The notes under the pieces were generated by a model that saw nothing but the letters and a program-made list of their open reading frames with translations, did no database searches and had not been told where the DNA came from. Of a stretch of 64,000 bases of DNA, positions 1-64,000 are shown in pieces. The translations under genes and the position numbers were made by a program. Location of the stretch: the NCBI RefSeq assembly GCF_005049235.1, contig NZ_SUMD01000011.1:62001-126000 (forward strand), in the 5' to 3' direction. Within the stretch, counting starts at the first letter, position 1, and each line of letters begins with the position of its first letter. The DNA is from Rhodococcus oryzae (lineage in GTDB: Bacteria; Actinomycetota; Actinomycetes; Mycobacteriales; Mycobacteriaceae).

Positions 1-657
1 CTGTTCTCGAAGCGGCTCGGGGTCGCGCCCCTGGTCTGGGTCGGAATCGCACTCGCCGCGCTCCAGCAGTTCGTCGGGATCAACGTGATCTTCTACTACT
101 CCAGCACCCTGTGGCAGGCGGTCGGATACGGTGAGGACAGGTCCCTGTTCATCAGCGTCGTCAGTGCATTGGTCAACATTCTCGGCACCTTCGTCGCGAT
201 CGCGGTCATCGACCGGATCGGCCGCAAACCGCTCCTGCTGATCGGCTCGGTGGGGATGGCCATCTCGCTGGCCATCACGGCGGTGTGCTTCAACACCGCC
301 ACCATCACCACCGACGCGGACGGCGACTCGGTTGCGACCCTCAGCGACACCAACGGCATGATCGCGCTCCTGGCGGCCAACGCGTTCGTGTTCTTCTTCG
401 CCCTCTCCTGGGGCCCCGTGGTCTGGGTCCTGATCAGCGAACTCTTCCCGAACCGGGTCCGAGCCGCCGCGGTCGGCGTCGCCACGGCCGCCAACTGGGT
501 CGCGAACTTCCTGGTCTCCTCGACCTTCCCGACGCTCGCGGACTGGAACCTCTCGCTCACATACGGCGGGTACGCCGCGATGTCCGCGATCTCGTTCTTC
601 GTCGTTCTGCGCTTCGTCAAGGAGACCCGCGGACGCACCCTGGAGGCGGCCGGCTGA
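1..657 (+). CDS. Sugar-porter MFS transporter, C-terminal part
   Basis: The frame is open from the first base of the window, so the gene begins upstream; about 218 C-terminal residues remain. It reads as the second half of a sugar porter (MFS): QQFVGINVIFYYSS matches the helix-7 signature of sugar/H+ symporters, the cytoplasmic loop has DRIGRKPLLLIGS, and the protein ends in a PETKGRTLE-like tail (KETRGRTLEAAG). Roughly six hydrophobic helices are visible. The substrate cannot be read from this fragment. It converges on the amidase with a 16-nt gap. Confidence 0.88.
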   Translation: MFSKRLGVAPLVWVGIALAALQQFVGINVIFYYSSTLWQAVGYGEDRSLFISVVSALVNILGTFVAIAVIDRIGRKPLLLIGSVGMAISLAITAVCFNTATITTDADGDSVATLSDTNGMIALLAANAFVFFFALSWGPVVWVLISELFPNRVRAAAVGVATAANWVANFLVSSTFPTLADWNLSLTYGGYAAMSAISFFVVLRFVKETRGRTLEAAG

Positions 658-673
658 TCACCGGCCCCGAACG

Positions 674-2248
674 TCAGATCCGGTCGGTGGCCGTCGTGGC
701 GATGATCCGGAACGCGGCGGGGGCGGCATCGGTGTTGGTCGGGTCGGGACCGGCACCGGGCGTCCCGAGCGAGACCTCCGGGATCTGACGGGGGGCACCG
801 GACAGCGGCGCCATCTCCCGCCAGATCGGTTGCGCCTCCTGGAGTTCGAGGGCCATCGCGATCAGCCCGGCCTCATCCCATGGCCGCCCACCGAGCTGAA
901 CACCGAACGGGATGCCCGTCTCGGCCGATCGGCCCGCCGGAATGCAGAGAGCAGGCGCACCACTGTAATTCGCCCACTCGACATCGCCGACCACGTTCTC
1001 CGGACGCTTCACACCGTCCAGCTTCGTACCGGGAAGCAGCACACAGTCGAGCCGGTTGTCCGCGAGCATCCGGTTGTATGCACGCTGATACTCGGCTCGT
1101 GAACGCTGGAAGTCCCAGTACTCGGAGACCGGTGCGGCCAGCATCGCGATCGCGCCGCCCATCATCGCTGCGGACATCGGCTCGTAATCGGCTGCCCGGT
1201 CGGAGAACTGGCGATGGTAGGCACCGGCCTCGATGTAGTCGCCTGGGAGCATTCCCTCCGGCAGCGGCGGCATCTCGACGGCCACGATCTCCCCACCGAG
1301 CTCGCGCACGAGTCCGATGAATCCCTCGAAGACCGCGGCGAGTGCGCCCGGCAATGCCTCGCCGACTCCGTTGGGGAGTCCGAACCGCTTACCCGCCAGA
1401 GGATTCCGTCCGCCGCGGGCAACGAGAGGGTATCCGCCCTCGGGCAGAGCGGGCGCGGTCGCGGTCACCGGGTCCTGCGGGTCGAATCCCGCCATGAAGC
1501 CGAGCAGCAGTGCCGCGTCGGCGATGCTGTGGCCGATCGAACCGACGTGATCGCGACTCCAGATCCCGGGGATGACGCCATAGCTGCTGCACAGACCGTA
1601 GGTGGGCTTGATGGCGCTCACCCCGCACACCGATGCAGGCAGGCGAATCGACCCACCGGTATCCGTACCGGTGGCCAGCGGCGCGAATCGCGCGGCCACA
1701 ACGGCGGCGCTACCACCCGAGGAACCACCGACGGACGCTGTTGTGTCCCAGGGATTTCCGACCTGCGGGGTGCACGATCCGATCGCGAACTCGTGGGTGT
1801 GCGCGTGCCCCATCAGAACCATGCCCGCCTCACTCAGGCGCTGCACCACGGTGGCGTTACCCGCGGCGATGTTGCCCTCGAGCACCCGGCTCGACGCCGT
1901 CAGCGGCAGACCCTCCACCGCGAACAGATCCTTGAGCGCGATGGGCAGGCCGCACACCAGGGGCGCCGCGCCGTGGCGCGCGACCTCGGCGGCGGAGAGA
2001 CGCTGGGCCGCACGGTCGGCCTGCGCGTATGCCAGCTCCGGATAGATCCGAACCCAGGCCGACACGTCGCCGTCCAATTCGGCGCTGCGAGACAGGCAGG
2101 CGTCCAACAACTCTCGGGGATGCAGCTTGCGGGTCTGCAACAGGTTCGCCGCCTCGACCGCGCTCAGCAGAGCGGGATCGGTCGCGGCGACCGAGCCCGA
2201 TGCGCCGGCCCGCTCGCCCCTCGCCGACACGACTCCCAGTGTGCTCAT
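674..2248 (-). CDS. Amidase (amidase-signature family)
   Basis: An amidase-signature hydrolase of 524 aa that should cut a C-N amide bond; the substrate is unknown. The Ser-cisSer-Lys triad is readable: Lys106 in LPIALKDLF, the cis-Ser in GGSSGGSAA (about residues 176-177) and the nucleophile Ser200 in GTDTGGSIRLP. I chose the ATG at 2248 because GAGAGGG precedes it. An in-frame ATG at 2296 would add 16 residues and also has a purine-rich upstream stretch, so the start is uncertain. It lies 86 nt downstream of dxs on the same strand and could be read through from it. GatA itself is less likely because no gatC or gatB is nearby. Confidence 0.85.
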   Translation of the reverse strand: MSTLGVVSARGERAGASGSVAATDPALLSAVEAANLLQTRKLHPRELLDACLSRSAELDGDVSAWVRIYPELAYAQADRAAQRLSAAEVARHGAAPLVCGLPIALKDLFAVEGLPLTASSRVLEGNIAAGNATVVQRLSEAGMVLMGHAHTHEFAIGSCTPQVGNPWDTTASVGGSSGGSAAVVAARFAPLATGTDTGGSIRLPASVCGVSAIKPTYGLCSSYGVIPGIWSRDHVGSIGHSIADAALLLGFMAGFDPQDPVTATAPALPEGGYPLVARGGRNPLAGKRFGLPNGVGEALPGALAAVFEGFIGLVRELGGEIVAVEMPPLPEGMLPGDYIEAGAYHRQFSDRAADYEPMSAAMMGGAIAMLAAPVSEYWDFQRSRAEYQRAYNRMLADNRLDCVLLPGTKLDGVKRPENVVGDVEWANYSGAPALCIPAGRSAETGIPFGVQLGGRPWDEAGLIAMALELQEAQPIWREMAPLSGAPRQIPEVSLGTPGAGPDPTNTDAAPAAFRIIATTATDRI

Positions 2249-2334
2249 CCGGACCCTCTCGCCGTCAGAACGCGGACGAGACAGAGCGGTACCCATGCGA
2301 AAGTTCCCCCAATTGGTTAGCGATTTGCACCAAT

Positions 2335-4266
2335 CTAACTGATTCGGGGGTTGCGCACTTCCACTTCAGACTTTTCGGGCGCGCCCGGACGCACACCGAC
2401 GACCCAGCCGGTGACCTGGCGGGCCAGATCCTGCGCGGTGAGACCGAGTTCCTTGAGGATCTGATCTCGCGAGGCGTGGTCCAGGAACCGTTGCGGCACA
2501 CCGACATCCCTCGAGGGCGTGTCCACCCCTGCGGCGCGCAGAGCGGCCGAGACGCTGGAGCCGATGCCACCGTGCACTCCGCTGTCCTCGACCGTGACGA
2601 CCATGCGGAAGCCCTCGGCGAGAGTGACCAGCGCCTCGGGCACCGGCAGCACCCAGCGCGGGTCGACGACCGCGGCACTGATGCCCTGCTGCTCGAGTCG
2701 GACGGCCGTTTCGAGTGCCACCTCGGCGAAGGGGCCGACAGCGACGATCAGCACATCTCCCGTGCCCGCCTCTGGCATGCGCAGCACATCCACCGTGCCA
2801 CCGAGTCGCTCGATCGCCGGGATGTCCTCGGCCACAGCGCCCTTCGGGAATCGCAACGCCGTCGGGCCATCGCTGACCGCGAGCGCCTCCGCGAGCTCCT
2901 CCCGCAACGAGGCCGCATCCCTCGGCGCGGCGACGCGGATGCCCGGCACAATCCCGAGCAGCGAGAAGTCCCACATGCCGTTGTGGCTGGCGCCGTCCGG
3001 ACCTGTGATCCCCGCCCGGTCGAGAACGATCGTCACGGGCTGGTCGAGCAGCGCCACATCCATCAGCAACTGGTCGAACGCGCGGTTGAGGAAGGTCGAG
3101 TACACCGCGACCACCGGGTGCAGCCCGCCGAGGGCGAGGCCTGCAGCAGAGGTGAGCGCGTGCTGTTCGGCGATGCCGACGTCGAACATCCGGTCCGGGA
3201 ACCGCTCGCCGAAGGCCGCGAGGCCGGTCGGCCCCGGCATGGCCGCGGTGATCGCGACGATGTCCTGGCGGCGCTCGGCCTGGGCGACCAACTCCTCCGA
3301 GAACACCGAGGTCCAGTCCGCGGCGGGCTCGGACGTCGACCGCCCGGTGAGCGGATCGATGACGCCGGTCGCGTGCATCTGATCGGCGACATGGTTCTCA
3401 GCATGGGCGTAACCCATGCCCTTGCGCGTCACGGCGTGCACGATCACCGGTCCACCGAAGGACTTCGCCCGTCGCATCGCCGACTCGAGGGCGGCCTCGT
3501 CATGGCCGTCGACCGGCCCCAGGTACTTGATGCCGAGGTCGGTGAACATGACCTGTGGGCTCACCATGTCCTTGATCCCGGCCTTCATGCCGTGCAGGAG
3601 TTGGTACGCGGCGCGCCCCACCCACGGCATCTTCTTGACCATGCGCCGACTGTTGTCGAGGACCTTCTCGTAGCCCGGCTGCAGCCGCAGCGCCGCGAGG
3701 TGATCGGCGAGCCCACCGATGGTCGGGGCGTAGGAGCGGCCGTTGTCGTTCACGACGATGACGACCGAGCGATTGCGGCCCGCCGCGATGTTGTTGAGTG
3801 CCTCCCAACACATTCCGCCGGTCAACGCACCGTCGCCGACCACGGCGACCACGTGCCGATCCTGCCCGGTCAGTTCGAAGGCCTTCGCCAGACCGTCCGC
3901 GTAGGACAACGCGGCGGAGGCATGGGAGGACTCGACCCAGTCGTGTTCGCTCTCGGCGCGGCACGGGTAACCGGACAGCCCACCCTGCTTGCGAAGTGAG
4001 TCGAACTGGTCCATCCGGCCCGTGACCATCTTGTGCACGTAGGCCTGATGGCCGGTGTCGAAGATGATCGGGTCGGACGGCGAGTCGAAGACGCGGTGCA
4101 GCGCCAAGGTGAGCTCGACGACGCCCAGGTTCGGCCCGAGGTGTCCGCCGGTGGCGGAGACCTTGTGGACGAGGAATTCACGGATCTCCGTGGCGAGCTC
4201 CCGCATCTCGGCGGGGCTCAGCGCGCGCAGATCGGTGGGCGCCTGGATTCGAGAAAGGACACCCAA
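2335..4266 (-). CDS. dxs: 1-deoxy-D-xylulose-5-phosphate synthase
   Basis: Condenses pyruvate with glyceraldehyde 3-phosphate, the first step of the MEP isoprenoid pathway. The thiamine-diphosphate motif GDGALTGG lies near residue 145 and is followed by [19 protein letters not shown]; the transketolase central and C-terminal domains follow ([25 protein letters not shown]). The frame is open to 4440, but DXS proteins begin close to [17 protein letters not shown] therefore place the start at TTG 4266, giving 643 aa, the family's usual length. GGAGGG about 9 nt upstream supports it. The 58 residues beyond have no DXS character. Divergent from the glutaminase gene across 197 bp. Confidence 0.95.
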
Positions 4267-4424
4267 CGAGATCGCTCCCTCCAGAGACACAGCAAAGAAC
4301 TGCGTGAACACGGCGTCGACACCGTGCCGACCGACCCAGTCTACGGAGTCCGCATCCGACAACCACCCGACGTCCCGTCCACCCGCGCGGCGCGGCGGCG
4401 TTGCCTGCTCATTATGCCGAACTT

Positions 4425-4457
4425 CGGTGACCGAGGTCACCGCGGTGGACCTAGGCT
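4425..4457 (+). promoter_or_regulatory. Palindromic operator and -10 of the glutaminase gene
   Basis: CGGTGACC-GA-GGTCACCG at 4425-4442 is a perfect 8+8 inverted repeat. Ten bases later TAGGCT (4452-4457) fits the actinobacterial -10 TANNNT and lies exactly 6 nt before the ATG at 4464, with no Shine-Dalgarno between. The repeat covers the expected -35 region, so it could be a repressor or activator site. Which protein binds is unknown. Confidence 0.5.
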
Positions 4458-4463
4458 GACCCC

Positions 4464-6287
4464 ATGCGCAACGTCGTGGACGGCCTCATCGGGGAAGTGT
4501 TCGCACGGTGCCGGGAGAACCGCACCGGAGAACTCGCCGACTACATCCCGGAACTCGCCGCCGTCGCGCCCGACTCGTTCTCCCTGTGTATCGCCACCTC
4601 CGACGGATACGTCTACGAGTCGGGCGACGCGCACACCGAGTTCACCATCCAATCCATCTCGAAACCCCTGACCTACGGTCTGGCGCTGGCCGACCGCGGC
4701 CTGAGCGCCGTCGCCGAGAAGATCGATGTCGAACCGTCCGGAGAGCCCTTCAACGAGATCAGCCTCGACCCTGTCACGGAGCGGCCCCGTAACCCCATGA
4801 TCAACGCGGGCGCGATCGCGGCCGCCTCGCTGATCGACGGGGACGATGCCGAGCATCGATTCGAGCGACTGCGCCGGTGCTACTCCCGCTACGCGGGCCG
4901 CGAGCTCGCGCTCAACGAGGCGGTCTACCGATCCGAGGCCCGCACCGGTCACCGCAACCGGGCCATCGGCCACATGCTGCGCTCGTTCGGCATCATCGCG
5001 GACGACCCCGATGCGGCCGTCGACCTCTACTTCAGGCAGTGCTCGATCGACGTCACCTGCCGCGACCTCGCACTGATGGGTGCGACGCTGGCCAACAACG
5101 GGGTCAACCCGGTCACCCACGAACGGGCGCTGGCGCCTGACCTCGTCGAACGGGTACTGAGCGTGATGACCACCTGCGGGATGTACGACGCCGCGGGCGA
5201 CTGGGTGACGCAGGTGGGCCTGCCCGCGAAGAGCGGCGTCGGCGGCGGCGTGCTCGCGGTGTTGCCCGGTCAGATCGGGATCGCGGTGTACTCGCCGCGG
5301 CTCGACGCCCACGGCAACAGCGTCCGCGGGGTGCAGGCCTGCCGGGAGCTCTCGAAGGAACTCGAGCTGCACTTCCTGCACGTGACGCGCGCGGCCAGGT
5401 CCGCGGTCAGGTCCAGTTACTCGGTCGCGGAGGCGCCGTCGAGGCAGCGACGCGGGCAGGCCGAACGCGAGTCGCTCGAGAAGTTCGGGCGTCGCGCGCG
5501 GATCTACGAATTGCACGGTGACCTGCTGTTCGCGGGCACGGAGACCGCGGTGCGCGAGATCACCGCGCAGAGCGGCGAACTCGAGGCGGTCGCCGTCGAC
5601 GTCCGGCGGGTGGACGACGTCAGCGGGGTCGCGGGCAGGATGCTGTCCGACCTGTACGACGACCTCGGCGTCAAGGGCTGCCAGCTCGCGCTTGTCGACC
5701 CCGAGGGCCGGCTGGGGCACACCACCTCCGGGCTGGCTCCCGCCGCAGGCGGCCGGGTTTTCGTCGATCTCGACTCGGCCCTCGAGTGGTGCGAGGACAC
5801 TCTCCTGGACCGGCACTGCGCGGGCGACAGGCTGCCGGAGTCGATCACGCTCGCCGAACACCCCCTGCTTTCGGCGCTCAGCGCCGAGCAGTTCGACAGA
5901 TTCGCGGGTGAGCTGGAGATCCGGACTGTCGCCAAGGGCGAGCTGATCGTGCAGCGCGGCGATCCGGCGGCGGGCATATTCCTGATCCTCGCCGGGCGGG
6001 TGAGCAACACCCTGCAGGGGACGGACGGGGTCCCCCACCGGATCACCACACTCGCGCCTGGGATGACGTTCGGCGAGATGCCGATGCTGATCGGGGAACG
6101 GTTCCTCGGCGACGTGCACGCCGACACCGATGTTCGATTGGCGGTGGTGCCGCCGGACCGTTTCGCCCGCCTCAGCGCCGAAGCACCCGGCCTCAAGGTG
6201 GCACTCCTCGAGCAGTTGGCGGCGGGCGCATATGCCCAGATGGAGGCCGCGATCCGGTCGCTGGCGCCGCGGGGCCGCCTGGGCTGA
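4464..6287 (+). CDS. glsA: Glutaminase fused to STAS and cyclic-nucleotide-binding-like domains
   Basis: Hydrolyses glutamine to glutamate and ammonia. Residues 1-310 are a serine-dependent glutaminase: the Ser-x-x-Lys dyad is S64-I-S-K67, followed by [10 protein letters not shown]. At 607 aa it is about twice the single-domain enzyme. A STAS domain covers about 345-435 and a cyclic-nucleotide-binding-like fold about 465-595, with FGEMPML near 535. In that pocket the phosphate-binding Arg of the usual RxA step is not seen ([11 protein letters not shown]), so nucleotide binding is doubtful. The transcript is probably leaderless. Such fusions occur in actinobacteria; what the extra domains sense is not known to me. 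Confidence 0.93.
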
Positions 6288-6387
6288 GCCGCCCGTCAGC
6301 GAGTCGATCCCGCCCGAATTGTCGGACCCGGCACCTACGCTCGAAACTACGTTGCCGTCGACCGCAGGATCGGAGAAGGTACTTCAC

Positions 6388-7377
6388 ATGACCTTGAACG
6401 CAGGACTCGCGATCGAAACCGAGGGACTGGTCAAACGGTTCGGATCCAACGTCGCGGTCGACGGTGTCGATCTCGCGGTTCCCTCCGGCGGCGTATACGG
6501 CGTCCTCGGACCCAACGGCGCGGGCAAGACCACCACCATCCGCATGCTCGCGACCCTGCTCGAGATCGACGGCGGCAGCGCCAGGGTGCTCGGGCACGAC
6601 GTCGCCAAGGAAGCGGACACGGTCCGCAGCAAGGTCGCCCTGACCGGTCAGTTCGCCTCGCTGGACGAGGACCTGTCCGGCACCGAGAACCTGGTGCTGC
6701 TGGCCCGACTGTTCGGCTTCTCGAGGGCGGGCGCCAAGGCCAGGTCCGAACAGCTGCTGACGGCCTTCGACCTCGTCGAGGCGGGACCGCGGCAGGTGAA
6801 GACGTTCTCCGGCGGGATGCGCAGGCGCCTGGACATCGCGGCCAGCATCATCGTCACACCGGAGCTGATCTTCCTCGACGAACCGACCACCGGACTCGAT
6901 CCACGCAGCCGCAACCAGGTCTGGGAGATCGTCCGGGCCCTGGTCGCGGGCGGCACCACCGTGCTGCTCACCACCCAGTACCTCGACGAGGCCGATCAGC
7001 TGGCCGACCGGGTCGCGGTGATCGACCACGGCAAGGTCATCGCGGAGGGCACCACCGGCGAGCTCAAGGCCTCGGTCGGGTCCGGCGCCCTGCACGTGCG
7101 CGTCGCGGATCAGGCGAAACGGGACGCGGCGGCCGTCCTGCTCGGCGACGTCCTCGGCGTCGAGATCACGCGGGAATCCGATCCGGCGGCGCTGACAGCG
7201 CGGATCGAGGACCCGCAGCGGGTCGCCCGCGCGCTGCCCGCACTCGACGACGCGGGCATCTCGGTGACCACCTTCGCGCTCGGACAGCCCAGCCTCGACG
7301 AGGTGTTCCTCGCGCTCACCGGCCGGCCGGCCGAATCAGCAGACGACCAGGAATTCGTGAAGGAGACGGCATCATGA
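6388..7377 (+). CDS. ABC transporter ATP-binding protein, DrrA type
   Basis: Nucleotide-binding subunit (329 aa) of an ABC-2 type exporter of the daunorubicin-resistance class. Motifs in order: Walker [12 protein letters not shown]-loop region [12 protein letters not shown], signature [11 protein letters not shown], Walker [13 protein letters not shown] and an H-loop region ([17 protein letters not shown]). The C-terminal 90 residues match the DrrA accessory region. The ATG at 6388 follows GGAGAAGG. The frame extends upstream into the glutaminase gene but without homology. It overlaps the permease start by 4 nt (ATGA), so the two are translationally coupled. Its position next to dxs recalls the Rv2686c-Rv2688c exporter of M. 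tuberculosis. Substrate unknown, probably a drug or lipid. Confidence 0.93.
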
Positions 7378-8213
7378 CATCGACCTCCGTGCAATCCCCG
7401 TCGGTTGCGCCGGCGGTGAGCGACGTGCTGCAGCTCTCGGGGCCGCGGCCGGCACGGCCGAACGCGCTGTCGACGTCGCTGTCCTTCGGGTGGCGGGCGC
7501 TGCTGAAGATCAAGCACGTGCCCGAGCAGTTGTTCGACGTGACCATGTTCCCGATCATGTTCACGCTGATGTTCACGTACCTGTTCGGCGGTGCCCTCGC
7601 CGGGTCCACCGAGGCCTACGTGCAGTTCCTGATCCCGGGCATCCTGGTCCAGACGGTCGTCATGATCACCATGTACACCGGTCTGACGCTGAACAAGGAC
7701 ATCGAGAAGGGCGTCTTCGACCGCTTCCGGTCCCTGCCGATCTGGCGGCCCGCGCCGCTGGTCGGTGCCCTCTTCGGCGATGTGGTCCGGTACACGATCG
7801 CCTCGGTGATCGTGATGGTCCTCGGACTGATCATCGGGTTCCGGCCGCAGGGCGGGTTCGTCGGCGTGGTGGCCTCCATCGCGCTGCTGCTGCTGTTCTC
7901 GTTCAGCATGTCGTGGGTATGGACGATGTTCGCGATGCTGATGCGCACCGAGCAGGCCGTGATGGGCGTGTCGATGTTCATCCTGTTCCCGCTCACGTTC
8001 GCGAGCAACATCTTCGTCGACCCGTCCACCATGCCGAGCTGGCTGCAGGCCTTTGTGAACGTCAATCCGATCAGCAAGCTGGTGACCGCGATCCGCGGGT
8101 TGATGGCGGGCACCGTCGAGCTCGGCGATCTGGCCATCGTGCTCGGCTGGTGTGCCGGCTTCATCCTGATCTTCGGGCCCATCACGATGCGCCTGTACAA
8201 CAAGAAGTCGTGA
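7374..8213 (+). CDS. ABC-2 type transporter permease, DrrB type
   Basis: Membrane subunit (279 aa) that pairs with the ATPase just upstream. About 50 N-terminal residues are cytoplasmic, then come six hydrophobic segments, starting with [17 protein letters not shown]. The conserved ABC-2 stretch [14 protein letters not shown] lies between helices 2 and 3, as in DrrB. The start ATG overlaps the upstream stop. The next gene begins at or within 9 nt of this gene's stop, so the three form an operon. Confidence 0.92.
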
Positions 8214-8221
8214 CCTCGCAG

Positions 8222-8848
8222 ATGACATCGTCCGTCACCGTCCTCGGCCACGGCTCGGCGGCCGCCTCCCCCGACATCATGCGGATCACGGTGTCCGTGG
8301 AGGCTCGCAGGCCCGAGGTGACCAGTGCGTTCGAACGGGCTGGGCAGGCGGCCCAGGCCGTCTCCGAGGCGCTCCGCTCGGCCGGGGTATCCCCCGCCGA
8401 CGTCTCCACCACGGGACTGTCCGTGCACGCGGACACCGTGTGGCAGGAGAACCAGGGCCAGCAGGTGGTCGGCTACATCGCCAGTACCGCACTGTCGGTG
8501 ACGCTGCGCGATCTGTCGGACCCAGGTCGGGTCATCGCCGACTGCGTCGGCGCGGGCGGGGACGACGTCCGGCTCGGCGGTCTCGAGCTGGGGATCGCCG
8601 ACCAGGCCGGGCTGCTGAGTCAGGCCAGGGACGCGGCCTTCGCCGATGCCCTCGCGAAGGCGAAACAGTACGCGGGCCTGTCGGGACGCGAGCTCGGCAA
8701 GGTCGTCGAGGTCTCCGAGGACGTCGACTCGCCGCCGATGCCGAGGCCGATGGTGCGGGCGATGAAGGCGTCGGCCGATGCCATGCCGATCGAACGCGGC
8801 GAGACCGAGCTGTCGGTGGCGGTGCGGGTGCGCTGGACCCTGATCTGA
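8222..8848 (+). CDS. SIMPL domain protein (DUF541)
   Basis: A 208-residue SIMPL (DUF541) protein. The opening SSVTVLGHGSAAASPDIMRITVSVEAR is the typical strand that begins the fold, and VGYIASTALSVTLRD and the closing ELSVAVRVRWTLI are also characteristic. Bacterial members are usually periplasmic or secreted oligomers of poorly known function, but I see no signal peptide here. An alternative GTG at 8210 overlaps the permease stop (GTGA) and would add four residues; coupling favours it, codon choice favours the ATG. It is the last gene of the ABC operon, so a role at the envelope with the exporter is possible. Confidence 0.82.
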   Translation: MTSSVTVLGHGSAAASPDIMRITVSVEARRPEVTSAFERAGQAAQAVSEALRSAGVSPADVSTTGLSVHADTVWQENQGQQVVGYIASTALSVTLRDLSDPGRVIADCVGAGGDDVRLGGLELGIADQAGLLSQARDAAFADALAKAKQYAGLSGRELGKVVEVSEDVDSPPMPRPMVRAMKASADAMPIERGETELSVAVRVRWTLI

Positions 8849-8942
8849 ACCCCCAAAAAGCGCCCGTGACCTGCATCACCTGTGCCGAAGATCTCGTTCC
8901 CAGAGTTTGGGAAGGTGCGGGTCGGTCGGCGACACTGGTGCG

Positions 8943-9158
8943 GTGATCCCCTATCTCGTTCTTTCCTCGGTACTGATCGCGCTCATGGGCGTGGTCGTCA
9001 TCGGCCGCCGGACCAACGGCGGGCAGGCCTTCAACCTCGACCAGTTCCGCTCGCAGGCTCCGCTGGCCGGAGTCCTGCCCGCGGACCACCGCCCGCGCCG
9101 TGAGTACCACGATCTGGTGGCGGCATATATCAACGCCGACGTATTCCGGGCCGCCTGA
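8943..9158 (+). CDS. Small single-span membrane protein, unknown
   Basis: A 71-residue protein starting at GTG 8943. One transmembrane segment is clear (about residues 3-22, PYLVLSSVLIALMGVVVIG), followed by a positive RR and a polar tail ending LVAAYINADVFRAA. I do not recognise the family. The hydrophobic head plus basic anchor and a shared downstream terminator support a real gene. The Shine-Dalgarno is weak (GGGAAGG lies about 26 nt upstream), so the start is tentative. Confidence 0.6.
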   Translation: MIPYLVLSSVLIALMGVVVIGRRTNGGQAFNLDQFRSQAPLAGVLPADHRPRREYHDLVAAYINADVFRAA

Positions 9159-9184
9159 GCCGGCCGTCATCTGAGCCACGACGC

Positions 9185-9218
9185 AGTGCGGCCCACCCCG
9201 GTTGGGGTGGGCCGCACT
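9185..9218. terminator. Bidirectional terminator hairpin
   Basis: AGTGCGGCCCACCCC-GGTT-GGGGTGGGCCGCACT is a perfect 15-bp stem with a 4-nt loop followed by GTTGTGT. It sits between two convergent genes (end 9158, end 9261) and can serve both. Confidence 0.85.
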
Positions 9219-9260
9219 GTTGTGTCGTGTCCCGGATGTGTCGGGTCCCTGCCGGGCCGA

Positions 9261-10850
9261 CTAGACCTTCTCGTACTCCACGTCCGCAACGGACGGCTTG
9301 AGGTCGATCGTGGTCCGCAGCGGCTTGTTCGGCAGGAAGATCACCGCGATGACGGTGACCACCGCAACGGCCGCCGCGATCAGGAAGATCCGACCGGTTG
9401 CGTCGCCGTAGGCCATCCGGATCACGTCCTGCACGGGAGCGGGCAGCGCCTTCAGGTTCAGGTTGCCGCCGCCGCCGGGCGTGTGCGAGTCGATACCGAG
9501 CTTCGCGAATCCCTCCGCGGTGAGGTCGGTGACCCGGGTGGCCAGCACCGAGCCGAGCACCGAGACACCGATCGCGCCGCCGAAGGTCCGGAAGAAGGCG
9601 ACCACACTGCTGGCGGCACCGATGTTGTGGACGCTCACCGTGTTCTGCACCGCCAGGACGACGTTCTGCATCAGCATGCCGGTGCCGAGGCCGAGCAGGG
9701 CGATCATCAGCCCGATCAGCCACATGTGCGTCTCGTGGTCGATCGTGCTCAGCAGCAGGAAGCCGATGAGCTGCAGGATGGAGCCCGCGACGACGAAGCC
9801 CTTCCACTTGCCGAACTTGGTGATCAGCTGGCCCGAGCCGACGGTGCCCACCAGCATGCCGAACACCATCGGGATCGTCAGCAAGCCGGCCTCGGTCGGG
9901 GTGTGCCCGCGCGCGGTCTGGAAGTACTGGCCGAGGAACGTGGTGGCACCGAATAGTCCGACGCCGACCGCGACCGAGGAGATGATGGCGAGCGCGGTGG
10001 TCCGCTCGGTGACGATCTTGAGCGGGATGATCGGCGAGGTGGCCTTGCTCTCGACGAAAACGGTGGCGATCAGCAGCAGGACACCGATGCCCACCAGCGC
10101 CGCGGACTCGGCGGAGATCCAGTCGTAGTAGGTGGCCTTGCCCGCGAAGGACACCCAGATCAGCAGCACCGAGACGCCCGCCGTCAGCAGGGTCGCGCCG
10201 AGCCAGTCGATGGTGACGCCCTCCTTGCGGTCGGTCTCGATGTGCAGCGTCTTCTGCAGCAGGACGAGCGCGATCACGGCGAGCGGGACGCAGACGAAGA
10301 AGCACCAGCGCCAGCCGAGCCCGTCGGCGATGACGCCGCCGAGGACCGGGCCGCCTGCCATCGACACCGCCATGACCCCACCCATGTATCCGGAGTACCG
10401 GCCGCGGTCGCGCGGCGGGATGATGCTTCCGATGATGGCGACGACGAGCGCGGTCAGACCGCCCATGCCGATGCCCTGGATCACGCGGGCACCCAACAGG
10501 ACCGGCACGTTCGGGGCGAAGCCGGCGATGATCGAGCCGACCACGAAGATCACGATCGCCGACTGGACCAGGACCTTCTTGTTGTAGAGATCGGAGAGTT
10601 TGCCCCAGATCGGCGTCGACGCCGCGGTGGCCAGCAGCGCCGTGGTGATGACCCAGGCGAACTGGGTCTGGCTGCCGTTGAGATCACCGATGATCGTGGG
10701 CAGGGCCGTCGAGACGATCGTCGAGCTGAGCAGCGCGGTGAACAGCGCCGCGAGCAGCCCCGCGAGGACCTCGAGGATCTCGCGGTGAGTCATCAGCACC
10801 TCATCGCCCGGCGGGGCGGCGTGGCGAGGCTGGTTGTCGGTTTCGGTCAT
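9261..10850 (-). CDS. DHA2-family MFS multidrug efflux transporter
   Basis: A 529-residue drug:H+ antiporter with about 14 hydrophobic helices. Helix 1 has LSSTIVSTALPTI and the first loop has the MFS motif A (GKLSDLYNKK). VIQGIGMGGL in helix 4 and the motif C-like AGGPVLGGVIAD in helix 5 are typical of drug exporters. The start ATG overlaps the end of the upstream marR gene (ATGA), so it is coupled to its probable repressor. EmrB and LfrA are relatives. Substrates cannot be read from sequence; regulation by MarR is inferred from operon structure and the palindromes upstream. Confidence 0.92.
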   Translation of the reverse strand: MTETDNQPRHAAPPGDEVLMTHREILEVLAGLLAALFTALLSSTIVSTALPTIIGDLNGSQTQFAWVITTALLATAASTPIWGKLSDLYNKKVLVQSAIVIFVVGSIIAGFAPNVPVLLGARVIQGIGMGGLTALVVAIIGSIIPPRDRGRYSGYMGGVMAVSMAGGPVLGGVIADGLGWRWCFFVCVPLAVIALVLLQKTLHIETDRKEGVTIDWLGATLLTAGVSVLLIWVSFAGKATYYDWISAESAALVGIGVLLLIATVFVESKATSPIIPLKIVTERTTALAIISSVAVGVGLFGATTFLGQYFQTARGHTPTEAGLLTIPMVFGMLVGTVGSGQLITKFGKWKGFVVAGSILQLIGFLLLSTIDHETHMWLIGLMIALLGLGTGMLMQNVVLAVQNTVSVHNIGAASSVVAFFRTFGGAIGVSVLGSVLATRVTDLTAEGFAKLGIDSHTPGGGGNLNLKALPAPVQDVIRMAYGDATGRIFLIAAAVAVVTVIAVIFLPNKPLRTTIDLKPSVADVEYEKV

Positions 10851-11338
10851 AGGTGTGTTCTCCCCTGGTTCTGAGAAACGGCGTCGGACACGGCTCTCCG
10901 TACCGGCGGGGTCATGAAGGTGTTCTTGAGCCGACGGAGCGAGGTCACGGCTTCGTGGGCCTCTTCCTCACTCCATTCGCCCAGCAGGGTGCGTAGGCGT
11001 TCGGCCCGGCGTTCTCTGTTCGCCCTCAGCAGCTCTGTCCCGGACTCCGACAGCCGCACGAGCGAGACCCGCCCGTCTTCCGGATCGGCGTGCCGCTCGA
11101 CGAACCCGGCATCCACCAGATCCGCGATCTGTCGACTCAACGACGACTGACTGACGCACAGGTTGGAGGCGAGCTCCATCTGTCTGCACTGACCGACGGT
11201 GGCCAGCACGTGCAGCACCCCGAGAAGTGCTGGCGGAAGTCCGCTCGTGTCGGCGCCGCCGAGAATATTGCGCAACGCCCTCCCGAAGAGAAAGACCTCC
11301 TCGACGAGGTCCTCCGCGGTGGCGGTCTGCACGGCCAT
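10847..11338 (-). CDS. MarR-family regulator of the efflux operon
   Basis: A 163-residue winged-helix repressor. The HTH reads MELASNLCVSQSSLSRQIADLVDAGFVERH, followed by the wing DPEDGRVSLVRLS, the MarR hallmark. One Cys (GQCRQ) and one Cys in the HTH (NLCVSQ) are present and could confer redox sensing, which is unproven. First gene of a two-gene operon, overlapping the exporter start by 4 nt. Its promoter contains two TTGCAN palindromes, as expected of autoregulation. Confidence 0.92.
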   Translation of the reverse strand: MAVQTATAEDLVEEVFLFGRALRNILGGADTSGLPPALLGVLHVLATVGQCRQMELASNLCVSQSSLSRQIADLVDAGFVERHADPEDGRVSLVRLSESGTELLRANRERRAERLRTLLGEWSEEEAHEAVTSLRRLKNTFMTPPVRRAVSDAVSQNQGRTHL

Positions 11339-11366
11339 GGGCTCCCCTGAACAGAGTGATTGATGC

Positions 11367-11407
11367 TTGCAGTCTGCAACTATATATTGGTTGCATTACC
11401 CATGCAA
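11367..11407 (-). promoter_or_regulatory. marR promoter with two operator palindromes
   Basis: On the minus strand, -35 TTGCAT (11407-11402) and -10 TATAGT (11384-11379) are separated by 17 nt. TTGCAT-TACCC-ATGCAA (11391-11407) covers the -35; TTGCAG-T-CTGCAA (11367-11379) begins at the last base of the -10. Both share the half-site TTGCA. Such twin sites around a promoter are typical MarR operators. The same region faces the divergent Met-rich gene. Confidence 0.7.
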
Positions 11408-11454
11408 TTTATTTGCCACGAGACTTGGGTCACTTCCGGACGCTGTGACACCCG

Positions 11455-11515
11455 TAAAATCGGTGGTGCACACGATCATGTGCGAGTGGATCACCACCAC
11501 CGGGAACGGAGGTGA
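11455..11515 (+). promoter_or_regulatory. Promoter, palindrome and strong RBS of the Met-rich gene
   Basis: TAAAAT (11455-11460) is a good -10; no convincing -35 is visible. GCACA-CGATCA-TGTGC (11468-11483) is an inverted repeat placed where transcription should start, so it may be an operator. GGAGGTGA (11508-11515) is a perfect match to the 16S anti-Shine-Dalgarno, with GGAGG 8 nt before the ATG at 11521. Confidence 0.55.
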
Positions 11516-11520
11516 GACAC

Positions 11521-11604
11521 ATGATGTGGCAGGAGATGAGGGACATGTTCATGTCCTGGATGCAGCAGATGGGCTGGCAGATGCCCATGATGCCGATGAA
11601 GTGA
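11521..11604 (+). CDS. Methionine-rich 27-residue peptide
   Basis: This tiny frame begins MMWQEMRDMFMSWMQQ and ends in Trp-Gln then MPMMPMK. Eleven of 27 residues are Met and three are Trp, with no Cys or His. The C-terminal MPMMPM resembles Met-only Cu(I) sites; alternatively the Met could absorb oxidants, or the Trp/Met face could bind membranes. None of this is proven. Evidence for translation: a perfect GGAGGTGA at ideal spacing, a -10 hexamer and a palindrome upstream, and a clean stop 30 nt before the convergent methyltransferase gene. It is divergent from the marR-efflux operon. I know no named family for it. Confidence 0.6.
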   Translation: MMWQEMRDMFMSWMQQMGWQMPMMPMK

Positions 11605-11634
11605 ACCCTGGCCAGGGTCCGCGCGGAGCGACCG

Positions 11635-12903
11635 CTACCGCACCAGCAGCGCGAGGCACTCCACGTGATGGGTCATCGGGAAGGCGTCGAAGGCACGCAC
11701 CTGCTCGAGCCGGTACCCCTGCGCGAGGTACAGCCCGATATCGCGCCCGAAGGCGGCCGGATCGCAGCCGATGTGGATCACCCGGCCCGGGCCCGCATGT
11801 GCGAGCGCCTCGATGACCTCACGGCCCGCCCCGGAACGCGGCGGGTCGAGCACCACCGCGCCCACCGGAACCGGCAACTCCGCCACCACCTTTTCCACCC
11901 GGGCCGCCCGCAGGTGCACCTGCCCGAGCTCCGCCAGCGCGCGCCTGCCGTCGTCGACCGCGCCGCGGCCTGACTCGACCGACACCACCTCGCCGTCCGG
12001 TCCCACCTGCTCGGCCAGCTCGGCGGCGAACACGCCGACCCCGCCGTACAGATCCCAGGCGATCGAGCCGGGAGCGGCCTCCGCCCACTCCCCGACCACC
12101 GCCGAATAGGTCTGTGCCGCACCACGATGCGCCTGCCAAAAGCCGGTCGCCGACAGCTCCCACTCCCGACCACCGACCCGCTCCACGGCACGGCCGCTGC
12201 CCTCCACCACGTGCTCGCGGCGCGGACCCGCCTGTGCGGCGCGCCTCGCGGTGGCGCCGCGTCGGCCCGGACTGCGGCGGCCGGTGCTCGAGACCTTTGC
12301 GGGCTCGATCTCCACCACGTGCCGAGCTCCGTCGCCGTCGACCGTCACCTGGATCTCGCCGCCCGGTCGCCAGTCACGCTCGGCCAGGCCCTGGTACGTG
12401 CCCAGTACCGGCTGCGGGCACAGCAGGTCGGTGATCACCTGGGAGCTGCGGTAGCCGTGAAAACCGGCCCGGCCCGCAGGGTCGACCGCGAGCCGGAGCC
12501 TGGTTCGCCACCCGGTTCCGTCTCCTGTGCCCGGCAGCTCCTCGACCTCGACCTCCCGCTCGACGCCTGCGATCCTCCGGAGCTGGTCGCCGACCACCGA
12601 CGATTTCATCGCGCGCTGGGCGTCCGGGGTGGCGTGCGAGAAGTCGCAGCAGCCGGCCCCTCCGGGCCCGGAGATCGGGCATCGCGCCGTCACTCGCGCC
12701 GGCGAGGCCTCCACGATCTCCACCGCGTCCGCGCGGCAGAACGAGCCGCCGCGATCCTCGGTGATCTCGGCCAGGACGAGCTCACCCGGCAACCCGTGCC
12801 GGACGAACACCACCCGGCCCTCGTGCCTGGCGACACAGAAGCCGCCGTGACCCGGATTCCCGAGCCGAACCTCGATGCTGCGGCCGTACCAGCTCTCGCT
12901 CAT
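11635..12903 (-). CDS. TRAM-domain class I RNA (uracil-5) methyltransferase, TrmA/RumA type
   Basis: A 422-residue SAM-dependent RNA methyltransferase, the counterpart of Rv2689c. The N-terminal TRAM domain (about 1-60, GNPGHGGFCVARHEGRVVFVRHGLPGE) binds RNA. A Cys group near 75-90 (ARCPISGPGGAGCCDFSHA) resembles the Fe-S site of RlmD but shows only three Cys in this stretch. The SAM fold includes WDLYGGVGVFAAELA, then VLDPPRSGAG (motif IV) and the catalytic-Cys region VIHIGCDPAAFGRD. Target base and RNA are unknown; 23S rRNA m5U is the usual assignment. I start at the ATG at 12903, which overlaps the upstream permease stop (ATGA); the longer frame lacks homology. Confidence 0.88.
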   Translation of the reverse strand: MSESWYGRSIEVRLGNPGHGGFCVARHEGRVVFVRHGLPGELVLAEITEDRGGSFCRADAVEIVEASPARVTARCPISGPGGAGCCDFSHATPDAQRAMKSSVVGDQLRRIAGVEREVEVEELPGTGDGTGWRTRLRLAVDPAGRAGFHGYRSSQVITDLLCPQPVLGTYQGLAERDWRPGGEIQVTVDGDGARHVVEIEPAKVSSTGRRSPGRRGATARRAAQAGPRREHVVEGSGRAVERVGGREWELSATGFWQAHRGAAQTYSAVVGEWAEAAPGSIAWDLYGGVGVFAAELAEQVGPDGEVVSVESGRGAVDDGRRALAELGQVHLRAARVEKVVAELPVPVGAVVLDPPRSGAGREVIEALAHAGPGRVIHIGCDPAAFGRDIGLYLAQGYRLEQVRAFDAFPMTHHVECLALLVR

Positions 12904-14903
12904 CGAGGGCCGTCCTCTGCGGCGTCGAAGCCACGCCTGGTGCCGCCGGGCACCGCCTGGATGCGTTCGCGCTTGGCCCGTTCCGAGGAACTGAGCTGCC
13001 ACGGCACGCTCGTGACCATGACGCCCGGCTGGAACAGCAGGCGGCTCTTCAGTCGCAGCGCGCTCTGGTTGTGCAGGATCTGCTCCCACCAGTGCCCGAC
13101 CACGTACTCCGGGATGAACACGGTCACGACCTCACGGGGCGAATCGCGTCGCACCCGTCTGACGTAATCGAGGACCGGCTTGGTGATCTCGCGATAGGGC
13201 GACTCGATCACCTTGAGCGGCACGGTGATATCGCTGTTCTGCCACTCACGGACCAGCGCCCGGGTGTCGGCCTCGTCGACGTTCACCGTGACCGCCTCCA
13301 GGGTGTCCGGCCGGGTGGCACGGGCGTAGGCGATGGCGCGCATCGTCGGCATGTGCAGCTTCGACACCAGCACGATCGAATGGGTCCGACTCGGCAGCAC
13401 GCCGTCCCACTCCTGCTCTTCCAGTTCCGCGGCCACGCTGTCGTAGTGCCTGCGGATCGACTTCATCACGATGAAGATCGCGACCATGGCCACGATCGCG
13501 ATCCAGGCGCCTGCCGCGAACTTGGTGATCAACACGATGACCAGAACGGTGGCCGTCATGGCGAGGCCGATGGAGTTGATGACGCGCGAGCGCTTCATGC
13601 GCCGCCGGGCCGCGGGATCGGACTCGCTCTTCAGGTGCCGGGTCCAGTGCCTGATCATGCCCGTCTGGCTCAGCACGAACGAGACGAACACGCCCACGAT
13701 GTAGAGCTGGATCAGCTTGGTGACCTCGGCCCCGAAGAAGACGACGAAGGCGATCGCGGCGCCGGACAGGAACAGGATCCCGTTGCTGAAGGCCAGCCGG
13801 TCGCCGCGCGTGTGCAGCTGACGGGGCAGATAGCGGTCCTGCGCGAGGATCGAGCCGAGCACCGGGAATCCGTTGAAGGCGGTGTTCGCCGCCAGCACCA
13901 GGATCAGCGCCGTGACGATCGCGATGAAGTAGAAGCCGATGGGGAACCCCGAGAACACGGCCTCGGCGATCTGCGCGATCAGCGTCTTCTGCTGATATCC
14001 CTCGGGCGCTCCGGTGAGCTGCTCGGCCGGGTTGTGCGCGTACACGATCCCGATCTTCTGGGCCAGGGTGATGATGCCCATCAGGAGGACGATCGCGATG
14101 GCGCCCAGCAGGAACAGCGTGGTGGCCGCGTTGCGGGACTTGGGCTTCTGGAAGGCAGGCACCCCGTTGCTGATCGCCTCGACACCGGTCAGCGCCGCGC
14201 AACCCGACGAGAAGGCGCGAGCGATGAGGAAGGCGAATGCGATCCCGTAGAGCTGCGTGTTCTCCGCGTGCAGGTCGAAGCCCGCCGACTCGGCCTTGAC
14301 GTCGTCGCCGAGCACGAAGATCCGGAACAGCCCCCACCCGAGCATCAGGAACATGCCGACGATGAAAGCGTAGGTGGGGATGGCGAACGCGGTCCCGGAC
14401 TCCCGGATGCCGCGCAGATTGATCGCGGTCAGGATCACGATGGCGGCGACCGCGAACAGCACCTTGTGGGTGGCGACGAACGGCACCGCGGAACCGATGT
14501 TCGATGCGGCCGAGGAGATCGAGACGGCCACGGTGAGCACGTAATCGACCATCAGCGCGCTGCCGACCGTCAGGCCTGCCGTCGGCCCGAGATTCGTGGT
14601 CGCCACCTCGTAGTCGCCGCCGCCCGAGGGGTACGCGTGCACGTTCTGCCGGTAGCTGGCCACCACGACCGCCATCACCGCGCAGACGGCCAGGCCGATC
14701 CAGGGCGTGTACATGTACGCGGAGATGCCCGCCACGGACAGGACGAGGAAGATCTCCTCGGGCGCGTAGGCGACCGAGGACATCGCATCGGAGGCGAAGA
14801 CCGGCAGCGCGATTCGCTTGGGTAGCAGTGTGTGCCCCAGCTTGTCGCTGCGGAACGGTCTACCTACCAGCAGCCGCTTGGCAGCGGTCGAGAGCTTTGA
14901 CAC
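12900..14903 (-). CDS. APC-superfamily permease, KimA/YdaO-like (probable K+ transporter)
   Basis: A 667-residue permease with about 12 hydrophobic helices and a cytoplasmic C-terminal domain of nearly 200 residues. The first helix reads FASDAMSSVAYAPEEIFLVLS, which resembles the KimA/YdaO group, whose Bacillus member is a K+/H+ symporter; generic annotation would be amino-acid permease. Divergent next to it are ceoB and ceoC, RCK-type potassium regulators for which no TrkH pore gene is present here. I infer a potassium role. Start GTG 14903: TACGCT lies 6 nt before it with no Shine-Dalgarno, suggesting a leaderless mRNA; the frame continues upstream without homology. Counterpart of Rv2690c. 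Confidence 0.82.
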   Translation of the reverse strand: MSKLSTAAKRLLVGRPFRSDKLGHTLLPKRIALPVFASDAMSSVAYAPEEIFLVLSVAGISAYMYTPWIGLAVCAVMAVVVASYRQNVHAYPSGGGDYEVATTNLGPTAGLTVGSALMVDYVLTVAVSISSAASNIGSAVPFVATHKVLFAVAAIVILTAINLRGIRESGTAFAIPTYAFIVGMFLMLGWGLFRIFVLGDDVKAESAGFDLHAENTQLYGIAFAFLIARAFSSGCAALTGVEAISNGVPAFQKPKSRNAATTLFLLGAIAIVLLMGIITLAQKIGIVYAHNPAEQLTGAPEGYQQKTLIAQIAEAVFSGFPIGFYFIAIVTALILVLAANTAFNGFPVLGSILAQDRYLPRQLHTRGDRLAFSNGILFLSGAAIAFVVFFGAEVTKLIQLYIVGVFVSFVLSQTGMIRHWTRHLKSESDPAARRRMKRSRVINSIGLAMTATVLVIVLITKFAAGAWIAIVAMVAIFIVMKSIRRHYDSVAAELEEQEWDGVLPSRTHSIVLVSKLHMPTMRAIAYARATRPDTLEAVTVNVDEADTRALVREWQNSDITVPLKVIESPYREITKPVLDYVRRVRRDSPREVVTVFIPEYVVGHWWEQILHNQSALRLKSRLLFQPGVMVTSVPWQLSSSERAKRERIQAVPGGTRRGFDAAEDGPR

Positions 14904-15073
14904 CGGCAAAGCGTAATCCGTCCGAACCGATCCAGTGCCATCCGCCACCGACTTCGCCAAATCACGATGTGCGCGGACGGCGCCGAACCGGGGACGGTAC
15001 CGTTCGAATCGATGGTCTCCGCCGCCGCGGCGACCGCGACACACGTCGGAAAGCCGACGAGCGGAGGCGAACG

Positions 15074-15739
15074 GTGTACGTAGTCGTGATGGGGTGCGGC
15101 CGGGTCGGATCGGCCCTCGCGGCCGGCCTGAACCGGATCGGCCACGAGGTCGCGATCATCGACCGCGACCCCGACGCGTTCCGACGCCTGGACCCCGGAT
15201 TCACCGGGCACCGCATCGTCGGTATGGGATTCGACCGCGATGTCCTGCTCAAGGCGGGCATCGAACGAGCCGAGGCCTTCGCGGCGGTGTCTTCCGGCGA
15301 CAACTCGAACATCATCTCCGCCAGGGTGGCCAGGGAGAACTTCGGTGTGAGCCGGGTCGTCGCCCGGATCTACGACGCCAAGCGCGCGGCCGTGTACGAA
15401 CGCCTCGGCATCCCGACCGTGGCCACGGTGCCGTGGACCACCGACCGCTTCCTGCACCATCTCACCCGCGAGAGTCACACCACCAAGTGGCGCGATCCCT
15501 CCGGCACCGTCGCGGTCGCGGAACTCGACCTGCACGAGGACTGGGTCGGCCACCAGGTCACCGAACTCGAGGAGCACACCGGGTCCAGGGTCGCCTTCCT
15601 CATCCGTTTCGGCACCGGGGTGCTCCCCGACCGCCGCACGATGATCCAGGCCGACGACCAGGTGTACGTCGCCGCGGTTTCCGGGACCGTCGCCGAGGCG
15701 GTCGCGCTGGCCGCGACCCCGCCGCCCGCGGACTCCTGA
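15074..15739 (+). CDS. ceoB: Trk-type potassium transport regulator (TrkA N and C domains)
   Basis: A 221-residue cytosolic RCK protein. The Rossmann motif GCGRVGSALA at residues 8-17 and IDRDPDAF bind NAD(H) or a nucleotide; the TrkA_C domain covers about 135-215. Counterpart of Rv2691 (ceoB). The GTG at 15074 follows GCGGAGGCGAAC. It is 70 nt upstream of ceoC and the two should form one operon and a heteromeric regulatory ring. The ion-conducting partner is not an adjacent TrkH; the divergent KimA-like permease is the best local candidate. Confidence 0.9.
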   Translation: MYVVVMGCGRVGSALAAGLNRIGHEVAIIDRDPDAFRRLDPGFTGHRIVGMGFDRDVLLKAGIERAEAFAAVSSGDNSNIISARVARENFGVSRVVARIYDAKRAAVYERLGIPTVATVPWTTDRFLHHLTRESHTTKWRDPSGTVAVAELDLHEDWVGHQVTELEEHTGSRVAFLIRFGTGVLPDRRTMIQADDQVYVAAVSGTVAEAVALAATPPPADS

Positions 15740-15809
15740 TGAGCATCTTCCTTCAGGCGTCGCCGACCGCGGCGCACGATTCGACCACAGACCCGAACGG
15801 ATGGACCCG

Positions 15810-16472
15810 ATGAGAGTCGCAATCGCCGGAGCAGGCGCGGTCGGCCGATCGATCGCGCGCGAGCTGATCCGAGGCGACCACCACGTGATGCTGCTCGAGC
15901 GCAATCTCGAACACGTCGACCCCGAGGCGATCCCGGACGCCGTGTGGGTGCACGCCGATGCCTGCGAGCTGGCCCTGTTGGAGTCCGCCGAACTCGAGTC
16001 CTACGACGTCGTGATCGCTGCTACCGGCGACGACAAGGTCAACATCGTGGTCAGCCTCCTGGCCAAGACCGAATTCGCCGTGCGGCGCGTCGTCGCCCGG
16101 GTGAACGACCCCCGCAACGAATGGCTCTTCGACGACTCCTGGGGCGTTGACGTTGCCGTGTCCACCCCGCGAATGCTCGCCTCGCTGGTCGAGGAGGCCG
16201 TCTCGGTCGGCGATCTGGTCCGCTTGATGACCTTCCGGCAGGGTCAGGCGAACCTGGTGGAGATCACCCTGCCCGATGACACCGAACTGGCCGGCAAGCC
16301 GGTCCGCAAGATCCAGCTGCCCCGCGACGCCGCCCTGGTGACCATCCTGCGGGGTGGTCGGGTGATCGTCCCGCAGCAGGACGACCCGATCGAGGGCGGC
16401 GACGAGCTGCTCTTCGTCGCCTCCGTCGAGGTCGAGGACGAGCTCCGCGCGGCGGTCGGCGTCAAGCGCTGA
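15810..16472 (+). CDS. ceoC: Trk-type potassium transport regulator (TrkA N and C domains)
   Basis: Second RCK protein (220 aa), with GAGAVGRSIA at the N-terminus, LLERNLEHVD at the ribose-binding position and a TrkA_C domain ending EGGDELLFVAS. Counterpart of Rv2692 (ceoC). I start at the ATG at 15810 (RVAIAGAG); another ATG nine bases earlier is possible. A strong hairpin follows the gene. Confidence 0.9.
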   Translation: MRVAIAGAGAVGRSIARELIRGDHHVMLLERNLEHVDPEAIPDAVWVHADACELALLESAELESYDVVIAATGDDKVNIVVSLLAKTEFAVRRVVARVNDPRNEWLFDDSWGVDVAVSTPRMLASLVEEAVSVGDLVRLMTFRQGQANLVEITLPDDTELAGKPVRKIQLPRDAALVTILRGGRVIVPQQDDPIEGGDELLFVASVEVEDELRAAVGVKR

Positions 16473-16505
16473 TACAAAAGTTCCGAATTGTCACGTAACT
16501 GAATT

Positions 16506-16544
16506 TGATGACCGCATTGTCCGAAATCGGGCATGCGGTCATCA
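16506..16544. terminator. Hairpin between ceoC and the DUF3159 gene
   Basis: TGATGACCGCAT pairs perfectly with ATGCGGTCATCA (12 bp). The stem continues through one bulged T with GTCCG/CGGGC to an AAAT loop. It lies between convergent genes in an AT-rich 186-bp gap; there is no long T run. The rest of the gap shows nothing else. Confidence 0.65.
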
Positions 16545-16658
16545 ATTCCGAGAAGCACTGAATTCGGCGGACGCAATTCACCACATGCGGTACGTCACAT
16601 CCGATGCGGCGCGCACACAATTTCGGCGAACCCATTGCGGACGATCCGCGGGTGTTCG

Positions 16659-17381
16659 CTAGGAACGCTCGCCACCCGCGCCATTCGGCTCGGCGCCGCG
16701 ATCATCCGAATCCACCCCGGCCTCGGGCTCGGTCTCCGCGTCTGCCCCCGCCTCCAGCACGGCCTCGGCGGCACGGTCGGCGCGCCGGACCAGCCAGACG
16801 GTCGTCACCAGGACCAGCGCCGTCAGCGGCCAGCCCATCGCGATGCGGGTGACCGCGAGCCACCCGGTGTGATCGGTGTCGTAGAGCTGCGACTGGACCA
16901 GGTAGCGGGCCCCGAACACCAGCGCCCACGCGGCGGTGGCGAGGTCGTAGGCCCGGACCGCGGCTTTGCTGCCCCGCCACGAGTTGCCGTGGCCGTTGAG
17001 GAAGCCCCACAGGACGCCGACCAGCGGCCACCGGACCACGATCGAGAGCAGGAAGACCCCGGCGTAGGCGAGGCTCGTGTAGATCCCGAACAGGAAGTAC
17101 CCCTTGGCATCCCCGGTCCGGTACGCGATGAACGCGCAGATACCGACGCCAAGGAAGCCCGAGATCGCGGGCTGGATGGCGCCCTTCACGATCACCCGCC
17201 ACACCAGGATTGCGGCAGCCACACCCAGGGCGGCCCAGATGGCCGCGGTGAGGCCCAAGAAGCTGTTGATCGGGACGAAGACCAGGACCGGCAGGGTCGA
17301 GTAGACCAGCCCACTGACTCCACCGAGCTGTTCGAGTACGGACTGCTGCTGCCTGTCGGTCACCCGACGAGACTGCCACAT
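16659..17381 (-). CDS. DUF3159 integral membrane protein
   Basis: A 240-residue membrane protein with about six hydrophobic segments and an acidic C-terminal tail (EAGADAETEPEAGVDSDD). Its position after ceoBC and before an OB-fold gene, and its sequence (QLGGVSGLVYSTLPVLVFVPIN), match the DUF3159 protein Rv2693c. Function unknown. A GTG at 17363 (VTDRQQQSV) is an alternative start. It follows the OB-fold gene by 13 nt on the same strand, so they are probably cotranscribed. Confidence 0.85.
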   Translation of the reverse strand: MWQSRRVTDRQQQSVLEQLGGVSGLVYSTLPVLVFVPINSFLGLTAAIWAALGVAAAILVWRVIVKGAIQPAISGFLGVGICAFIAYRTGDAKGYFLFGIYTSLAYAGVFLLSIVVRWPLVGVLWGFLNGHGNSWRGSKAAVRAYDLATAAWALVFGARYLVQSQLYDTDHTGWLAVTRIAMGWPLTALVLVTTVWLVRRADRAAEAVLEAGADAETEPEAGVDSDDRGAEPNGAGGERS

Positions 17382-17394
17382 GTACCGGCGATGA

Positions 17395-17772
17395 CTACGA
17401 ATCCCCTCGAAGCTCGTAGTACGGGTTGTAGATCACCTTCTGGCCGTTGCGCTCACCGACGCGTCCACGAACGAGCAAGGTCTTGCCCGGCTCGATCCCC
17501 GCGATCCGGCGCCTGCCGATCCAGACCAGCGTCACGGCCTCGGTTCCGTCGAAGAACTCGGCCTCCATGTTCGCGGTCGAGGCCTTGGGACATGTCTCGA
17601 CGCTGCGCAGCCGCCCGAGCATGGTGACCTCCTCACCACGACTACAGTCGCAGGCGCGCTGTGCGCCCGACGCCTGCGACGATTCCACCATTGCCTCTGC
17701 ATCGAGTTGATCGAGGTCCTCGGTGAGCCGGCGGGTCAGCCGACGAAAATAGCCTGTGGCCGCGAGTGCCAT
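17395..17772 (-). CDS. OB-fold nucleic-acid-binding protein
   Basis: A 125-residue protein resembling Rv2694c. The N-terminus MALAATGYFRRLTRRLTED is a basic helix; the OB fold covers about 45-125 (TMLGRLRSVETCPK, LVWIGRRRIAGIEPGKTLLVRGRVG, ending NPYYELR), similar to the RecG/tRNA-synthetase anticodon OB class. Two Cys (CDC) precede it. I start at the ATG at 17772, preceded by AGGAGCG; the frame is open further upstream without homology. Function unknown; presumably RNA or DNA binding. Confidence 0.85.
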   Translation of the reverse strand: MALAATGYFRRLTRRLTEDLDQLDAEAMVESSQASGAQRACDCSRGEEVTMLGRLRSVETCPKASTANMEAEFFDGTEAVTLVWIGRRRIAGIEPGKTLLVRGRVGERNGQKVIYNPYYELRGDS

Positions 17773-17966
17773 AGCGCGCTCCTGGAGCAGGTGCGGTGCG
17801 ACTGTCGCCCCGCTTGTAGGTCTGTGTGATCGCCACTGTAGACCCATCCCGAACCGGGAACCACACCACTGTGAGGAGTGTCCCGGCCACCGGGCGAATA
17901 GCCCGATCACGGCCCCTACAGCACCCGTATGGCACCCGCACCCACCCTCGGTGCGACCATCGACGG

Positions 17967-18668
17967 ATGCAGGAGATGACATGGCCGCAGGCGGCGGTGG
18001 TACTGCCGGGAACCGGGTCGGACGCCCACTTCGCGAAAAGAGCGTTCTCGGGCGCGTTGACGCAGGTCGGGGTGGAGATCATCGCCGTGGAACCCGACCC
18101 GCAGCGGGTGGTCGAGAGCTACCTCGAGGCGATGGACGCGGCCGCGGACCGGTACGGACGGATCCTCGTCGGCGGCGTGTCGATCGGTGCCGCAGTGGCG
18201 GCACAGTGGGCCGCTCGCAACGAGTCCCGCGCGGCCGGGGTGCTCGCGGCCCTGCCCGCCTGGATCGGCGACCCGGCAGAGGCCCCCGCGGCCCTGAGCG
18301 CGACGATGACCGCGCGCATGCTCCGCGCGGACGGCCTCGACGCGGTGACCAGCGCGATGATCGAGACCAGCCCGGCGTGGCTCGGCGGTGAGCTGGAGCG
18401 GTCATGGCGATCGCAGTGGCCACACCTGCCCAATGCCCTCGAGGAGGCCGCGGCCTACCACGGCCTCGTCGAGGAACACCTGGCCCGGATCACGGTGCCG
18501 GTGGGCATCTGCGCCGCCACCGACGACCCGGTGCACCCCATCGCCGTGGCCAGGCGATGGGTGACGGTGCTCCGGTCGGCCTCGCTGGCCACCGTCACCC
18601 TCGATCAGATCGGCACCGACGCCGGCATCCTCGGCCGGTCCTGTCTGACCGCCCTGACCTCGTCCTGA
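17967..18668 (+). CDS. Alpha/beta-hydrolase-fold protein, Rv2695-like
   Basis: A 233-residue protein with an alpha/beta hydrolase outline: VLPGTGSDAHF near the oxyanion position and a nucleophile-elbow-like ILVGGVSIGAAVAAQWA, then CAATDDPVHPI where the acid is expected. A catalytic His is not obvious near the C-terminus, so activity is uncertain. Ala-rich, matching the 'conserved alanine-rich' Rv2695 by position. Start ATG 17967; an ATG at 17976 is also possible. It faces the OB-fold gene divergently across 194 bp that hold no element I can name. Confidence 0.75.
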   Translation: MQEMTWPQAAVVLPGTGSDAHFAKRAFSGALTQVGVEIIAVEPDPQRVVESYLEAMDAAADRYGRILVGGVSIGAAVAAQWAARNESRAAGVLAALPAWIGDPAEAPAALSATMTARMLRADGLDAVTSAMIETSPAWLGGELERSWRSQWPHLPNALEEAAAYHGLVEEHLARITVPVGICAATDDPVHPIAVARRWVTVLRSASLATVTLDQIGTDAGILGRSCLTALTSS

Positions 18669-18684
18669 TCTACCGCGTGCCGGA

Positions 18685-19545
18685 TCAGCGACGCAGCTGC
18701 TGCATCGCCGACCCGGAGCCGCCGGGGCGCTCCTCCGGCGGCAGGGTGTGATCCTGGGCCGCGGCAGCGGCCGCCTCGGCGGCGGCAGCGGCCTCGACGA
18801 CGGCGGCCTCCTGGACCTCGGCCGTCTGCTGAGCCTGCGCGGCCTGCTGCTGGGCCTGCATCTGCTGCTGCTGGGCCGCGATCAGCTGCTCGGCCAGCAT
18901 CTGCGGGAGCACGACCGGCAGGGGCGTCCGCACCGGGTACGGCTCGGCGCCCCGGTTGACCACCGTGCCTGCGAGGATCTCCCTGGCGATCGCGGTCAGC
19001 GGCGCCTCGAGGCCTGCCGAACCGACCGGGCCTGCCACCACACACCGGATCATCCAGCGCGGGCCGTCGACGCCGATGAAGCGCAGGTCGGCGTTCGGAG
19101 TGACCGCGTGCAGCTCGCGACCCCATGGACCGGTCTGCACACTGATCTCCGCCTGGTCGGCGCGCAGCGACTCGGCCAGGTCGCCCGCGACCTCGCGCCA
19201 CTGTCCCGGCGACTTCGGCGCGGCGTACGCGGCGATCGTGACCCGACCGTGCTCGGTGACGAGGTGCACCGCCTGCGGGGTGCCGTCCTGGGCCATCTCC
19301 ACCTGGATCTGTCCGCCCTCGGGCAGCGGAACCTGCACCGACCCGAGGTCGAGCCGCGATTGCGCGGCACCCTCGGGGTCGTCGAGTTCGTCCCGGTCAT
19401 ACGGCCCGCCCTCGGGCCGCTCGTCGACATCGAACTCGTCGACCTCGAACTCGTCGGCCTCGGCCTGCGCCTCGACGTCGTCGCGGAGGTCCTCGAACTG
19501 ATCGAGGTCCTCGTCCGCGGCCTTCTTCTTTCGTCCGAAAATCAT
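18685..19545 (-). CDS. DUF3710 protein with Gln/Ala-rich tail
   Basis: A 286-residue cytosolic protein. It begins [13 protein letters not shown] followed by an acidic stretch to about residue 60; the DUF3710 core covers about 65-215 ([31 protein letters not shown]). The last 70 residues are low complexity, with [10 protein letters not shown] and long Ala/Glu runs. Counterpart of Rv2696c. Its start overlaps the dut stop by 4 nt (ATGA), so it is coupled to dut. Function unknown. Confidence 0.88.
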
Positions 19546-20033
19546 CGTGCCCCTTCCTCGGGCAGTGCCGACACCGCGTGCAGGCTGGCATGTCCACCAC
19601 TGGATCCGTATCCACCCGCGCCGCGCGTCGTCTCGTCGAGGGACTCGACCTCCACGAACGAGACCAGCTCCACCCGCTGCACCAACAACTGAGCGATCCG
19701 ATCACCGCGAGTGATCGCGATGGGCGTGCGCGGATCGTGATTGATCAGACACACCTTGATCTCGCCGCGGTAACCCGCGTCGACCGTGCCCGGCGTGTTC
19801 ACCACGGACAGACCGGACTTGGCAGCCAGTCCCGACCTGGGGTGGATCAGCCCGACGGTGCCGACCGGGAGCGCAACGGCGATTCCGGTCCCCACCAGGG
19901 TCCGCTCCCCCGGCTCGATGGTCACGTCCACGGTGGAACAGAGGTCGACACCCGCGTCGCCCGCGTGGGCACGCTGTGGGATCGGCATGTCGGGATCAAG
20001 GCGCAGCAGCTCGATGGCTGGAAGATCGCTCAC
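19542..20033 (-). CDS. dut: dUTP diphosphatase
   Basis: Hydrolyses dUTP to dUMP and pyrophosphate, keeping uracil out of DNA and feeding dTMP synthesis. A homotrimeric dUTPase of 163 aa with all five motifs: [12 protein letters not shown] (1), [11 protein letters not shown] (2), [16 protein letters not shown] (3, with the catalytic Asp and Tyr), [10 protein letters not shown] (4) and [13 protein letters not shown] (5, C-terminal arm). Start GTG 20033 gives the length of the M. tuberculosis enzyme. A GTG at 20039 is possible. A -10 like TAGTCT lies 8 nt upstream and there is no Shine-Dalgarno. Confidence 0.95.
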
Positions 20034-20041
20034 GCGCACCG

Positions 20042-20051
20042 AGACTACTCT
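20042..20051. promoter_or_regulatory. Overlapping divergent -10 hexamers of dut and the DUF3093 gene
   Basis: Only 24 bp separate the two start codons. On the plus strand TACTCT (20046-20051) lies 6 nt before GTG 20058; on the minus strand TAGTCT (20047-20042) lies 8 nt before GTG 20033. The two hexamers share two bases, so RNA polymerase could occupy only one at a time. Confidence 0.5.
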
Positions 20052-20057
20052 GGATGC

Positions 20058-20567
20058 GTGCCCGAGAACCCTCAACCTGCCTCGACCGCCGCCACCGGTG
20101 GCAAGACCGACCCCACCGCACCGATCTACTCGGAGCGACTGTGGGTACCGCTGTGGTGGTGGGCCGCCGGCCTCGCCGTCGCCGGTCTGCTCGCCGCGGA
20201 GGTTCACATGGGCAACCCCGGCTTGCTGGCCTGGTTGCCGTACGTGCTGCTGCTGCCCTTCCCGGTGTGGGTCCTGCTCTGGTTGAGCCGGCTCCGGATC
20301 GAGGTCACTGACGGCCCCGGACGCGGCGAACTGCGCGTCGGCCGGGCGAACCTGCCGCTGGACGTGATCTCCCGGGTCGCGGTGGTTCCCGCCACCGCCA
20401 AGTCGGCGGCGCTCGGCAGGCAGCTGGACCCCGCCGCCTACGTGCAGCACCGGACCTGGATCAAGACGATGGTCCTGATCGTTCTCGACGATCCGGAGGA
20501 TCCCACCCCGTACTGGCTGGTCAGCACCCGCAGGCCCGCCGAGCTGGCGGCACTGCTGACTCCCTGA
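20058..20567 (+). CDS. DUF3093 membrane protein
   Basis: A 169-residue protein, counterpart of Rv2698. It has two transmembrane helices ([20 protein letters not shown] and [20 protein letters not shown]) followed by a cytoplasmic or peripheral domain with paired beta strands ([35 protein letters not shown]). Function unknown. GTG 20058 is chosen because it gives the family N-terminus and a leaderless -10 spacing. A strong terminator follows. Confidence 0.85.
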
Positions 20568-20593
20568 CGGGTCCGGGTGTCCCGGAAACCACT

Positions 20594-20621
20594 GTGCCCG
20601 GCCTGCGAACAGGCCGGGCAC
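20594..20621. terminator. Terminator after the DUF3093 gene
   Basis: GTGCCCGGCCTG-CGAA-CAGGCCGGGCAC is a perfect 12-bp stem with a 4-nt loop followed by GACTTTTG. It lies between convergent genes. Confidence 0.85.
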
Positions 20622-20685
20622 GACTTTTGATACCAGGCCGGGACACTCGGTGCCCCGGTCGGATCCACTACCTTCAGTAGCGCTG

Positions 20686-20988
20686 TCAGGCTGCGCAATC
20701 CATGCAGATGAGCACGCCACCGGCGTCGCTGGCGAGCCTGCTCCGGTGATGCACCAGGAAGCAGCTCGAACACGTGAACTCATCGGCCTGCTTCGGAACG
20801 ACCCGGACCGACAGTTCCTCGCCGGACAGATCTGCTCCGGGCAGCTCGAACGACTCCGCGGTGTCCGACTCGTCGACGTCGACGACCGCGGACTGCGCCT
20901 CATTGCGCCGGGCCTTCAACTCTTCGAGCGAATCCTCCGAAACCTCGTCGGATTCCGAACGCCTCGGTGCGTCGTAGTCGGTTGCCAT
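20686..20988 (-). CDS. DUF4193 zinc-ribbon protein
   Basis: A 100-residue protein, counterpart of Rv2699c. The first 65 residues are acidic and polar. The C-terminus has two Cys pairs, [11 protein letters not shown] and LICMDC, plus nearby His, consistent with one zinc ribbon. ATG 20988 follows GAGGGGAAGACGAG. DUF4193 members are conserved across actinobacteria; the function is unknown to me, though small zinc-ribbon proteins often bind RNA polymerase or ribosomes. Confidence 0.9.
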
Positions 20989-21408
20989 CTCGTCTTCCCC
21001 TCGTCTTCTCTCGTCATCGATTCCCCCGGCCACACACCACAGCCGAATACACGAATCAACCCGTGTGGCTGCATAACGCTCGGGGGCGCCGAATAGTGCC
21101 CAAAAGTTAGCGCAGGTAATATGATCTGCACCACATTTGGCCCTTCCGTCCGGTCCTCCAAACGCCTGTCGTGTACGACTGCGGCCGCCAGACAATAGCC
21201 GAACTCTGGAGAAAAGTCGCGGGCCGTTCGCCACACGTCGGAAACTGTCTGAAAATCGACACAAACGGCGGGTCGACCGTGACATTTCCGCGACATTCCG
21301 AGCCGCGACCGCGTCGACAACGATCCCGGCGCCGCACTCTAGAGTGGGTGCGCACCGGCGCCACAATGGCGCCGATCGGCGGGCGCGGCGGAGAGGTCGG
21401 GACGAATC
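20989..21408. other. 420-bp divergent intergenic region (DUF4193 / cei)
   Basis: No gene is supported here. For cei, CACTCTAGAGTG (21335-21346) is a perfect 12-bp palindrome containing TAGAGT (21340-21345), a possible -10; GGAGAGG lies near 21389. On the minus strand TTACCT, a 17-nt gap, then CTATTC (about 21118-21090) is a weak promoter candidate for the DUF4193 gene. I looked for a riboswitch or small RNA and see no convincing fold. Confidence 0.4.
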
Positions 21409-22101
21409 GTGGTTTCACTGATCACACAGGGTCACTCCACCGATGAGCAAGGCCGTCCGTTCCGCAGGCGGCGCGCAATGCCCGTCATCGTGCTGATCAG
21501 CATCCTCGCCCTGCTCGGCTCGGTGCTGTGGGTTCGCATCCTCACCAAGGACGAGGAGGTCTCCGCCGCGGTGACGTGCAACGTCCCGAGGCCGGCCTCG
21601 CAGTCCGCCGACCCGAACGACCCTATCCCGCAGCCGCTCGGCCAGAAGATGGACCCGACGACGCTGATGGACATCGAACCCACCACCCTCGCGGCGACCA
21701 GGGTCCGCGTCTTCAATGCCAACGGTGAACGCGGCCAGGCCGCGCAGGTGGCCGCGCAGCTCAGTGAGTACGGCTACGCCAGCGCCCCCGACGTCCAGGT
21801 CGGCAACGACCCCGTCTACGTCGACCAGAACATGCAGTGCCACGGCCAGATCCGTTTCGGCGCAAACGGTCTCGCCGCCGCCAGTGCCCTGTGGCTGGTC
21901 GCGCCGTGCGCCGAGCTGATCGAGGACCAGCGTCAGGACGACACCGTCGACCTGGCCCTGGGCACCTACTTCAACGAGCTGCGCCCGAACACCGACGCCG
22001 AAGAGGTACTGGCCGTGCTGAAGGAGCCCGCGCCCGGCGGCATGGCCGCCGCGCCGGTCGACATCAGCCTCCTCAAGGCCGCCCGCACCGCTCGCTGCTG
22101 A
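21409..22101 (+). CDS. cei: Cell-envelope integrity protein Cei (LytR_C domain)
   Basis: A 230-residue anchored exported protein, counterpart of Rv2700. A short cytoplasmic head (VSLITQGHSTDEQGRPF, then RRRR) precedes one transmembrane helix (about 25-42, VIVLISILALLGSVLWV). The extracellular LytR_C domain covers about 80-180 (TRVRVFNANGERGQAAQVAAQL). Four Cys outside the membrane (TCNV, QCHG, APCAEL and the last residue) may form disulfides. Mycobacterial Cei is needed for envelope integrity and virulence. Start GTG 21409 gives the family N-terminus. It converges on suhB with only 4 nt between stops. Confidence 0.88.
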   Translation: MVSLITQGHSTDEQGRPFRRRRAMPVIVLISILALLGSVLWVRILTKDEEVSAAVTCNVPRPASQSADPNDPIPQPLGQKMDPTTLMDIEPTTLAATRVRVFNANGERGQAAQVAAQLSEYGYASAPDVQVGNDPVYVDQNMQCHGQIRFGANGLAAASALWLVAPCAELIEDQRQDDTVDLALGTYFNELRPNTDAEEVLAVLKEPAPGGMAAAPVDISLLKAARTARC

Positions 22102-22105
22102 CGGC

Positions 22106-23023
22106 TCAGTCCGGGATCGGGTCGAACACGCCCGCCTCGGCGAAGACCTCGTCCAACTCGGCCGCGATACCCGGGGCCGCCGCGATCACCACCTCGCCCG
22201 CGGCGCTCATCGAGTGCGGCGCGGGCGTGCGGACCCGGGCACCCGCCTCGCTCGCGATCAGCGCTCCCGCCGCCCAGTCCCACGGGCTGAGCCCGTGCTC
22301 GAAATGCGCATCGACGCGCCCAGAGGCCACCATGCACAGGTCGAGTGCTGCGGAGCCGATCCGACGGATGTCGCGCACCTGGGGCAGCACCCGCCCGATC
22401 AGTGCGCCCTGCGCCTGCCTGCGGGCCCGTCCGTAGCCGAACCCCGTCGCGAGCAGGGACACCGACACGTCGGACACCGGGTTGCACCGCAATGCGTGCT
22501 CGGTGCCGTCCGCCTCGAGCAGGGTCGCGCCGTGGCCGAGGGCCGCCGAGTAGACCGCATCGGCCGCGACGTCCACCACCGCACCCGCCACGGAGACACC
22601 GTCGATCTGCGCGGCGACCGACACCGCGAACGCGGGGATGCCGTACAAGAAGTTCACCGTCCCGTCGATGGGGTCGACCACCCAGCGCACGCCCCGGATC
22701 AGCTCGGCCTGTCCCCCGCCCTCCTCACCGAGGATGGCGTCGTCCGGGCGCAGGCCCGCGAGCAGTCCGCGGATCAGCTCCTCGGTCTCGGTGTCCACGA
22801 CGGTGACCGGATCGGTCGGGTGGCTCTTGGTGGCGACCGAGCTGTCCTCCGCGAGGACGCCCGTCGCGGCGAACACCTCGGGGCGACGGGCACGCACGTG
22901 CCTGGCGGCGGTGACGGCCACCCGGACCGCCACGTCGCGCAGCGTGCGCGGATCGTCGGGACCGCCGGGGTCGTCACGTTCGGGGGTGGTGGGGACGGGA
23001 GCATCGGACCGCAAAGAGGGCAC
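22106..23023 (-). CDS. suhB: Inositol-1-monophosphatase family protein
   Basis: Removes phosphate from inositol 1-phosphate, supplying inositol for phosphatidylinositol mannosides and mycothiol; counterpart of Rv2701c. Metal-binding motifs are complete: GEEGG near residue 100, WVVDPIDGTVNF and the C-terminal LSPWDWAAGALIASEAGA. At 305 aa it is slightly longer than usual because of a polar, Pro-rich N-terminus (about 25 residues). Start is GTG 23023. Divergent from ppgK across 65 bp. Confidence 0.92.
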   Translation of the reverse strand: MPSLRSDAPVPTTPERDDPGGPDDPRTLRDVAVRVAVTAARHVRARRPEVFAATGVLAEDSSVATKSHPTDPVTVVDTETEELIRGLLAGLRPDDAILGEEGGGQAELIRGVRWVVDPIDGTVNFLYGIPAFAVSVAAQIDGVSVAGAVVDVAADAVYSAALGHGATLLEADGTEHALRCNPVSDVSVSLLATGFGYGRARRQAQGALIGRVLPQVRDIRRIGSAALDLCMVASGRVDAHFEHGLSPWDWAAGALIASEAGARVRTPAPHSMSAAGEVVIAAAPGIAAELDEVFAEAGVFDPIPD

Positions 23024-23075
23024 GCCCCATGGTGCCTCATCTCCCCACTCCCGCGCCCGTCGTCGCCCCGACGAT

Positions 23076-23081
23076 TAGGGT
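23076..23081 (+). promoter_or_regulatory. Leaderless -10 of ppgK
   Basis: TAGGGT sits 7 nt before the ppgK ATG and no Shine-Dalgarno intervenes, so transcription and translation probably start together. Confidence 0.45.
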
Positions 23082-23088
23082 TTGCACC

Positions 23089-23886
23089 ATGACTGAATCG
23101 ACCCCAGCCCTACCCTCCGACGACAGCGACGGCAGCAGCCGACGCGGGTTCGGCATCGACGTCGGCGGAAGCGGAGTCAAGGGCGGCCTGGTCGATCTGG
23201 AGACCGGCGAGCTGATCGGTGACCGGATCAAGATCGAGACCCCGAAGCCCGCCACCCCCGAGGCCATCGCGGACACCGTCGCGGAGATCGTCACCCGGGC
23301 GGGCTGGGACGGCGCGGTCGGCATCACGCTGCCCGCCGTGGTCACCGGCGGGGTCGCGCGCACCGCGGCGAACATCGACAAGTCCTGGATCGGAACGGAC
23401 GCGGCGGCCCTGTTCGGGCAGGCGCTCGGCGGCAGGCCCGTCGCGGTGCTCAACGACGCGGACGCGGCAGGCATCGCTGAGGACACCTACGGCGCGGGCA
23501 AGGACGTCGACGGCGTGGTCGTGCTGCTGACGTTCGGCACCGGGATCGGTTCCGCGGTCCTGCACCGGGGCGTCCTGCTGCCCAACACCGAGTTCGGGCA
23601 CATGGAGGTGCACGGCAAGGAGGCCGAGCATCGCGCCGCGTCCTCGGTGAAGGAGACCAAGGACCTTTCCTACAAGGAGTGGTCGGCGGAGGTCTCCCGG
23701 GTGCTCACCACGTTCGAGGATCTGCTGTGGCCCGACCTGTTCATCGCGGGCGGCGGCATCAGCCGCAAGAGCGAGAAATGGATCCCGTTGCTGACCAATC
23801 GCACCCCCGTCGTGCCCGCTGCGCTACTGAACACGGCGGGCATCGTGGGCGCCGCACTCGCCGCGCAGACCAGCATCGCGTCGTAA
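23089..23886 (+). CDS. ppgK: Polyphosphate glucokinase
   Basis: Phosphorylates glucose at C6 using polyphosphate or ATP; counterpart of Rv2702. A ROK-family kinase of 265 aa: phosphate loop GIDVGGSGVKGGLVDLETGEL near the N-terminus, TLPAVVTGGVARTAANIDKSW, catalytic Asp in VAVLNDADAAGIAE, and TFGTGIGSA for the adenosine or polyphosphate side. EHRAASSVKETKDLSYKEW is typical of PPGK. ATG 23089; an earlier in-frame GTG or ATG would add unrelated residues. Confidence 0.95.
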   Translation: MTESTPALPSDDSDGSSRRGFGIDVGGSGVKGGLVDLETGELIGDRIKIETPKPATPEAIADTVAEIVTRAGWDGAVGITLPAVVTGGVARTAANIDKSWIGTDAAALFGQALGGRPVAVLNDADAAGIAEDTYGAGKDVDGVVVLLTFGTGIGSAVLHRGVLLPNTEFGHMEVHGKEAEHRAASSVKETKDLSYKEWSAEVSRVLTTFEDLLWPDLFIAGGGISRKSEKWIPLLTNRTPVVPAALLNTAGIVGAALAAQTSIAS

Positions 23887-23902
23887 CACCCGTGGCGATA
23901 GT

Positions 23903-23908
23903 TACAAT
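23903..23908 (+). promoter_or_regulatory. Candidate -10 of sigA
   Basis: TACAAT lies 98 nt before the sigA start; the -35 is weak. A small hairpin CCGGCT-CTC-AGCCGG (23917-23931) lies in the 5' leader. The start itself has GAAAGGG a few bases upstream. Confidence 0.4.
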
Positions 23909-24006
23909 GGACACGTCCGGCTCTCAGCCGGCCGAACTCAACTGACCTCTCCGCCGGAAAATCACTCTGGCGTGACGCCGCACGACACCGTCACGAAAGG
24001 GCGTAC

Positions 24007-25374
<1,368 letters not shown>

Positions 25375-25396
25375 TCGGTCCCGACCAGACGACGAA

Positions 25397-25427
25397 TGCC
25401 CCGTCACCTCGAAAAGGTGGCGGGGCA
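25397..25427 (+). terminator. sigA terminator
   Basis: TGCCCCG-T-CACCT, loop CGAAA, AGGTG-G-CGGGGCA: a 12-bp GC-rich stem with one T/G pair, 22 nt after the sigA stop. Confidence 0.85.
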
Positions 25428-25518
25428 CTCGTGTGTCCACCGACAGTTCACCCGGCACACGTCGGGCCGTCATCAGATCCCCACCGTGCACGCCCCGCGG
25501 TGGGCGAGACTCTGCCGC

Positions 25519-27522
25519 ATGAGTGAGCAGTCCCCTCTCGCCCCGACCTCCCAGCGCGGCCCCTCGCGCCGCGCGTTCCTGCGCGGCTCCGCCCTCGCAG
25601 GCGGCCTCGCGGTCGCCGGTCTCCGACACGCCCCGTCCGCGAGTGCCGCGGCGCCGTCCGCCGATCCCGCCCGTGTCGACTACCCCACGTGCTGCCCCGG
25701 ACCGTTCGCCAACGGCGTCGCCAGCGGCGACCCGTTGCCCGACCGCGTCATCCTCTGGACCCGTCTCATGCCCGAGCGCGTGGCAGGCGCCCCCGGCCCC
25801 GTGCGGTGGGAGGTGGCCACCGACCCCGGCATGACGGCCCTCGTCCGCTCCGGTGAGCAGACCCCGGTGGCGGAGCACGACTTCACGGTGAAGGTCGACG
25901 TCACCGGCCTGGCCCCCGCCGCGACGTACTACTACCGCTTCACACATTCCGGCGCCCACTCGATCACCGGGCGAACGCGCACCGCGCCTGCCCCGGGTGC
26001 CGCCGTCGACCGAGTGCGCATCGCCGCGATGTCGTGCAGCTCCTTCTGGTCCTCGTACTGGAGCGGGTTCGAGCACCTCGCCGCCCGGGACGACCTCGAT
26101 CTCGTGCTGCACGTGGGCGACTACATCTACGACTTCCCCGACAAGGACGAACTGGTGCGCTCGCGCGTCGGCTTCGCCGACATGGACCACCCGGACAACC
26201 GGGACTGGCTCGACCTCGCCGAGGTGCGCAGGCGGTACGCGCTGTGGCGCTCGGACCCTCAGTTCGTCCGTGCCCACCAGCAGCACCCGTGGATGATCGT
26301 GTGGGACAACCACGACATCGACGTCGCCTACGGCAACGAGGTGGCCGCGCCCAGGATCGACCCGGTGTCGGCGACCACGACCCTCTCCGACACGGTGCGC
26401 GCGTTCCACGAGTGGACTCCGACCCGGCCCGTGCGCCCAGACGGCAGCGGCGAGTTCGTGCTCGTCGACGACGGCTCCTATCCCGCACCGGAGGACCCGT
26501 TGCTCGTCTACCGGGCGCTGCGTTACGGCGACCTCGTCGACATCGTCGGGATCGACGCCGAGTTGCACGACGTGCGCGGGCAAATGGCCGACTCCTCCCA
26601 TCTGGCTCCCGGGCAGCGGAGCCTCCTCGGTCGGCGGCAGTACGAGTGGCTCACGGCTACGCTCACCGACTCGTCGCACCGGAACACCCGGTGGCGGGTC
26701 ATCGGAAACCAGGGGTGGTTCGCTCCGACCGACATCCCGGAGGTCGTGCAGGGGGTGAAGATGCCGAAGCTGGGCATCGGCCGCTGGGGCAAGTACGCCG
26801 CCGAGCGCGAAGCGATCGTCGACCACCTCAGGGGCGCACGCGGCGAGCGGATCTGGCGGAACGTCATGGTGACCGGCGACGCGCACGGGAATTTCGCGTC
26901 CGACGTCATCTCCACGGCGTACCTCGGCGACGGGTATCTCTCGGGGATGCCCGGTCGCAACACACGTAACGGTGCCGAACCGCAGAACCACGGGGCCGGG
27001 GCGCTGCGGGTGAGCACCGGCAACGGCGGCCCAGTGCCCACGGGCGCGGACGACCCCGCCGACGTCCGAGGCCTGTCCGTCGGTGTCGAGTTCGCCCCCA
27101 CCTCGATGGGTCGCGGCGGCGCCGACGACATGATCCGCGGCGCCACCGGACTCGGGCCGGCGGAGTCCACCGAGATCGCGCGCGCAGCCGAGGCTTCGAT
27201 CCTCACGCTCAACCGCAACGCCCAGTTCGTCGAGTGGGTCGACCACGGCTACGGGATCATCGACATCGACCGCGACCGCGCCGTGTTCGAGTTCTGGTGG
27301 CAGGACAAGCACCTGCCGCGCTCGCCGGACGTCCTCGGCCACCAGATGGTGGCGTTCGCCGAGGAGGACCGATCGGCGGTGCCGCCGCGGTTCCGGGATC
27401 AGATCGATGCCGTCGAGCTGCACGGGCTGCCATACGGGCCGACCTCCGGGGCGCCGCACGGCCCGCCTGCGCCGTGGTTCTCGCCGGAGGCCCAGTCCGA
27501 CCTAGACTGGATCGCGAGGTGA
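25519..27522 (+). CDS. phoD: PhoD-family alkaline phosphatase, Tat-exported
   Basis: A 667-residue metallophosphoesterase of the PhoD family, releasing phosphate from phosphodiesters or monoesters outside the cell. The Tat signal is clear: PSRRAFLRGSALAGGLAVAG followed by SASAAA. An N-terminal beta domain (GVASGDPLPDRVILWTRL) precedes the catalytic domain: VLHVGDYIYDF, MIVWDNHDIDVAYGNE, IGNQGWF and VTGDAHGNFASDVIS hold the metal ligands. ATG 25519 places the signal at the N-terminus. Phosphate control is expected but I see no PHO box. The start is 145 nt after the sigA stop. Confidence 0.9.
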   Translation: MSEQSPLAPTSQRGPSRRAFLRGSALAGGLAVAGLRHAPSASAAAPSADPARVDYPTCCPGPFANGVASGDPLPDRVILWTRLMPERVAGAPGPVRWEVATDPGMTALVRSGEQTPVAEHDFTVKVDVTGLAPAATYYYRFTHSGAHSITGRTRTAPAPGAAVDRVRIAAMSCSSFWSSYWSGFEHLAARDDLDLVLHVGDYIYDFPDKDELVRSRVGFADMDHPDNRDWLDLAEVRRRYALWRSDPQFVRAHQQHPWMIVWDNHDIDVAYGNEVAAPRIDPVSATTTLSDTVRAFHEWTPTRPVRPDGSGEFVLVDDGSYPAPEDPLLVYRALRYGDLVDIVGIDAELHDVRGQMADSSHLAPGQRSLLGRRQYEWLTATLTDSSHRNTRWRVIGNQGWFAPTDIPEVVQGVKMPKLGIGRWGKYAAEREAIVDHLRGARGERIWRNVMVTGDAHGNFASDVISTAYLGDGYLSGMPGRNTRNGAEPQNHGAGALRVSTGNGGPVPTGADDPADVRGLSVGVEFAPTSMGRGGADDMIRGATGLGPAESTEIARAAEASILTLNRNAQFVEWVDHGYGIIDIDRDRAVFEFWWQDKHLPRSPDVLGHQMVAFAEEDRSAVPPRFRDQIDAVELHGLPYGPTSGAPHGPPAPWFSPEAQSDLDWIAR

Positions 27523-27528
27523 CCCGAG

Positions 27529-27876
27529 ATGACGACCGAAGACCGGCGGCACGACCACCCGGAAACGGTGGTGTTCGGCAACACGCGGGAGATCGCCGAT
27601 CGCATCATGGCGTTGCCCGATCGGGTGGTGCGGGCGCTCACGGTCGCGAAGGATCGCTGCGCACACGGCTGCCTGAGGCTGCAGATCTTCCATAACCTCT
27701 ACAACCCTGAACTCGGCATCGGCCGCTACCTGTTCGTCCCGGGCGACGGCACCGAGCCGCACTGGGTGGAGACACTCGACGGCACCGTGACGCTGCGCTG
27801 CCCGTGCTGCCCCGACGAGGTCGCGAAGGTCAGCGATGTCGTCGAGCGATTCCGCAACGCGCGGCACAAGCGGTGA
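27529..27876 (+). CDS. Unknown 115-residue Cys-rich protein
   Basis: Begins 6 nt after the phoD stop, so it is likely cotranscribed with phoD. It has four Cys in two groups, DRCAHGCLRL (about 45-50) and LRCPCCPDEV (about 90-95, which adds three), with His nearby, suggesting a metal site. I do not recognise the family. The stretch IFHNLYNPELGIGRYLFVPGDG looks like a beta-rich core. ATG 27529 is supported by GCGAGGTGACCCGAG. It ends 15 nt before a convergent antiporter gene. Confidence 0.65.
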   Translation: MTTEDRRHDHPETVVFGNTREIADRIMALPDRVVRALTVAKDRCAHGCLRLQIFHNLYNPELGIGRYLFVPGDGTEPHWVETLDGTVTLRCPCCPDEVAKVSDVVERFRNARHKR

Positions 27877-27891
27877 GCCCGGCGGACGACC

Positions 27892-29094
27892 TCAGGTCGT
27901 GAGGTAGGGGTCGCTCGACTCCCCTGACGGCTTCTGCGGCCGCCGCAGGGCGCCGACGAGTGGCTCGACCACCCTCGCCGCAACCGGGCCCAGGATCGCC
28001 ATCAGCAGCACATACGCCGTCGCCAGCGCCGCGAGCTCGCCCTCGACCGCGCCCGCCGCCACCGCGAGGCCCGCGATGACGATCGAGAACTCGCCGCGGG
28101 CGACAAGGGCGGCGCCCGCCCTCGCCCGGCCCATCACTGCGACACCCTGCCTGCGGGCCGCCCACCACCCCGTCGCGATCTTGGTCGCGGTCGTCGCCAC
28201 CGCCAGCAGGACCGCCCAGCCGAGGACCGGCGGAATGGTGCCCGGATCGGTGTTCAGGCCGAACACCACGAAGAACATCGCCGCGAACAGGTCCCGGAGG
28301 GGCTCGAGTACCTTCGCCGCGTTGCGGGCGGTGGACCCGGAGATCGCGATGCCGAGCAGGAACGCCCCGACCGCCGCCGACACCTGCATCGCCGAGGCGA
28401 TCCCGGCGACCAACAGCGCCGCGCCCAGCAGCTTGAGGAGGAAGACCTCCTTGTCCTTGCTGTCGACGATCGCCGACACGTAGTGGCCGTAGCGCAGCGC
28501 GATCACCAGCACCAGGGTGACCACGCACAACGAGATCGCCAGCGCCTGCAGGCCGCCGAAGAAGCCGACCCCGGCCAGGATCGCAGTCAGGATAGGCAGG
28601 TAGACAGCCATGGCCAGGTCCTCGAACACGAGGATCGACAGCACGACAGGGGTTTCGCGATTGCCGAGCCTGCCCAGGTCGCTGAGGACCTTCGCGATGA
28701 TGCCCGAGGACGAGATATAGGTGACGCCACCCATCACAAGTGCACCGACCGGCCCCCACCCGAGCATGAACGCGACGATCACGCCCGGCGCCGCGTTGAG
28801 CACGATATCCACCGCACCCGCCATCCACGACTTGCGCAGCCCCGTGACCAGCTCACTCGCGGTGTACTCGAGGCCGAGCAGCAGGAGCAGCAGGACCACG
28901 CCGATCTCACCGGCCAGGTGCCCGAAGTCGCCGATGCCGTCGAGCGTGAAGAACCCGCCCTCGCCGAAGCAGAGGCCACCTACCAGGTACAGCGGGATCG
29001 GCGACATCCCGATTCGGCCCGCAAGGCGCCCGAGGACACCCAACGCGAAGAACACCGCGCCGAGCTGGATCAGCGAGAGCGCGGTGCTAGTCAT
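27892..29094 (-). CDS. K+/H+ (cation:proton) antiporter, KhtU/KefB type
   Basis: A 400-residue CPA2 antiporter with 12 or so hydrophobic helices (LFFALGVLGRLAGRIGMSPIPLYLVGG; ISSSGIIAKVLSDLGRLGNRETPV; EFSIVIAGLAVAAGA). VLSILVFEDLAMAVYLPI carries the ED pair of KefB/KhtU-like antiporters. With the TrkA_C protein encoded just upstream it forms a KhtT-KhtU-type pair that exports K+ (or NH4+) in exchange for H+. Expected to respond to pH or a nucleotide through KhtT. The ATG overlaps the end of a 31-codon mini-frame made by a tandem repeat. Confidence 0.9.
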   Translation of the reverse strand: MTSTALSLIQLGAVFFALGVLGRLAGRIGMSPIPLYLVGGLCFGEGGFFTLDGIGDFGHLAGEIGVVLLLLLLGLEYTASELVTGLRKSWMAGAVDIVLNAAPGVIVAFMLGWGPVGALVMGGVTYISSSGIIAKVLSDLGRLGNRETPVVLSILVFEDLAMAVYLPILTAILAGVGFFGGLQALAISLCVVTLVLVIALRYGHYVSAIVDSKDKEVFLLKLLGAALLVAGIASAMQVSAAVGAFLLGIAISGSTARNAAKVLEPLRDLFAAMFFVVFGLNTDPGTIPPVLGWAVLLAVATTATKIATGWWAARRQGVAVMGRARAGAALVARGEFSIVIAGLAVAAGAVEGELAALATAYVLLMAILGPVAARVVEPLVGALRRPQKPSGESSDPYLTT

Positions 29095-29182
29095 GGTGCC
29101 CCGGGTGGTTGCCGGAGCTCATCCGGTTGTCTTGGTCTTCGCCGGAGCTCATCCGGTTGTCTTGGTCTTCGCCGGAGCTCAT
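29087..29182 (-). CDS. 31-codon coupling mini-frame between khtT-like and antiporter genes (tentative)
   Basis: The frame encodes MSSGEDQDNR twice, then MSSGNHPGHHD. Its ATG overlaps the TGA of the upstream TrkA_C gene (ATGA) and its TAG overlaps the antiporter ATG. It fills the whole junction. It may be only a relay for ribosomes between the two cistrons rather than a functional peptide. No separate Shine-Dalgarno is needed or seen. Confidence 0.35.
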   Translation of the reverse strand: MSSGEDQDNRMSSGEDQDNRMSSGNHPGHHD

Positions 29183-29185
29183 CCG
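29111..29185. repeat. 30-bp tandem repeat, 2.5 copies
   Basis: The unit begins GCCGGAGCTCATCCGGTTGT and ends CTTGGTCTTC. Two exact copies (29111-29140, 29141-29170) are followed by a 15-bp part copy (29171-29185) that contains the stop of the TrkA_C gene. The period is a multiple of three, so the minus-strand mini-frame stays open. Confidence 0.95.
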
Positions 29186-29661
29186 TGGTGCAGGATCTTG
29201 GCCGCACCGTCGAGCCCGTCCGAGGTACCCACGGCGACCAAGAGGTCTCCTTCGGTGAGGTTGAAATCCGGATTCGGCGACGGGTACACCTGTCCGGCCC
29301 GCATCACCGCCACCACCGAGACCCCGGTCCTGGTTCGCATCGCGGTCTCCCCCAGCGTCCGGCCGTCGAAGGGCGAGTCCTCGGTGATCGGCAGTTGCCG
29401 GGTGTTGATCCCCGGCAGGTCACGGTGCTCCTCACGCAACTGCGAGACCAACTGCGGGGCGCCGAGCAGATTGCCCAGCACAGCGGCCTCCTCGTCGGTC
29501 AGCGGCACCGAGGCGGCACAGGCATCGGGATCGTCCTTCTTCGAGACGATGAGGTCCGTCCCGCCGTCCCGATGGGTGACCACGCCGATACGCCTGCCGG
29601 TCGACAGCTCGAAATCCTTCCGGATGCCGATCCCAGGAAGGGGAGTCACTTCCACGTTCAT
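29179..29661 (-). CDS. TrkA_C-domain regulator of the K+/H+ antiporter, KhtT type
   Basis: A 160-residue cytosolic protein. The first 75 residues (MNVEVTPLPGIGIRKDFEL) match the N-terminal domain of KhtT; the TrkA_C (RCK_C) domain covers about 80-155 (SPFDGRTLGETAMRTRTGVSVVAVMR, FNLTEGDLLVAVG). KhtT inhibits or activates the KhtU antiporter in Bacillus in response to pH and c-di-AMP; which signal acts here is not known. TACCGT lies exactly 6 nt before the ATG, so the transcript is likely leaderless. Confidence 0.88.
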   Translation of the reverse strand: MNVEVTPLPGIGIRKDFELSTGRRIGVVTHRDGGTDLIVSKKDDPDACAASVPLTDEEAAVLGNLLGAPQLVSQLREEHRDLPGINTRQLPITEDSPFDGRTLGETAMRTRTGVSVVAVMRAGQVYPSPNPDFNLTEGDLLVAVGTSDGLDGAAKILHHG

Positions 29662-29720
29662 GACTCAACGGTAGCGCCGCGCGCGGGATCGGTCCCGCGA
29701 CGCGCGATATTCGCAGGTGA

Positions 29721-30431
29721 TCAGCGAAAAAAGAGCTGGACGGCGGCATCGCGGGCGATGAGGAATCCCGCGATGCCGAGCACCCAGCCCAGCGCGCTGT
29801 CCGCATGCCTGGATAGGAAGCCGTCCGCGCGCGCCAGCCAGGGCTCGACCCGCGTGTGCGCGACGGTCCTCGCGAGGACCAGCAGGCAGGCGGGGAGCAC
29901 CATCACGACGCAATAGCCGGCCAGTGCCGCCGCCGAGACCGCCGCGGACAGCCCGCTCGAGATCATCAACCCGATCGCCGCGAGGTACGGCAGCATCGTG
30001 ACCACCTCGAGGGCGCCCGCGCTCACCGCCAGGACCGCGACGCCGGATCCGGAGGACTGCGCGTCCAGAGCCTTTGCCCGCCACCGGGTCACCCGACCGC
30101 CACCGCCGCCTGCCTTCGCCCTGGAGTCGAATCGCCAGCTGATCGCGAACAGGCCGACACCGAGCGCCAGCTGCACACCGAGCGCGACGGGTCCGCGCAA
30201 CACGGACCCCGCCGCGGCGATTCCGGTCGACGCCGTCAGCAGGACCAGCACCCCCACCGCGAAGTAGAAGCCCGCGATCGCGCCCAGGTACGCGACCATC
30301 CGGCGCACCGGCGGCCGCTCCGGGGACATCAACAGCCACAGCGGGATCACCAGCGTCCCCAGGCTGGTGCTGTCCACCAGAGCGAGCGCGACGAGCCCGA
30401 GCACGAGTGCCATCTCCATGCGGACGATCAT
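29721..30431 (-). CDS. GAP/Sap-family integral membrane protein
   Basis: A membrane protein of about 236 aa with six hydrophobic segments (ALVLGLVALALVDSTSLGTLVIPLWLL; AYLGAIAGFYFAVGVLVLLTAS). It resembles GAP/Sap proteins that help move glycopeptidolipids or other lipids across the envelope in mycobacteria, and more distantly LysE/CcdA-type exporters. The start is uncertain: ATG 30431, 30419 and 30413 are all possible, and the frame is open to 30500. Divergent from the histidine kinase gene, which might regulate it. Confidence 0.75.
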   Translation of the reverse strand: MIVRMEMALVLGLVALALVDSTSLGTLVIPLWLLMSPERPPVRRMVAYLGAIAGFYFAVGVLVLLTASTGIAAAGSVLRGPVALGVQLALGVGLFAISWRFDSRAKAGGGGGRVTRWRAKALDAQSSGSGVAVLAVSAGALEVVTMLPYLAAIGLMISSGLSAAVSAAALAGYCVVMVLPACLLVLARTVAHTRVEPWLARADGFLSRHADSALGWVLGIAGFLIARDAAVQLFFR

Positions 30432-30528
30432 CACCAGCGCGACCCCGTCGCGACATCGCCCGTACGCCGGATCGGCCGTCCTCCCTTGGGAGGACGTCAC
30501 GAGGTTCTCGGTGTGTTGTGATGAGGGC

Positions 30529-31716
30529 GTGTCACGCTGGTCCGCCCTGTCCTCGCTCGCCCAGAGTGCGCTGATCGCGCTCCTCGCGTTCGTCGCGGGC
30601 GCCGTGCTCTACTCGACAGCCCTGTACTCGCTCGCGCCGATCTCCGCCGGGGTCCCCGTCCCGATCAGACTGGTACTGCTGGCCGCGATCTGCGGTGCTG
30701 CCGTGTTCCGGCGGGACCGCCCGGTGCTGGCGATCTGGCTCGCCACCATCCCGCTCGGCATCGATTTCGCGCTCGGGCCGACCCTGCCGATCTGGCTGGT
30801 CTTCTCCGACCTCGTGTACGCGGTCGTGCTGTACGGCACCGCCAGGCAGTCTCGCGCCATGGTCGGTGTGGCTGCGGCGGGCACCACCGTGTGCCTGGCC
30901 CTCGTGCTGGCCCTCACCAGGAGCTGGCAGCCCCTGGTGATCGGCACGATCGCGGCCTTCGCCTTCGTCGGCACCCCGTTGTGGTGGGGGCGCGCGGTGC
31001 GACTGCACAAGGACGTCGCCGACTCCGAGCGTGCCCGAGCCGAGGCGCTGACCACCATCGCGGCCCTGGATCGGCAAGCGGCGATCGCGGACGAACGGAA
31101 TCGGATGGCCCGGGATCTGCACGACGTCATCGCCGGCCACCTGTCCGCGATCGCCATCCAGTCCGAGGCCGCCCTCGGCATCACCGGCCCGGAGTCCGAC
31201 GAGCGCCTGCACCGGATCCTGGAATCCGTGCGCGGCAACAGCATCGACGCGCTCGAGGAGATGCGCTCGATGATCGGCCTGCTCCGCACGGACATCGTCG
31301 ACGAGGCTGCGGCGCCGGGCCGACTCCGCCAGCTCGCCAAGCTGGTCGACTCCGCGCAGGCCGCGGGCACCGAGGTCGCGGTGCACGACGACCTCGCACC
31401 CGGCCAGCTCCCCACCGCCGTGGACCACACCGCATATCGGATCGCCCAGGAGGCCCTCACCAATGCCATCAAGCACGCACCGGGCCATCCGGTCGAGCTC
31501 ACCCTCCGGTCGCAGTCCGGACGGTTGCTGATGACAGTCTGCAATCCGCTGCCGCCGCGAGGGTTCCCGTCGGATCCACCACGCCAACGCACCGGGCTCA
31601 GGAACATGCGCGAGCGCACCGAACTGCTCGGTGGCCGGTTCAGCGCGGGACCGGCCCCCGACGGCTGGCGGGTCGCGGTGTCCATCCCGGTCGACGGACC
31701 GGCGGCGGGCGCATGA
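30529..31716 (+). CDS. Sensor histidine kinase, NarL-system type
   Basis: A 395-residue membrane kinase. Five or six transmembrane segments (about 10-150) form a sensor without a large external domain. The dimerisation domain HisKA_3 has DERNRMARDLHDVIAGHLSAIAIQ with the phospho-acceptor His; the ATPase domain has YRIAQEALTNAIKHAPG (N box), GLRNMRERTELLGGRFSAG (G box). The stop overlaps the regulator start by 4 nt. Start GTG 30529; GTG 30511 is an alternative. The stimulus is unknown. Confidence 0.9.
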   Translation: MSRWSALSSLAQSALIALLAFVAGAVLYSTALYSLAPISAGVPVPIRLVLLAAICGAAVFRRDRPVLAIWLATIPLGIDFALGPTLPIWLVFSDLVYAVVLYGTARQSRAMVGVAAAGTTVCLALVLALTRSWQPLVIGTIAAFAFVGTPLWWGRAVRLHKDVADSERARAEALTTIAALDRQAAIADERNRMARDLHDVIAGHLSAIAIQSEAALGITGPESDERLHRILESVRGNSIDALEEMRSMIGLLRTDIVDEAAAPGRLRQLAKLVDSAQAAGTEVAVHDDLAPGQLPTAVDHTAYRIAQEALTNAIKHAPGHPVELTLRSQSGRLLMTVCNPLPPRGFPSDPPRQRTGLRNMRERTELLGGRFSAGPAPDGWRVAVSIPVDGPAAGA

Positions 31717-32354
31717 TCCGGGTGGTGGTCGCCGACGACCACGCCGCGATCCGGTCGGGGTTGTCGATGATCCTCGGGTCCGCCGACGACATCGAGGTCG
31801 TCGGCGAGGCCGCCGACGGCGAGGTGGCGCTCGGCCAGGCCCGCGCGTTGCGGCCCGACGTGGTGCTGATGGACATCCGGATGCCCGGCACCGACGGCAT
31901 CGCGGCGACCAGGGAGATCACCGCGGCCGGCCTGGCCCATGTACTGGTGCTGACCACCTTCGACATCGACGAGTACGTGTTCGGGGCGCTGCAGGCGGGC
32001 GCCTCCGGGTTCCTTTTGAAATCGGCGACGGCCGCGGAGTTGACGGCGGCCGTGCGCGCGGTCGCCGCGGGGGACGGCGTGCTGGCCCCACAAGTGACCC
32101 GCACCCTGATCGACGCCTTCGCGGCGGCACCGCCGACCCCGGCGCGCCGGCCCGCGGGCCTCGAGGACCTCACCGACCGAGAGCGGGAGGTGCTCGATTG
32201 TCTGGGCGACGGTCTGACGAACCAGCAGATCGCCGGACGCCTGTTCATCGGGGAGACCACCGTCAAGACCCATGTGTCCCGGGTGCTCACCAAGCTCGGT
32301 GTCAGCTCACGCGTCCAGGCGGCGATCATCGCCAGGGAACTCCCCGCGTCCTGA
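31713..32354 (+). CDS. Response regulator, NarL/LuxR type
   Basis: A 213-residue partner of the kinase upstream (ATGA overlap). Receiver: acidic pair at 8-9, phospho-acceptor Asp54 in VLMDIRMPG, conserved Thr in VLTTFD and Lys in GFLLKSATAAEL. Output: LuxR-type HTH at about 145-210 (LTDREREVLDCLGDGLTNQQIAGRL, TVKTHVSRVLTKLG). It should bind DNA when phosphorylated; targets are unknown. Its 3' end overlaps the convergent DUF952 gene by 48 bp. Confidence 0.95.
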   Translation: MIRVVVADDHAAIRSGLSMILGSADDIEVVGEAADGEVALGQARALRPDVVLMDIRMPGTDGIAATREITAAGLAHVLVLTTFDIDEYVFGALQAGASGFLLKSATAAELTAAVRAVAAGDGVLAPQVTRTLIDAFAAAPPTPARRPAGLEDLTDREREVLDCLGDGLTNQQIAGRLFIGETTVKTHVSRVLTKLGVSSRVQAAIIARELPAS

Positions 32355-32711
32355 GTCCTCTGGGGTCCCGAACCTGCCGTCGGGACCGGGTAGATACGCG
32401 CGCACCCCGGTGACCGCCACCACAGGGAGCGGTCCGTACAGGTGCGGGAACCGCATCGACTCGGGGTCCGTCGGCACGCCCGGCTCCCAGCGGACCTCGG
32501 CTCCGAGTCGCTCCCGGTCCAGGTACAACAGCACGAGATCGGTGCGACCGGCGAACAGCCGGTTCGCCGGCAGGTGCACCTGTTCGGTGCTCGAGAGGTG
32601 CACGAACCCGTCGGCGTCGTAGGTCTCGGGCAGCCGCTCCCCCGCCCGCTGCGCCTGCCGCCACTGCTCGGTGGTGCAGATGTGTACCAGGGTGCTGTCC
32701 GGATGAGTCAC
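32307..32711 (-). CDS. DUF952 protein
   Basis: A 134-residue member of DUF952, a glutathione-S-transferase-superfamily-annotated but uncharacterised family. Hallmarks: LVHICTTEQWRQAQ at the start, DADGFVHLSSTEQVHLPANRLFAG and RFPHLYGPLPVVAV. Its 3' end overlaps the response-regulator gene by 48 bp on the opposite strand, so mRNAs could pair tail to tail. Function unknown. Confidence 0.88.
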   Translation of the reverse strand: MTHPDSTLVHICTTEQWRQAQRAGERLPETYDADGFVHLSSTEQVHLPANRLFAGRTDLVLLYLDRERLGAEVRWEPGVPTDPESMRFPHLYGPLPVVAVTGVRAYLPGPDGRFGTPEDSGRGEFPGDDRRLDA

Positions 32712-32802
32712 CCCCGCAGGCTATCCGGGGCGCCCCGGCAGTGATCTCCGTCACGCGCGGGGCCCGTGTTCCCTGTTAGTGAAACCACAAAGAAACGCCG
32801 AC

Positions 32803-32829
32803 GGGAACAACTCCTGAAGCCCAAACGTC
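32803..32829 (+). promoter_or_regulatory. ECF-type (SigH/SigE-like) promoter candidate before the small Cys protein
   Basis: GGGAAC (32803-32808), 17 nt, then CGTC (32826-32829). Spacing is identical to the sigB promoter candidate; the -10 differs by one base from CGTT. It lies 88 nt before the start codon. Confidence 0.4.
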
Positions 32830-32916
32830 TGACAGAGTGGATTCACCGCGCCATCCCGGTGCGGCGGACCAGGCCCCAGGCACCCGGCTTCGGCCGAACG
32901 CCAGTACGGAGGAGTC

Positions 32917-33120
32917 ATGCCCGGAACACTGACCAGCCCCCCATTGACCGCTGCCGACCGGTGCGACCGGTGTGGTGCGGGAGCCCGCGTGCGCGCGGTC
33001 CTCTCGACTGGTGGAGAGCTTCTCTTCTGCCAGCACCACGCCAATGAGCACGAGGATCGACTCCGCGCGATGAACGCCACCATCGTCTCCGATGCCGTAC
33101 TCGATGAGGCGACGATCTAG
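32917..33120 (+). CDS. Small putative zinc-binding protein (DUF7455-like)
   Basis: A 67-residue protein: LTAADRCDRCGAGARVRAVL, then LLFCQHHANEHEDRL. The CxxC plus C-HH-H arrangement suggests one zinc site. Actinobacteria commonly encode this small protein near sigma factor genes; the DUF7455 label is my recollection. The ATG at 32917 follows GGAGGAGTC, and an ECF-type promoter may lie upstream. A strong terminator follows. Function unknown. Confidence 0.8.
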   Translation: MPGTLTSPPLTAADRCDRCGAGARVRAVLSTGGELLFCQHHANEHEDRLRAMNATIVSDAVLDEATI

Positions 33121-33164
33121 GCCGTCAGCCAAACCGGGCGCCCGTTCGGGGCACCCCAGTCAGC

Positions 33165-33196
33165 ACAGAGCCCGCACCTCCCGGTGCGGGCTCTGT
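33165..33196. terminator. Bidirectional terminator
   Basis: ACAGAGCCCGCACC-TCCC-GGTGCGGGCTCTGT is a perfect 14-bp stem followed by CTGGTTTTC, between convergent genes. Confidence 0.9.
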
Positions 33197-33220
33197 CTGG
33201 TTTTCAGCGCTGTCGGGTTT

Positions 33221-34948
33221 TCACCACTGCCGGAGCATCGCGATCCGTTCGGTGAGCTGCTCGACCGTGGCGATCGCGGTCGGCGGACCGCCGCAGACCC
33301 GGCGCAGCTCACCGTGGATCCACCCGTGCGGCTTGCCGGTTCGGTGGTGCTGCATCGCGACGAGTCCGTTGAGCTCCTTGCGCAGCTCCGCCAGCTTGCT
33401 CGCGGACGAGACCCGGTCGGCAACAGCGGCGGGCGCCTGGACCGGTGCCGGCTCCCTGGCCCCCTTGTCCAGCTGACCGGCCTGGCGCTCACGCAGCAGG
33501 GCCCGCATCTGGTCGGCGTCGAGCAGGCCCGGCAGGCCCAGGTAGTCCGCTTCCTCGTCGCTACCCGCGAAGGTCGCCGTCCCGAACGAGGATCCGTCGT
33601 AGATCACCTGGTCGAGCTCAGCGTCGGCGCCGAGCGAGGTGAACGCCTTCTCCTCCTCGCCCGGTTCGTCCTTCTGCTTGTTGGCGTCGACGAGCAGTTC
33701 GTCGTCGAGGCCGTCCTTCTCCCGGTGCGGCTTGCCGAGCACGTGGTCGCGCTGCAGCTCGAGCTGGCTGGCGAGGTCGAGCAGCACCGGCACGGAGGGC
33801 ACGAAGACGCTCGCCGTCTCGCCCTTGGCCCGCATGCGCACGAACCGGCCGATGGCCTGCGCGAAGAACAGTGGCGTCGAGGAGCTGGTTGCGTAGACGC
33901 CGACGGCCAGGCGCGGCACGTCGACACCCTCGGACACCATCCGCACCGCCACCATCCACGGCTCGGAGCTCTCGCTGAACTCGGCGATCTTCTTCGAGGC
34001 GGTCGGGTCGTCGGACAGCACGACGGTCGGCGCCCGCCCGGTGCCTGCCTCGAGGATCTTCGCGTATGCCCGCGCCACCGTCTGATCCGTCGCGATGACC
34101 AGCCCGCCCGCGTCGGGCATGCCACCGGCGCGCAGCTGCTGCAGCCGGGTGTTGGCGGCGGTGAGCACTGACGGGATCCAGTCGCCGTTCGGGTCGAGGG
34201 CGGTCCGCCACGCGCGCGCGGTCTGCTCGGCGGACAGCGGCTCGCCGAGCCGGGCCGCGAACTCCTCACCGGCGTTGTTGCGCCAGCGCGCCTCCCCCGA
34301 ATACGCGAGGAAGACCACGGGCCGCACCACGCCGTCGGCGAGGGCGTCCGAGTATCCGTAGGAATGGTCGGCCTTCGACCGCAGCAGCCCCTCGCGGTCC
34401 GGCTCGTACTGCACGAACGGGATCGCGCTGTCGTCGCTGCGGAACGGGGTTCCGGTGAGGGCCAGCCGGCGGGTGGCGGGCTCGTATGCCTCCCGGATCG
34501 CGTCGCCCCAGCTCTTGGCGTCGCCGCCGTGGTGGATCTCGTCGAGGATCACCAGGGTGCGCCGGTTCTCGGTGCGCACCCGATGCTTGGTCGGATGCGA
34601 TGCCACCTGCGCGTAGGTGACGACAACGCCGTGATACTCGGACGACGTCTGACCGGTCGAGTTGGTGAAGTTCGAGTCCAGCGCGATGCCCATCCGGGCC
34701 GCGGCCCCGGACCACTGGTGCTTGAGGTGCTCGGTGGGCGCGACCACGGTCACCTGGTCGATGGTGCGGTCGGCCAGCAGCTCCGAGGCGACTCGGAGCG
34801 CGAAGGTCGTCTTGCCTGCGCCGGGCGTCGCCACCGCGAGGAAGTCGCGGGGCCCGGTGGCCAGGTACTTGGTCAGCGCGCGACGCTGCCACGCTCGGAG
34901 GGTGGCGACGGGTGCGGGTGGTGTCGATTCGGTACTACCCGTGAGCAC
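33221..34948 (-). CDS. DEAD/DEAH-box (XPB-like SF2) helicase
   Basis: A 575-residue SF2 helicase. Motif I is TPGAGKTTFA, motif II DEIHHGG (DEIH), motif III LALTGTPFRSDD; in the second RecA domain VSEGVDVPRLAVGVYAT and FFAQAIGRFVRMRAKGE are motifs V and VI. The C-terminal 150 residues include an acidic linker and a small helical domain ending QLTERIAMLRQW. Role unknown; DNA repair is a common guess. Start GTG 34948, with AAGGAG upstream. The 224-bp gap to the divergent YihY gene holds no element I can name. Confidence 0.9.
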   Translation of the reverse strand: MLTGSTESTPPAPVATLRAWQRRALTKYLATGPRDFLAVATPGAGKTTFALRVASELLADRTIDQVTVVAPTEHLKHQWSGAAARMGIALDSNFTNSTGQTSSEYHGVVVTYAQVASHPTKHRVRTENRRTLVILDEIHHGGDAKSWGDAIREAYEPATRRLALTGTPFRSDDSAIPFVQYEPDREGLLRSKADHSYGYSDALADGVVRPVVFLAYSGEARWRNNAGEEFAARLGEPLSAEQTARAWRTALDPNGDWIPSVLTAANTRLQQLRAGGMPDAGGLVIATDQTVARAYAKILEAGTGRAPTVVLSDDPTASKKIAEFSESSEPWMVAVRMVSEGVDVPRLAVGVYATSSSTPLFFAQAIGRFVRMRAKGETASVFVPSVPVLLDLASQLELQRDHVLGKPHREKDGLDDELLVDANKQKDEPGEEEKAFTSLGADAELDQVIYDGSSFGTATFAGSDEEADYLGLPGLLDADQMRALLRERQAGQLDKGAREPAPVQAPAAVADRVSSASKLAELRKELNGLVAMQHHRTGKPHGWIHGELRRVCGGPPTAIATVEQLTERIAMLRQW

Positions 34949-35172
34949 TGTCGCTGCCGCTCCTTCTGCACTGTGTCCGTGATGCGATCGGTCGCCGTGA
35001 TTCGATCCTGGAGGAGCCTAACGCCGACCACCGACGTTCCCCGCATCACCGGCGACCGCGCGTCGCGCCGTGGTCGCGGACCGGCCGCGATCTCTGGTAG
35101 CGGCAGATTTCTCCCGACACGGGGGGCCTCAATGCGCGGCGACGTGGCCGCGTCGGGAATGCTGGAACCATC

Positions 35173-36354
35173 ATGGACGAGCCGAGCAACGGAGAGCCGG
35201 GCGGCGACCAGCCTGCCGGGCACGCCGATGCGCGCTCGGGATTCCATCCGCTCCACCGCGCCTGGCAGGTCATCGCGAGAACCGCGACGAAGGCCTGGGG
35301 CGACTCGATCTTCGGCAAGGCGGCGACGGCCGCCTTCTGGCAGACCCTGTCGCTGCCTCCCCTGCTGCTCGGACTGCTCGGCAGCATCGGCTACGTCGGC
35401 GGCTGGTTCGGCCCCGACACCGTCGAGATCATCGAGTCGAAGATCATCACCTTCAGCCGTACCGCCTTCAGCGAAAGCGTCGTCGACCAGCTCATCAGCC
35501 CGACGGTGAACGATGTCCTCGGCCAGGGCAGACCCGAGATCGTCTCGGCCGGTTTCCTGCTGTCGCTGTGGGCGGGATCGTCGGCGATCTCCACGTTCGT
35601 CGACTCCATCGTGGAGGCGCACGGCCAGAAGGACGTGAGACACCCCGTCTGGCAACGGATCTTCGCGCTGCTGCTCTATGTGATGTTTCTCATCGTCGCG
35701 GTGTTCGTGCTGCCGCTCGTCGCACTGGGACCGACCCTGATCGGGCAGGTGCTACCGCGGTCCTGGTACTCGTTCGGGACAGAGGCGGTGGACACCTTCT
35801 ACTACCCGGCCGTCGGCCTGCTCCTGATCATCGGCCTGACCACCCTGTACAAGGTGGCGCTGGCCAAGTCCCTGCCCTGGCACCGACTGCTCGGTGGGTC
35901 GCTGCTCGCGGGCGTCTTCTTCATGGGCGCGAGCACGGTCCTGCGCTGGTACCTCTCCTGGATCACCCAGACCGGCTACACCTACGGCGCGCTGGCGGCG
36001 CCGATCGCCTTCCTGCTCTTCACGTTCTTCCTCGGCTTCGCGGTGGTCCTCGGCGCCGAGTTCAACGCGACCATCCAGGAGTTCTGGCCGGCAAGGGCCA
36101 CCCGGATGGAGCAGATGCGGGAGTGGCTCGCCGCGCAGGCCGCGGCGGCCGCACGGGCGCCCGACGGCGCGTCCGTCGGGCCCGTCACGAATCTCACCAG
36201 GCGGCTCGCCGGCGGGCCGATGCGGATCACCGGACCGGACCGGGGCAAGCACGAGGCCGCCGAGGACGCGCCCACCGTCGACGAGACCGACGGCACCGAC
36301 GGCGGCCGCTGTCCGGTCGTGGCGGCTCAGTCGCCCGCGCGCAACCCGTCGTAG
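35173..36354 (+). CDS. YihY/BrkB-family membrane protein
   Basis: A 393-residue protein, counterpart of Rv2707, with six hydrophobic segments between about 55 and 300 and a cytoplasmic C-terminus that is Ala-rich then acidic. LSLWAGSSAISTFVDSIVEAHG and GTLYGALAAPIAFLLFTFFLGFAVVLGAEFN-like stretches are the family core. Once annotated ribonuclease BN; that is not its role. Transport is suspected. The last 28 bp overlap the convergent DUF3039 gene. Confidence 0.88.
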   Translation: MDEPSNGEPGGDQPAGHADARSGFHPLHRAWQVIARTATKAWGDSIFGKAATAAFWQTLSLPPLLLGLLGSIGYVGGWFGPDTVEIIESKIITFSRTAFSESVVDQLISPTVNDVLGQGRPEIVSAGFLLSLWAGSSAISTFVDSIVEAHGQKDVRHPVWQRIFALLLYVMFLIVAVFVLPLVALGPTLIGQVLPRSWYSFGTEAVDTFYYPAVGLLLIIGLTTLYKVALAKSLPWHRLLGGSLLAGVFFMGASTVLRWYLSWITQTGYTYGALAAPIAFLLFTFFLGFAVVLGAEFNATIQEFWPARATRMEQMREWLAAQAAAAARAPDGASVGPVTNLTRRLAGGPMRITGPDRGKHEAAEDAPTVDETDGTDGGRCPVVAAQSPARNPS

Positions 36355-36563
36355 ATCTTCTTGCATTCAGGGCACACCGGCGAGCCGGGCTTGGCCGATT
36401 TGGTCACCGGGAAGACCTCACCGCACAACGCGACGACGTGGGTACCCATCACCGCGCTCTCGGCGATCTTGTTCTTCTTCACATAGTGGAAGAACTTGGG
36501 GCGGTCGTCATCGGTGGACTCGTCGGTGGTGGTGTCGGGACGTTCCTTGGTCTGAGTGCTCAC
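36327..36563 (-). CDS. DUF3039 protein
   Basis: A 78-residue protein, counterpart of Rv2708c. After a Thr/Asp-rich head comes KFFHYVKKNKIAESAVMGTHVVALCGEVFPVTK and VCPECKKIYDGLR; Cys plus CPEC and the His suggest a zinc site. GTG 36563 (VSTQTKERPD) is the family start; the frame continues upstream without homology. Its 3' end overlaps the YihY gene by 28 bp. Function unknown. Confidence 0.9.
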   Translation of the reverse strand: MSTQTKERPDTTTDESTDDDRPKFFHYVKKNKIAESAVMGTHVVALCGEVFPVTKSAKPGSPVCPECKKIYDGLRAGD

Positions 36564-36643
36564 CCGTCCATGATGACGCACTCCCGCGCGGTGGGCGAGC
36601 CCCCGGTAGTGCATTCGACTGCGGAGAGTGGGAAGGTGGACAG

Positions 36644-37006
36644 ATGGCATCGAGTTCGGATTTCGACCACGCGAAGGGCAACGACGACGCGTCGGGAAAC
36701 CCGGTTCTCATCACCGATGCGGCCCAGTCGTTCTACGACGAACAGCGCGTCCGGGTCCGCAAGTACACGATCCTGATGGCGATCCGGATCCCGGCACTGG
36801 TGCTGGCCGCGCTGGCCTACAGCGAATGGGCCAACCCCTGGATCAGCCTGGCCATCATCGGCATCTCCGTCCCGTTGCCGTGGATCGCGGTGCTGGTCGC
36901 GAACGACCGCCCGCCGCGCAAGTCCGACGAGCCGCGCCGCTACGACCACCAGGCCCCGACCCCGCCCGCGATCGAATCGCAGCAGCACCCCACGATCGAG
37001 GGCTGA
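36644..37006 (+). CDS. DUF3099 membrane protein
   Basis: A 120-residue protein, counterpart of Rv2709. A polar head (VLITDAAQSFYDEQRVRVRKY) precedes two transmembrane helices (about 44-60 and 68-85), then a basic tail with DRPPRKSDEPRRY. ATG 36644 follows GGAAGGTGGAC. Divergent from the DUF3039 gene, 80 bp away. Function unknown. Confidence 0.88.
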   Translation: MASSSDFDHAKGNDDASGNPVLITDAAQSFYDEQRVRVRKYTILMAIRIPALVLAALAYSEWANPWISLAIIGISVPLPWIAVLVANDRPPRKSDEPRRYDHQAPTPPAIESQQHPTIEG

Positions 37007-37052
37007 CGTTTCGGCATCGACCGCCGATCCCGCCGCCGCGAGCTGACAAACT

Positions 37053-38546
37053 GTGGCGGTGAACCGAGAACTGCTCTCCGCCTGCGCCCCGCTCCGCGAG
37101 GCCCTGCACCGCACCGAGTACACCGCCGACGCCCTGCTGGAGATGCTCGGCTCCGACGCCCATGATGCGCTCGGCCGCAGCGAGCCCGTTCCGGTGCGGC
37201 TGGCCAGCCGCGGCGCGGGCGATCTCGGGGTACTGACGAGGCTCTTCCTGTTGGCCGATCCCTGCCCTGCGGCGGAGGTCGCGCACGCGCTGCGGCCGCT
37301 CGATCTGGACCGGGCCGTGGCCGTGGGACTGCTCGAGCGCTCGGGCGACGAGGTCCGGGCGGCGCTCGACCTGCGGCCGCTCGATCTCGGTGCGGGCAAC
37401 CGCTGGGTGCTCTCCGACCTGGACGGCAGCATGGGTCCGCGGACCACGGCGCCCGATCACGTGCTCGGCGTCGGGCACGCGTCGCTGTCGCTGCTCCGCG
37501 CCACCCCGACGACCCCGACCGGTTCGGTGCTCGACCTGGGTACCGGCTGCGGCATCCAGGCGCTGCACGCCGCCGGGTACGCGCGGTCGGTCACGGCCAC
37601 CGATATCAACCTGCGCGCGCTCGACCTGTCGGCTGCGACGTTCGCGCTCAACGAGATCGACGTCGAACTGCTCGGCGGGCCGTGGTTCGAGCCGGTCGAC
37701 GGCCGCCGCTTCGACCGGGTGGTCGCCAACCCGCCGTTCGTGGTCGGCCGCGGCCGGGTCGAGCACACCTACCGCGATTCCGGGCTCGATCTCGACGGCG
37801 CAAGCGAGCTGATGGTCTCCAACGTGCTCGACCACCTCGAGCCGGGCGGCACCGCGTCCATGCTGGCGTCCTGGGTGCACGTGCGCGGCGAGGACTGGCG
37901 GTCACGGATCGCGTCCTGGCTGCCCGCGCACGGCGTCGACGCCTGGATCGTGCAGCGCGACGTAGCCGACCCCGCGCTGTACGTGGGCACCTGGATGCGC
38001 GACGGCGGCCTCGATCCGCGTGATCCGGCGACCGCGGCGCAGGCCGAGGCCTGGTTGGCCCATTTCGAGGCCGCCGACGTCGAGGGCATCGGCTTCGGCT
38101 TCGTCTACCTGCGGCGCACGGACGAGCCGAGCGACGTGCTCGCCGAGGACCTGCGGCACGGCTTCACCGATCCGCTCGGCGGCGAGGCGTTCGGCTATTT
38201 CGACCGGCTGGCCTGGTTGCGCGAGCGCGACGTGCTCGAACAGCGCTTCAGGCTCGAGCCGACGACCGCCCTCGAGCGGGTGTCGCTGCCGGGCGAGGAG
38301 GGCTGGCAGCAGGTCGTGGCCCGGGTGCACCGCGGCAGCGGGCCGAACTGGCAGCACGAGGTGGACGACCTGACCGCCGCGCTGCTCGGCGGAATGCGTC
38401 CGGACTCGCTGGCGTTGAACGAGCTGCTCGAACTGCTGGCGGCCGCGAACGGCGAGGATCCCGACGAGCTCGCCGCCGCCGCCATCCCGCTGGTGCACTC
38501 GCTGGTTCGGCACGGGCTGGTGCTGCCCGCGGAGTTCCCGCTGTAG
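37053..38546 (+). CDS. Class I SAM-dependent methyltransferase (N5-glutamine/RNA type)
   Basis: A 497-residue methyltransferase. The N-terminal 135 residues are a helical domain specific to actinobacterial members. The Rossmann core has [16 protein letters not shown] (motif I), [10 protein letters not shown] and [12 protein letters not shown] (NPPF, as in HemK/PrmC and RsmC/RlmG enzymes that methylate amide or base nitrogens). A C-terminal domain of about 200 residues follows, winged-helix-like at the end. Target unknown. GTG 37053 or GTG 37059 may be the start; CAAACT lies 6 nt before the second. Confidence 0.85.
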
Positions 38547-38640
38547 TTCCCGGCCGGTTCCCCCGGCCCGTCTTCTCAGCAACTTCTCAGGACCGCCGTC
38601 GCAAAAATGCAGGTCAGAAGTAATTCCGTGGATCACACGC

Positions 38641-38667
38641 GGGAACTTTGCACGGTGGCGCGGCGTT
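38641..38667 (+). promoter_or_regulatory. ECF-sigma (SigE/SigH-type) promoter of sigB
   Basis: GGGAAC (38641-38646), 17 nt, CGTT (38664-38667), 36 nt before the sigB start. This matches the known mycobacterial SigE/SigH consensus and the known dependence of sigB on ECF sigma factors. Confidence 0.8.
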
Positions 38668-38703
38668 GAGCCATATGAGACACCACCGATGAGGAGGCAG
38701 GTC

Positions 38704-39675
38704 ATGACAAGCCCCACCACCACCCGCCGGCTGCGCCCCAGCGCCGAGGATCTGGACGCCCAGAGCCCCGCTGCGGACCTGGTTCGCGTCTATCTGAACG
38801 GGATCGGCCGCACCGCGTTGCTGACCGCCGCGGATGAGGTCGAGCTGGCCAAGCGGATCGAGGCGGGTCTGTACGCCGCACACGTGCTCGAGACCGGCAA
38901 GAGGCTGACCGCCGCCAAGAAGCGTGACCTCGCCACCATCGTCCGCGAGGGCCAGTCGGCGCGCAGTCACCTGCTCGAGGCGAACCTGCGGCTCGTGGTG
39001 TCACTGGCCAAGCGGTACACCGGGCGCGGAATGCCGCTGCTGGACCTGATCCAGGAGGGCAACCTGGGCCTGATCCGCGCGATGGAGAAGTTCGACTACG
39101 CCAAGGGGTTCAAGTTCTCCACCTATGCGACCTGGTGGATCCGCCAGGCCATCACCCGTGGCATGGCCGATCAGAGCCGCACGATCCGGCTGCCAGTGCA
39201 CCTGGTGGAGCAGGTCAACAAGCTGGCCAGGATCAAGCGTGAACTGCATCAGCAGCTCGGCCGCGAGGCCACCGACGAGGAGCTCTCGAACGAATCGGGC
39301 ATCGCGGTCGCGAAGATCGCGGACCTGCTCGACCACAGCCGGGACCCGGTCAGCCTCGACATGCCGGTCGGCAGCGACGAGGAGGCGCCACTCGGCGACT
39401 TCATCGAGGACGCCGAGGCCACCTCGGCCGAGAACGCGGTGATCGCGGGGCTGCTGCACAGCGACATCCGGTCCGTCCTCGCCACCCTCGACGAGCGCGA
39501 GCAGCAGGTGATCCGGTTCCGGTACGGTCTCGACGACGGCCAGCCCCGCACCCTCGATCAGATCGGCAAGATCTTCGGCCTCTCCCGCGAGCGCGTCCGC
39601 CAGATCGAGCGTGAGGTGATGGGCAAGCTCCGCGAGGGCGACCGCGCCGAGCGGCTGCGCTCGTACGCGAGCTGA
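38704..39675 (+). CDS. sigB: Alternative principal sigma factor SigB
   Basis: A 323-residue sigma-70 factor, counterpart of Rv2710. It lacks the long N-terminal region of SigA. Region 1.2 is [17 protein letters not shown], region 2 [15 protein letters not shown] and [21 protein letters not shown], region 4 [17 protein letters not shown]. Used in stress and stationary phase. ATG 38704 follows GAGGAGGCAGGTC. The upstream promoter is ECF-type. In M. tuberculosis ideR follows directly; here pat and acuC on the opposite strand intervene. Confidence 0.96.
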
Positions 39676-39699
39676 TCCCCACCCGGGCACTCACAGTCC

Positions 39700-39735
39700 G
39701 GTGCGCTGACCATCCCCCCTGAGTGTCAGCGCACC
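39700..39735. terminator. sigB terminator candidate
   Basis: GGTGCGCTGAC pairs with GTCAGCGCACC (11 bp) around a C-rich 14-nt loop, 24 nt after the sigB stop. No T run follows. The remaining 90 bp before the next gene's end show nothing clear. Confidence 0.65.
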
Positions 39736-39825
39736 CCGCGCCGGTCGATCCGACCCGCTCCTCCCCCTCGGAGCGAAGGATCGGCCGGCGCGACTACGTT
39801 CCGGGGCTCTGTCGGTTGCAGGGCT

Positions 39826-42507
39826 CTAGCGCAGCCGGCGCGGACCCAGGTCGGCCCGGCTCGGCTCGGGGCCGATCCGAACCCGGGTGTCGGTGATCTC
39901 GGCCCCCATCGCGCTGGCCAGCACCGGTTCGCAGACGAGCTCGCGCACCTCGGGCAGGTCGTCGGCGAGCGCGGAGACCCGCTGCACCAGATCCACCAGG
40001 GCACTCTTGTCGACCGGTGCCGCGTTCCGGTAGCCGGACAGCAGCGGCGCGGCCTTCGGGGCGTCGATCAGTTCGGTCGCCTCGTCCTCCGTCAGTGGCA
40101 GCACCCGGTAGGCGCGGTCACCGAGCAGATCCGAGATCACCCCCGCGAGTCCGAACGAGATCAGCGAACCGAAGGACGGGTCGTCCTGCACCCCGACGAC
40201 GCAACCGATTCCCTTGGTCGCCATCTTCTGCACGTGCAGAAGCGGTTCCGCCGACGCCACGGAGAGCGCGCGGTAGGCGTCGCGCACCGCGTCCGGGGTG
40301 CTGACGTCCAACCGCACCCCGCTGAGGTCGGGGCGGTGCCGCCACCCCTCGCGGGTCGCCTTGACCGCGACGGGGAAGCCGAGCGCCTTCGCCGCGGCGA
40401 CCGCCTCGTCCTCGGATCGCGCCAGCGTGAAATCCACCACCCGCAGGCCGTAGCAGGCCAGCAACTCCGACGCCTCGAAATCGGTCAGCCAGCGTCCCTC
40501 GCCCGCACCCAGCCACGACTGCACCAGCGCCTCCGCGCGATCGGAGTCGATTCCGCTGGGGCGGACCACCTTCGAGGCAGGCCGCGACTTCCACTGGGCG
40601 TAACGCCAGGCGCGCGAGAGCGCCAGGGCGGCGCGCTCCGGCCCCGGATACGACGGAACCGACCCCCTGGTGGGATGACCGTCCTCGCCTCGGACCGCCA
40701 GCACGTCCGGGATGCCCTCCGCGGCAAGAAATGTCGTCACGATCGGCTTGCTGCTGTCCCGGGCCGCATCGCGCAGCGCCTTCGCGTACGGCTCGACGTC
40801 CACGCTCACCGGCGGCACGAACACCGCGAAGACCGAGTCCACCTCGGCGGACTCCAACGCGGCGCTCACCGCACCGGCGAACTCCGCCGGAGTGGACTGC
40901 GCGGCCAGGTCGACGGGCTTCGCGGGCTCGAGTCCCTCGCTGCGGGCCGCTCCCGCGGCCAGCACGCCGAGCGCCGACGAGTTGCCCACCACCGCGACCC
41001 TCGGCCCAGCGGGCAGCGGCTGGTAGCCGAGCAGCACGGCGCAGTCGAAGAGCTGGGCGATCGAGCCGACCTGCACGACTCCCGCCTGCTCGAACAATGC
41101 CGACACCACGGAGTCGTCGATCTCGACCCCGTTCGCGGCGAGCGCCTCGGGCACCGCGTGCCTGCCGGACTTCACCGCCACGATCGGCTTGTTCCGGCCG
41201 ACCCGGCGCGCGATCCGGGAGAACTTACGCGGGTTGCCGAAGCTCTCCAGGTACAGCAGCACCACCTCGGTCTCGGGGTCCGAGTCCCAGTACTGCAGTA
41301 GATCGTTACCGGAGACGTCGGCACGGTTGCCCGCCGAGACGAAGGTGGACAGGCCGAGCTGACGGCGCGCCGCCTCGTCGAGGATCGCGATGCCGAGCGC
41401 GCCGGACTGGCAGAAGAACCCGACCCGGCCCGGCGGCGGCAGCTCGGGCGCGAGGGTGGCGTTGAGCCGAACGGCCGCGCTGGTGTTCGCGACGCCGAGC
41501 GCGTTGGGACCGACCAGTCGCATCCCGTGCGCTCGTGCGGCGTGCACCAGCCGGCGCTCGGACTGGCGTCCGTCCGGGCCGGCGTCGCTGAACCCGCCGG
41601 ACACCACGACCAGCGCCTTGACGCCCTTCGCGAGGCAGTCGTCGAGGACCGAGTCGATGGCCTCCGCCGGAACCGCCACCACCGCGAGGTCCACATCGTC
41701 GGGAATGTCGTGCACCGTCGGGTAGGCCCGGACCCCCCGCACGGAGCGGTTCTCGGCGTTGACCGGGTAGACCGGCCCGGTGAACCCGGCGCCGAGCAGG
41801 TTGCGCAGCACCGCGTTGCCCACCTTCGCGGCGTCGGTCGACGCGCCGATCAGGGCGACCGACTGCGGGCTGAGCAGGTTGCGGACGCTCCGGGCCTCCG
41901 TGGCCCGTTCGCGAGAATTACGAACCGCGACAAGGGTTTCGGTGGGATCGATGGCGAACTCGAGCCGCAGCACACCGCCCTCGTAGGTTCGGCTGACCTG
42001 GTATCCGGCCTCCCGGAACACGGTCACCATGTTCCGGTTCTCGGCGAGCACCTCGGCCACGAACATGGTCAGGCCGTTCTCGGCGGCGGCCGCGGCCAGG
42101 TGCTCGAGCAGGATCGGTCCGAGCCCGCGTCCCTGGTGCGCGTCGGCGACCACGAACGCGACCTCCGCGGACCTGCCGTCGCCGACGTCGAGCAGCCGCT
42201 CGTACCGGCCGACCGCGATGATCTCGTCGCCGAGGACGGCCACGAACGCAACCCGGTCCTTGTGGTCGACGGTGGTGAACCGCTTGAGGTCGCGCTGCGA
42301 CATCGTCGGGTACGGGCCGAAGTAGCGCAGGTAGCGGGTGCGCTCGGACAACTTGGCGTGGAACGCGATCAGCCGGTCTGCGTCGTCCGGCGAGATCGGC
42401 CGCAGGGCCGCGACTCCGCCGTCGGTGAGCAGCACGTCCGCCAGCCAGTGTTTGGGGAACGGTGCACGCGGTTCGGCGTCGGTACCCCCGGTCGCGGGCT
42501 CAGTCAC
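39826..42507 (-). CDS. Protein lysine acetyltransferase, GNAT plus NDP-forming acyl-CoA synthetase-like (Pat type)
   Basis: An 893-residue fusion. A GNAT domain comes first (about 30-185), with the acetyl-CoA loop QGRGLG at 125-130. Then CoA-binding (about 208-300, SVALIGASTDAAKVGN), ligase-CoA (300-500) and ATP-grasp (about 660-890) domains of an ADP-forming acetyl-CoA synthetase. The order GNAT-first is that of Streptomyces PatA. The SHTGALAG segment that carries the phospho-His in active synthetases is not present after KSGRHAVPEAL (446-455), so this half probably senses acyl-CoA rather than catalyses. Overlaps acuC by 8 bp. Confidence 0.87.
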   Translation of the reverse strand: MTEPATGGTDAEPRAPFPKHWLADVLLTDGGVAALRPISPDDADRLIAFHAKLSERTRYLRYFGPYPTMSQRDLKRFTTVDHKDRVAFVAVLGDEIIAVGRYERLLDVGDGRSAEVAFVVADAHQGRGLGPILLEHLAAAAAENGLTMFVAEVLAENRNMVTVFREAGYQVSRTYEGGVLRLEFAIDPTETLVAVRNSRERATEARSVRNLLSPQSVALIGASTDAAKVGNAVLRNLLGAGFTGPVYPVNAENRSVRGVRAYPTVHDIPDDVDLAVVAVPAEAIDSVLDDCLAKGVKALVVVSGGFSDAGPDGRQSERRLVHAARAHGMRLVGPNALGVANTSAAVRLNATLAPELPPPGRVGFFCQSGALGIAILDEAARRQLGLSTFVSAGNRADVSGNDLLQYWDSDPETEVVLLYLESFGNPRKFSRIARRVGRNKPIVAVKSGRHAVPEALAANGVEIDDSVVSALFEQAGVVQVGSIAQLFDCAVLLGYQPLPAGPRVAVVGNSSALGVLAAGAARSEGLEPAKPVDLAAQSTPAEFAGAVSAALESAEVDSVFAVFVPPVSVDVEPYAKALRDAARDSSKPIVTTFLAAEGIPDVLAVRGEDGHPTRGSVPSYPGPERAALALSRAWRYAQWKSRPASKVVRPSGIDSDRAEALVQSWLGAGEGRWLTDFEASELLACYGLRVVDFTLARSEDEAVAAAKALGFPVAVKATREGWRHRPDLSGVRLDVSTPDAVRDAYRALSVASAEPLLHVQKMATKGIGCVVGVQDDPSFGSLISFGLAGVISDLLGDRAYRVLPLTEDEATELIDAPKAAPLLSGYRNAAPVDKSALVDLVQRVSALADDLPEVRELVCEPVLASAMGAEITDTRVRIGPEPSRADLGPRRLR

Positions 42508-43786
42508 GGGGATCCTCCGGGTCGAGGCCGAGCAGCGGGAAGGCAGCGCGACGGGTTGCGGCGATCGCCGAATCCACCCGGACCAGAGCGCGATCCATCG
42601 ATTCGACGCCGGTCTCCGGGGTGCCGCCGGGTCCGTCCCAGGACAGGTAGGTCGCCTCGCTGCCGTCGCCCATCGTTTCCGGCAGCTCGACGCTCGGCGC
42701 CAGCGTCGAGACCCGGTCGCGCCAGGACTGCGGCACCGCGAGCGCGGGATCGATGTCGCGGTCGAGCGCCGCGGCGATCAGGTGCGTCCACGCGCGCGGG
42801 ACCACCCGCACCAGCCCGTAGCCGCCGCCGCCGACGGCCAGCCAGCGCCCCTCCGCGTACCGATCCGCGAGCTGACGCATCGCAAGGAACGCCGCCCGCT
42901 GACCGTCGACCGTCAGCGAGAGATCCGCAAGCGGGTCCTCCCTGTGGCTGTCCACGCCGCACTGGCTGATCACGATCTGCGGCTTGAAGGCCGCCATCGC
43001 CGCAGGAACGACGGCGTGAAAACCCCTCAGCCACACCGAGTCCACGGTCCCGGGCAGCACCGGCAGGTTGATCGTCGCACCCTCGGCCGCGCCCGATCCG
43101 ATCTCGCTCGACCATCCGGTGTTCGGCCACAGCGTCGCCGGGTGCTGATGGATGGACACGGTCAGGACCCTGGGGTCGCCGAGGAAGGCATGCTGGACGC
43201 CGTCCCCGTGATGGGCGTCCACGTCGATATAGGCGATGCGATCGAAACCGTTGTCGAGCAACCAGGAGATCGCGATCGCGGCGTCGTTGTAGACACAGAA
43301 GCCGGAGGCCCAGTCGGACATCGCGTGGTGCATCCCGCCACCGATGCTGACGGCCCTGCGGGCCCGGCCCGACGCGATCTCCTTCGCCGCGGTGAGCGTT
43401 CCACCTGCGAGAATTGCGCTCGCCTCGTGCATCCTGGGGAAGATCGGGTTGTCCTCGGTGCCGAGTCCGTGCGGGGCCACATCGCCGTCCGCGCGGGCGT
43501 CGGCCAGTCCCTGCAGCGGCCCCGCTCCTGCCGCCTTGACCGCGGCGACATAGGCGGGGGTGTGGATCCGCAGCAGGTCCGCGTCGGTGGCGGCGGAGGG
43601 GCGGACCAGCTCGGCACCCTCGATGAGACCGAGGCTCCGCGCGAGGTTCATCGTCAGCTCGAGTCGGGTGGGGTTCATCGGGTGGTCGGCGCTCCACCGG
43701 TAACTGAGATAGTCCGGACTCCAGACGACGGCCCGGTCCGAATTCGGGTGCGCATGCCCCACCGGGGGGCTGGAGGTCGAGGCCAT
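42500..43786 (-). CDS. acuC: AcuC-type lysine deacetylase (class I HDAC fold)
   Basis: A 428-residue zinc deacetylase. SIGGGMHHAMSDWASGFCVYND holds the catalytic His pair, DVDAHHGDGVQHAFL and CGVDSHREDPLADLSLT the zinc ligands, and GGGGYGL the glycine loop. In other bacteria AcuC removes acetyl groups from acetyl-CoA synthetase. Encoded directly upstream of, and overlapping, the Pat-type acetyltransferase, so writer and eraser are made together. ATG 43786 has TAGCGT 7 nt upstream and no Shine-Dalgarno (leaderless candidate). The frame is open beyond but without homology. Confidence 0.92.
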   Translation of the reverse strand: MASTSSPPVGHAHPNSDRAVVWSPDYLSYRWSADHPMNPTRLELTMNLARSLGLIEGAELVRPSAATDADLLRIHTPAYVAAVKAAGAGPLQGLADARADGDVAPHGLGTEDNPIFPRMHEASAILAGGTLTAAKEIASGRARRAVSIGGGMHHAMSDWASGFCVYNDAAIAISWLLDNGFDRIAYIDVDAHHGDGVQHAFLGDPRVLTVSIHQHPATLWPNTGWSSEIGSGAAEGATINLPVLPGTVDSVWLRGFHAVVPAAMAAFKPQIVISQCGVDSHREDPLADLSLTVDGQRAAFLAMRQLADRYAEGRWLAVGGGGYGLVRVVPRAWTHLIAAALDRDIDPALAVPQSWRDRVSTLAPSVELPETMGDGSEATYLSWDGPGGTPETGVESMDRALVRVDSAIAATRRAAFPLLGLDPEDPRD

Positions 43787-43880
43787 ACGATCCACGCTAC
43801 TTGCGCGCCGCGGGAAGAGGCGAGGGGCGGGTGGCGTTGCGTCAGAGTGAGTGCAACGCCGATTCCCGCACGCATGCCGG

Positions 43881-43886
43881 TAGAAT
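43881..43886 (+). promoter_or_regulatory. Candidate -10 of ideR
   Basis: TAGAAT lies 25 nt before the GTG start; GAAGGGG at 43898-43904 is the likely Shine-Dalgarno. An imperfect repeat CGTTGC...GCAACG lies about 30 nt further upstream. No IdeR box is recognisable. Confidence 0.45.
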
Positions 43887-43911
43887 CGGCCACAGACGAA
43901 GGGGCGTGCAG

Positions 43912-44598
43912 GTGAAGGATCTTGTCGACACGACGGAGATGTACCTCCGTACCATCTACGACCTTGAAGAGGAAGGCGTGGTGCCGCTGCGGGCACGTAT
44001 TGCCGAGCGGCTCGAGCAGAGCGGTCCGACGGTGAGCCAGACGGTCGCCAGGATGGAACGCGACGGTCTCCTGTTGGTGGCCGGTGACCGCCATCTCGAG
44101 TTGACCGACAAGGGTCGTGGACTCGCGATCGCCGTGATGCGCAAGCACCGGCTCGCCGAGCGACTGCTCGTCGATGTGATCGGACTCGACTGGGACCAGG
44201 TGCATGCCGAGGCCTGCCGCTGGGAGCACGTGATGAGCGAGGAGGTCGAGCGCCGTCTGGTCGAGGTGCTCGACAACCCCACCACCTCGCCCTATGGCAA
44301 CCCGATCCCCGGCCTGGACGAACTCGGGCTGAACCGGCCCGCCGACAACGGCGAAACCCTGATCCGCCTGACCGATGTGCCGCCCGGGCAGCCCACCGCC
44401 GTGGTGGTGCGCAGGCTGGCCGAGCACGTGCAGTCCGATCCGGAGGTGATCGGCCGCCTCCGCGAGGCGGGTGTCGTCCCCGACGCACGCGTGACGGTGG
44501 AGACCAAGCCGGGTTCGGTGACGATCACCGTTCCGGGACACGAGGGTTTCGACCTGTCCGAGGAGATGGCGCACGCAGTCCAGGTCAAGCAGGTCTAG
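43912..44598 (+). CDS. ideR: Iron-dependent repressor IdeR (DtxR family)
   Basis: A 228-residue Fe2+-activated regulator, counterpart of Rv2711, repressing siderophore genes and activating iron storage. With the start at GTG 43912, metal ligands fall at the M. tuberculosis positions: Met10, Cys102, Glu105, His106 (site 2) and His79, Glu83, His98 (site 1). The winged HTH ([18 protein letters not shown]) is followed by dimer and SH3-like domains (to [17 protein letters not shown]). A GTG at 43906 is possible. galE starts 4 nt after the stop; dtxR-galE adjacency is known in corynebacteria. Confidence 0.96.
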
Positions 44599-44602
44599 CG
44601 GC

Positions 44603-45598
44603 GTGCGACTCCTGGTCACCGGCGGTGCCGGCTATGTCGGCAGCGTGTGTGCGACCGTCCTGCTCGAGCGCGGTCACGAGGTGGTCGTCGTCGACGATCT
44701 GTCCACCGGGAACGCGGATGCGGTACCGACCGGGGCCGAGTTCGTCGAGGGCGACGTCGCCGAGGTCGCCTCGTCCGTTCTCGGCGACGGGTCGACCGAG
44801 CCCCGCTTCGACGGGGTGCTGCACTTCGCGGCGCAGTCGCTCGTCGGCGAATCGGTCGTCGCGCCCGAAAAGTACTGGCGCGGAAACGTCGTCACCACGA
44901 TCGAGCTCCTCGAGGCGATGCGGGTCTCCCGCACACCGAAGCTGGTCTTCTCCTCGACGGCCGCGACGTATGGCGAGCCCGAGCGCTCCCCGATCACCGA
45001 GACGGATCCGACCAGGCCGACGAACCCCTACGGGGCCACGAAGCTGGCGATCGACCACGCGATCACCTCGTATGCCAATGCGTACGGGCTCGCTGCCACC
45101 AGCCTTCGCTATTTCAATGTGGCCGGCGCATACCGCGGCGCAGGCGAAAACCGGGTGGTGGAAACACATCTCATCCCGCTCGTGTTGCAGGTTGCCCTCG
45201 GTCAGCGGGACAAGATCTCGATCTTCGGCACCGACTGGCCGACCCAAGACGGTACCGCGGTCCGCGACTACATCCACGTCCTGGACCTCGCCGAGGCGCA
45301 CCTGCTGGCGCTGGGGGCCGCGACCCCGGGCACACACAGCATCTACAACCTCGGCAGTGGGGCCGGTTTCAGTGTCCGCGAGGTGATCTCGGCCTGCCAG
45401 CGCGTCACCGGGCTGCCGATCGCTGTGGAGGACGCCCCGCGCCGTGCGGGCGATCCCGCGGTCCTCATCGCCTCCAGCGAGCGGGCCATCGCCGACCTCG
45501 GCTGGCGGCCGGAGCACACCGACCTCGACGAGATCGTCGCGGATGCCTGGGAGTTCTTGCAGCAGTTGGGCGACAGGTCACACGCACACCGCGGCTGA
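44603..45598 (+). CDS. galE: UDP-glucose 4-epimerase
   Basis: Interconverts UDP-glucose and UDP-galactose, the precursor of arabinogalactan galactan. An extended SDR of 331 aa: [16 protein letters not shown] binds NAD, the catalytic Ser/Thr-Tyr-Lys set is [12 protein letters not shown] and [11 protein letters not shown], and [10 protein letters not shown] follows. Start GTG 44603. Probably cotranscribed with ideR (4-nt gap). A long hairpin follows. Confidence 0.94.
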
Positions 45599-45620
45599 CC
45601 CCACCCGTTCGACCTCCGAT

Positions 45621-45656
45621 CACGCCGATACCACCCCACGGGGTGGTATCGGCGTG
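45621..45656. terminator. galE terminator, 17-bp stem
   Basis: CACGCCGATACCACCCC and GGGGTGGTATCGGCGTG are perfectly complementary with a 2-nt gap, so the outer 15 bp pair around a small loop. It ends 14 nt before the next ATG. Confidence 0.75.
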
Positions 45657-45669
45657 TCACGCTGCCACG

Positions 45670-46680
45670 ATGACTTTCTCCGTCCGCAGGCGCGGGTTCG
45701 TGCGCGCCATGGTGGGTATCGCGATCGCAACCGTGGTGCTGCCTGCCCCGCTCGCGTCCGCGACCACCGGATCCGATGCCGGATCGACCACCGGATCGCT
45801 GCAATCGAGCGGCCTGGCCGAGGCCGTCCACCCCGACTGGATGGCCGGACTACCCGACGCCGCCGGGCTCGCGGAGCTGTCGCTCCCCGGCACCCACGAC
45901 ACGATGGCCTCCGGAGCCTCCGTCTTCGCACTCACCCAGGACACCGACCTGCCGACCCAGCTGAGGGCCGGGGTCCGCGTCGTCGACATCCGCACCCGGC
46001 ATTTCCGGAATGTGTTCCCCATCCATCACGGGATCGAGTACCTGAACTCGAACTTCACCGACGTGGTGGTCGCGCTCACCGACTTCCTGCGCGCCCACCC
46101 CTCCGAGGCGATCGTCATGCGACTCAAGGAGGAGGACACCCCGGCGGAGAACACCCGCAGCTATGAGGACACGCTGAACTGGTACATCGACGAGAACCCC
46201 GGGACCCGGGATCGGTTGCGCGAGCATCTGTGGCGCCCGTCCGCCGGATACAGCGGCGGCCTGCCCAGCCTCGGCGAGGCCCGCGGCAAGCTCGTCGTCC
46301 TCCGGAGCTTCGACGCGATCGCGTGGCCGGGGCCGCGGTTCGGCGATGCGAGCATGGCGATCCAGGACACCTACGAGCTGACCGGCCTGGCCGACGTCGG
46401 CCGCAAGTGGGACCTGATCCGCGCACAGTTCGAGCGAGCCCGCACCGTGTCCCCCGACCTCCTCTTCATCAACCATCTCAGCGCCACCGGGAACCCCGCC
46501 GCCCTGGTGACGGGCACGGTCCCGGTCACGGTCGCGCGCGGCGTCCCCGGCGTCGTCGGGATCCTCCCCCGCACCCAGGAGTACCTGGAGACCGTCGGCC
46601 CTGGACGGCTGGGCGCGGTGATGGCCGACTTCCCGACCTCCGAACTGGTGACCGAGATCATCGAGCAGAACTTCCGCTGA
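45670..46680 (+). CDS. Secreted PI-PLC X-domain phospholipase-like protein
   Basis: A 336-residue protein with a signal peptide (VRRRGFVRAMVGIAIATVVLPAPLASA). The PI-PLC X domain covers about 60-330: the first catalytic His in ELSLPGTHDTMAS, Arg in VRVVDIRTRHF and the second His in IHHGIEYLNSNF. Bacterial enzymes cleave phosphatidylinositol; in this bacterial group PI and its mannosides are abundant membrane lipids, so a self- or host-lipid target is possible. The galE terminator lies just before the start. No lipobox is seen. Confidence 0.87.
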   Translation: MTFSVRRRGFVRAMVGIAIATVVLPAPLASATTGSDAGSTTGSLQSSGLAEAVHPDWMAGLPDAAGLAELSLPGTHDTMASGASVFALTQDTDLPTQLRAGVRVVDIRTRHFRNVFPIHHGIEYLNSNFTDVVVALTDFLRAHPSEAIVMRLKEEDTPAENTRSYEDTLNWYIDENPGTRDRLREHLWRPSAGYSGGLPSLGEARGKLVVLRSFDAIAWPGPRFGDASMAIQDTYELTGLADVGRKWDLIRAQFERARTVSPDLLFINHLSATGNPAALVTGTVPVTVARGVPGVVGILPRTQEYLETVGPGRLGAVMADFPTSELVTEIIEQNFR

Positions 46681-46693
46681 CCTGCCACGACAC

Positions 46694-47731
46694 TCAACCG
46701 CCTTCGATCGGCCGCGGCATCCGCACCCCGATCCTCGCGGCCTCGTCGAACCCGGTCACCGCGAGCCCCGAGATGGTTTCCGGCCGCATGCCGGACTGCA
46801 ACGCGGCGTCGAGCATGCCCGCCAGCCGATGCCGCGGGTTCGCCTCCAGCGCCGCGACGAGGGCCACCCCCGCCATCGGCCCGTCCCCGCGCGCGTAGGC
46901 GCTGTAGCCGAGCAGTGTCGCGGGCTCGGCCCGCTCGGGATCGGGCAACGCCCTGGCCAGCAGGATCCACAGCTGCTCGGCCGCGTCGGCCTCGGCGGTC
47001 AGCGCGAGCGACAGCAACGCGTCGCGCACCGGCGGGTTCGACAGCGCCCTGGCCAGGTCCGCGAGGTCGTGCAGGTGTGGCGTCTGTCCCGAGGCCAGCT
47101 CCGCGATCCGGGTGAGCACCAGCCGCAGTTCGTCACGTGGGCGCGAACGGCGCGCGGGCCGGTCGCGCAGCAGCTCCGCGAGCCGGGCACGCTCCCGCTC
47201 CGGCTGCGGGGCCACGACCGCCTCCAGTTCCTCGCGCGAAGACCGGATCGCGCGGCCGCCGACCACCTGGGCGAGCGCGACGCCGGACGCCGCCGGGTCC
47301 GGGAGCCGTCCGCGACGGGGGTCGCCGCACAGTCCTCGCCACGGCCGTCCCGCCTCGATCTCGGGTACGACGAGCGCTCCGACCAGAACGACGTCGCGAC
47401 CGCCCAGGTGCAGGTCGAGTTCGCCGACCACGGCGTGGTGCATGCCGGTCGCCCGCCGCTGGTCCACGATCACCGCGATGACCGCGCCGATGTCCTCGCG
47501 CGCGCAGACGAGGGACATCCGTTCGATGGCCTCCCGGTCGAGCGGGCCGAGAGCGCCGTCCGGCAGGTCGTGCCGCATCACCGCCCGCACCCGGGCGGGG
47601 CCGTCGCCGCCGTCGAGACAGACGAGGACCAGCGAATGTGCGGGCCGAAACCCCAGCATCGCGGGGATCGCCGCGATCAGGTCACCGGGGTCGCCGATTC
47701 GGACCGGTTGGTCGGGATGCATGGTTGTCAT
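46694..47731 (-). CDS. DUF4192 protein
   Basis: A 345-residue actinobacterial protein. The opening VRIGDPGDLIAAIPAMLGFRPAHSLVLVCLDG is the DUF4192 signature; the C-terminal half is helical and TPR-like (LLGYSAYARGDGPMAGVALVAAL). ATG 47731 is chosen by homology; ATG 47743 is an alternative. Function unknown. It converges on the PI-PLC gene with a 13-nt gap. Confidence 0.85.
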   Translation of the reverse strand: MTTMHPDQPVRIGDPGDLIAAIPAMLGFRPAHSLVLVCLDGGDGPARVRAVMRHDLPDGALGPLDREAIERMSLVCAREDIGAVIAVIVDQRRATGMHHAVVGELDLHLGGRDVVLVGALVVPEIEAGRPWRGLCGDPRRGRLPDPAASGVALAQVVGGRAIRSSREELEAVVAPQPERERARLAELLRDRPARRSRPRDELRLVLTRIAELASGQTPHLHDLADLARALSNPPVRDALLSLALTAEADAAEQLWILLARALPDPERAEPATLLGYSAYARGDGPMAGVALVAALEANPRHRLAGMLDAALQSGMRPETISGLAVTGFDEAARIGVRMPRPIEGG

Positions 47732-47831
47732 GGCCAGGACCATGCCGCCATGCCCCGACCGGGCCACGGCCGCGACCTGCGGCTTCGCCGGGCCTGTGGA
47801 GGGAAACCGGACTATCCACAGGTGCGGACGG

Positions 47832-48563
47832 TCAGGCCGCGTTGACCCGCTGCACAGCCTCCGTGAACACCTGGTCGAGCACCACCGTGTCCGGCTTTCC
47901 ATCGCCGAACGACATGTAGGTCGCCGAAACCCGCACGTCATCGATCTGCGCGACGAGCGTGAGCATCGATTGGGTCACCTTCCCGGCACCCTTGCCCGAG
48001 GTCACGGTCTGTCGCATGGCGATGGTGTCGTCCGCGTTCAGCGGCGGCGCAGGCAGGATCTCGGTCCGCACGACCGCCTCGGCGCCGTCCTTGGTGGTGG
48101 TCACCTCCAGGCACCGCTCGATCTCCCCGGTGCGCTTGTCGAGCGGCAGATCCGATCGCATCAGCTCCACCGAGATCGTGGACCTGTTCGCGTTGTCGGT
48201 GCCGACGATCATCGCCGTGCCGTCCGGGCCGTAGTCCTGGGCGGGCGGCTTGCACCCGGGCGGGTCGACCTTCGCGCCCGGCGGGATCCCGTCCAGGTCC
48301 GCGGCGGCCTGCGAGACGGCATGGGGCGGCAACACGATGGCCTGGTAGGGCGCCGGAAAATCGGTGGGGGTCAACAACATCGACTCCAGTGTCGCGTCCA
48401 CCCGTCCGTCCTCGCCGGTCCCCGCCGACGACGAGGGGTCGGATGCGGACGAGGGGCCTGCGGCGGCCACCGGGCTCGCCATGCCGTCCACCGTGGACGA
48501 ACACCCGGCGACACCCAGGCATGCGCCCACGGCGAGGCCCGCGATCAGGATGCGGCGCTTCAA
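47832..48563 (-). CDS. Lipoprotein, unknown
   Basis: A 243-residue lipoprotein. The signal peptide LKRRILIAGLAVGACLGVAG ends at a lipobox Cys (VAGCSS), followed by a Ser/Ala-rich linker. The mature domain has LTPTDFPAPYQAIVLPP and ERCLEVTTTKDG and resembles the sensor-type (DUF5642-like) lipoproteins of mycobacteria. I choose TTG 48563: it puts two basic residues at the start of the signal, and GGAGG lies 8 nt upstream. No ATG or GTG gives a proper signal peptide. Confidence 0.78.
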   Translation of the reverse strand: MKRRILIAGLAVGACLGVAGCSSTVDGMASPVAAAGPSSASDPSSSAGTGEDGRVDATLESMLLTPTDFPAPYQAIVLPPHAVSQAAADLDGIPPGAKVDPPGCKPPAQDYGPDGTAMIVGTDNANRSTISVELMRSDLPLDKRTGEIERCLEVTTTKDGAEAVVRTEILPAPPLNADDTIAMRQTVTSGKGAGKVTQSMLTLVAQIDDVRVSATYMSFGDGKPDTVVLDQVFTEAVQRVNAA

Positions 48564-48671
48564 CGGAAAGTCCTCCAGTACTCGCGGGACACTGCCCCAC
48601 CACTGTGCCACCTCCGCAGGCCGGGCCGCCGCAGGCCGGCTCCGGTGTCGTCGAACGGCAGTTCGCTGTAA

Positions 48672-48693
48672 GCACAAAACGCGCACAAAACGC
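48672..48693. repeat. Tandem 11-bp repeat in the lipoprotein/PAC2 promoter gap
   Basis: GCACAAAACGC occurs twice in direct succession, one helical turn apart, in the 240-bp divergent gap. It could be a pair of sites for one protein. Downstream, GGGAAT (48701-48706), 18 nt, CGTT (48725-48728) is a weak ECF-type promoter candidate for the PAC2 gene. Confidence 0.5.
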
Positions 48694-48803
48694 CGGTTCC
48701 GGGAATGAATGTGACGCCACGGCACGTTTTTCCGATATCGGGTGTGGGTGCTCGCAGCCGTGTGGGGGACACTGAGAGTGAACGAAACGCGAAGGGATCA
48801 CTG

Positions 48804-49754
48804 ATGGACGATCAGTCGAGGATGTACGAGCTGGAATTCCCGGCGCCCCAGGTGTCCGCGGGCGACGGCCGAGGGCCGGTGCTGGTGCATGGTCTCGAGG
48901 GATTCTCCGATGCGGGACACGCGGTGAAGATCGCCACCACCCACCTGCGCGAGAGCCTGGAGACCGAACTCGTCGCGTCGTTCTCCGTGGATGAGCTGAT
49001 CGACTACCGATCCCGTCGACCCACGATGACCTTCAAGGCGGATCATTTCTCCGACTACGACGAGCCGGAGCTCAACCTGTACGCGCTCCGCGACACAGCT
49101 GGTACGCCGTTTCTGCTGCTCGCGGGCCTGGAGCCCGATCTGAAGTGGGAACGCTTCACTACCGCGGTGCGACTGCTCGCCGAGCAGCTCGGGGTGCGAC
49201 GCACCATCTCCCTCGGCGCGATCCCGATGGCGATCCCGCACACCCGCCCGCTCGGGGTGACGGCGCATTCGACGAACAAGGACCTGATCGGCGAAAACCA
49301 GAGCTGGTCCGGGGAACTGCAGATCCCGGGCAGCGCCTCCGCGCTGCTGGAGCTGCGGATGGCCCAGCACGGTCACGAGTCGATGGGCTACTCCGTGCAC
49401 GTGCCGCACTACCTGGCGCAGACGGACTATCCGGCGGCCGCGGAGACGCTGCTGGAGAACCTCGGTGAGATCGCCGACCTGGAGCTGCCGCTGGCCGCCC
49501 TCGGTGAGGCGGCCGCCCGCGTCCGCGAGCAGGTCGACGCGCAGATCACCGGCAATGACGAGGTCCAGTCCGTCGTCTCTGCCCTCGAACGCCAGTACGA
49601 CTCGTTCGTCGCGGCGCAGGAGCGCCAGTCCACCCTGCTCGCCGGGGAGGCCGACCTGCCCAGCGGCGACGAACTCGGCGCGGAATTCGAGAAATTCCTC
49701 GCTGAGCAGGCCGGACTGGACGAGAAGACCGACCGAGACGAGCCTGATCTGTGA
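48804..49754 (+). CDS. PAC2-family protein
   Basis: A 316-residue protein, counterpart of Rv2714. The PAC2 (proteasome assembly chaperone 2-like) core is PVLVHGLEGFSDAGHAVKIATTHL, then FLLLAGLEPDLKWERF and SMGYSVHVPHYLAQTDYP. The last 80 residues are helical and acidic. Actinobacteria have proteasomes, but a link for this protein is not established. ATG 48804 follows GAAGGGATCACTG. The alpha/beta hydrolase gene follows by 99 bp, as in mycobacteria. Confidence 0.9.
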   Translation: MDDQSRMYELEFPAPQVSAGDGRGPVLVHGLEGFSDAGHAVKIATTHLRESLETELVASFSVDELIDYRSRRPTMTFKADHFSDYDEPELNLYALRDTAGTPFLLLAGLEPDLKWERFTTAVRLLAEQLGVRRTISLGAIPMAIPHTRPLGVTAHSTNKDLIGENQSWSGELQIPGSASALLELRMAQHGHESMGYSVHVPHYLAQTDYPAAAETLLENLGEIADLELPLAALGEAAARVREQVDAQITGNDEVQSVVSALERQYDSFVAAQERQSTLLAGEADLPSGDELGAEFEKFLAEQAGLDEKTDRDEPDL

Positions 49755-49853
49755 CTCGGATGCACAGTTACCCGGCGGGCCGACCCCCCGAACTATACGA
49801 TCGCCCAAGTCAGTGACTTAGGGGTCGGCACAGCCGGCGACAGAGGAGGCGAC

Positions 49854-50891
49854 ATGAGTGAACGCAAGGGCCGCGCCTTGCGGCCGGTTCCGAACACCGA
49901 ACCGCGCCTCGTCTTCCGGACCGTGCACGGGTACCGGCGGGCCTTCCGGATGGCGGGCGAGGGTCCGCCGATCCTGCTGATCCACGGCATCGGCGACAAC
50001 TCGTCGACCTGGAACGACATCATCCCGCACCTCGCCAAGCACTTCACGGTGATCGCGCCCGACCTGCTCGGCCACGGCCGTTCGGACAAACCCCGTGCCG
50101 ACTACTCCATCGCGGCCTACGCGAACGGGATGCGGGATCTGCTCACGGTGCTCGGCTACGACCGCGTCACGGTCATCGGCCATTCGCTGGGCGGCGGCGT
50201 CGCGCTGCAGTTCGCGTACCAGTTCCCGCAGATGATCGAACGCCTCGTGGTGGTCTCCGCCGGGGGCGTGACCAAGGACGTCAACCCCGCGCTGCGCTTC
50301 GCCTCGCTGCCGATCGCGAACCAGTCGCTGCGCCTGCTGCAGATCCCCGGCACCATCTCCGCTCTCGGGGTGCTCGGCAAGATCGCCGACCAGCTGTACC
50401 GAGGGCCCTTCAAGGCGGTGCGGGTCTTCCACGACGCGCCCGACCTGGTGCGAGTGCTCAGCGACCTGCCCGATCCCACCGCGCGAGAGGCCTTCCTGCG
50501 CACCCTGCGTGCGGCCGTGGACTGGCGGGGCCAGGCCATCACCATGTTGGACCGCTGTTACCTCACGGCCGACCTGCCTGTGCAGATCATCTGGGGCGAT
50601 GTCGACTCGGTGATCCCGGTCAGCCACGCCCACCTCGCACACTCCGCGTTGCCGGGCTCACGCCTGGAGATCTTCCGCGGTAGTGGCCATTTCCCGTTCC
50701 ACGACGACCCCATTCGCTTCCTGCAGGTGGTCGAGGACTTCATCGCGAGCACCGCGCCGCTGGAGTTCGATCCGGAGAAGTGGCGGCAGATGCTCGTCGA
50801 CGGCGTCGGCGAATCGCAGATCACCGGCACCGATTCGACCCGCGAGGCCGTGCTGGAGGCGATGGGCTCGGACGAGCGAAGCGCGACCTGA
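49854..50891 (+). CDS. Alpha/beta hydrolase
   Basis: A 345-residue serine hydrolase, counterpart of Rv2715. Oxyanion region LLIHGIGDNSSTWND, nucleophile elbow VIGHSLGGGVALQ, acid in IIWGDVDSVIP, and His in FRGSGHFPFHDDP. A lid domain lies between about 140 and 230. The substrate is unknown; esters, epoxides or haloalkanes are all possible in this family. ATG 49854 follows AGAGGAGGCGAC. The C-terminal 40 residues are an extra tail. Confidence 0.92.
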   Translation: MSERKGRALRPVPNTEPRLVFRTVHGYRRAFRMAGEGPPILLIHGIGDNSSTWNDIIPHLAKHFTVIAPDLLGHGRSDKPRADYSIAAYANGMRDLLTVLGYDRVTVIGHSLGGGVALQFAYQFPQMIERLVVVSAGGVTKDVNPALRFASLPIANQSLRLLQIPGTISALGVLGKIADQLYRGPFKAVRVFHDAPDLVRVLSDLPDPTAREAFLRTLRAAVDWRGQAITMLDRCYLTADLPVQIIWGDVDSVIPVSHAHLAHSALPGSRLEIFRGSGHFPFHDDPIRFLQVVEDFIASTAPLEFDPEKWRQMLVDGVGESQITGTDSTREAVLEAMGSDERSAT

Positions 50892-50905
50892 CTCCGGACA
50901 GGCCG

Positions 50906-50911
50906 TAACCT
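50906..50911 (+). promoter_or_regulatory. Leaderless -10 of the DUF3516 helicase gene
   Basis: TAACCT lies exactly 6 nt before GTG 50918 and no Shine-Dalgarno is present, giving the helicase its own promoter only 26 nt after the hydrolase stop. Confidence 0.45.
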
Positions 50912-50917
50912 GGGTCG

Positions 50918-53422
50918 GTGCTGCTCTCCGACCTGGTCCCCGCGAGTCCCGATGCCGACTCGCTCTTCGACGCCTTCTCACGGTGGACGGCCGAACAGGG
51001 CCTGACCCTGTATCCGGCGCAGGAGGAGTCGCTGATCGAGGTGGTCTCGGGCGCGAACGTCATCCTGTCGACACCGACGGGGTCAGGCAAGTCGATGGTG
51101 GCGATCGGCGCCCATTTCGCGGCGCTCGCCGAGGGCAGGCGCACCTACTACACAGCACCGATCAAGGCGCTGGTGAGCGAGAAGTTCTTCGCCCTCTGCG
51201 AGGTGTTCGGCGCCGAGAACGTGGGCATGATGACCGGCGACGCCTCGGTCAACGCAGGCGCGCCGATCATCTGCGCAACCGCGGAGATCGTGGCGAACCT
51301 GGCGCTGCGGCAGGGCGCCGACTCCGACATCGGCCAGGTCGTGATGGACGAGTTCCACTACTACTCCGAGCCGGACCGCGGATGGGCCTGGCAGGTCCCG
51401 CTGATCGAGCTCCCGCACGCCCAGTTCCTGCTGATGTCCGCGACGCTCGGTGACGTCTCGTTCTTCCAGGAGGACCTGACCCGCCGGACCGGGCGCCCGA
51501 CAACGCTGGTCGGCGGCACCGAACGGCCGGTGCCGCTGTCCTTCTCGTATGCCCGCACCCCCATCGGCGAGACCATCGAGGAACTGGCCACCACCAACCA
51601 GGCGCCCGTGTACGTGGTGCACTTCACCCAGGCCGCGGCGCTCGAACGGGCGCAGGCGTTGACCAGTGTCAACATGAGCAGCCGGGAGGAAAAGGACGCC
51701 ATCGCGGAGGCGATCGGCAGTTTCCGGTTCAGCACCGGCTTCGGAAAGACATTGTCCCGCTTGGTCCGGCACGGCATCGGCGTGCACCACGCCGGCATGC
51801 TGCCCAAGTACCGCCGGCTCATCGAGAAGCTCGCGCAAGACGGACTGCTCAAGGTCATCTGCGGAACCGACACCCTCGGCGTCGGCATCAACGTGCCGAT
51901 CCGGACCGTGCTGCTGACCGGGCTCACCAAGTACGACGGCACCAGGACGCGGCACCTGCGGGCCCGCGAGTTCCATCAGATCGCCGGCCGGGCGGGCCGG
52001 GCCGGCTACGACACCATGGGCACCGTGGTGGTGCAGGCCCCGGAGTACGAGATCGAGAACCACCGGCTCGTGGCGCGGGCGGGCGACGACCCGAAGAAGC
52101 TCAAGAAGATCCAGCGCAAGAAGCCGCCGGAGGGCTTCGTGTCCTGGGGGGAACCGACGTTCGAGCGACTCGTCTCCGCTTCCCCCGAGCAGCTCACGTC
52201 CCGGTTCCGGGTCTCGAACTCGATGCTGCTCAACGTGATCGCCCGCCCGGGCAACTGCTTCGACGCGATGCGTCACCTCCTCGAGGACAGCCACGAGACC
52301 CGTCCCCAGCAGCGCAAGCACATCCTCCGGGCGATCGCGCTGTACCGCGGGCTGCTCCAGGCGGGCATCGTCGAGCAACTCGACGCACCGGACCCGGACG
52401 GGTCATGGGCCAGGCTGACGGTGGACCTGCAGCGCGACTTCGCACTCAACCAGCCGCTGTCGCCCTTCGCGCTCGCCGCGATCGAACTGCTCGACCAGGA
52501 GTCGGTGACCTACGCCCTCGACGTGGTGTCGGTGATCGAGTCGACCCTGGACGACCCCCGCCAGATCCTGATGGGCCAGCAGCACCATGCCCGAGGTGAG
52601 GCGGTCGCGCAGATGAAGGCCGACGGCATCGAGTACGACGAGCGGATGGAGCTGCTAGAGGAGATCACCTGGCCGAAACCGTTGGAGGAACTGCTCTATC
52701 CCGCGTTCGAGATGTACCGCGGCGGGCACCCCTGGGTCTCCGAGTTCTCCCTCTCCCCCAAGTCGGTGGTGCGGGACATGGTGGAGAACGTGATGACGTT
52801 CGCCGAGCTGGTCAGCCACTACGGGCTGGCCCGCTCCGAGGGTCTGGTGCTGCGCTATCTCGCCGACGCCTACCGGGCGCTGCGTCAGACCGTGCCCGAC
52901 GCGGCCCGCACCGAGGAGCTCGAGGACATCACCGAGTGGCTGGGCGAGCTGATCCGCCAGGTCGACTCGTCGCTGCTGGACGAGTGGGAGCAGCTGACCA
53001 ATCCGGGCGTGGAGTCCGACGATCAGCAGATCGCGTTCGGCGCCGACATCCCGCGCCCGGTCTCCGCGAACACCAGGGCCTTCAAGGTGATGATCCGCAA
53101 TGCGATGTTCAAGCGGATCGAGCTGGCCTCGCGCAAGCGCTGGGACGCGCTCGCCGAACTCGGCGACGGACTGGAGTCGGAGGACTGGTCCGATCTGATG
53201 GAGCTGTACTTCGACGAGTACGACGAGATCGGCACCGGGCCCGATGCCAGGGGACCGCAACTGTTCTCGGTCGAGGTGGAGCCGGAGCTGTGGCGGGTGC
53301 GCCAGACCATCGCCGATCCGCAGGGCGATCACGGCTGGGCGCTGGTCGGCGAGGTGAACCTGGCGGAGTCGGACGCGGCGGGCGAGGTGGTGTTCGACGA
53401 GTTCGAGGTCGTCGAGGGGTGA
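50918..53422 (+). CDS. Ski2-like DEAD/DEAH-box helicase with DUF3516
   Basis: An 834-residue SF2 helicase. Motif I STPTGSGKSMVA, motif II MDEFHYY (DEFH rather than DExH with Ala or Val), motif III LMSATLGD, motif V GTDTLGVGINVPIRTV, motif VI QIAGRAGRAGYD, all as in Ski2-like RNA helicases. The C-terminal half (about 440-830) is the actinobacterial DUF3516 region. Likely acts in RNA metabolism; substrate unknown. It is the first of two closely spaced genes, overlapping or abutting the amidohydrolase. Confidence 0.92.
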   Translation: MLLSDLVPASPDADSLFDAFSRWTAEQGLTLYPAQEESLIEVVSGANVILSTPTGSGKSMVAIGAHFAALAEGRRTYYTAPIKALVSEKFFALCEVFGAENVGMMTGDASVNAGAPIICATAEIVANLALRQGADSDIGQVVMDEFHYYSEPDRGWAWQVPLIELPHAQFLLMSATLGDVSFFQEDLTRRTGRPTTLVGGTERPVPLSFSYARTPIGETIEELATTNQAPVYVVHFTQAAALERAQALTSVNMSSREEKDAIAEAIGSFRFSTGFGKTLSRLVRHGIGVHHAGMLPKYRRLIEKLAQDGLLKVICGTDTLGVGINVPIRTVLLTGLTKYDGTRTRHLRAREFHQIAGRAGRAGYDTMGTVVVQAPEYEIENHRLVARAGDDPKKLKKIQRKKPPEGFVSWGEPTFERLVSASPEQLTSRFRVSNSMLLNVIARPGNCFDAMRHLLEDSHETRPQQRKHILRAIALYRGLLQAGIVEQLDAPDPDGSWARLTVDLQRDFALNQPLSPFALAAIELLDQESVTYALDVVSVIESTLDDPRQILMGQQHHARGEAVAQMKADGIEYDERMELLEEITWPKPLEELLYPAFEMYRGGHPWVSEFSLSPKSVVRDMVENVMTFAELVSHYGLARSEGLVLRYLADAYRALRQTVPDAARTEELEDITEWLGELIRQVDSSLLDEWEQLTNPGVESDDQQIAFGADIPRPVSANTRAFKVMIRNAMFKRIELASRKRWDALAELGDGLESEDWSDLMELYFDEYDEIGTGPDARGPQLFSVEVEPELWRVRQTIADPQGDHGWALVGEVNLAESDAAGEVVFDEFEVVEG

Positions 53423-53427
53423 GCGCG

Positions 53428-54858
53428 ATGCTGCTGCGGGGGGCTCGGTTGGCGCCGGGAGAGGCGCCGACGGATCTGATGGTCACCGGCGACCGGATCG
53501 GCGGCGACGGCTCCGCCGCGCCGGACGTCGTCGATCTCGGTGGCCGGCTGGTGCTCCCGGGTCTGTGGGACGCGCACGTGCACCTTGACCAGTGGGCCCT
53601 CTCGCGCGCCGCGCTCGACCTGTCGGGGGCGACCTCCGCCGCGCACGCCGTTCGGTTGATCGCGGAGCATCTGCCGTCCGCGGATACCGACGTCGTCGTC
53701 GCACACGGGTTCCGGGACGGCCTGTGGCCGGACTCCCCCACCGCCGCGCTGCTGGACGCGGCCACCGCGGACCGCCCGGTCGTCGCGATGAGCGGCGACC
53801 TGCACAGCGGCTGGTTCAACACCGCTGCGCTGCGGCGCTTCTCGCTCGCGCCGCACCCGAGCGGACTGCTCACCGAGACCGAGTTCATGCCCATCATGAA
53901 CGACGTGCAGCGCGTCGACCCGGCGGTGCTCGATCGCCGGGTCGACGCGGCGGTACGGGCCGCGGCCGCGCGCGGGGTGGTCGGGGTGACGGACTTCGAG
54001 ATCGCTGACAACCGCGCGGTGTGGGCGCGGCGGATCGCCGCGGGCACCGACCTGCTGCGGGTTCGGTGCGGCATCTGGCCGCGGTGGCTCGACCAGGCGA
54101 TCGCCGACGGTGCGGGCACCGGGGACCCGGTGCCGGGCACCCGCGGGCTGGCGACGGTCGGGCCGATGAAGGTGATCGTGGACGGATCGCTCGGCACCAG
54201 GACCGCGTACTGCCACGACCCGTATCCGGGCGGCGGGAACGGGGTGCTGTCGGTGCCGCCGCGCGCGCTGATCGGGCTGATGTCGCGGGCCACCGGCCAC
54301 GGGCTCGAGTGCGCGATCCACGCGATCGGCGACCAGGCCTGCGAGCACGTGCTCGACGCCTTCGCGGCCACCGGTGCACGCGGGTCCGTCGAGCACGCAC
54401 AACTGGTGGCGGCGAAGGACTTTCGGCGCTTCGCCGACCTGGGTGTGACCGCGAGTGTCCAGCCCGCACACGTGCACGACGACGCGGACCTGGCCGAACG
54501 TTACTGGGCCGGCCGCACCGGCCGGGCCTTCCCGTACGGCACCCTGCTGTCCTCGGGTGTGCGGTTGGCGTTGGGCTCGGACGCCCCGGTGGCGCCGCTG
54601 GACCCGTTGCTGACCCTCGCCGCCGCGGTGGACCGCACCCTGCCCGACGGCCGGGTGTGGCACCGCGAACACGAGATCCCGTGGGAGGTTGCCCTCGCCG
54701 CGTCGACCGGCGGCCGCGCGAGGGTCACGACCGGTGACCTCGCGGACCTGGTGGTGCTGGACACCGACGAGCTGCCTGCCACCGGCGCCGGCCTGGCCTC
54801 GATGCCCGTGTGGGGCACGATGCTCGGCGGGCGGTGGACCTACGAACCGGCGGCCTAG
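53428..54858 (+). CDS. Amidohydrolase family protein (amidohydrolase 3, YtcJ-like)
   Basis: A 476-residue metal-dependent hydrolase. GLWDAHVHLDQW gives the first two metal His; further ligands lie in HAIGDQACEHVLDAF, VEHAQLV and GSDAPVAPLDPLLTLAAAV. MKVIVDGSLGTRTAYCHDPY supplies the position of the bridging residue. Substrate unknown. ATG 53428 has GAGGGG 8 nt upstream; GTG 53419 overlapping the helicase stop is the alternative. Its 3' end overlaps the convergent DUF5997 gene by 4 bp. Confidence 0.9.
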   Translation: MLLRGARLAPGEAPTDLMVTGDRIGGDGSAAPDVVDLGGRLVLPGLWDAHVHLDQWALSRAALDLSGATSAAHAVRLIAEHLPSADTDVVVAHGFRDGLWPDSPTAALLDAATADRPVVAMSGDLHSGWFNTAALRRFSLAPHPSGLLTETEFMPIMNDVQRVDPAVLDRRVDAAVRAAAARGVVGVTDFEIADNRAVWARRIAAGTDLLRVRCGIWPRWLDQAIADGAGTGDPVPGTRGLATVGPMKVIVDGSLGTRTAYCHDPYPGGGNGVLSVPPRALIGLMSRATGHGLECAIHAIGDQACEHVLDAFAATGARGSVEHAQLVAAKDFRRFADLGVTASVQPAHVHDDADLAERYWAGRTGRAFPYGTLLSSGVRLALGSDAPVAPLDPLLTLAAAVDRTLPDGRVWHREHEIPWEVALAASTGGRARVTTGDLADLVVLDTDELPATGAGLASMPVWGTMLGGRWTYEPAA

Positions 54859-55292
54859 TCCTCGTTCGGGTGGTGGATCGGCTTCGCGAACCGCTGCTTG
54901 CGGTTCGACTGCTCGCGGCGGGTCGCCTGCTGCTCCTTGATCCGCTTCTCGTCCTTGCGGACCTCCACCAGGGACTTGCGCTCGGCCTGCAGCCAGTCCG
55001 GCTGATCGGCGAGCAGCGCCTCGATCTGAGCGGTGGTGAGCGCCTCCTCGACGCCGCCGCGGGCCAGCCCGGCGATCGAGACGCCGAGCTTGTCGGCGAC
55101 CACGGACTTCGGGTGCGGGCCCTCGGCGCGCAGGTCGGTCAGCCACTGCGGCGGGTTCGTGCGCAGCTCGGCGAGCTCGTCACGAGTCACCACGCCGTCG
55201 CGGAACTCGGCGGGGGTTGCCTCGAGGTAGACGTCCAGCTTCTTCGCGGCGGTCGCCGGCTTCATCGTCTGGGGTGTCTTCTGCGCGCTCAT
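54855..55292 (-). CDS. DUF5997 protein
   Basis: A 145-residue protein: MKPATAAKKLDVYLEATPAEF at the start, RDELAELRTNPPQWLTDLRAEGPHPKSVVADKLGVSIAGLARGG in the middle (HTH-like), and a charged helical tail (LVEVRKDEKRIKEQQATRREQSN). It could bind nucleic acid; this is inference. ATG 55292 chosen because the family starts there. It is divergent from the LysR-like gene, 55 bp away, a pairing I recall from other actinobacteria. Confidence 0.8.
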   Translation of the reverse strand: MSAQKTPQTMKPATAAKKLDVYLEATPAEFRDGVVTRDELAELRTNPPQWLTDLRAEGPHPKSVVADKLGVSIAGLARGGVEEALTTAQIEALLADQPDWLQAERKSLVEVRKDEKRIKEQQATRREQSNRKQRFAKPIHHPNED

Positions 55293-55335
55293 GGGGTTCA
55301 GCCTATCGAGCTGCCACCCGAGCTCCCCGCCCCGG

Positions 55336-55341
55336 TAGCCT
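55336..55341 (+). promoter_or_regulatory. Leaderless -10 of the LysR-like gene
   Basis: TAGCCT lies exactly 6 nt before ATG 55348 without a Shine-Dalgarno. Confidence 0.45.
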
Positions 55342-55347
55342 GGCGGA

Positions 55348-56094
55348 ATGACCGAGCCCGATGCGCCCACCCCGTTCCGGCTCGCCTATGTGCCCGGCGT
55401 CACGCCGTCCAAGTGGGTGCGGATCTGGGGCGAACGCCACCCCGACGTCCGGCTGGAGCTGGTCGTCACCACCGCGGCCGACGCGCCGACTCTGCTGCGT
55501 GACGGGCTCGCGGACGCCGGCCTGGTGCGGCTGCCGATCGACGGCGGCGGCCTGAGCGTGATCGCGCTCTACGAGGAGACCCCGGTCGTGGTGGTGCCGA
55601 AGGACCACGTGGTCACCGCGGCTGACGAGGTGTCGACGGCGGACCTGGAGGGCGAGATCGTGCTGCACCCGCTCGACGACGCCCTGGACTGGGAGTCGCT
55701 GCCGGGGACGCCCGCGGCCCAGCGGCCCGCCACCACCGCCGACGCGATCGAGCTGGTCGCGGCCGGGATCGGGGTGCTGGTGCTGCCACAGTCGCTGGCC
55801 CGGCTGCACCACCGCAAGGACCTCACCTACCGCACCGTCACCGATGCACCGGAATCGCCGGTCGCGCTGGCCTGGCCGCAGGACGCGACCACCGACCGGG
55901 TGGAGGAGTTCGTCGGGATCGTGCGCGGCCGCAGCGTCAACAGCTCCCGCGGTCGGGATGCGCAGGAGCCTGCCCCCAAGCGCACCGCCTCCCAGAAGGC
56001 CGCCGCGAAACAAGCGGCGCGGGTCAAGGCGGGCAAGAACCCGACCCCCCGGAACAGCAAGGGCGGCAAGCCCGCCAAGCGCGGCAGGCGCTGA
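55348..56094 (+). CDS. LysR-type substrate-binding domain without HTH, with Lys/Arg tail
   Basis: A 248-residue protein that begins directly with the effector-binding domain of LysR regulators (FRLAYVPGVTPSKWVRIW, DAGLVRLPIDGGGLSVIALYEETPVVVV, AIELVAAGIGVLVLP). The 60-residue winged HTH found at the N-terminus of true LTTRs is absent, and the upstream DNA holds no frame for it. Instead residues 190-248 are a basic tail (QKAAAKQAARVKAGKNP, KGGKPAKRGRR). It may bind nucleic acid through the tail, or act through DUF5997, encoded divergently. Confidence 0.85.
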   Translation: MTEPDAPTPFRLAYVPGVTPSKWVRIWGERHPDVRLELVVTTAADAPTLLRDGLADAGLVRLPIDGGGLSVIALYEETPVVVVPKDHVVTAADEVSTADLEGEIVLHPLDDALDWESLPGTPAAQRPATTADAIELVAAGIGVLVLPQSLARLHHRKDLTYRTVTDAPESPVALAWPQDATTDRVEEFVGIVRGRSVNSSRGRDAQEPAPKRTASQKAAAKQAARVKAGKNPTPRNSKGGKPAKRGRR

Positions 56095-56096
56095 CG

Positions 56097-56146
56097 CGCC
56101 TGTGCGCGGTTGACGAGTCCTGAGACTCGTCAACCGCGCACAGGCG
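56097..56146. terminator. Bidirectional terminator, 23-bp perfect stem
   Basis: CGCCTGTGCGCGGTTGACGA continues with GTC, loop CTGA, then the exact complement. It begins 3 nt after the LysR-like stop and ends 11 nt before the thiolase stop. No T run follows on either side. Confidence 0.75.
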
Positions 56147-56156
56147 GCGTAGCCGC

Positions 56157-57335
56157 CTACACCTCGATGATCATGGCGATGCCCTGGCCGCCGCCGCCAC
56201 AGAGGGCCGCCGCACCCTTGCCGCCGCCGCGCGCCTTGAGCGAATGCGCCAGGGAGAGGACGATCCTCGCACCGGACATGCCGACCGGGTGCCCGACCGC
56301 GATGGCACCGCCGTGGATGTTGACCTTGTCCGCGTCGACGCCGAGCTGACGCATCGACGCGATCGCGACACCGGCGAACGCCTCGTTGATCTCGAGCAGG
56401 TCGAGGTCGGCGACGGTGGTCTCACCGTCACGCTTCAGCGCCGCCTCGATGGCGTTGGCGGGCTGGTGCAGCAGGGAGGTGTCGGGGCCCGCGACGAGGG
56501 CATGCGCCTTGATCTCGGCGATCCACTCGATCCCCCGGGCCTCCGCAACGTCCTTACGCATCACGATGACGGCGGCCGCGCCGTCCGACAGCTGCGAGGA
56601 CGCGCCCGCCGTGATGGTGCCGTCCTTCGCGAACGCCGGACGCAGCTTGCCGAGGGAGTCCACGGTGGTCCCCGCGCGGATGCCCTCGTCGTCGGCGACG
56701 GTGACGGCACCCTTGCGGGACGCGATCTCCACCGGTGCGATCTCGGCCGCGAACGCGCCCGACTCGGTCGCGGCGGCGGCGAGGCGGTGCGAGCGGGCCG
56801 CGAACTCGTCCTGCTCGGCGCGGCTGATGTTCTCCGAGGCCTGGTAGCTCTCGGTGGACGCGCCCATCGACACGCCGTCGAACGCGCACACCAGGGCGTC
56901 CCGATCGAGGGCGTCCTCGAAGCCGGTGGTGCCGTACTTCAGTCCGGTCCTGGCTCCGCGCACCAGGTACGGCGCGTTCGTCATCGACTCCATGCCGCCC
57001 GCGACCACGACATCGGCGGCGCCGGTGGCGATCAGCCGGTCGGCCTGCATGATCGCCTCGAGGCCGGACAGGCAGAGGTTGTTCACGGTGGTGGCGGGCA
57101 CCGTCATCGGCAGGCCCGCCGCGACCGCCGCCTGCCGCGCCGGGTTCGGGCCGACACCGGCCTGCACCACGGTGCCCATCACCACTGCGTCGACACCATC
57201 GGTACCGAGGCCGCTGCGTTCGAGGGCGGCGGCGATCGCGCGCCCACCCAACTCCGCCGCCGTCAGCGACGCCAGCGCGCCGGAGAGCTTTCCGATCGGG
57301 GTCCTGGCCCCCGCCACGATGACACTGGTGCTCAC
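56157..57335 (-). CDS. Acetyl-CoA C-acyltransferase (thiolase)
   Basis: A 392-residue thiolase that condenses two acetyl-CoA or cleaves 3-ketoacyl-CoA. The nucleophile Cys is in TVNNLCLSGLEAI, the His in GGAIAVGHPVGMSGA and the second Cys in AALCGGGGQG. Closest in outline to acetyl-CoA acetyltransferases (AtoB, FadA4-like). Start GTG 57335 has AAGGAG 8 nt upstream. No other fatty-acid or PHB genes are adjacent. Confidence 0.93.
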   Translation of the reverse strand: MSTSVIVAGARTPIGKLSGALASLTAAELGGRAIAAALERSGLGTDGVDAVVMGTVVQAGVGPNPARQAAVAAGLPMTVPATTVNNLCLSGLEAIMQADRLIATGAADVVVAGGMESMTNAPYLVRGARTGLKYGTTGFEDALDRDALVCAFDGVSMGASTESYQASENISRAEQDEFAARSHRLAAAATESGAFAAEIAPVEIASRKGAVTVADDEGIRAGTTVDSLGKLRPAFAKDGTITAGASSQLSDGAAAVIVMRKDVAEARGIEWIAEIKAHALVAGPDTSLLHQPANAIEAALKRDGETTVADLDLLEINEAFAGVAIASMRQLGVDADKVNIHGGAIAVGHPVGMSGARIVLSLAHSLKARGGGKGAAALCGGGGQGIAMIIEV

Positions 57336-57433
57336 GCTGAATCTCCTTCGTCGTTCGATCGCCGCACACCGGTGCGGGTTCGATCCATCGTCCCATCCGC
57401 TCCCCGGGGCGACCGTCGTGGGCGGTGACGGTC

Positions 57434-59623
57434 TCAGCGTTCCCCGTCGACCCGGTACCGGATCAGGCGGGAGCTGTTGGCGACCACGGCGACCGAGGAC
57501 GCGTTGTGCAGGATCGCCGCGAACACCGGGGACAGCGCGCCGCCTGCCCCGACCAGCAGGCCGAGTGCGTTGACGGCGATGGACATCGAGTAGTTCTGCC
57601 GGATCAGGCGGACCGCGTGACCGCCGAGGTCGCGGACGTCGAGCAGTCGGGTCAGATCGTCGCTCGCGAGCGCGACGTCGGCGGTCTCGACGGCGACGTC
57701 CGTACCCGCCAGGCCCATCGCTATCCCGATGTCGGCAGCGGCGAGCGCCGGTGCGTCGTTGGTGCCGTCGCCGACCATCGCGACCACATGGCCCTCGGCC
57801 CGCAGGCGCTGCACGACCTCCAGCTTGTCGTCGGGGAGCACCTCGGCACGCCACTCCTCGATCCCCAGCTCCGCGGCGACCGCGGCGGCCGTCTCCGGAT
57901 GGTCGCCGGTGAGCATGATCACCCGCCGCGCCCCGGTGGCCCGCAATCGGTCAAGGACCGATTGCGCCTCCGGTCGCAGCTCGTCGCGCAGGCTGATCAG
58001 GCCGACCAGCCTGCCGTCGACGGCCAGCAGCAGCGGGGTCTCCGCCCGGCGACGTAACTTGCCGACCCAGTCGGCGGCCCGTTTCGACACCCGCACGTTC
58101 TCCGATTCCAGCAGTGACACGCTGCCGAGCAGCAGTGTCCTGCCGTCGGCCCAGGTGCGCATGCCCAGCCCGACGAGCACCTCGCACTCCTGGTGCGGCG
58201 GGATCTCGATGTGCCGTTCCGCCGTCGATCGCAGCACCGCCTCGGCCAGCGGATGCCGCGAGTGGATCTCGGAGCTCGCGGCGTAGGCCAGCACCTGATC
58301 GGGTCGCCAGTCCTTCGCCAGCGCGACGATATTGGTCACCACCGGCCTACCGACGGTCAGGGTTCCCGTCTTGTCGAAGACGAACGCGTCCACCCGGCCC
58401 GCGTCCTCGAGGTGCGAGCCGCCCTTGATGAGGATGCCCCGCCTGGCGCCGTTGCCGATGGCCGCGCTGATCGCCGTCGGCGTCGCGAGCCCGACCGCGC
58501 ACGGGCAGGCGACGAGCAGCATGGTCATCGCCCGGCGTACGTCCCGCGTCGCGGCCAGTGTCAGAGCCGAGAGCACGAAGGAGGCGGGCACGAACCGGCG
58601 CGAGAAGTTCTCCCCCACCGTCTGGATCGCGGCCCTGTCCTCCTGCGCCTCCTCGACGCGGGTGATGATCCGACCGATGGTGGTGTCATCGCCGACCGCG
58701 TCCGCACGCACCACCAGCCTGCCCCGCATCACGACCGAGCCGGCGTGCACCCTGGCCCCTGCGACGATGCTCGCGGGCAGCGTCTCGCCGGTGATCGCGG
58801 ACCGGTCGACGATGGCCTCGCCCTCGATCACGATCCCGTCGACCGCGAGGGCGACGTGCTCGTGCACGATCACCTCGTCGCCGATCTCCAGCGCGTCGAT
58901 CCCGACCTGGATCTCACTCCCGTCGGCGGTCCGGACCCAGGCGGTGTCCTGGGTGCCCTTGAGCAGGTCCGAGATGGCGCGTCGGGTCCGGCGCAGGGTC
59001 AGATCCTGAAGGTACTCACCGATGTTCAGGAGCCACAGCACGGTGAGGGCGACGACATTCTCACGGAGCACGAGGCTGGCGACGGTCGCGGCCGAGACCA
59101 GCGCGTCGGTGCCGGGCGCCCGGCTGCCGCGCAGCGCCCGCAGCGCCCCGCGCAGAAAGGGGTATCCCGTGAACACCGTCGCCCCGGTGGCCACGGCGCG
59201 TCCGGTGGGGCCCAGCAGCGCGGGCCTCCCGAGTGCGTGCCGGCGGAAACCGAGCAGCACGAGCGCCGCCCCGCCGACCGCCATCCGCACGACGTCCGCG
59301 TTACCGATGTCCGCAGAGGTGGGCGCCCGATCCGGCACCAGGGCGTCGGGGATGAGCCTGCTGGCGCCGATGGCCGCCGCGAATCCGTCCCGGTCGGCGG
59401 TGCGGGGCGAGTACCAGATGACGATCGAGGCGGTGCGCGGATAGGCGTGCACGGCCCGCACCCCGGTCAGGGTGCCGACGGCGTCCTCGACGGCGACCGC
59501 CCGCGGCCGGCTGCCCCGCAGCCACGGCGCGTGCATCCGCACCCGTCCACCCGCGTCGGAGAGGACGGTCAGGTCTCCGACCGCGGTCGGAACCTGATGC
59601 AGCACCGCCGGTTCCGCGGACAT
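57434..59623 (-). CDS. ctpC: P1B-type metal-transporting ATPase (Mn/Zn exporter)
   Basis: A 729-residue P-type ATPase very close to M. tuberculosis CtpC. The N-terminus (VLSDAGGRVRMHAPWLRGS, VRAVHAYPRTASIVIWYSPR) is a ferredoxin-like domain without the CxxC of copper pumps. Membrane metal motif CPC at 373-375, phosphorylation site DKTGTLTV (Asp417), TGE at 278-280 and GDGTNDAPALAAADIGIAMG. CtpC exports Zn and Mn, protecting against zinc poisoning and loading secreted Mn enzymes. pacL1 lies 6 nt upstream. Located beside oxyR, which could tie metal export to oxidative stress. Confidence 0.95.
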   Translation of the reverse strand: MSAEPAVLHQVPTAVGDLTVLSDAGGRVRMHAPWLRGSRPRAVAVEDAVGTLTGVRAVHAYPRTASIVIWYSPRTADRDGFAAAIGASRLIPDALVPDRAPTSADIGNADVVRMAVGGAALVLLGFRRHALGRPALLGPTGRAVATGATVFTGYPFLRGALRALRGSRAPGTDALVSAATVASLVLRENVVALTVLWLLNIGEYLQDLTLRRTRRAISDLLKGTQDTAWVRTADGSEIQVGIDALEIGDEVIVHEHVALAVDGIVIEGEAIVDRSAITGETLPASIVAGARVHAGSVVMRGRLVVRADAVGDDTTIGRIITRVEEAQEDRAAIQTVGENFSRRFVPASFVLSALTLAATRDVRRAMTMLLVACPCAVGLATPTAISAAIGNGARRGILIKGGSHLEDAGRVDAFVFDKTGTLTVGRPVVTNIVALAKDWRPDQVLAYAASSEIHSRHPLAEAVLRSTAERHIEIPPHQECEVLVGLGMRTWADGRTLLLGSVSLLESENVRVSKRAADWVGKLRRRAETPLLLAVDGRLVGLISLRDELRPEAQSVLDRLRATGARRVIMLTGDHPETAAAVAAELGIEEWRAEVLPDDKLEVVQRLRAEGHVVAMVGDGTNDAPALAAADIGIAMGLAGTDVAVETADVALASDDLTRLLDVRDLGGHAVRLIRQNYSMSIAVNALGLLVGAGGALSPVFAAILHNASSVAVVANSSRLIRYRVDGER

Positions 59624-59629
59624 CTCGCC

Positions 59630-59917
59630 CTAGTGAGCGTGCCCGTGGCCGCCCGCGTCCGCAACCCCTGGCGGCGGCACCTCTTCGCCGAGGCGCTCGC
59701 GCGCTTCGGCCACCACGTCAGCCATCGTGAGACGGGCGGACTCCGCGCCTTCCTCCGCCTTGCGGGCGCCCCGCAGGCCCCACTCGGTGGCCGTCACGGC
59801 GGCCTCCCGCAGCGGCGCCCTCGCGACGATCCGCCGCGCCCCGTTGTAGGCGGCGACCCCCACGGCCCCGGTGACCACCGTCGAGGCGGCCTTGATGATC
59901 AGTCCGTGCAGAGGCAT
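59630..59917 (-). CDS. pacL1: PacL1-type metal-binding partner of CtpC (DUF1490)
   Basis: A 95-residue membrane protein of DUF1490. One transmembrane segment (about 5-27, GLIIKAASTVVTGAVGVAAYNG) is followed by an amphipathic region (REAAVTATEWGLRGARKAEE) and a His-rich C-terminus, GGHGHAH. M. tuberculosis PacL1 has an equivalent Zn-binding tail, gathers CtpC into membrane patches and stabilises it. The stop is 6 nt before ctpC, so they are cotranscribed. ATG 59917 follows AGGAGG. In this tail the Asp of the mycobacterial motif is replaced by Gly or Ala. Confidence 0.9.
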   Translation of the reverse strand: MPLHGLIIKAASTVVTGAVGVAAYNGARRIVARAPLREAAVTATEWGLRGARKAEEGAESARLTMADVVAEARERLGEEVPPPGVADAGGHGHAH

Positions 59918-59981
59918 CGTCGTTCCTCCTGCTGGTGCGGCGTATGTCCATTGTGACGCACCGACACGCGATCGCGGAGGC

Positions 59982-60923
59982 CTATCGGGAACCCGCGGAC
60001 GGCGTCGCGGCAGCGCCAGGCGCGACCGACCGCACCACATCGGCGAGCCTGCGGTAGCCGTCGGCCCGCCCGCTGGAGGAGCGGAACACCAGGCCGATCG
60101 TCCGGCCCGGCGCCGGGCTCGCGAACCGGGCGGTGGCGAGGTCGCCGCGGCGGGTCTCCACCGGGACCGCCGAATCCGGCACCAGGGTCACCCCGAGGCC
60201 ACCAGCGACGCACTGCACCACGGTCGCGAGCGAGGTCGCCCTGGTGTCCCCGGACGACGGGTGCGCGTCCACCGAGCGGCACAGGTCGAGAGTCTGGTCG
60301 CGGAGGCAGTGCCCCTCGTCGAGCAGCAGCAGCGGCAGGTCGTCGAGCACCTGTGGCGACAGGTCGACCCGCCCGGCCAACTCGTGGTCACCCGGCACCA
60401 CCATCACGAAATCCTCTGTGTAGAGAGGGATCTCCACCAACCCGGTCGCCTCCGACGGGAGCGCAAGGACAGCGACGTCCAGCACGCCCGCGCGCAGCGA
60501 ATCCAGCAGCCGCGCGGTCTGGTCCTCGATCACCTGGGGCACCACGGCGGGCAACTCCGCACGCATCGCGGGCAGCAGAGCGGGCAGCACGTACGGCGCG
60601 ACGGTCGGGATCAGACCCATGCGAAGCGGACCGCCGAGCCGGTCCCCCACGCCCGCCGCGGTGGCCACGAACCCGTCCGCCGCCTCGAGGATCATCTTCG
60701 CCTGCGCGAGCAGCTGGGTGCCTGCGTCGGTCACGAGCACCCGACGGGTGCTGCGCTCGATCAGCTGCACCCCGAGCCCGTTCTCGAGCGCCGCAAGCGC
60801 CTGCGACAACGTGGGCTGGCTCACATTCAATCGCGCTGCCGCGGTACCGAAGTGGCGGTATTCGGCGACCGCGACGAAGGCACGCAGCTGCGACAGTGTG
60901 GGTTGATAAGTCTGATCAGCCAT
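59982..60923 (-). CDS. oxyR: Peroxide-sensing regulator OxyR (LysR family)
   Basis: A 313-residue LTTR. N-terminal winged HTH (RHFGTAAARLNVSQPTLSQALAALE), then the redox domain with Cys206 and Cys215 in GHCLRDQTLDLC, the disulfide pair of OxyR. In M. tuberculosis oxyR is a pseudogene; here it is complete. Divergent from ahpC, which it should activate. ATG 60923 has TACACT 7 nt upstream without a Shine-Dalgarno (leaderless). A longer in-frame start at 60977 lacks homology. Confidence 0.93.
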   Translation of the reverse strand: MADQTYQPTLSQLRAFVAVAEYRHFGTAAARLNVSQPTLSQALAALENGLGVQLIERSTRRVLVTDAGTQLLAQAKMILEAADGFVATAAGVGDRLGGPLRMGLIPTVAPYVLPALLPAMRAELPAVVPQVIEDQTARLLDSLRAGVLDVAVLALPSEATGLVEIPLYTEDFVMVVPGDHELAGRVDLSPQVLDDLPLLLLDEGHCLRDQTLDLCRSVDAHPSSGDTRATSLATVVQCVAGGLGVTLVPDSAVPVETRRGDLATARFASPAPGRTIGLVFRSSSGRADGYRRLADVVRSVAPGAAATPSAGSR

Positions 60924-61111
60924 GCCTATCAGTGTAGTGGCATATATCGCCTTTACCTTTTGAAAGGTTTCGGGCACTATGGACTCATACCAAAGAGCGC
61001 AGGTCAGCGGGGACCCGCGAGACCCGCTCCCGGTATCGAAATCACCCCGGCGTAGCCACCAGTGTGGTTGCCCGTGCCCGACGATCCATCACAAGTAGGA
61101 GGACGAGACAT
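60924..61111. promoter_or_regulatory. oxyR/ahpC divergent promoter region
   Basis: AT-rich relative to its surroundings. TACACT (60936-60931, minus strand) is the oxyR -10. ACCTTT-TG-AAAGGT (60955-60968) is a perfect 6+6 inverted repeat midway and the best candidate for OxyR binding. An ahpC -10 may be in CACTATGG (about 60975-60982). AGGAGG (61097-61102) is the ahpC ribosome site. Confidence 0.55.
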
Positions 61112-61699
61112 ATGGCTCTGCTGACCATCGGCGACCAGTTCCCGGCGTACAACCTCAAGGCCGTCATCGGCGGGGACCTGTCCAAGGTCGACGCCCAGCA
61201 GCCTGACGACTACTTCACCCAGGTCACCAGCGACGACTACGCCGGCAAGTGGCGGATCGTGTTCTTCTGGCCCAAGGACTTCACCTTCGTGTGCCCCACC
61301 GAGATCGCCGCGTTCGGCAAGCTGAACGAGGAGTTCGCGGATCGCGACGCCCAGGTGCTCGGCGCCTCCGTCGACAACGAGTTCGTGCACTTCCAGTGGC
61401 GCGCACAGCACGACGAGCTCAAGACCCTCCCCTTCCCGATGCTCTCGGACCTCAAGCGTGAGCTGGCCGAGGCCACCGGCGTCCTCAACGCCGACGGCGT
61501 CGCGGACCGCGCCACCTTCATCGTGGACCCGAACAACGAGATCCAGTTCGTCTCCGTGACCGCCGGTTCCGTCGGCCGCAACGTCGACGAGGTGCTGCGC
61601 GTGCTCGACGCACTGCAGTCCGACGAGCTGTGCGCCTGCAACTGGAAGAAGGGCGACCCGACCATCAACGCCGGCGAGCTGCTGGCCGAGAGCGTCTAG
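61112..61699 (+). CDS. ahpC: Alkyl hydroperoxide reductase AhpC (2-Cys peroxiredoxin)
   Basis: Reduces organic hydroperoxides and peroxynitrite. A 195-residue peroxiredoxin with peroxidatic Cys61 in [10 protein letters not shown] and Cys174/Cys176 in ELCACNW, the three-Cys pattern of the mycobacterial enzyme, which uses AhpD as reductant instead of AhpF. ATG 61112 with a strong AGGAGG. ahpD starts 2 nt after the stop. Likely OxyR-activated. Confidence 0.97.
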
Positions 61700-61701
61700 T
61701 C

Positions 61702-62241
61702 ATGAGCGTCGAGAACCTGAAGAACTCGCTGCCCGAGTACGCCAAGGACCTCAAGCTGAACCTCAGCTCGCTGGCCCGGTCCACCGAGCTGAACGAGCAG
61801 CAGCTCTGGGGCACCTTCCTCGCCGCAGCGGCCGCCACCCGGTCCGCGACCGTGTTGCGGGAGATCGCGGAAGAGGCCGCCGACAACCTGTCGGCGGAGG
61901 CGTACAACGCCGCCCTCGGCGCCGCGTCGATCATGGGCATGAACAACGTCGCGTACCGCGCAAAGAGCTTCCTCGGTGACGATTTCACCCAGGTGCGCAT
62001 GGGCCTTCGCATGAACATCATCGGCAGCCCCGGCGTCGAGAAGGCCGACTTCGAGCTGTGGTCGCTCGCGGTGTCGACCATCAACGGTTGCCACGACTGC
62101 ACCGCCGCCCACGACGCGGTGGTCCGCAAGGAGGGCCTGACCAAGGAACAGGTCTGGGAGGCCGTCAAGGTCGCCGCCACCCTCCAGGGCGTGGCCCAGG
62201 CGGTCACCGCCAGCGAGACCCTCGCGGGCGCGGGCGTCTAG
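61702..62241 (+). CDS. ahpD: AhpD, alkylhydroperoxidase and AhpC reductant
   Basis: A 179-residue all-helical protein. The active site is [10 protein letters not shown], with Cys130, Cys133 and His137, plus Glu118, all at the positions of M. tuberculosis AhpD. It reduces AhpC and is itself reduced by dihydrolipoamide through SucB and Lpd. Cotranscribed with ahpC. A strong hairpin follows. Confidence 0.97.
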
Positions 62242-62260
62242 TCCGGCTTCACCCTCAAAC

Positions 62261-62307
62261 CCGAAGGTGTCTTTTGTGCGATCGGATCGCACAAAAGGCA
62301 CCTTCGG
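62261..62307. terminator. ahpCD terminator, 23-bp stem (possible dispersed palindrome)
   Basis: CCGAAGGTGTCTTTTGTGCG and its complement CGCACAAAAGGCACCTTCGG flank an ATCGGAT centre; one base differs (T opposite G). It begins 19 nt after the ahpD stop and ends 25 nt before the phzF ATG. The long near-perfect palindrome could also be a repeated element. Confidence 0.75.
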
Positions 62308-62320
62308 TCGTTACCGGCGG

Positions 62321-62326
62321 TATCGT
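62321..62326 (+). promoter_or_regulatory. Leaderless -10 of the phzF-family gene
   Basis: TATCGT lies exactly 6 nt before ATG 62333, with no Shine-Dalgarno, and is 13 nt after the ahpCD hairpin. Confidence 0.45.
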
Positions 62327-62332
62327 TTAACG

Positions 62333-63007
62333 ATGAGTATCGAGGTTGACGTCGTCAGGGTCTTCACCGATGCGAACGGCCACCACGGCAACGCATTGGG
62401 CATCGTGGATGCGGCATTGGTGCCGGCGGAGCGCAGGCAGGGCCTGGCCGCCGAACTCGGGTTCAGCGAGACGATTTTCGTCGAACTACCCGGCCCTGGC
62501 GCCGCGAGCGCGCGGGCGCAGATCTTCACCCCCGCCACCGAACTGCCCTTCGCCGGGCACCCGACGGTCGGCCTGTCCTGGTGGCTGCGCGAACGGGGCG
62601 CGGCCGTCGACGTCCTCGAGGTCCCGGCCGGTCCGGTCACCACCTACGTCGACCACGGGATGACCTGGGTGCGCGCCAAACCCGACTGGGCGCCCGAGTT
62701 CACCCTGCACCCGAAACCCGACTCCGCGGCAGTGGTCTCCACCAGGGCGGACTCGTTCGAATCCGGACACCACTACGTCTGGGCGTGGGCAGGCGAGGGT
62801 GCGATCAGATCCCGAATGTTCGCCCCGCTCATGGGGATACCGGAGGACGAGGCCACCGGCGCGGCGGCGGTCCGGATCACCGAGCACCTGCGCCGAAGCC
62901 TGCACATCACCCAGGGGCGCGGGTCGCAGATCTACACCGTCTACGCACGCGACGGATGGGTCGACGTCGGCGGACGCGTACACCCGGACCGAACGCTGAG
63001 CGTGTAG
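62333..63007 (+). CDS. PhzF-family isomerase-like protein
   Basis: A 224-residue PhzF-fold protein, similar in size to Rv2716 and shorter than true PhzF (about 280). The first half has VVRVFTDANGHHGNALGIVD and ELPFAGHPTVGLSWWL; FAPLMGIPEDEATGAAAV marks the second. In active PhzF a Glu near residue 45 is the catalytic acid; here FSETIFVELP fits. The reaction is unknown; phenazine genes are absent. Converges on the tetR gene. Confidence 0.85.
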   Translation: MSIEVDVVRVFTDANGHHGNALGIVDAALVPAERRQGLAAELGFSETIFVELPGPGAASARAQIFTPATELPFAGHPTVGLSWWLRERGAAVDVLEVPAGPVTTYVDHGMTWVRAKPDWAPEFTLHPKPDSAAVVSTRADSFESGHHYVWAWAGEGAIRSRMFAPLMGIPEDEATGAAAVRITEHLRRSLHITQGRGSQIYTVYARDGWVDVGGRVHPDRTLSV

Positions 63008-63016
63008 ACCCACCGG

Positions 63017-63604
63017 CTATCCGGACAGCGCGCGATCGACCGCCGCCTCGATGAGTTCGTCGATCTCGCTGTCCGAGAACAGCTCCGGCAGCGTCAGCCG
63101 GTCGACGATCAACCAGTTCAGCGCGAGATAGAGCAGGCGGACCGTGGTGGCGTCGCCCGGCATGCCCGCCTGCAGGTGATTGGTGACGTTGAAGTCCAGG
63201 TCGGCCCGGATCCGTTCGGTCAGCACCGCGCGCAGCTCCGGTCGCCGGGTCGCCTCGAGCCTGAGCTCGAGCAGGGCGAGGAAGCCCGTGCGGAACTCGG
63301 TGATCCGGCCGACGACCTCGCGCATCAGCCCGACCAGATGATCACGATCGTGCGGACCGCCGAGGCTCTGCGCCAAGGACTCGTCATCGGGGGTCAGCCG
63401 CTCATAGAACCGGCCGCCCGCCTGAGCCAACAGGTCGTCGCGGTTGGCGAAATAGTTCGACGCCGTACCCGGCGGCACCCCCGCCCGCGAATCGACGGCC
63501 CGGAAGGTGAGCCCGCGCGCACCCAGTTCCGCCAGGACCTCGATCGCGGCGTCGACCAACGCCGCTCGTCTCTCCGGATTGCTCCGCACTTGACACCACT
63601 CCAT
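63017..63604 (-). CDS. TetR-family regulator
   Basis: A 195-residue regulator. HTH at about 15-60 (LVDAAIEVLAELGARGLTFRAVDSRAGVPPGTASNYFANRDDLL). The C-terminal ligand domain is typical and unassigned. ATG 63604 or GTG 63589 is the start. Divergent from a reductase gene, with two matching half-palindromes in the 55-bp gap, so it probably represses both. Confidence 0.9.
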   Translation of the reverse strand: MEWCQVRSNPERRAALVDAAIEVLAELGARGLTFRAVDSRAGVPPGTASNYFANRDDLLAQAGGRFYERLTPDDESLAQSLGGPHDRDHLVGLMREVVGRITEFRTGFLALLELRLEATRRPELRAVLTERIRADLDFNVTNHLQAGMPGDATTVRLLYLALNWLIVDRLTLPELFSDSEIDELIEAAVDRALSG

Positions 63605-63647
63605 CCGTAGTACTACGTTCAGACCACTTCAAATAGAGTACTACGGA
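63604..63647. promoter_or_regulatory. TetR operator pair
   Basis: TCCGTAGTACT (63604-63614) and AGTACTACGGA (63637-63647) are exact reverse complements 22 nt apart. The first also forms a self-contained palindrome CGTAGTACTACG (63606-63617). The gap is short, so binding would block both promoters. Confidence 0.65.
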
Positions 63648-63659
63648 CGGAGCACTTAT

Positions 63660-64000
63660 ATGCGCAAGCTTGTGTACTACGTGGGAATCTCGCTCGACGG
63701 TTACATCGCCGGCCCGGGCGGCGAATGGGAATTCATGCTCTCGGACGAGGTGACGGCATGGATCACCCAGCGATACCCGGACACCGTCCCCACCCACATC
63801 CGCCCGCACGTCGGCCTCGACGGCACCGCCAACCAGGCGTTCGGCGCGGTGGTGATGGGCCTCGGGACCTATCAGCCCGGCCTCGACGTCGGCGTCACCA
63901 GCCCCTACGCCCACCTGAAGCAGTACGTGGTCTCGACCACCCTCGGCGAGATCGCCGATCCGGCGGTCGAGCTGGTCACCGGCGACCCGATCGGCCTCGT
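63660..64000 (+). CDS. Dihydrofolate-reductase-like (RibD C-domain) protein, 5' part
   Basis: The first 113 residues of a RibD_C/DHFR-fold reductase: MRKLVYYVGISLDGYIAGPGGEWEFM, then FGAVVMGLGTYQ and QYVVSTTL. The gene runs off the window. These proteins bind NADPH and act on small molecules; the true substrate is unknown. ATG 63660 has ACGGAG upstream. Its promoter region carries the TetR operator pair. Confidence 0.85.
   Translation, partial: MRKLVYYVGISLDGYIAGPGGEWEFMLSDEVTAWITQRYPDTVPTHIRPHVGLDGTANQAFGAVVMGLGTYQPGLDVGVTSPYAHLKQYVVSTTLGEIADPAVELVTGDPIGL

Follow-up and report, generated by a model that had tools for sequence, protein, structure and literature searches.

MymT, the copper metallothionein of mycobacteria, is a small, unexported and Cys-rich protein. 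In CueO, CusF and Ctr1, Cu(I) is coordinated by Met-rich motifs that form segments of larger folded proteins, and MrpX is an exported periplasmic Met-rich peptide of hypochlorite defence, encoded together with a methionine sulfoxide reductase. CopM of Synechocystis is a periplasmic and extracellular copper-binding protein of a copper-resistance operon, cloned as residues 25-196 (PMC4335983). CruR (DUF2946) of Bordetella is a copper-sensing uORF, which senses copper through a CXXC motif and undergoes arrest at a C-terminal RAPP (PMC9426467).

The subject of this study is a micro-protein ORF in a 64-kb stretch of Rhodococcus DNA (69% GC; hereafter the window), which encodes MMWQEMRDMFMSWMQQMGWQMPMMPMK and belongs to a family of peptides with an MMWLH core. 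Like MymT, the product would be a small unexported actinobacterial protein, with Cu(I) holding only proposed on its side; MymT is Cys-rich and longer, whereas the window peptide contains no Cys and matched nothing in NCBIfam and nothing significantly in Pfam. Its MxM, MxxM and MPM spacings would be able to coordinate Cu(I) as in CueO, CusF and Ctr1, but the motif, a segment in those proteins, makes up nearly the whole of this one. It shares with MrpX a small size and a very high Met content; however, MrpX is exported and linked to msr, whereas the window peptide starts directly with the Met-rich putative helix, has no signal peptide, and lies among marR, MFS pump and RNA methyltransferase genes, with msr absent among the adjoining genes. 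CopM is comparable as a copper-binding protein of a copper-resistance operon but is much longer and exported (PMC4335983), whereas the MMWLH peptides have ~30 residues and no signal peptide. The resemblance to CruR (PMC9426467) lies in a small ORF at the head of some copper operons, but the window peptide has neither CXXC nor RAPP, the window offers no same-strand downstream operon (the next gene is convergent), and several family members likewise lack a same-strand downstream gene. By the features compared, the MMWLH family falls outside the MymT, CopM, CruR and MrpX families; if the metal-binding role proposed below is right, it would work like other small copper-holding proteins.

A methionine-rich ORF and its surroundings

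An earlier note on this DNA had singled out a Met-rich ORF of 27 codons, and reading the positions confirmed it: the product carries 11 Met and 3 Trp in 27 residues (40% Met) and ends in the Pro-Met tail MPMMPMK. The relevant features of the window are as follows.

11521..11604, + strand, stop included: micro-protein ORF, 27 codons from the first ATG or 26 from the second
11508..11515, + strand: Shine-Dalgarno sequence GGAGGTGA, read by eye, retained in R. maanshanensis
11455..11460, + strand: -10-like hexamer TAAAAT, by eye, without a clear -35; TAGAAT in R. maanshanensis
11468..11483, no strand assigned: palindrome GCACA-CGATCA-TGTGC (GCACA-N6-TGTGC), by eye, at the presumed transcription start
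10847..11338, - strand: MarR-family regulator, divergent neighbour, with no sign of a functional link
9261-10850, - strand: DHA2-type MFS pump
11635..12903, - strand: RlmD/TrmA-like RNA methyltransferase, convergent; start codon chosen by eye, stop at 11635

With a convergent gene on its right and divergent genes on its left, the ORF has no same-strand downstream partner, and there is no metal gene among its neighbours. The second ATG (11524, 26 aa) is the more likely start, since it is common to the window and R. maanshanensis while the first is absent from the latter. Simulation speaks against a chance origin of such an ORF: among 36,969 ORFs of 20-80 aa in 60 first-order Markov windows, none had ≥10 Met and none reached a Met fraction of ≥0.3. 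Among the window's own ORFs of that length, the runner-up in Met content has 12% Met. Elsewhere in the window (29087-29182, - strand) lies a further small ORF in which 10 residues are repeated exactly, MSSGEDQDNRMSSGEDQDNRMSSGNHPGHHD.

GGAGGTGA, the -10-like hexamer and the palindrome are present by eye and kept in R. maanshanensis, the hexamer as TAGAAT. A consensus promoter scan did not call TAAAAT at 11455-11460, its only promoter-like site being 11360-11388, adjoining marR. The consensus scan found no intrinsic terminator, and an Rfam scan of the 64-kb window gave no matches. Exact matches to TGCACACNNTCATGTGCG occur solely at the peptide locus, both in the genome of the window (G000) and in that of R. 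maanshanensis (G002). With two mismatches allowed, the palindrome has four 2-mismatch matches in G000 besides the exact site, and one 1-mismatch and five 2-mismatch matches in G002, where the control gave two. The palindrome is a possible operator. Folding of the 5'-UTR was not convincing (z = -1.67 in the window and -1.48 in R. maanshanensis). The predicted fold allows the Shine-Dalgarno sequence to pair with CACC bases lying upstream of it (window 11490-11516; R. maanshanensis L056 ~5334-5358), a pairing that might provide translational control of the peptide.

Six genomes of the genus, that of the window included, were compared at this locus. R. maanshanensis (NBRC 100610, NZ_BCXA01000047.1) carries MWQDMMNMFMAWMHQMGWQMPMMPMMPMM at the same place, but three other congeners (G001, G003 and G005) have marR without an adjoining Met-rich ORF; the best marR match of G004, at 38% identity, is no clear ortholog. 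Conservation at the same locus, proposed as a check, extends to R. maanshanensis and not to those three. A connection with the MarR-efflux operon, as the earlier note implied, is not supported, because the three congeners keep marR without the peptide and only the window and R. maanshanensis, of 50 family loci, lie beside this gene. Between these two genomes, 6 of the 78 ORF bases differ (7.7%), against 19% in two upstream intergenic stretches and 12 of 30 bases directly downstream; pS of marR is 0.198. At the 19-20% given by the flank and marR synonymous-site rates, ≤6 differences in the ORF have a probability of P = 0.003-0.005, so the stretch is constrained. Over 25 codons there are no synonymous differences (6.7 sites) and five nonsynonymous ones, none of which removes a Met or Trp; taken alone, the synonymous test on this pair does not point to purifying selection.

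The MMWLH peptide family

A profile built from the window and R. maanshanensis sequences, run over 401 genomes of the taxonomic family, returned 11 further rows, of which one was real, a third copy at another locus (in G305). A DNA pattern with ≤3 mismatches matched five of the 401 genomes, in every case a small Met-rich ORF, and none when reversed. Profile A5 gave 49 rows in the same genomes, and all 17 with E≤0.01 were family members, one of them degenerate (G343:C14); among the 32 weaker rows, 17 were read and comprised three real copies (G046, G212 and G343:C16) and 14 chance matches. Order-wide (249 genomes), profile A6 returned four rows, those in G000 and G107 being real, so that G107 was added, and a class-wide search (246 genomes) gave six rows with G000 alone real. 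With profile A7, 22 of 88 genomes in the genus of G380 matched at E≤0.01, one of them with only a broken copy, as did 2 of 14 in the genus of G212; all 26 rows from the former and both from the latter were read. With the columns of A7 shuffled, none of the 84 genomes searched in the genus of G380 matched at E≤0.1. This coverage is a lower bound, as G107 was among the 401 genomes searched with A5 and was missed there. The scores of the window itself (E = 1.9e-10 with A5 in 401 genomes, 2.7e-5 with the order-wide profile) arise partly by construction, its sequence being a row of those profiles; its independent link to the family is that the two-row profile found G305. Among the ORFs of loci L090-L132, members scored 54-82 bits, the degenerate copy 35 and all others ≤18.6. 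Eight further matches in another search were due to chance, and a 14-record search returned R. maanshanensis and 13 others, none of the latter a free Met-rich ORF.

In total, 50 loci were read for context and 48 carry an intact ORF, the exceptions being L099, which is degenerate and lacks a start, and L180, which has a stop in frame. The 48 intact peptides have 26-44 residues with 6-16 Met each, up to 50% of the sequence, and the core H..MMWLH..G..PPM.M, which is present in 47; His occurs in 47, Trp in 40 and Cys in 25. The window copy is the sole member without His and also lacks Cys: it has Asp in a column that is His in ≥90% of members, and Gln at the place of the second His. A GGAG or GAGG ribosome site precedes the start in 40 of the 48, a count that leans upward because the start was picked by the best site, and the other eight have weak sites only. 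The earlier note had taken the ORF for a real small gene and had named a lack of conservation in related genomes among the outcomes that would speak against it; R. maanshanensis and the wider family retain both the Met pattern and the ribosome site, which supports the gene.

For twelve copies of 28 codons, ten from genus g23 and two from Rhodococcus plasmids, comparison of all pairs gave pS 0.33 and pN 0.07 (0.073), from which it follows that those copies are translated; G305 against R. opacus gave pS 0.30 and pN 0.07. The N-terminal half of the peptides probably forms an amphipathic helix, with the Pro-Met tail after it: the hydrophobic moment of four relatives was reached by only 27, 33, 105 and 151 of 5000 shuffles. 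A membrane-active helix had been among the roles suggested for the window peptide, and an amphipathic helix is compatible with it; the moment of the window segment was reached by 476 of 5000 shuffles.

Both the gene and the family, which occurs in Rhodococcus-like and related genera (genus names are inferred except for G002 and the plasmids), are well supported, and the family is apparently undescribed. NCBIfam gave no match at E≤1 for any of the 33 members scanned; the Pfam matches, three in number and isolated (E 0.14-0.2), and a single PHROGs match (0.24) seem due to chance. The family profile had no match in the PDB at E≤10, and a full-text literature search gave no description of a Met-rich MMWLH family in the titles or abstract openings among the matches listed.

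Gene neighbourhoods and plasmid copies

A copper P-type ATPase and/or multicopper oxidase gene lies within 3.5 kb of the peptide at 6 of the 50 loci, in three genera (L103, L106, L107, L170, L173 and L180, the peptide of L180 being broken), and at none of the other 44. In G380 the peptide has a multicopper oxidase gene on one side and that of a copper P-type ATPase on the other, and in G212 it is likewise flanked by ATPase and oxidase; all six loci were assigned by sequence thresholds, and for these two the gene families were confirmed by Pfam and NCBIfam. A gene for a small SHOCT-domain membrane protein is found within 600 bp at 25 of the 50 loci, upstream in the Rhodococcus-type copies and L107 and downstream in the genus of G380, where this one-helix protein begins MMMWYGNGMGGWG / MMMWYGNGMGGWGYALM. 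By the same sequence thresholds, none of 52 distinct unrelated control loci (187 kb, mostly 3-kb stretches with 1.5 kb on either side) had a SHOCT or copper ATPase/oxidase gene; the smaller control span is not the cause of the difference, since the nearest copper gene lies ≤0.6 kb from the peptide at all six copper loci. No SHOCT protein is encoded beside the window copy, and none was matched at E≤0.001 in G000 or G002.

All 11 Rhodococcus-type loci examined (L092-L098, L100, L102, L123 and L124) have AAAGACNCTGTR, often as GGCCGAAAGACCCTGTG, 95-110 bases before the SHOCT start, which indicates that peptide and SHOCT protein are probably co-regulated and that the sequence is a regulatory site shared among these loci. 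Many loci lie in stress-gene clusters, with universal stress proteins, a wax-ester synthase and a beta-ketoacyl synthase III as neighbours; ArsP-like and FTR1-like permeases (named by eye) and ArsR genes also occur, and one member has a catalase gene on one side and an ArsR gene of the Rv2640c family on the other. With one mismatch allowed, two candidate DosR-type boxes were found within 300 bp upstream of the peptide (G046 and G380), and several further off.

Annotation and filtered protein searches can easily pass over genes this short and Met-biased. In PLSDB (72,556 plasmid records), protein-mode BLAST found no copy, and tblastn against phages gave no match, with low-complexity masking a possible cause in both cases. 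DNA-mode BLAST of the same plasmid collection matched ten records, nine from Rhodococcus and one due to chance; beneath the nine, the PLSDB gene table, which is known to be incomplete, lists no gene for seven and a hypothetical protein for one, and the remaining record is unannotated. Four of these loci were read, on pDK1, the BH4 plasmid, WAY2 pRWAY01 and R. opacus pRop44186_a. The pRWAY01 member of Rhodococcus sp. WAY2 (L125:4015-4146), listed as 'hypothetical protein', has 44 residues with an internal tandem duplication of the core (MMWLHGAGxLPH). On pRop44186_a, a large plasmid, the peptide MSQQMMDMMHMFMSWMQSMGWSMPMWMPMPMM is flanked by transposase and cupin genes (L126 ~3480-4860) and is of the same subtype as the window copy, an arrangement consistent with movement as a single gene. 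In four genomes or plasmids, this subtype has thus been seen at three loci unrelated to one another (that of the window and R. maanshanensis, that of G305 and that of R. opacus), and at each of them SHOCT, ATPase and oxidase genes are missing from the vicinity. At the six plasmid multicopper-oxidase loci that were read, of 79 records, there was no family member.

A proposed soft-metal role and its alternatives

The many Met, the near-invariant His, the frequent Cys and the copper loci together point to a membrane role involving Cu(I) or some comparable soft ion. Most of the loci read, on the other hand, are not copper loci, which speaks against such a role, as do the plasmid multicopper-oxidase loci without a member. 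Our best explanation is a micro-protein that is translated, associates with the membrane and binds Cu(I) or another soft metal, a reading that stands about an even chance of being right; we infer the metal role itself with equally balanced confidence. The window ORF would be a single-gene transcription unit. Its product, like the other family peptides, leaves no room for a signal peptide and would sit on the inner face of the membrane; its first part, M..M..HxFMMWLHxMG, would be a short amphipathic helix, and the Pro-Met tail behind it, PPMxMMPM, would be flexible. Met thioethers would bind the ion, with the conserved His as an extra ligand in most members and Cys in about half, and the peptide might act as a sink or hand-over partner near membrane metal proteins such as the copper P-type ATPase or the SHOCT protein. 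The window copy would be a divergent orphan subtype with Met-only ligands; for this copy a metal role can only be extrapolated, as it has no His or Cys, no metal gene nearby and no SHOCT match in its genome. Of the three roles suggested earlier, copper binding is the best candidate: relatives inside copper loci support it indirectly, but the window copy itself has no metal-gene neighbours.

The same evidence has been weighed against several other readings. The peptide could be a modulator in the membrane, acting on a transporter or on the SHOCT protein, its Met and Trp serving helix packing rather than metal. The amphipathic N-terminal segment would fit this, its moment being matched by ≤151 of 5000 shuffles in four of five sequences (the window segment being the fifth), as would the one-helix SHOCT partner at 25 of 50 loci; half of the loci, however, have no nearby SHOCT gene, G000 and G002 have no match at all at the threshold used, and Leu, Ile or Val would serve packing equally well, leaving the Met bias and Pro-Met tail unexplained. 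We consider this modulator unlikely, if worth keeping in mind. A sacrificial antioxidant, by analogy with MrpX, whose Met would scavenge hypochlorite or other oxidants and be recycled by methionine sulfoxide reductases, could draw on the extreme Met content, the member beside catalase and the stress-gene clusters, but is improbable given a peptide too short for a signal peptide and fixed H, W, G and P positions that a scavenger would not need.

Very improbable, too, is a leader or sensor peptide whose translation would control a downstream gene, as with the CruR uORF. Some members do lie directly 5' of a gene on their own strand, for a copper ATPase, a SHOCT protein or another product, and the C-terminus is Pro-rich; yet the conservation spans the whole peptide, and seven copies (those of the window, R. 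maanshanensis, G305, G212, G107, G876 and one of G849, L166) are followed by a convergent gene, so that they have nothing downstream to control. The absence of the ORF at this place in the three congeners keeping marR (G004 having no clear ortholog) is what might be expected of a chance ORF in a regulatory intergenic region, but the family evidence, with its coding selection and the shuffled-profile and Markov controls, contradicts this reading and makes its probability negligible.

Returning to the soft-metal reading, we advance a more specific version as a tentative suggestion that may well prove wrong: a Met/His/Cys membrane helix with a Pro-Met tail would be among the smallest dedicated relays for Cu(I) or soft metals, often paired with a SHOCT protein and located in copper-efflux and stress loci, and the window lineage would be a partnerless, Met-only single-gene cassette moving between loci. 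If copper binding is confirmed, a minimal Met-based metal site would become available for study, and the copper and stress physiology of Rhodococcus-like bacteria would gain a new component. At four loci in the genus of G380 (L157, L158, L160 and L167), ArsP-like or FTR1-like permease genes, assigned by eye, adjoin the peptide; such neighbours may mean metals other than copper.
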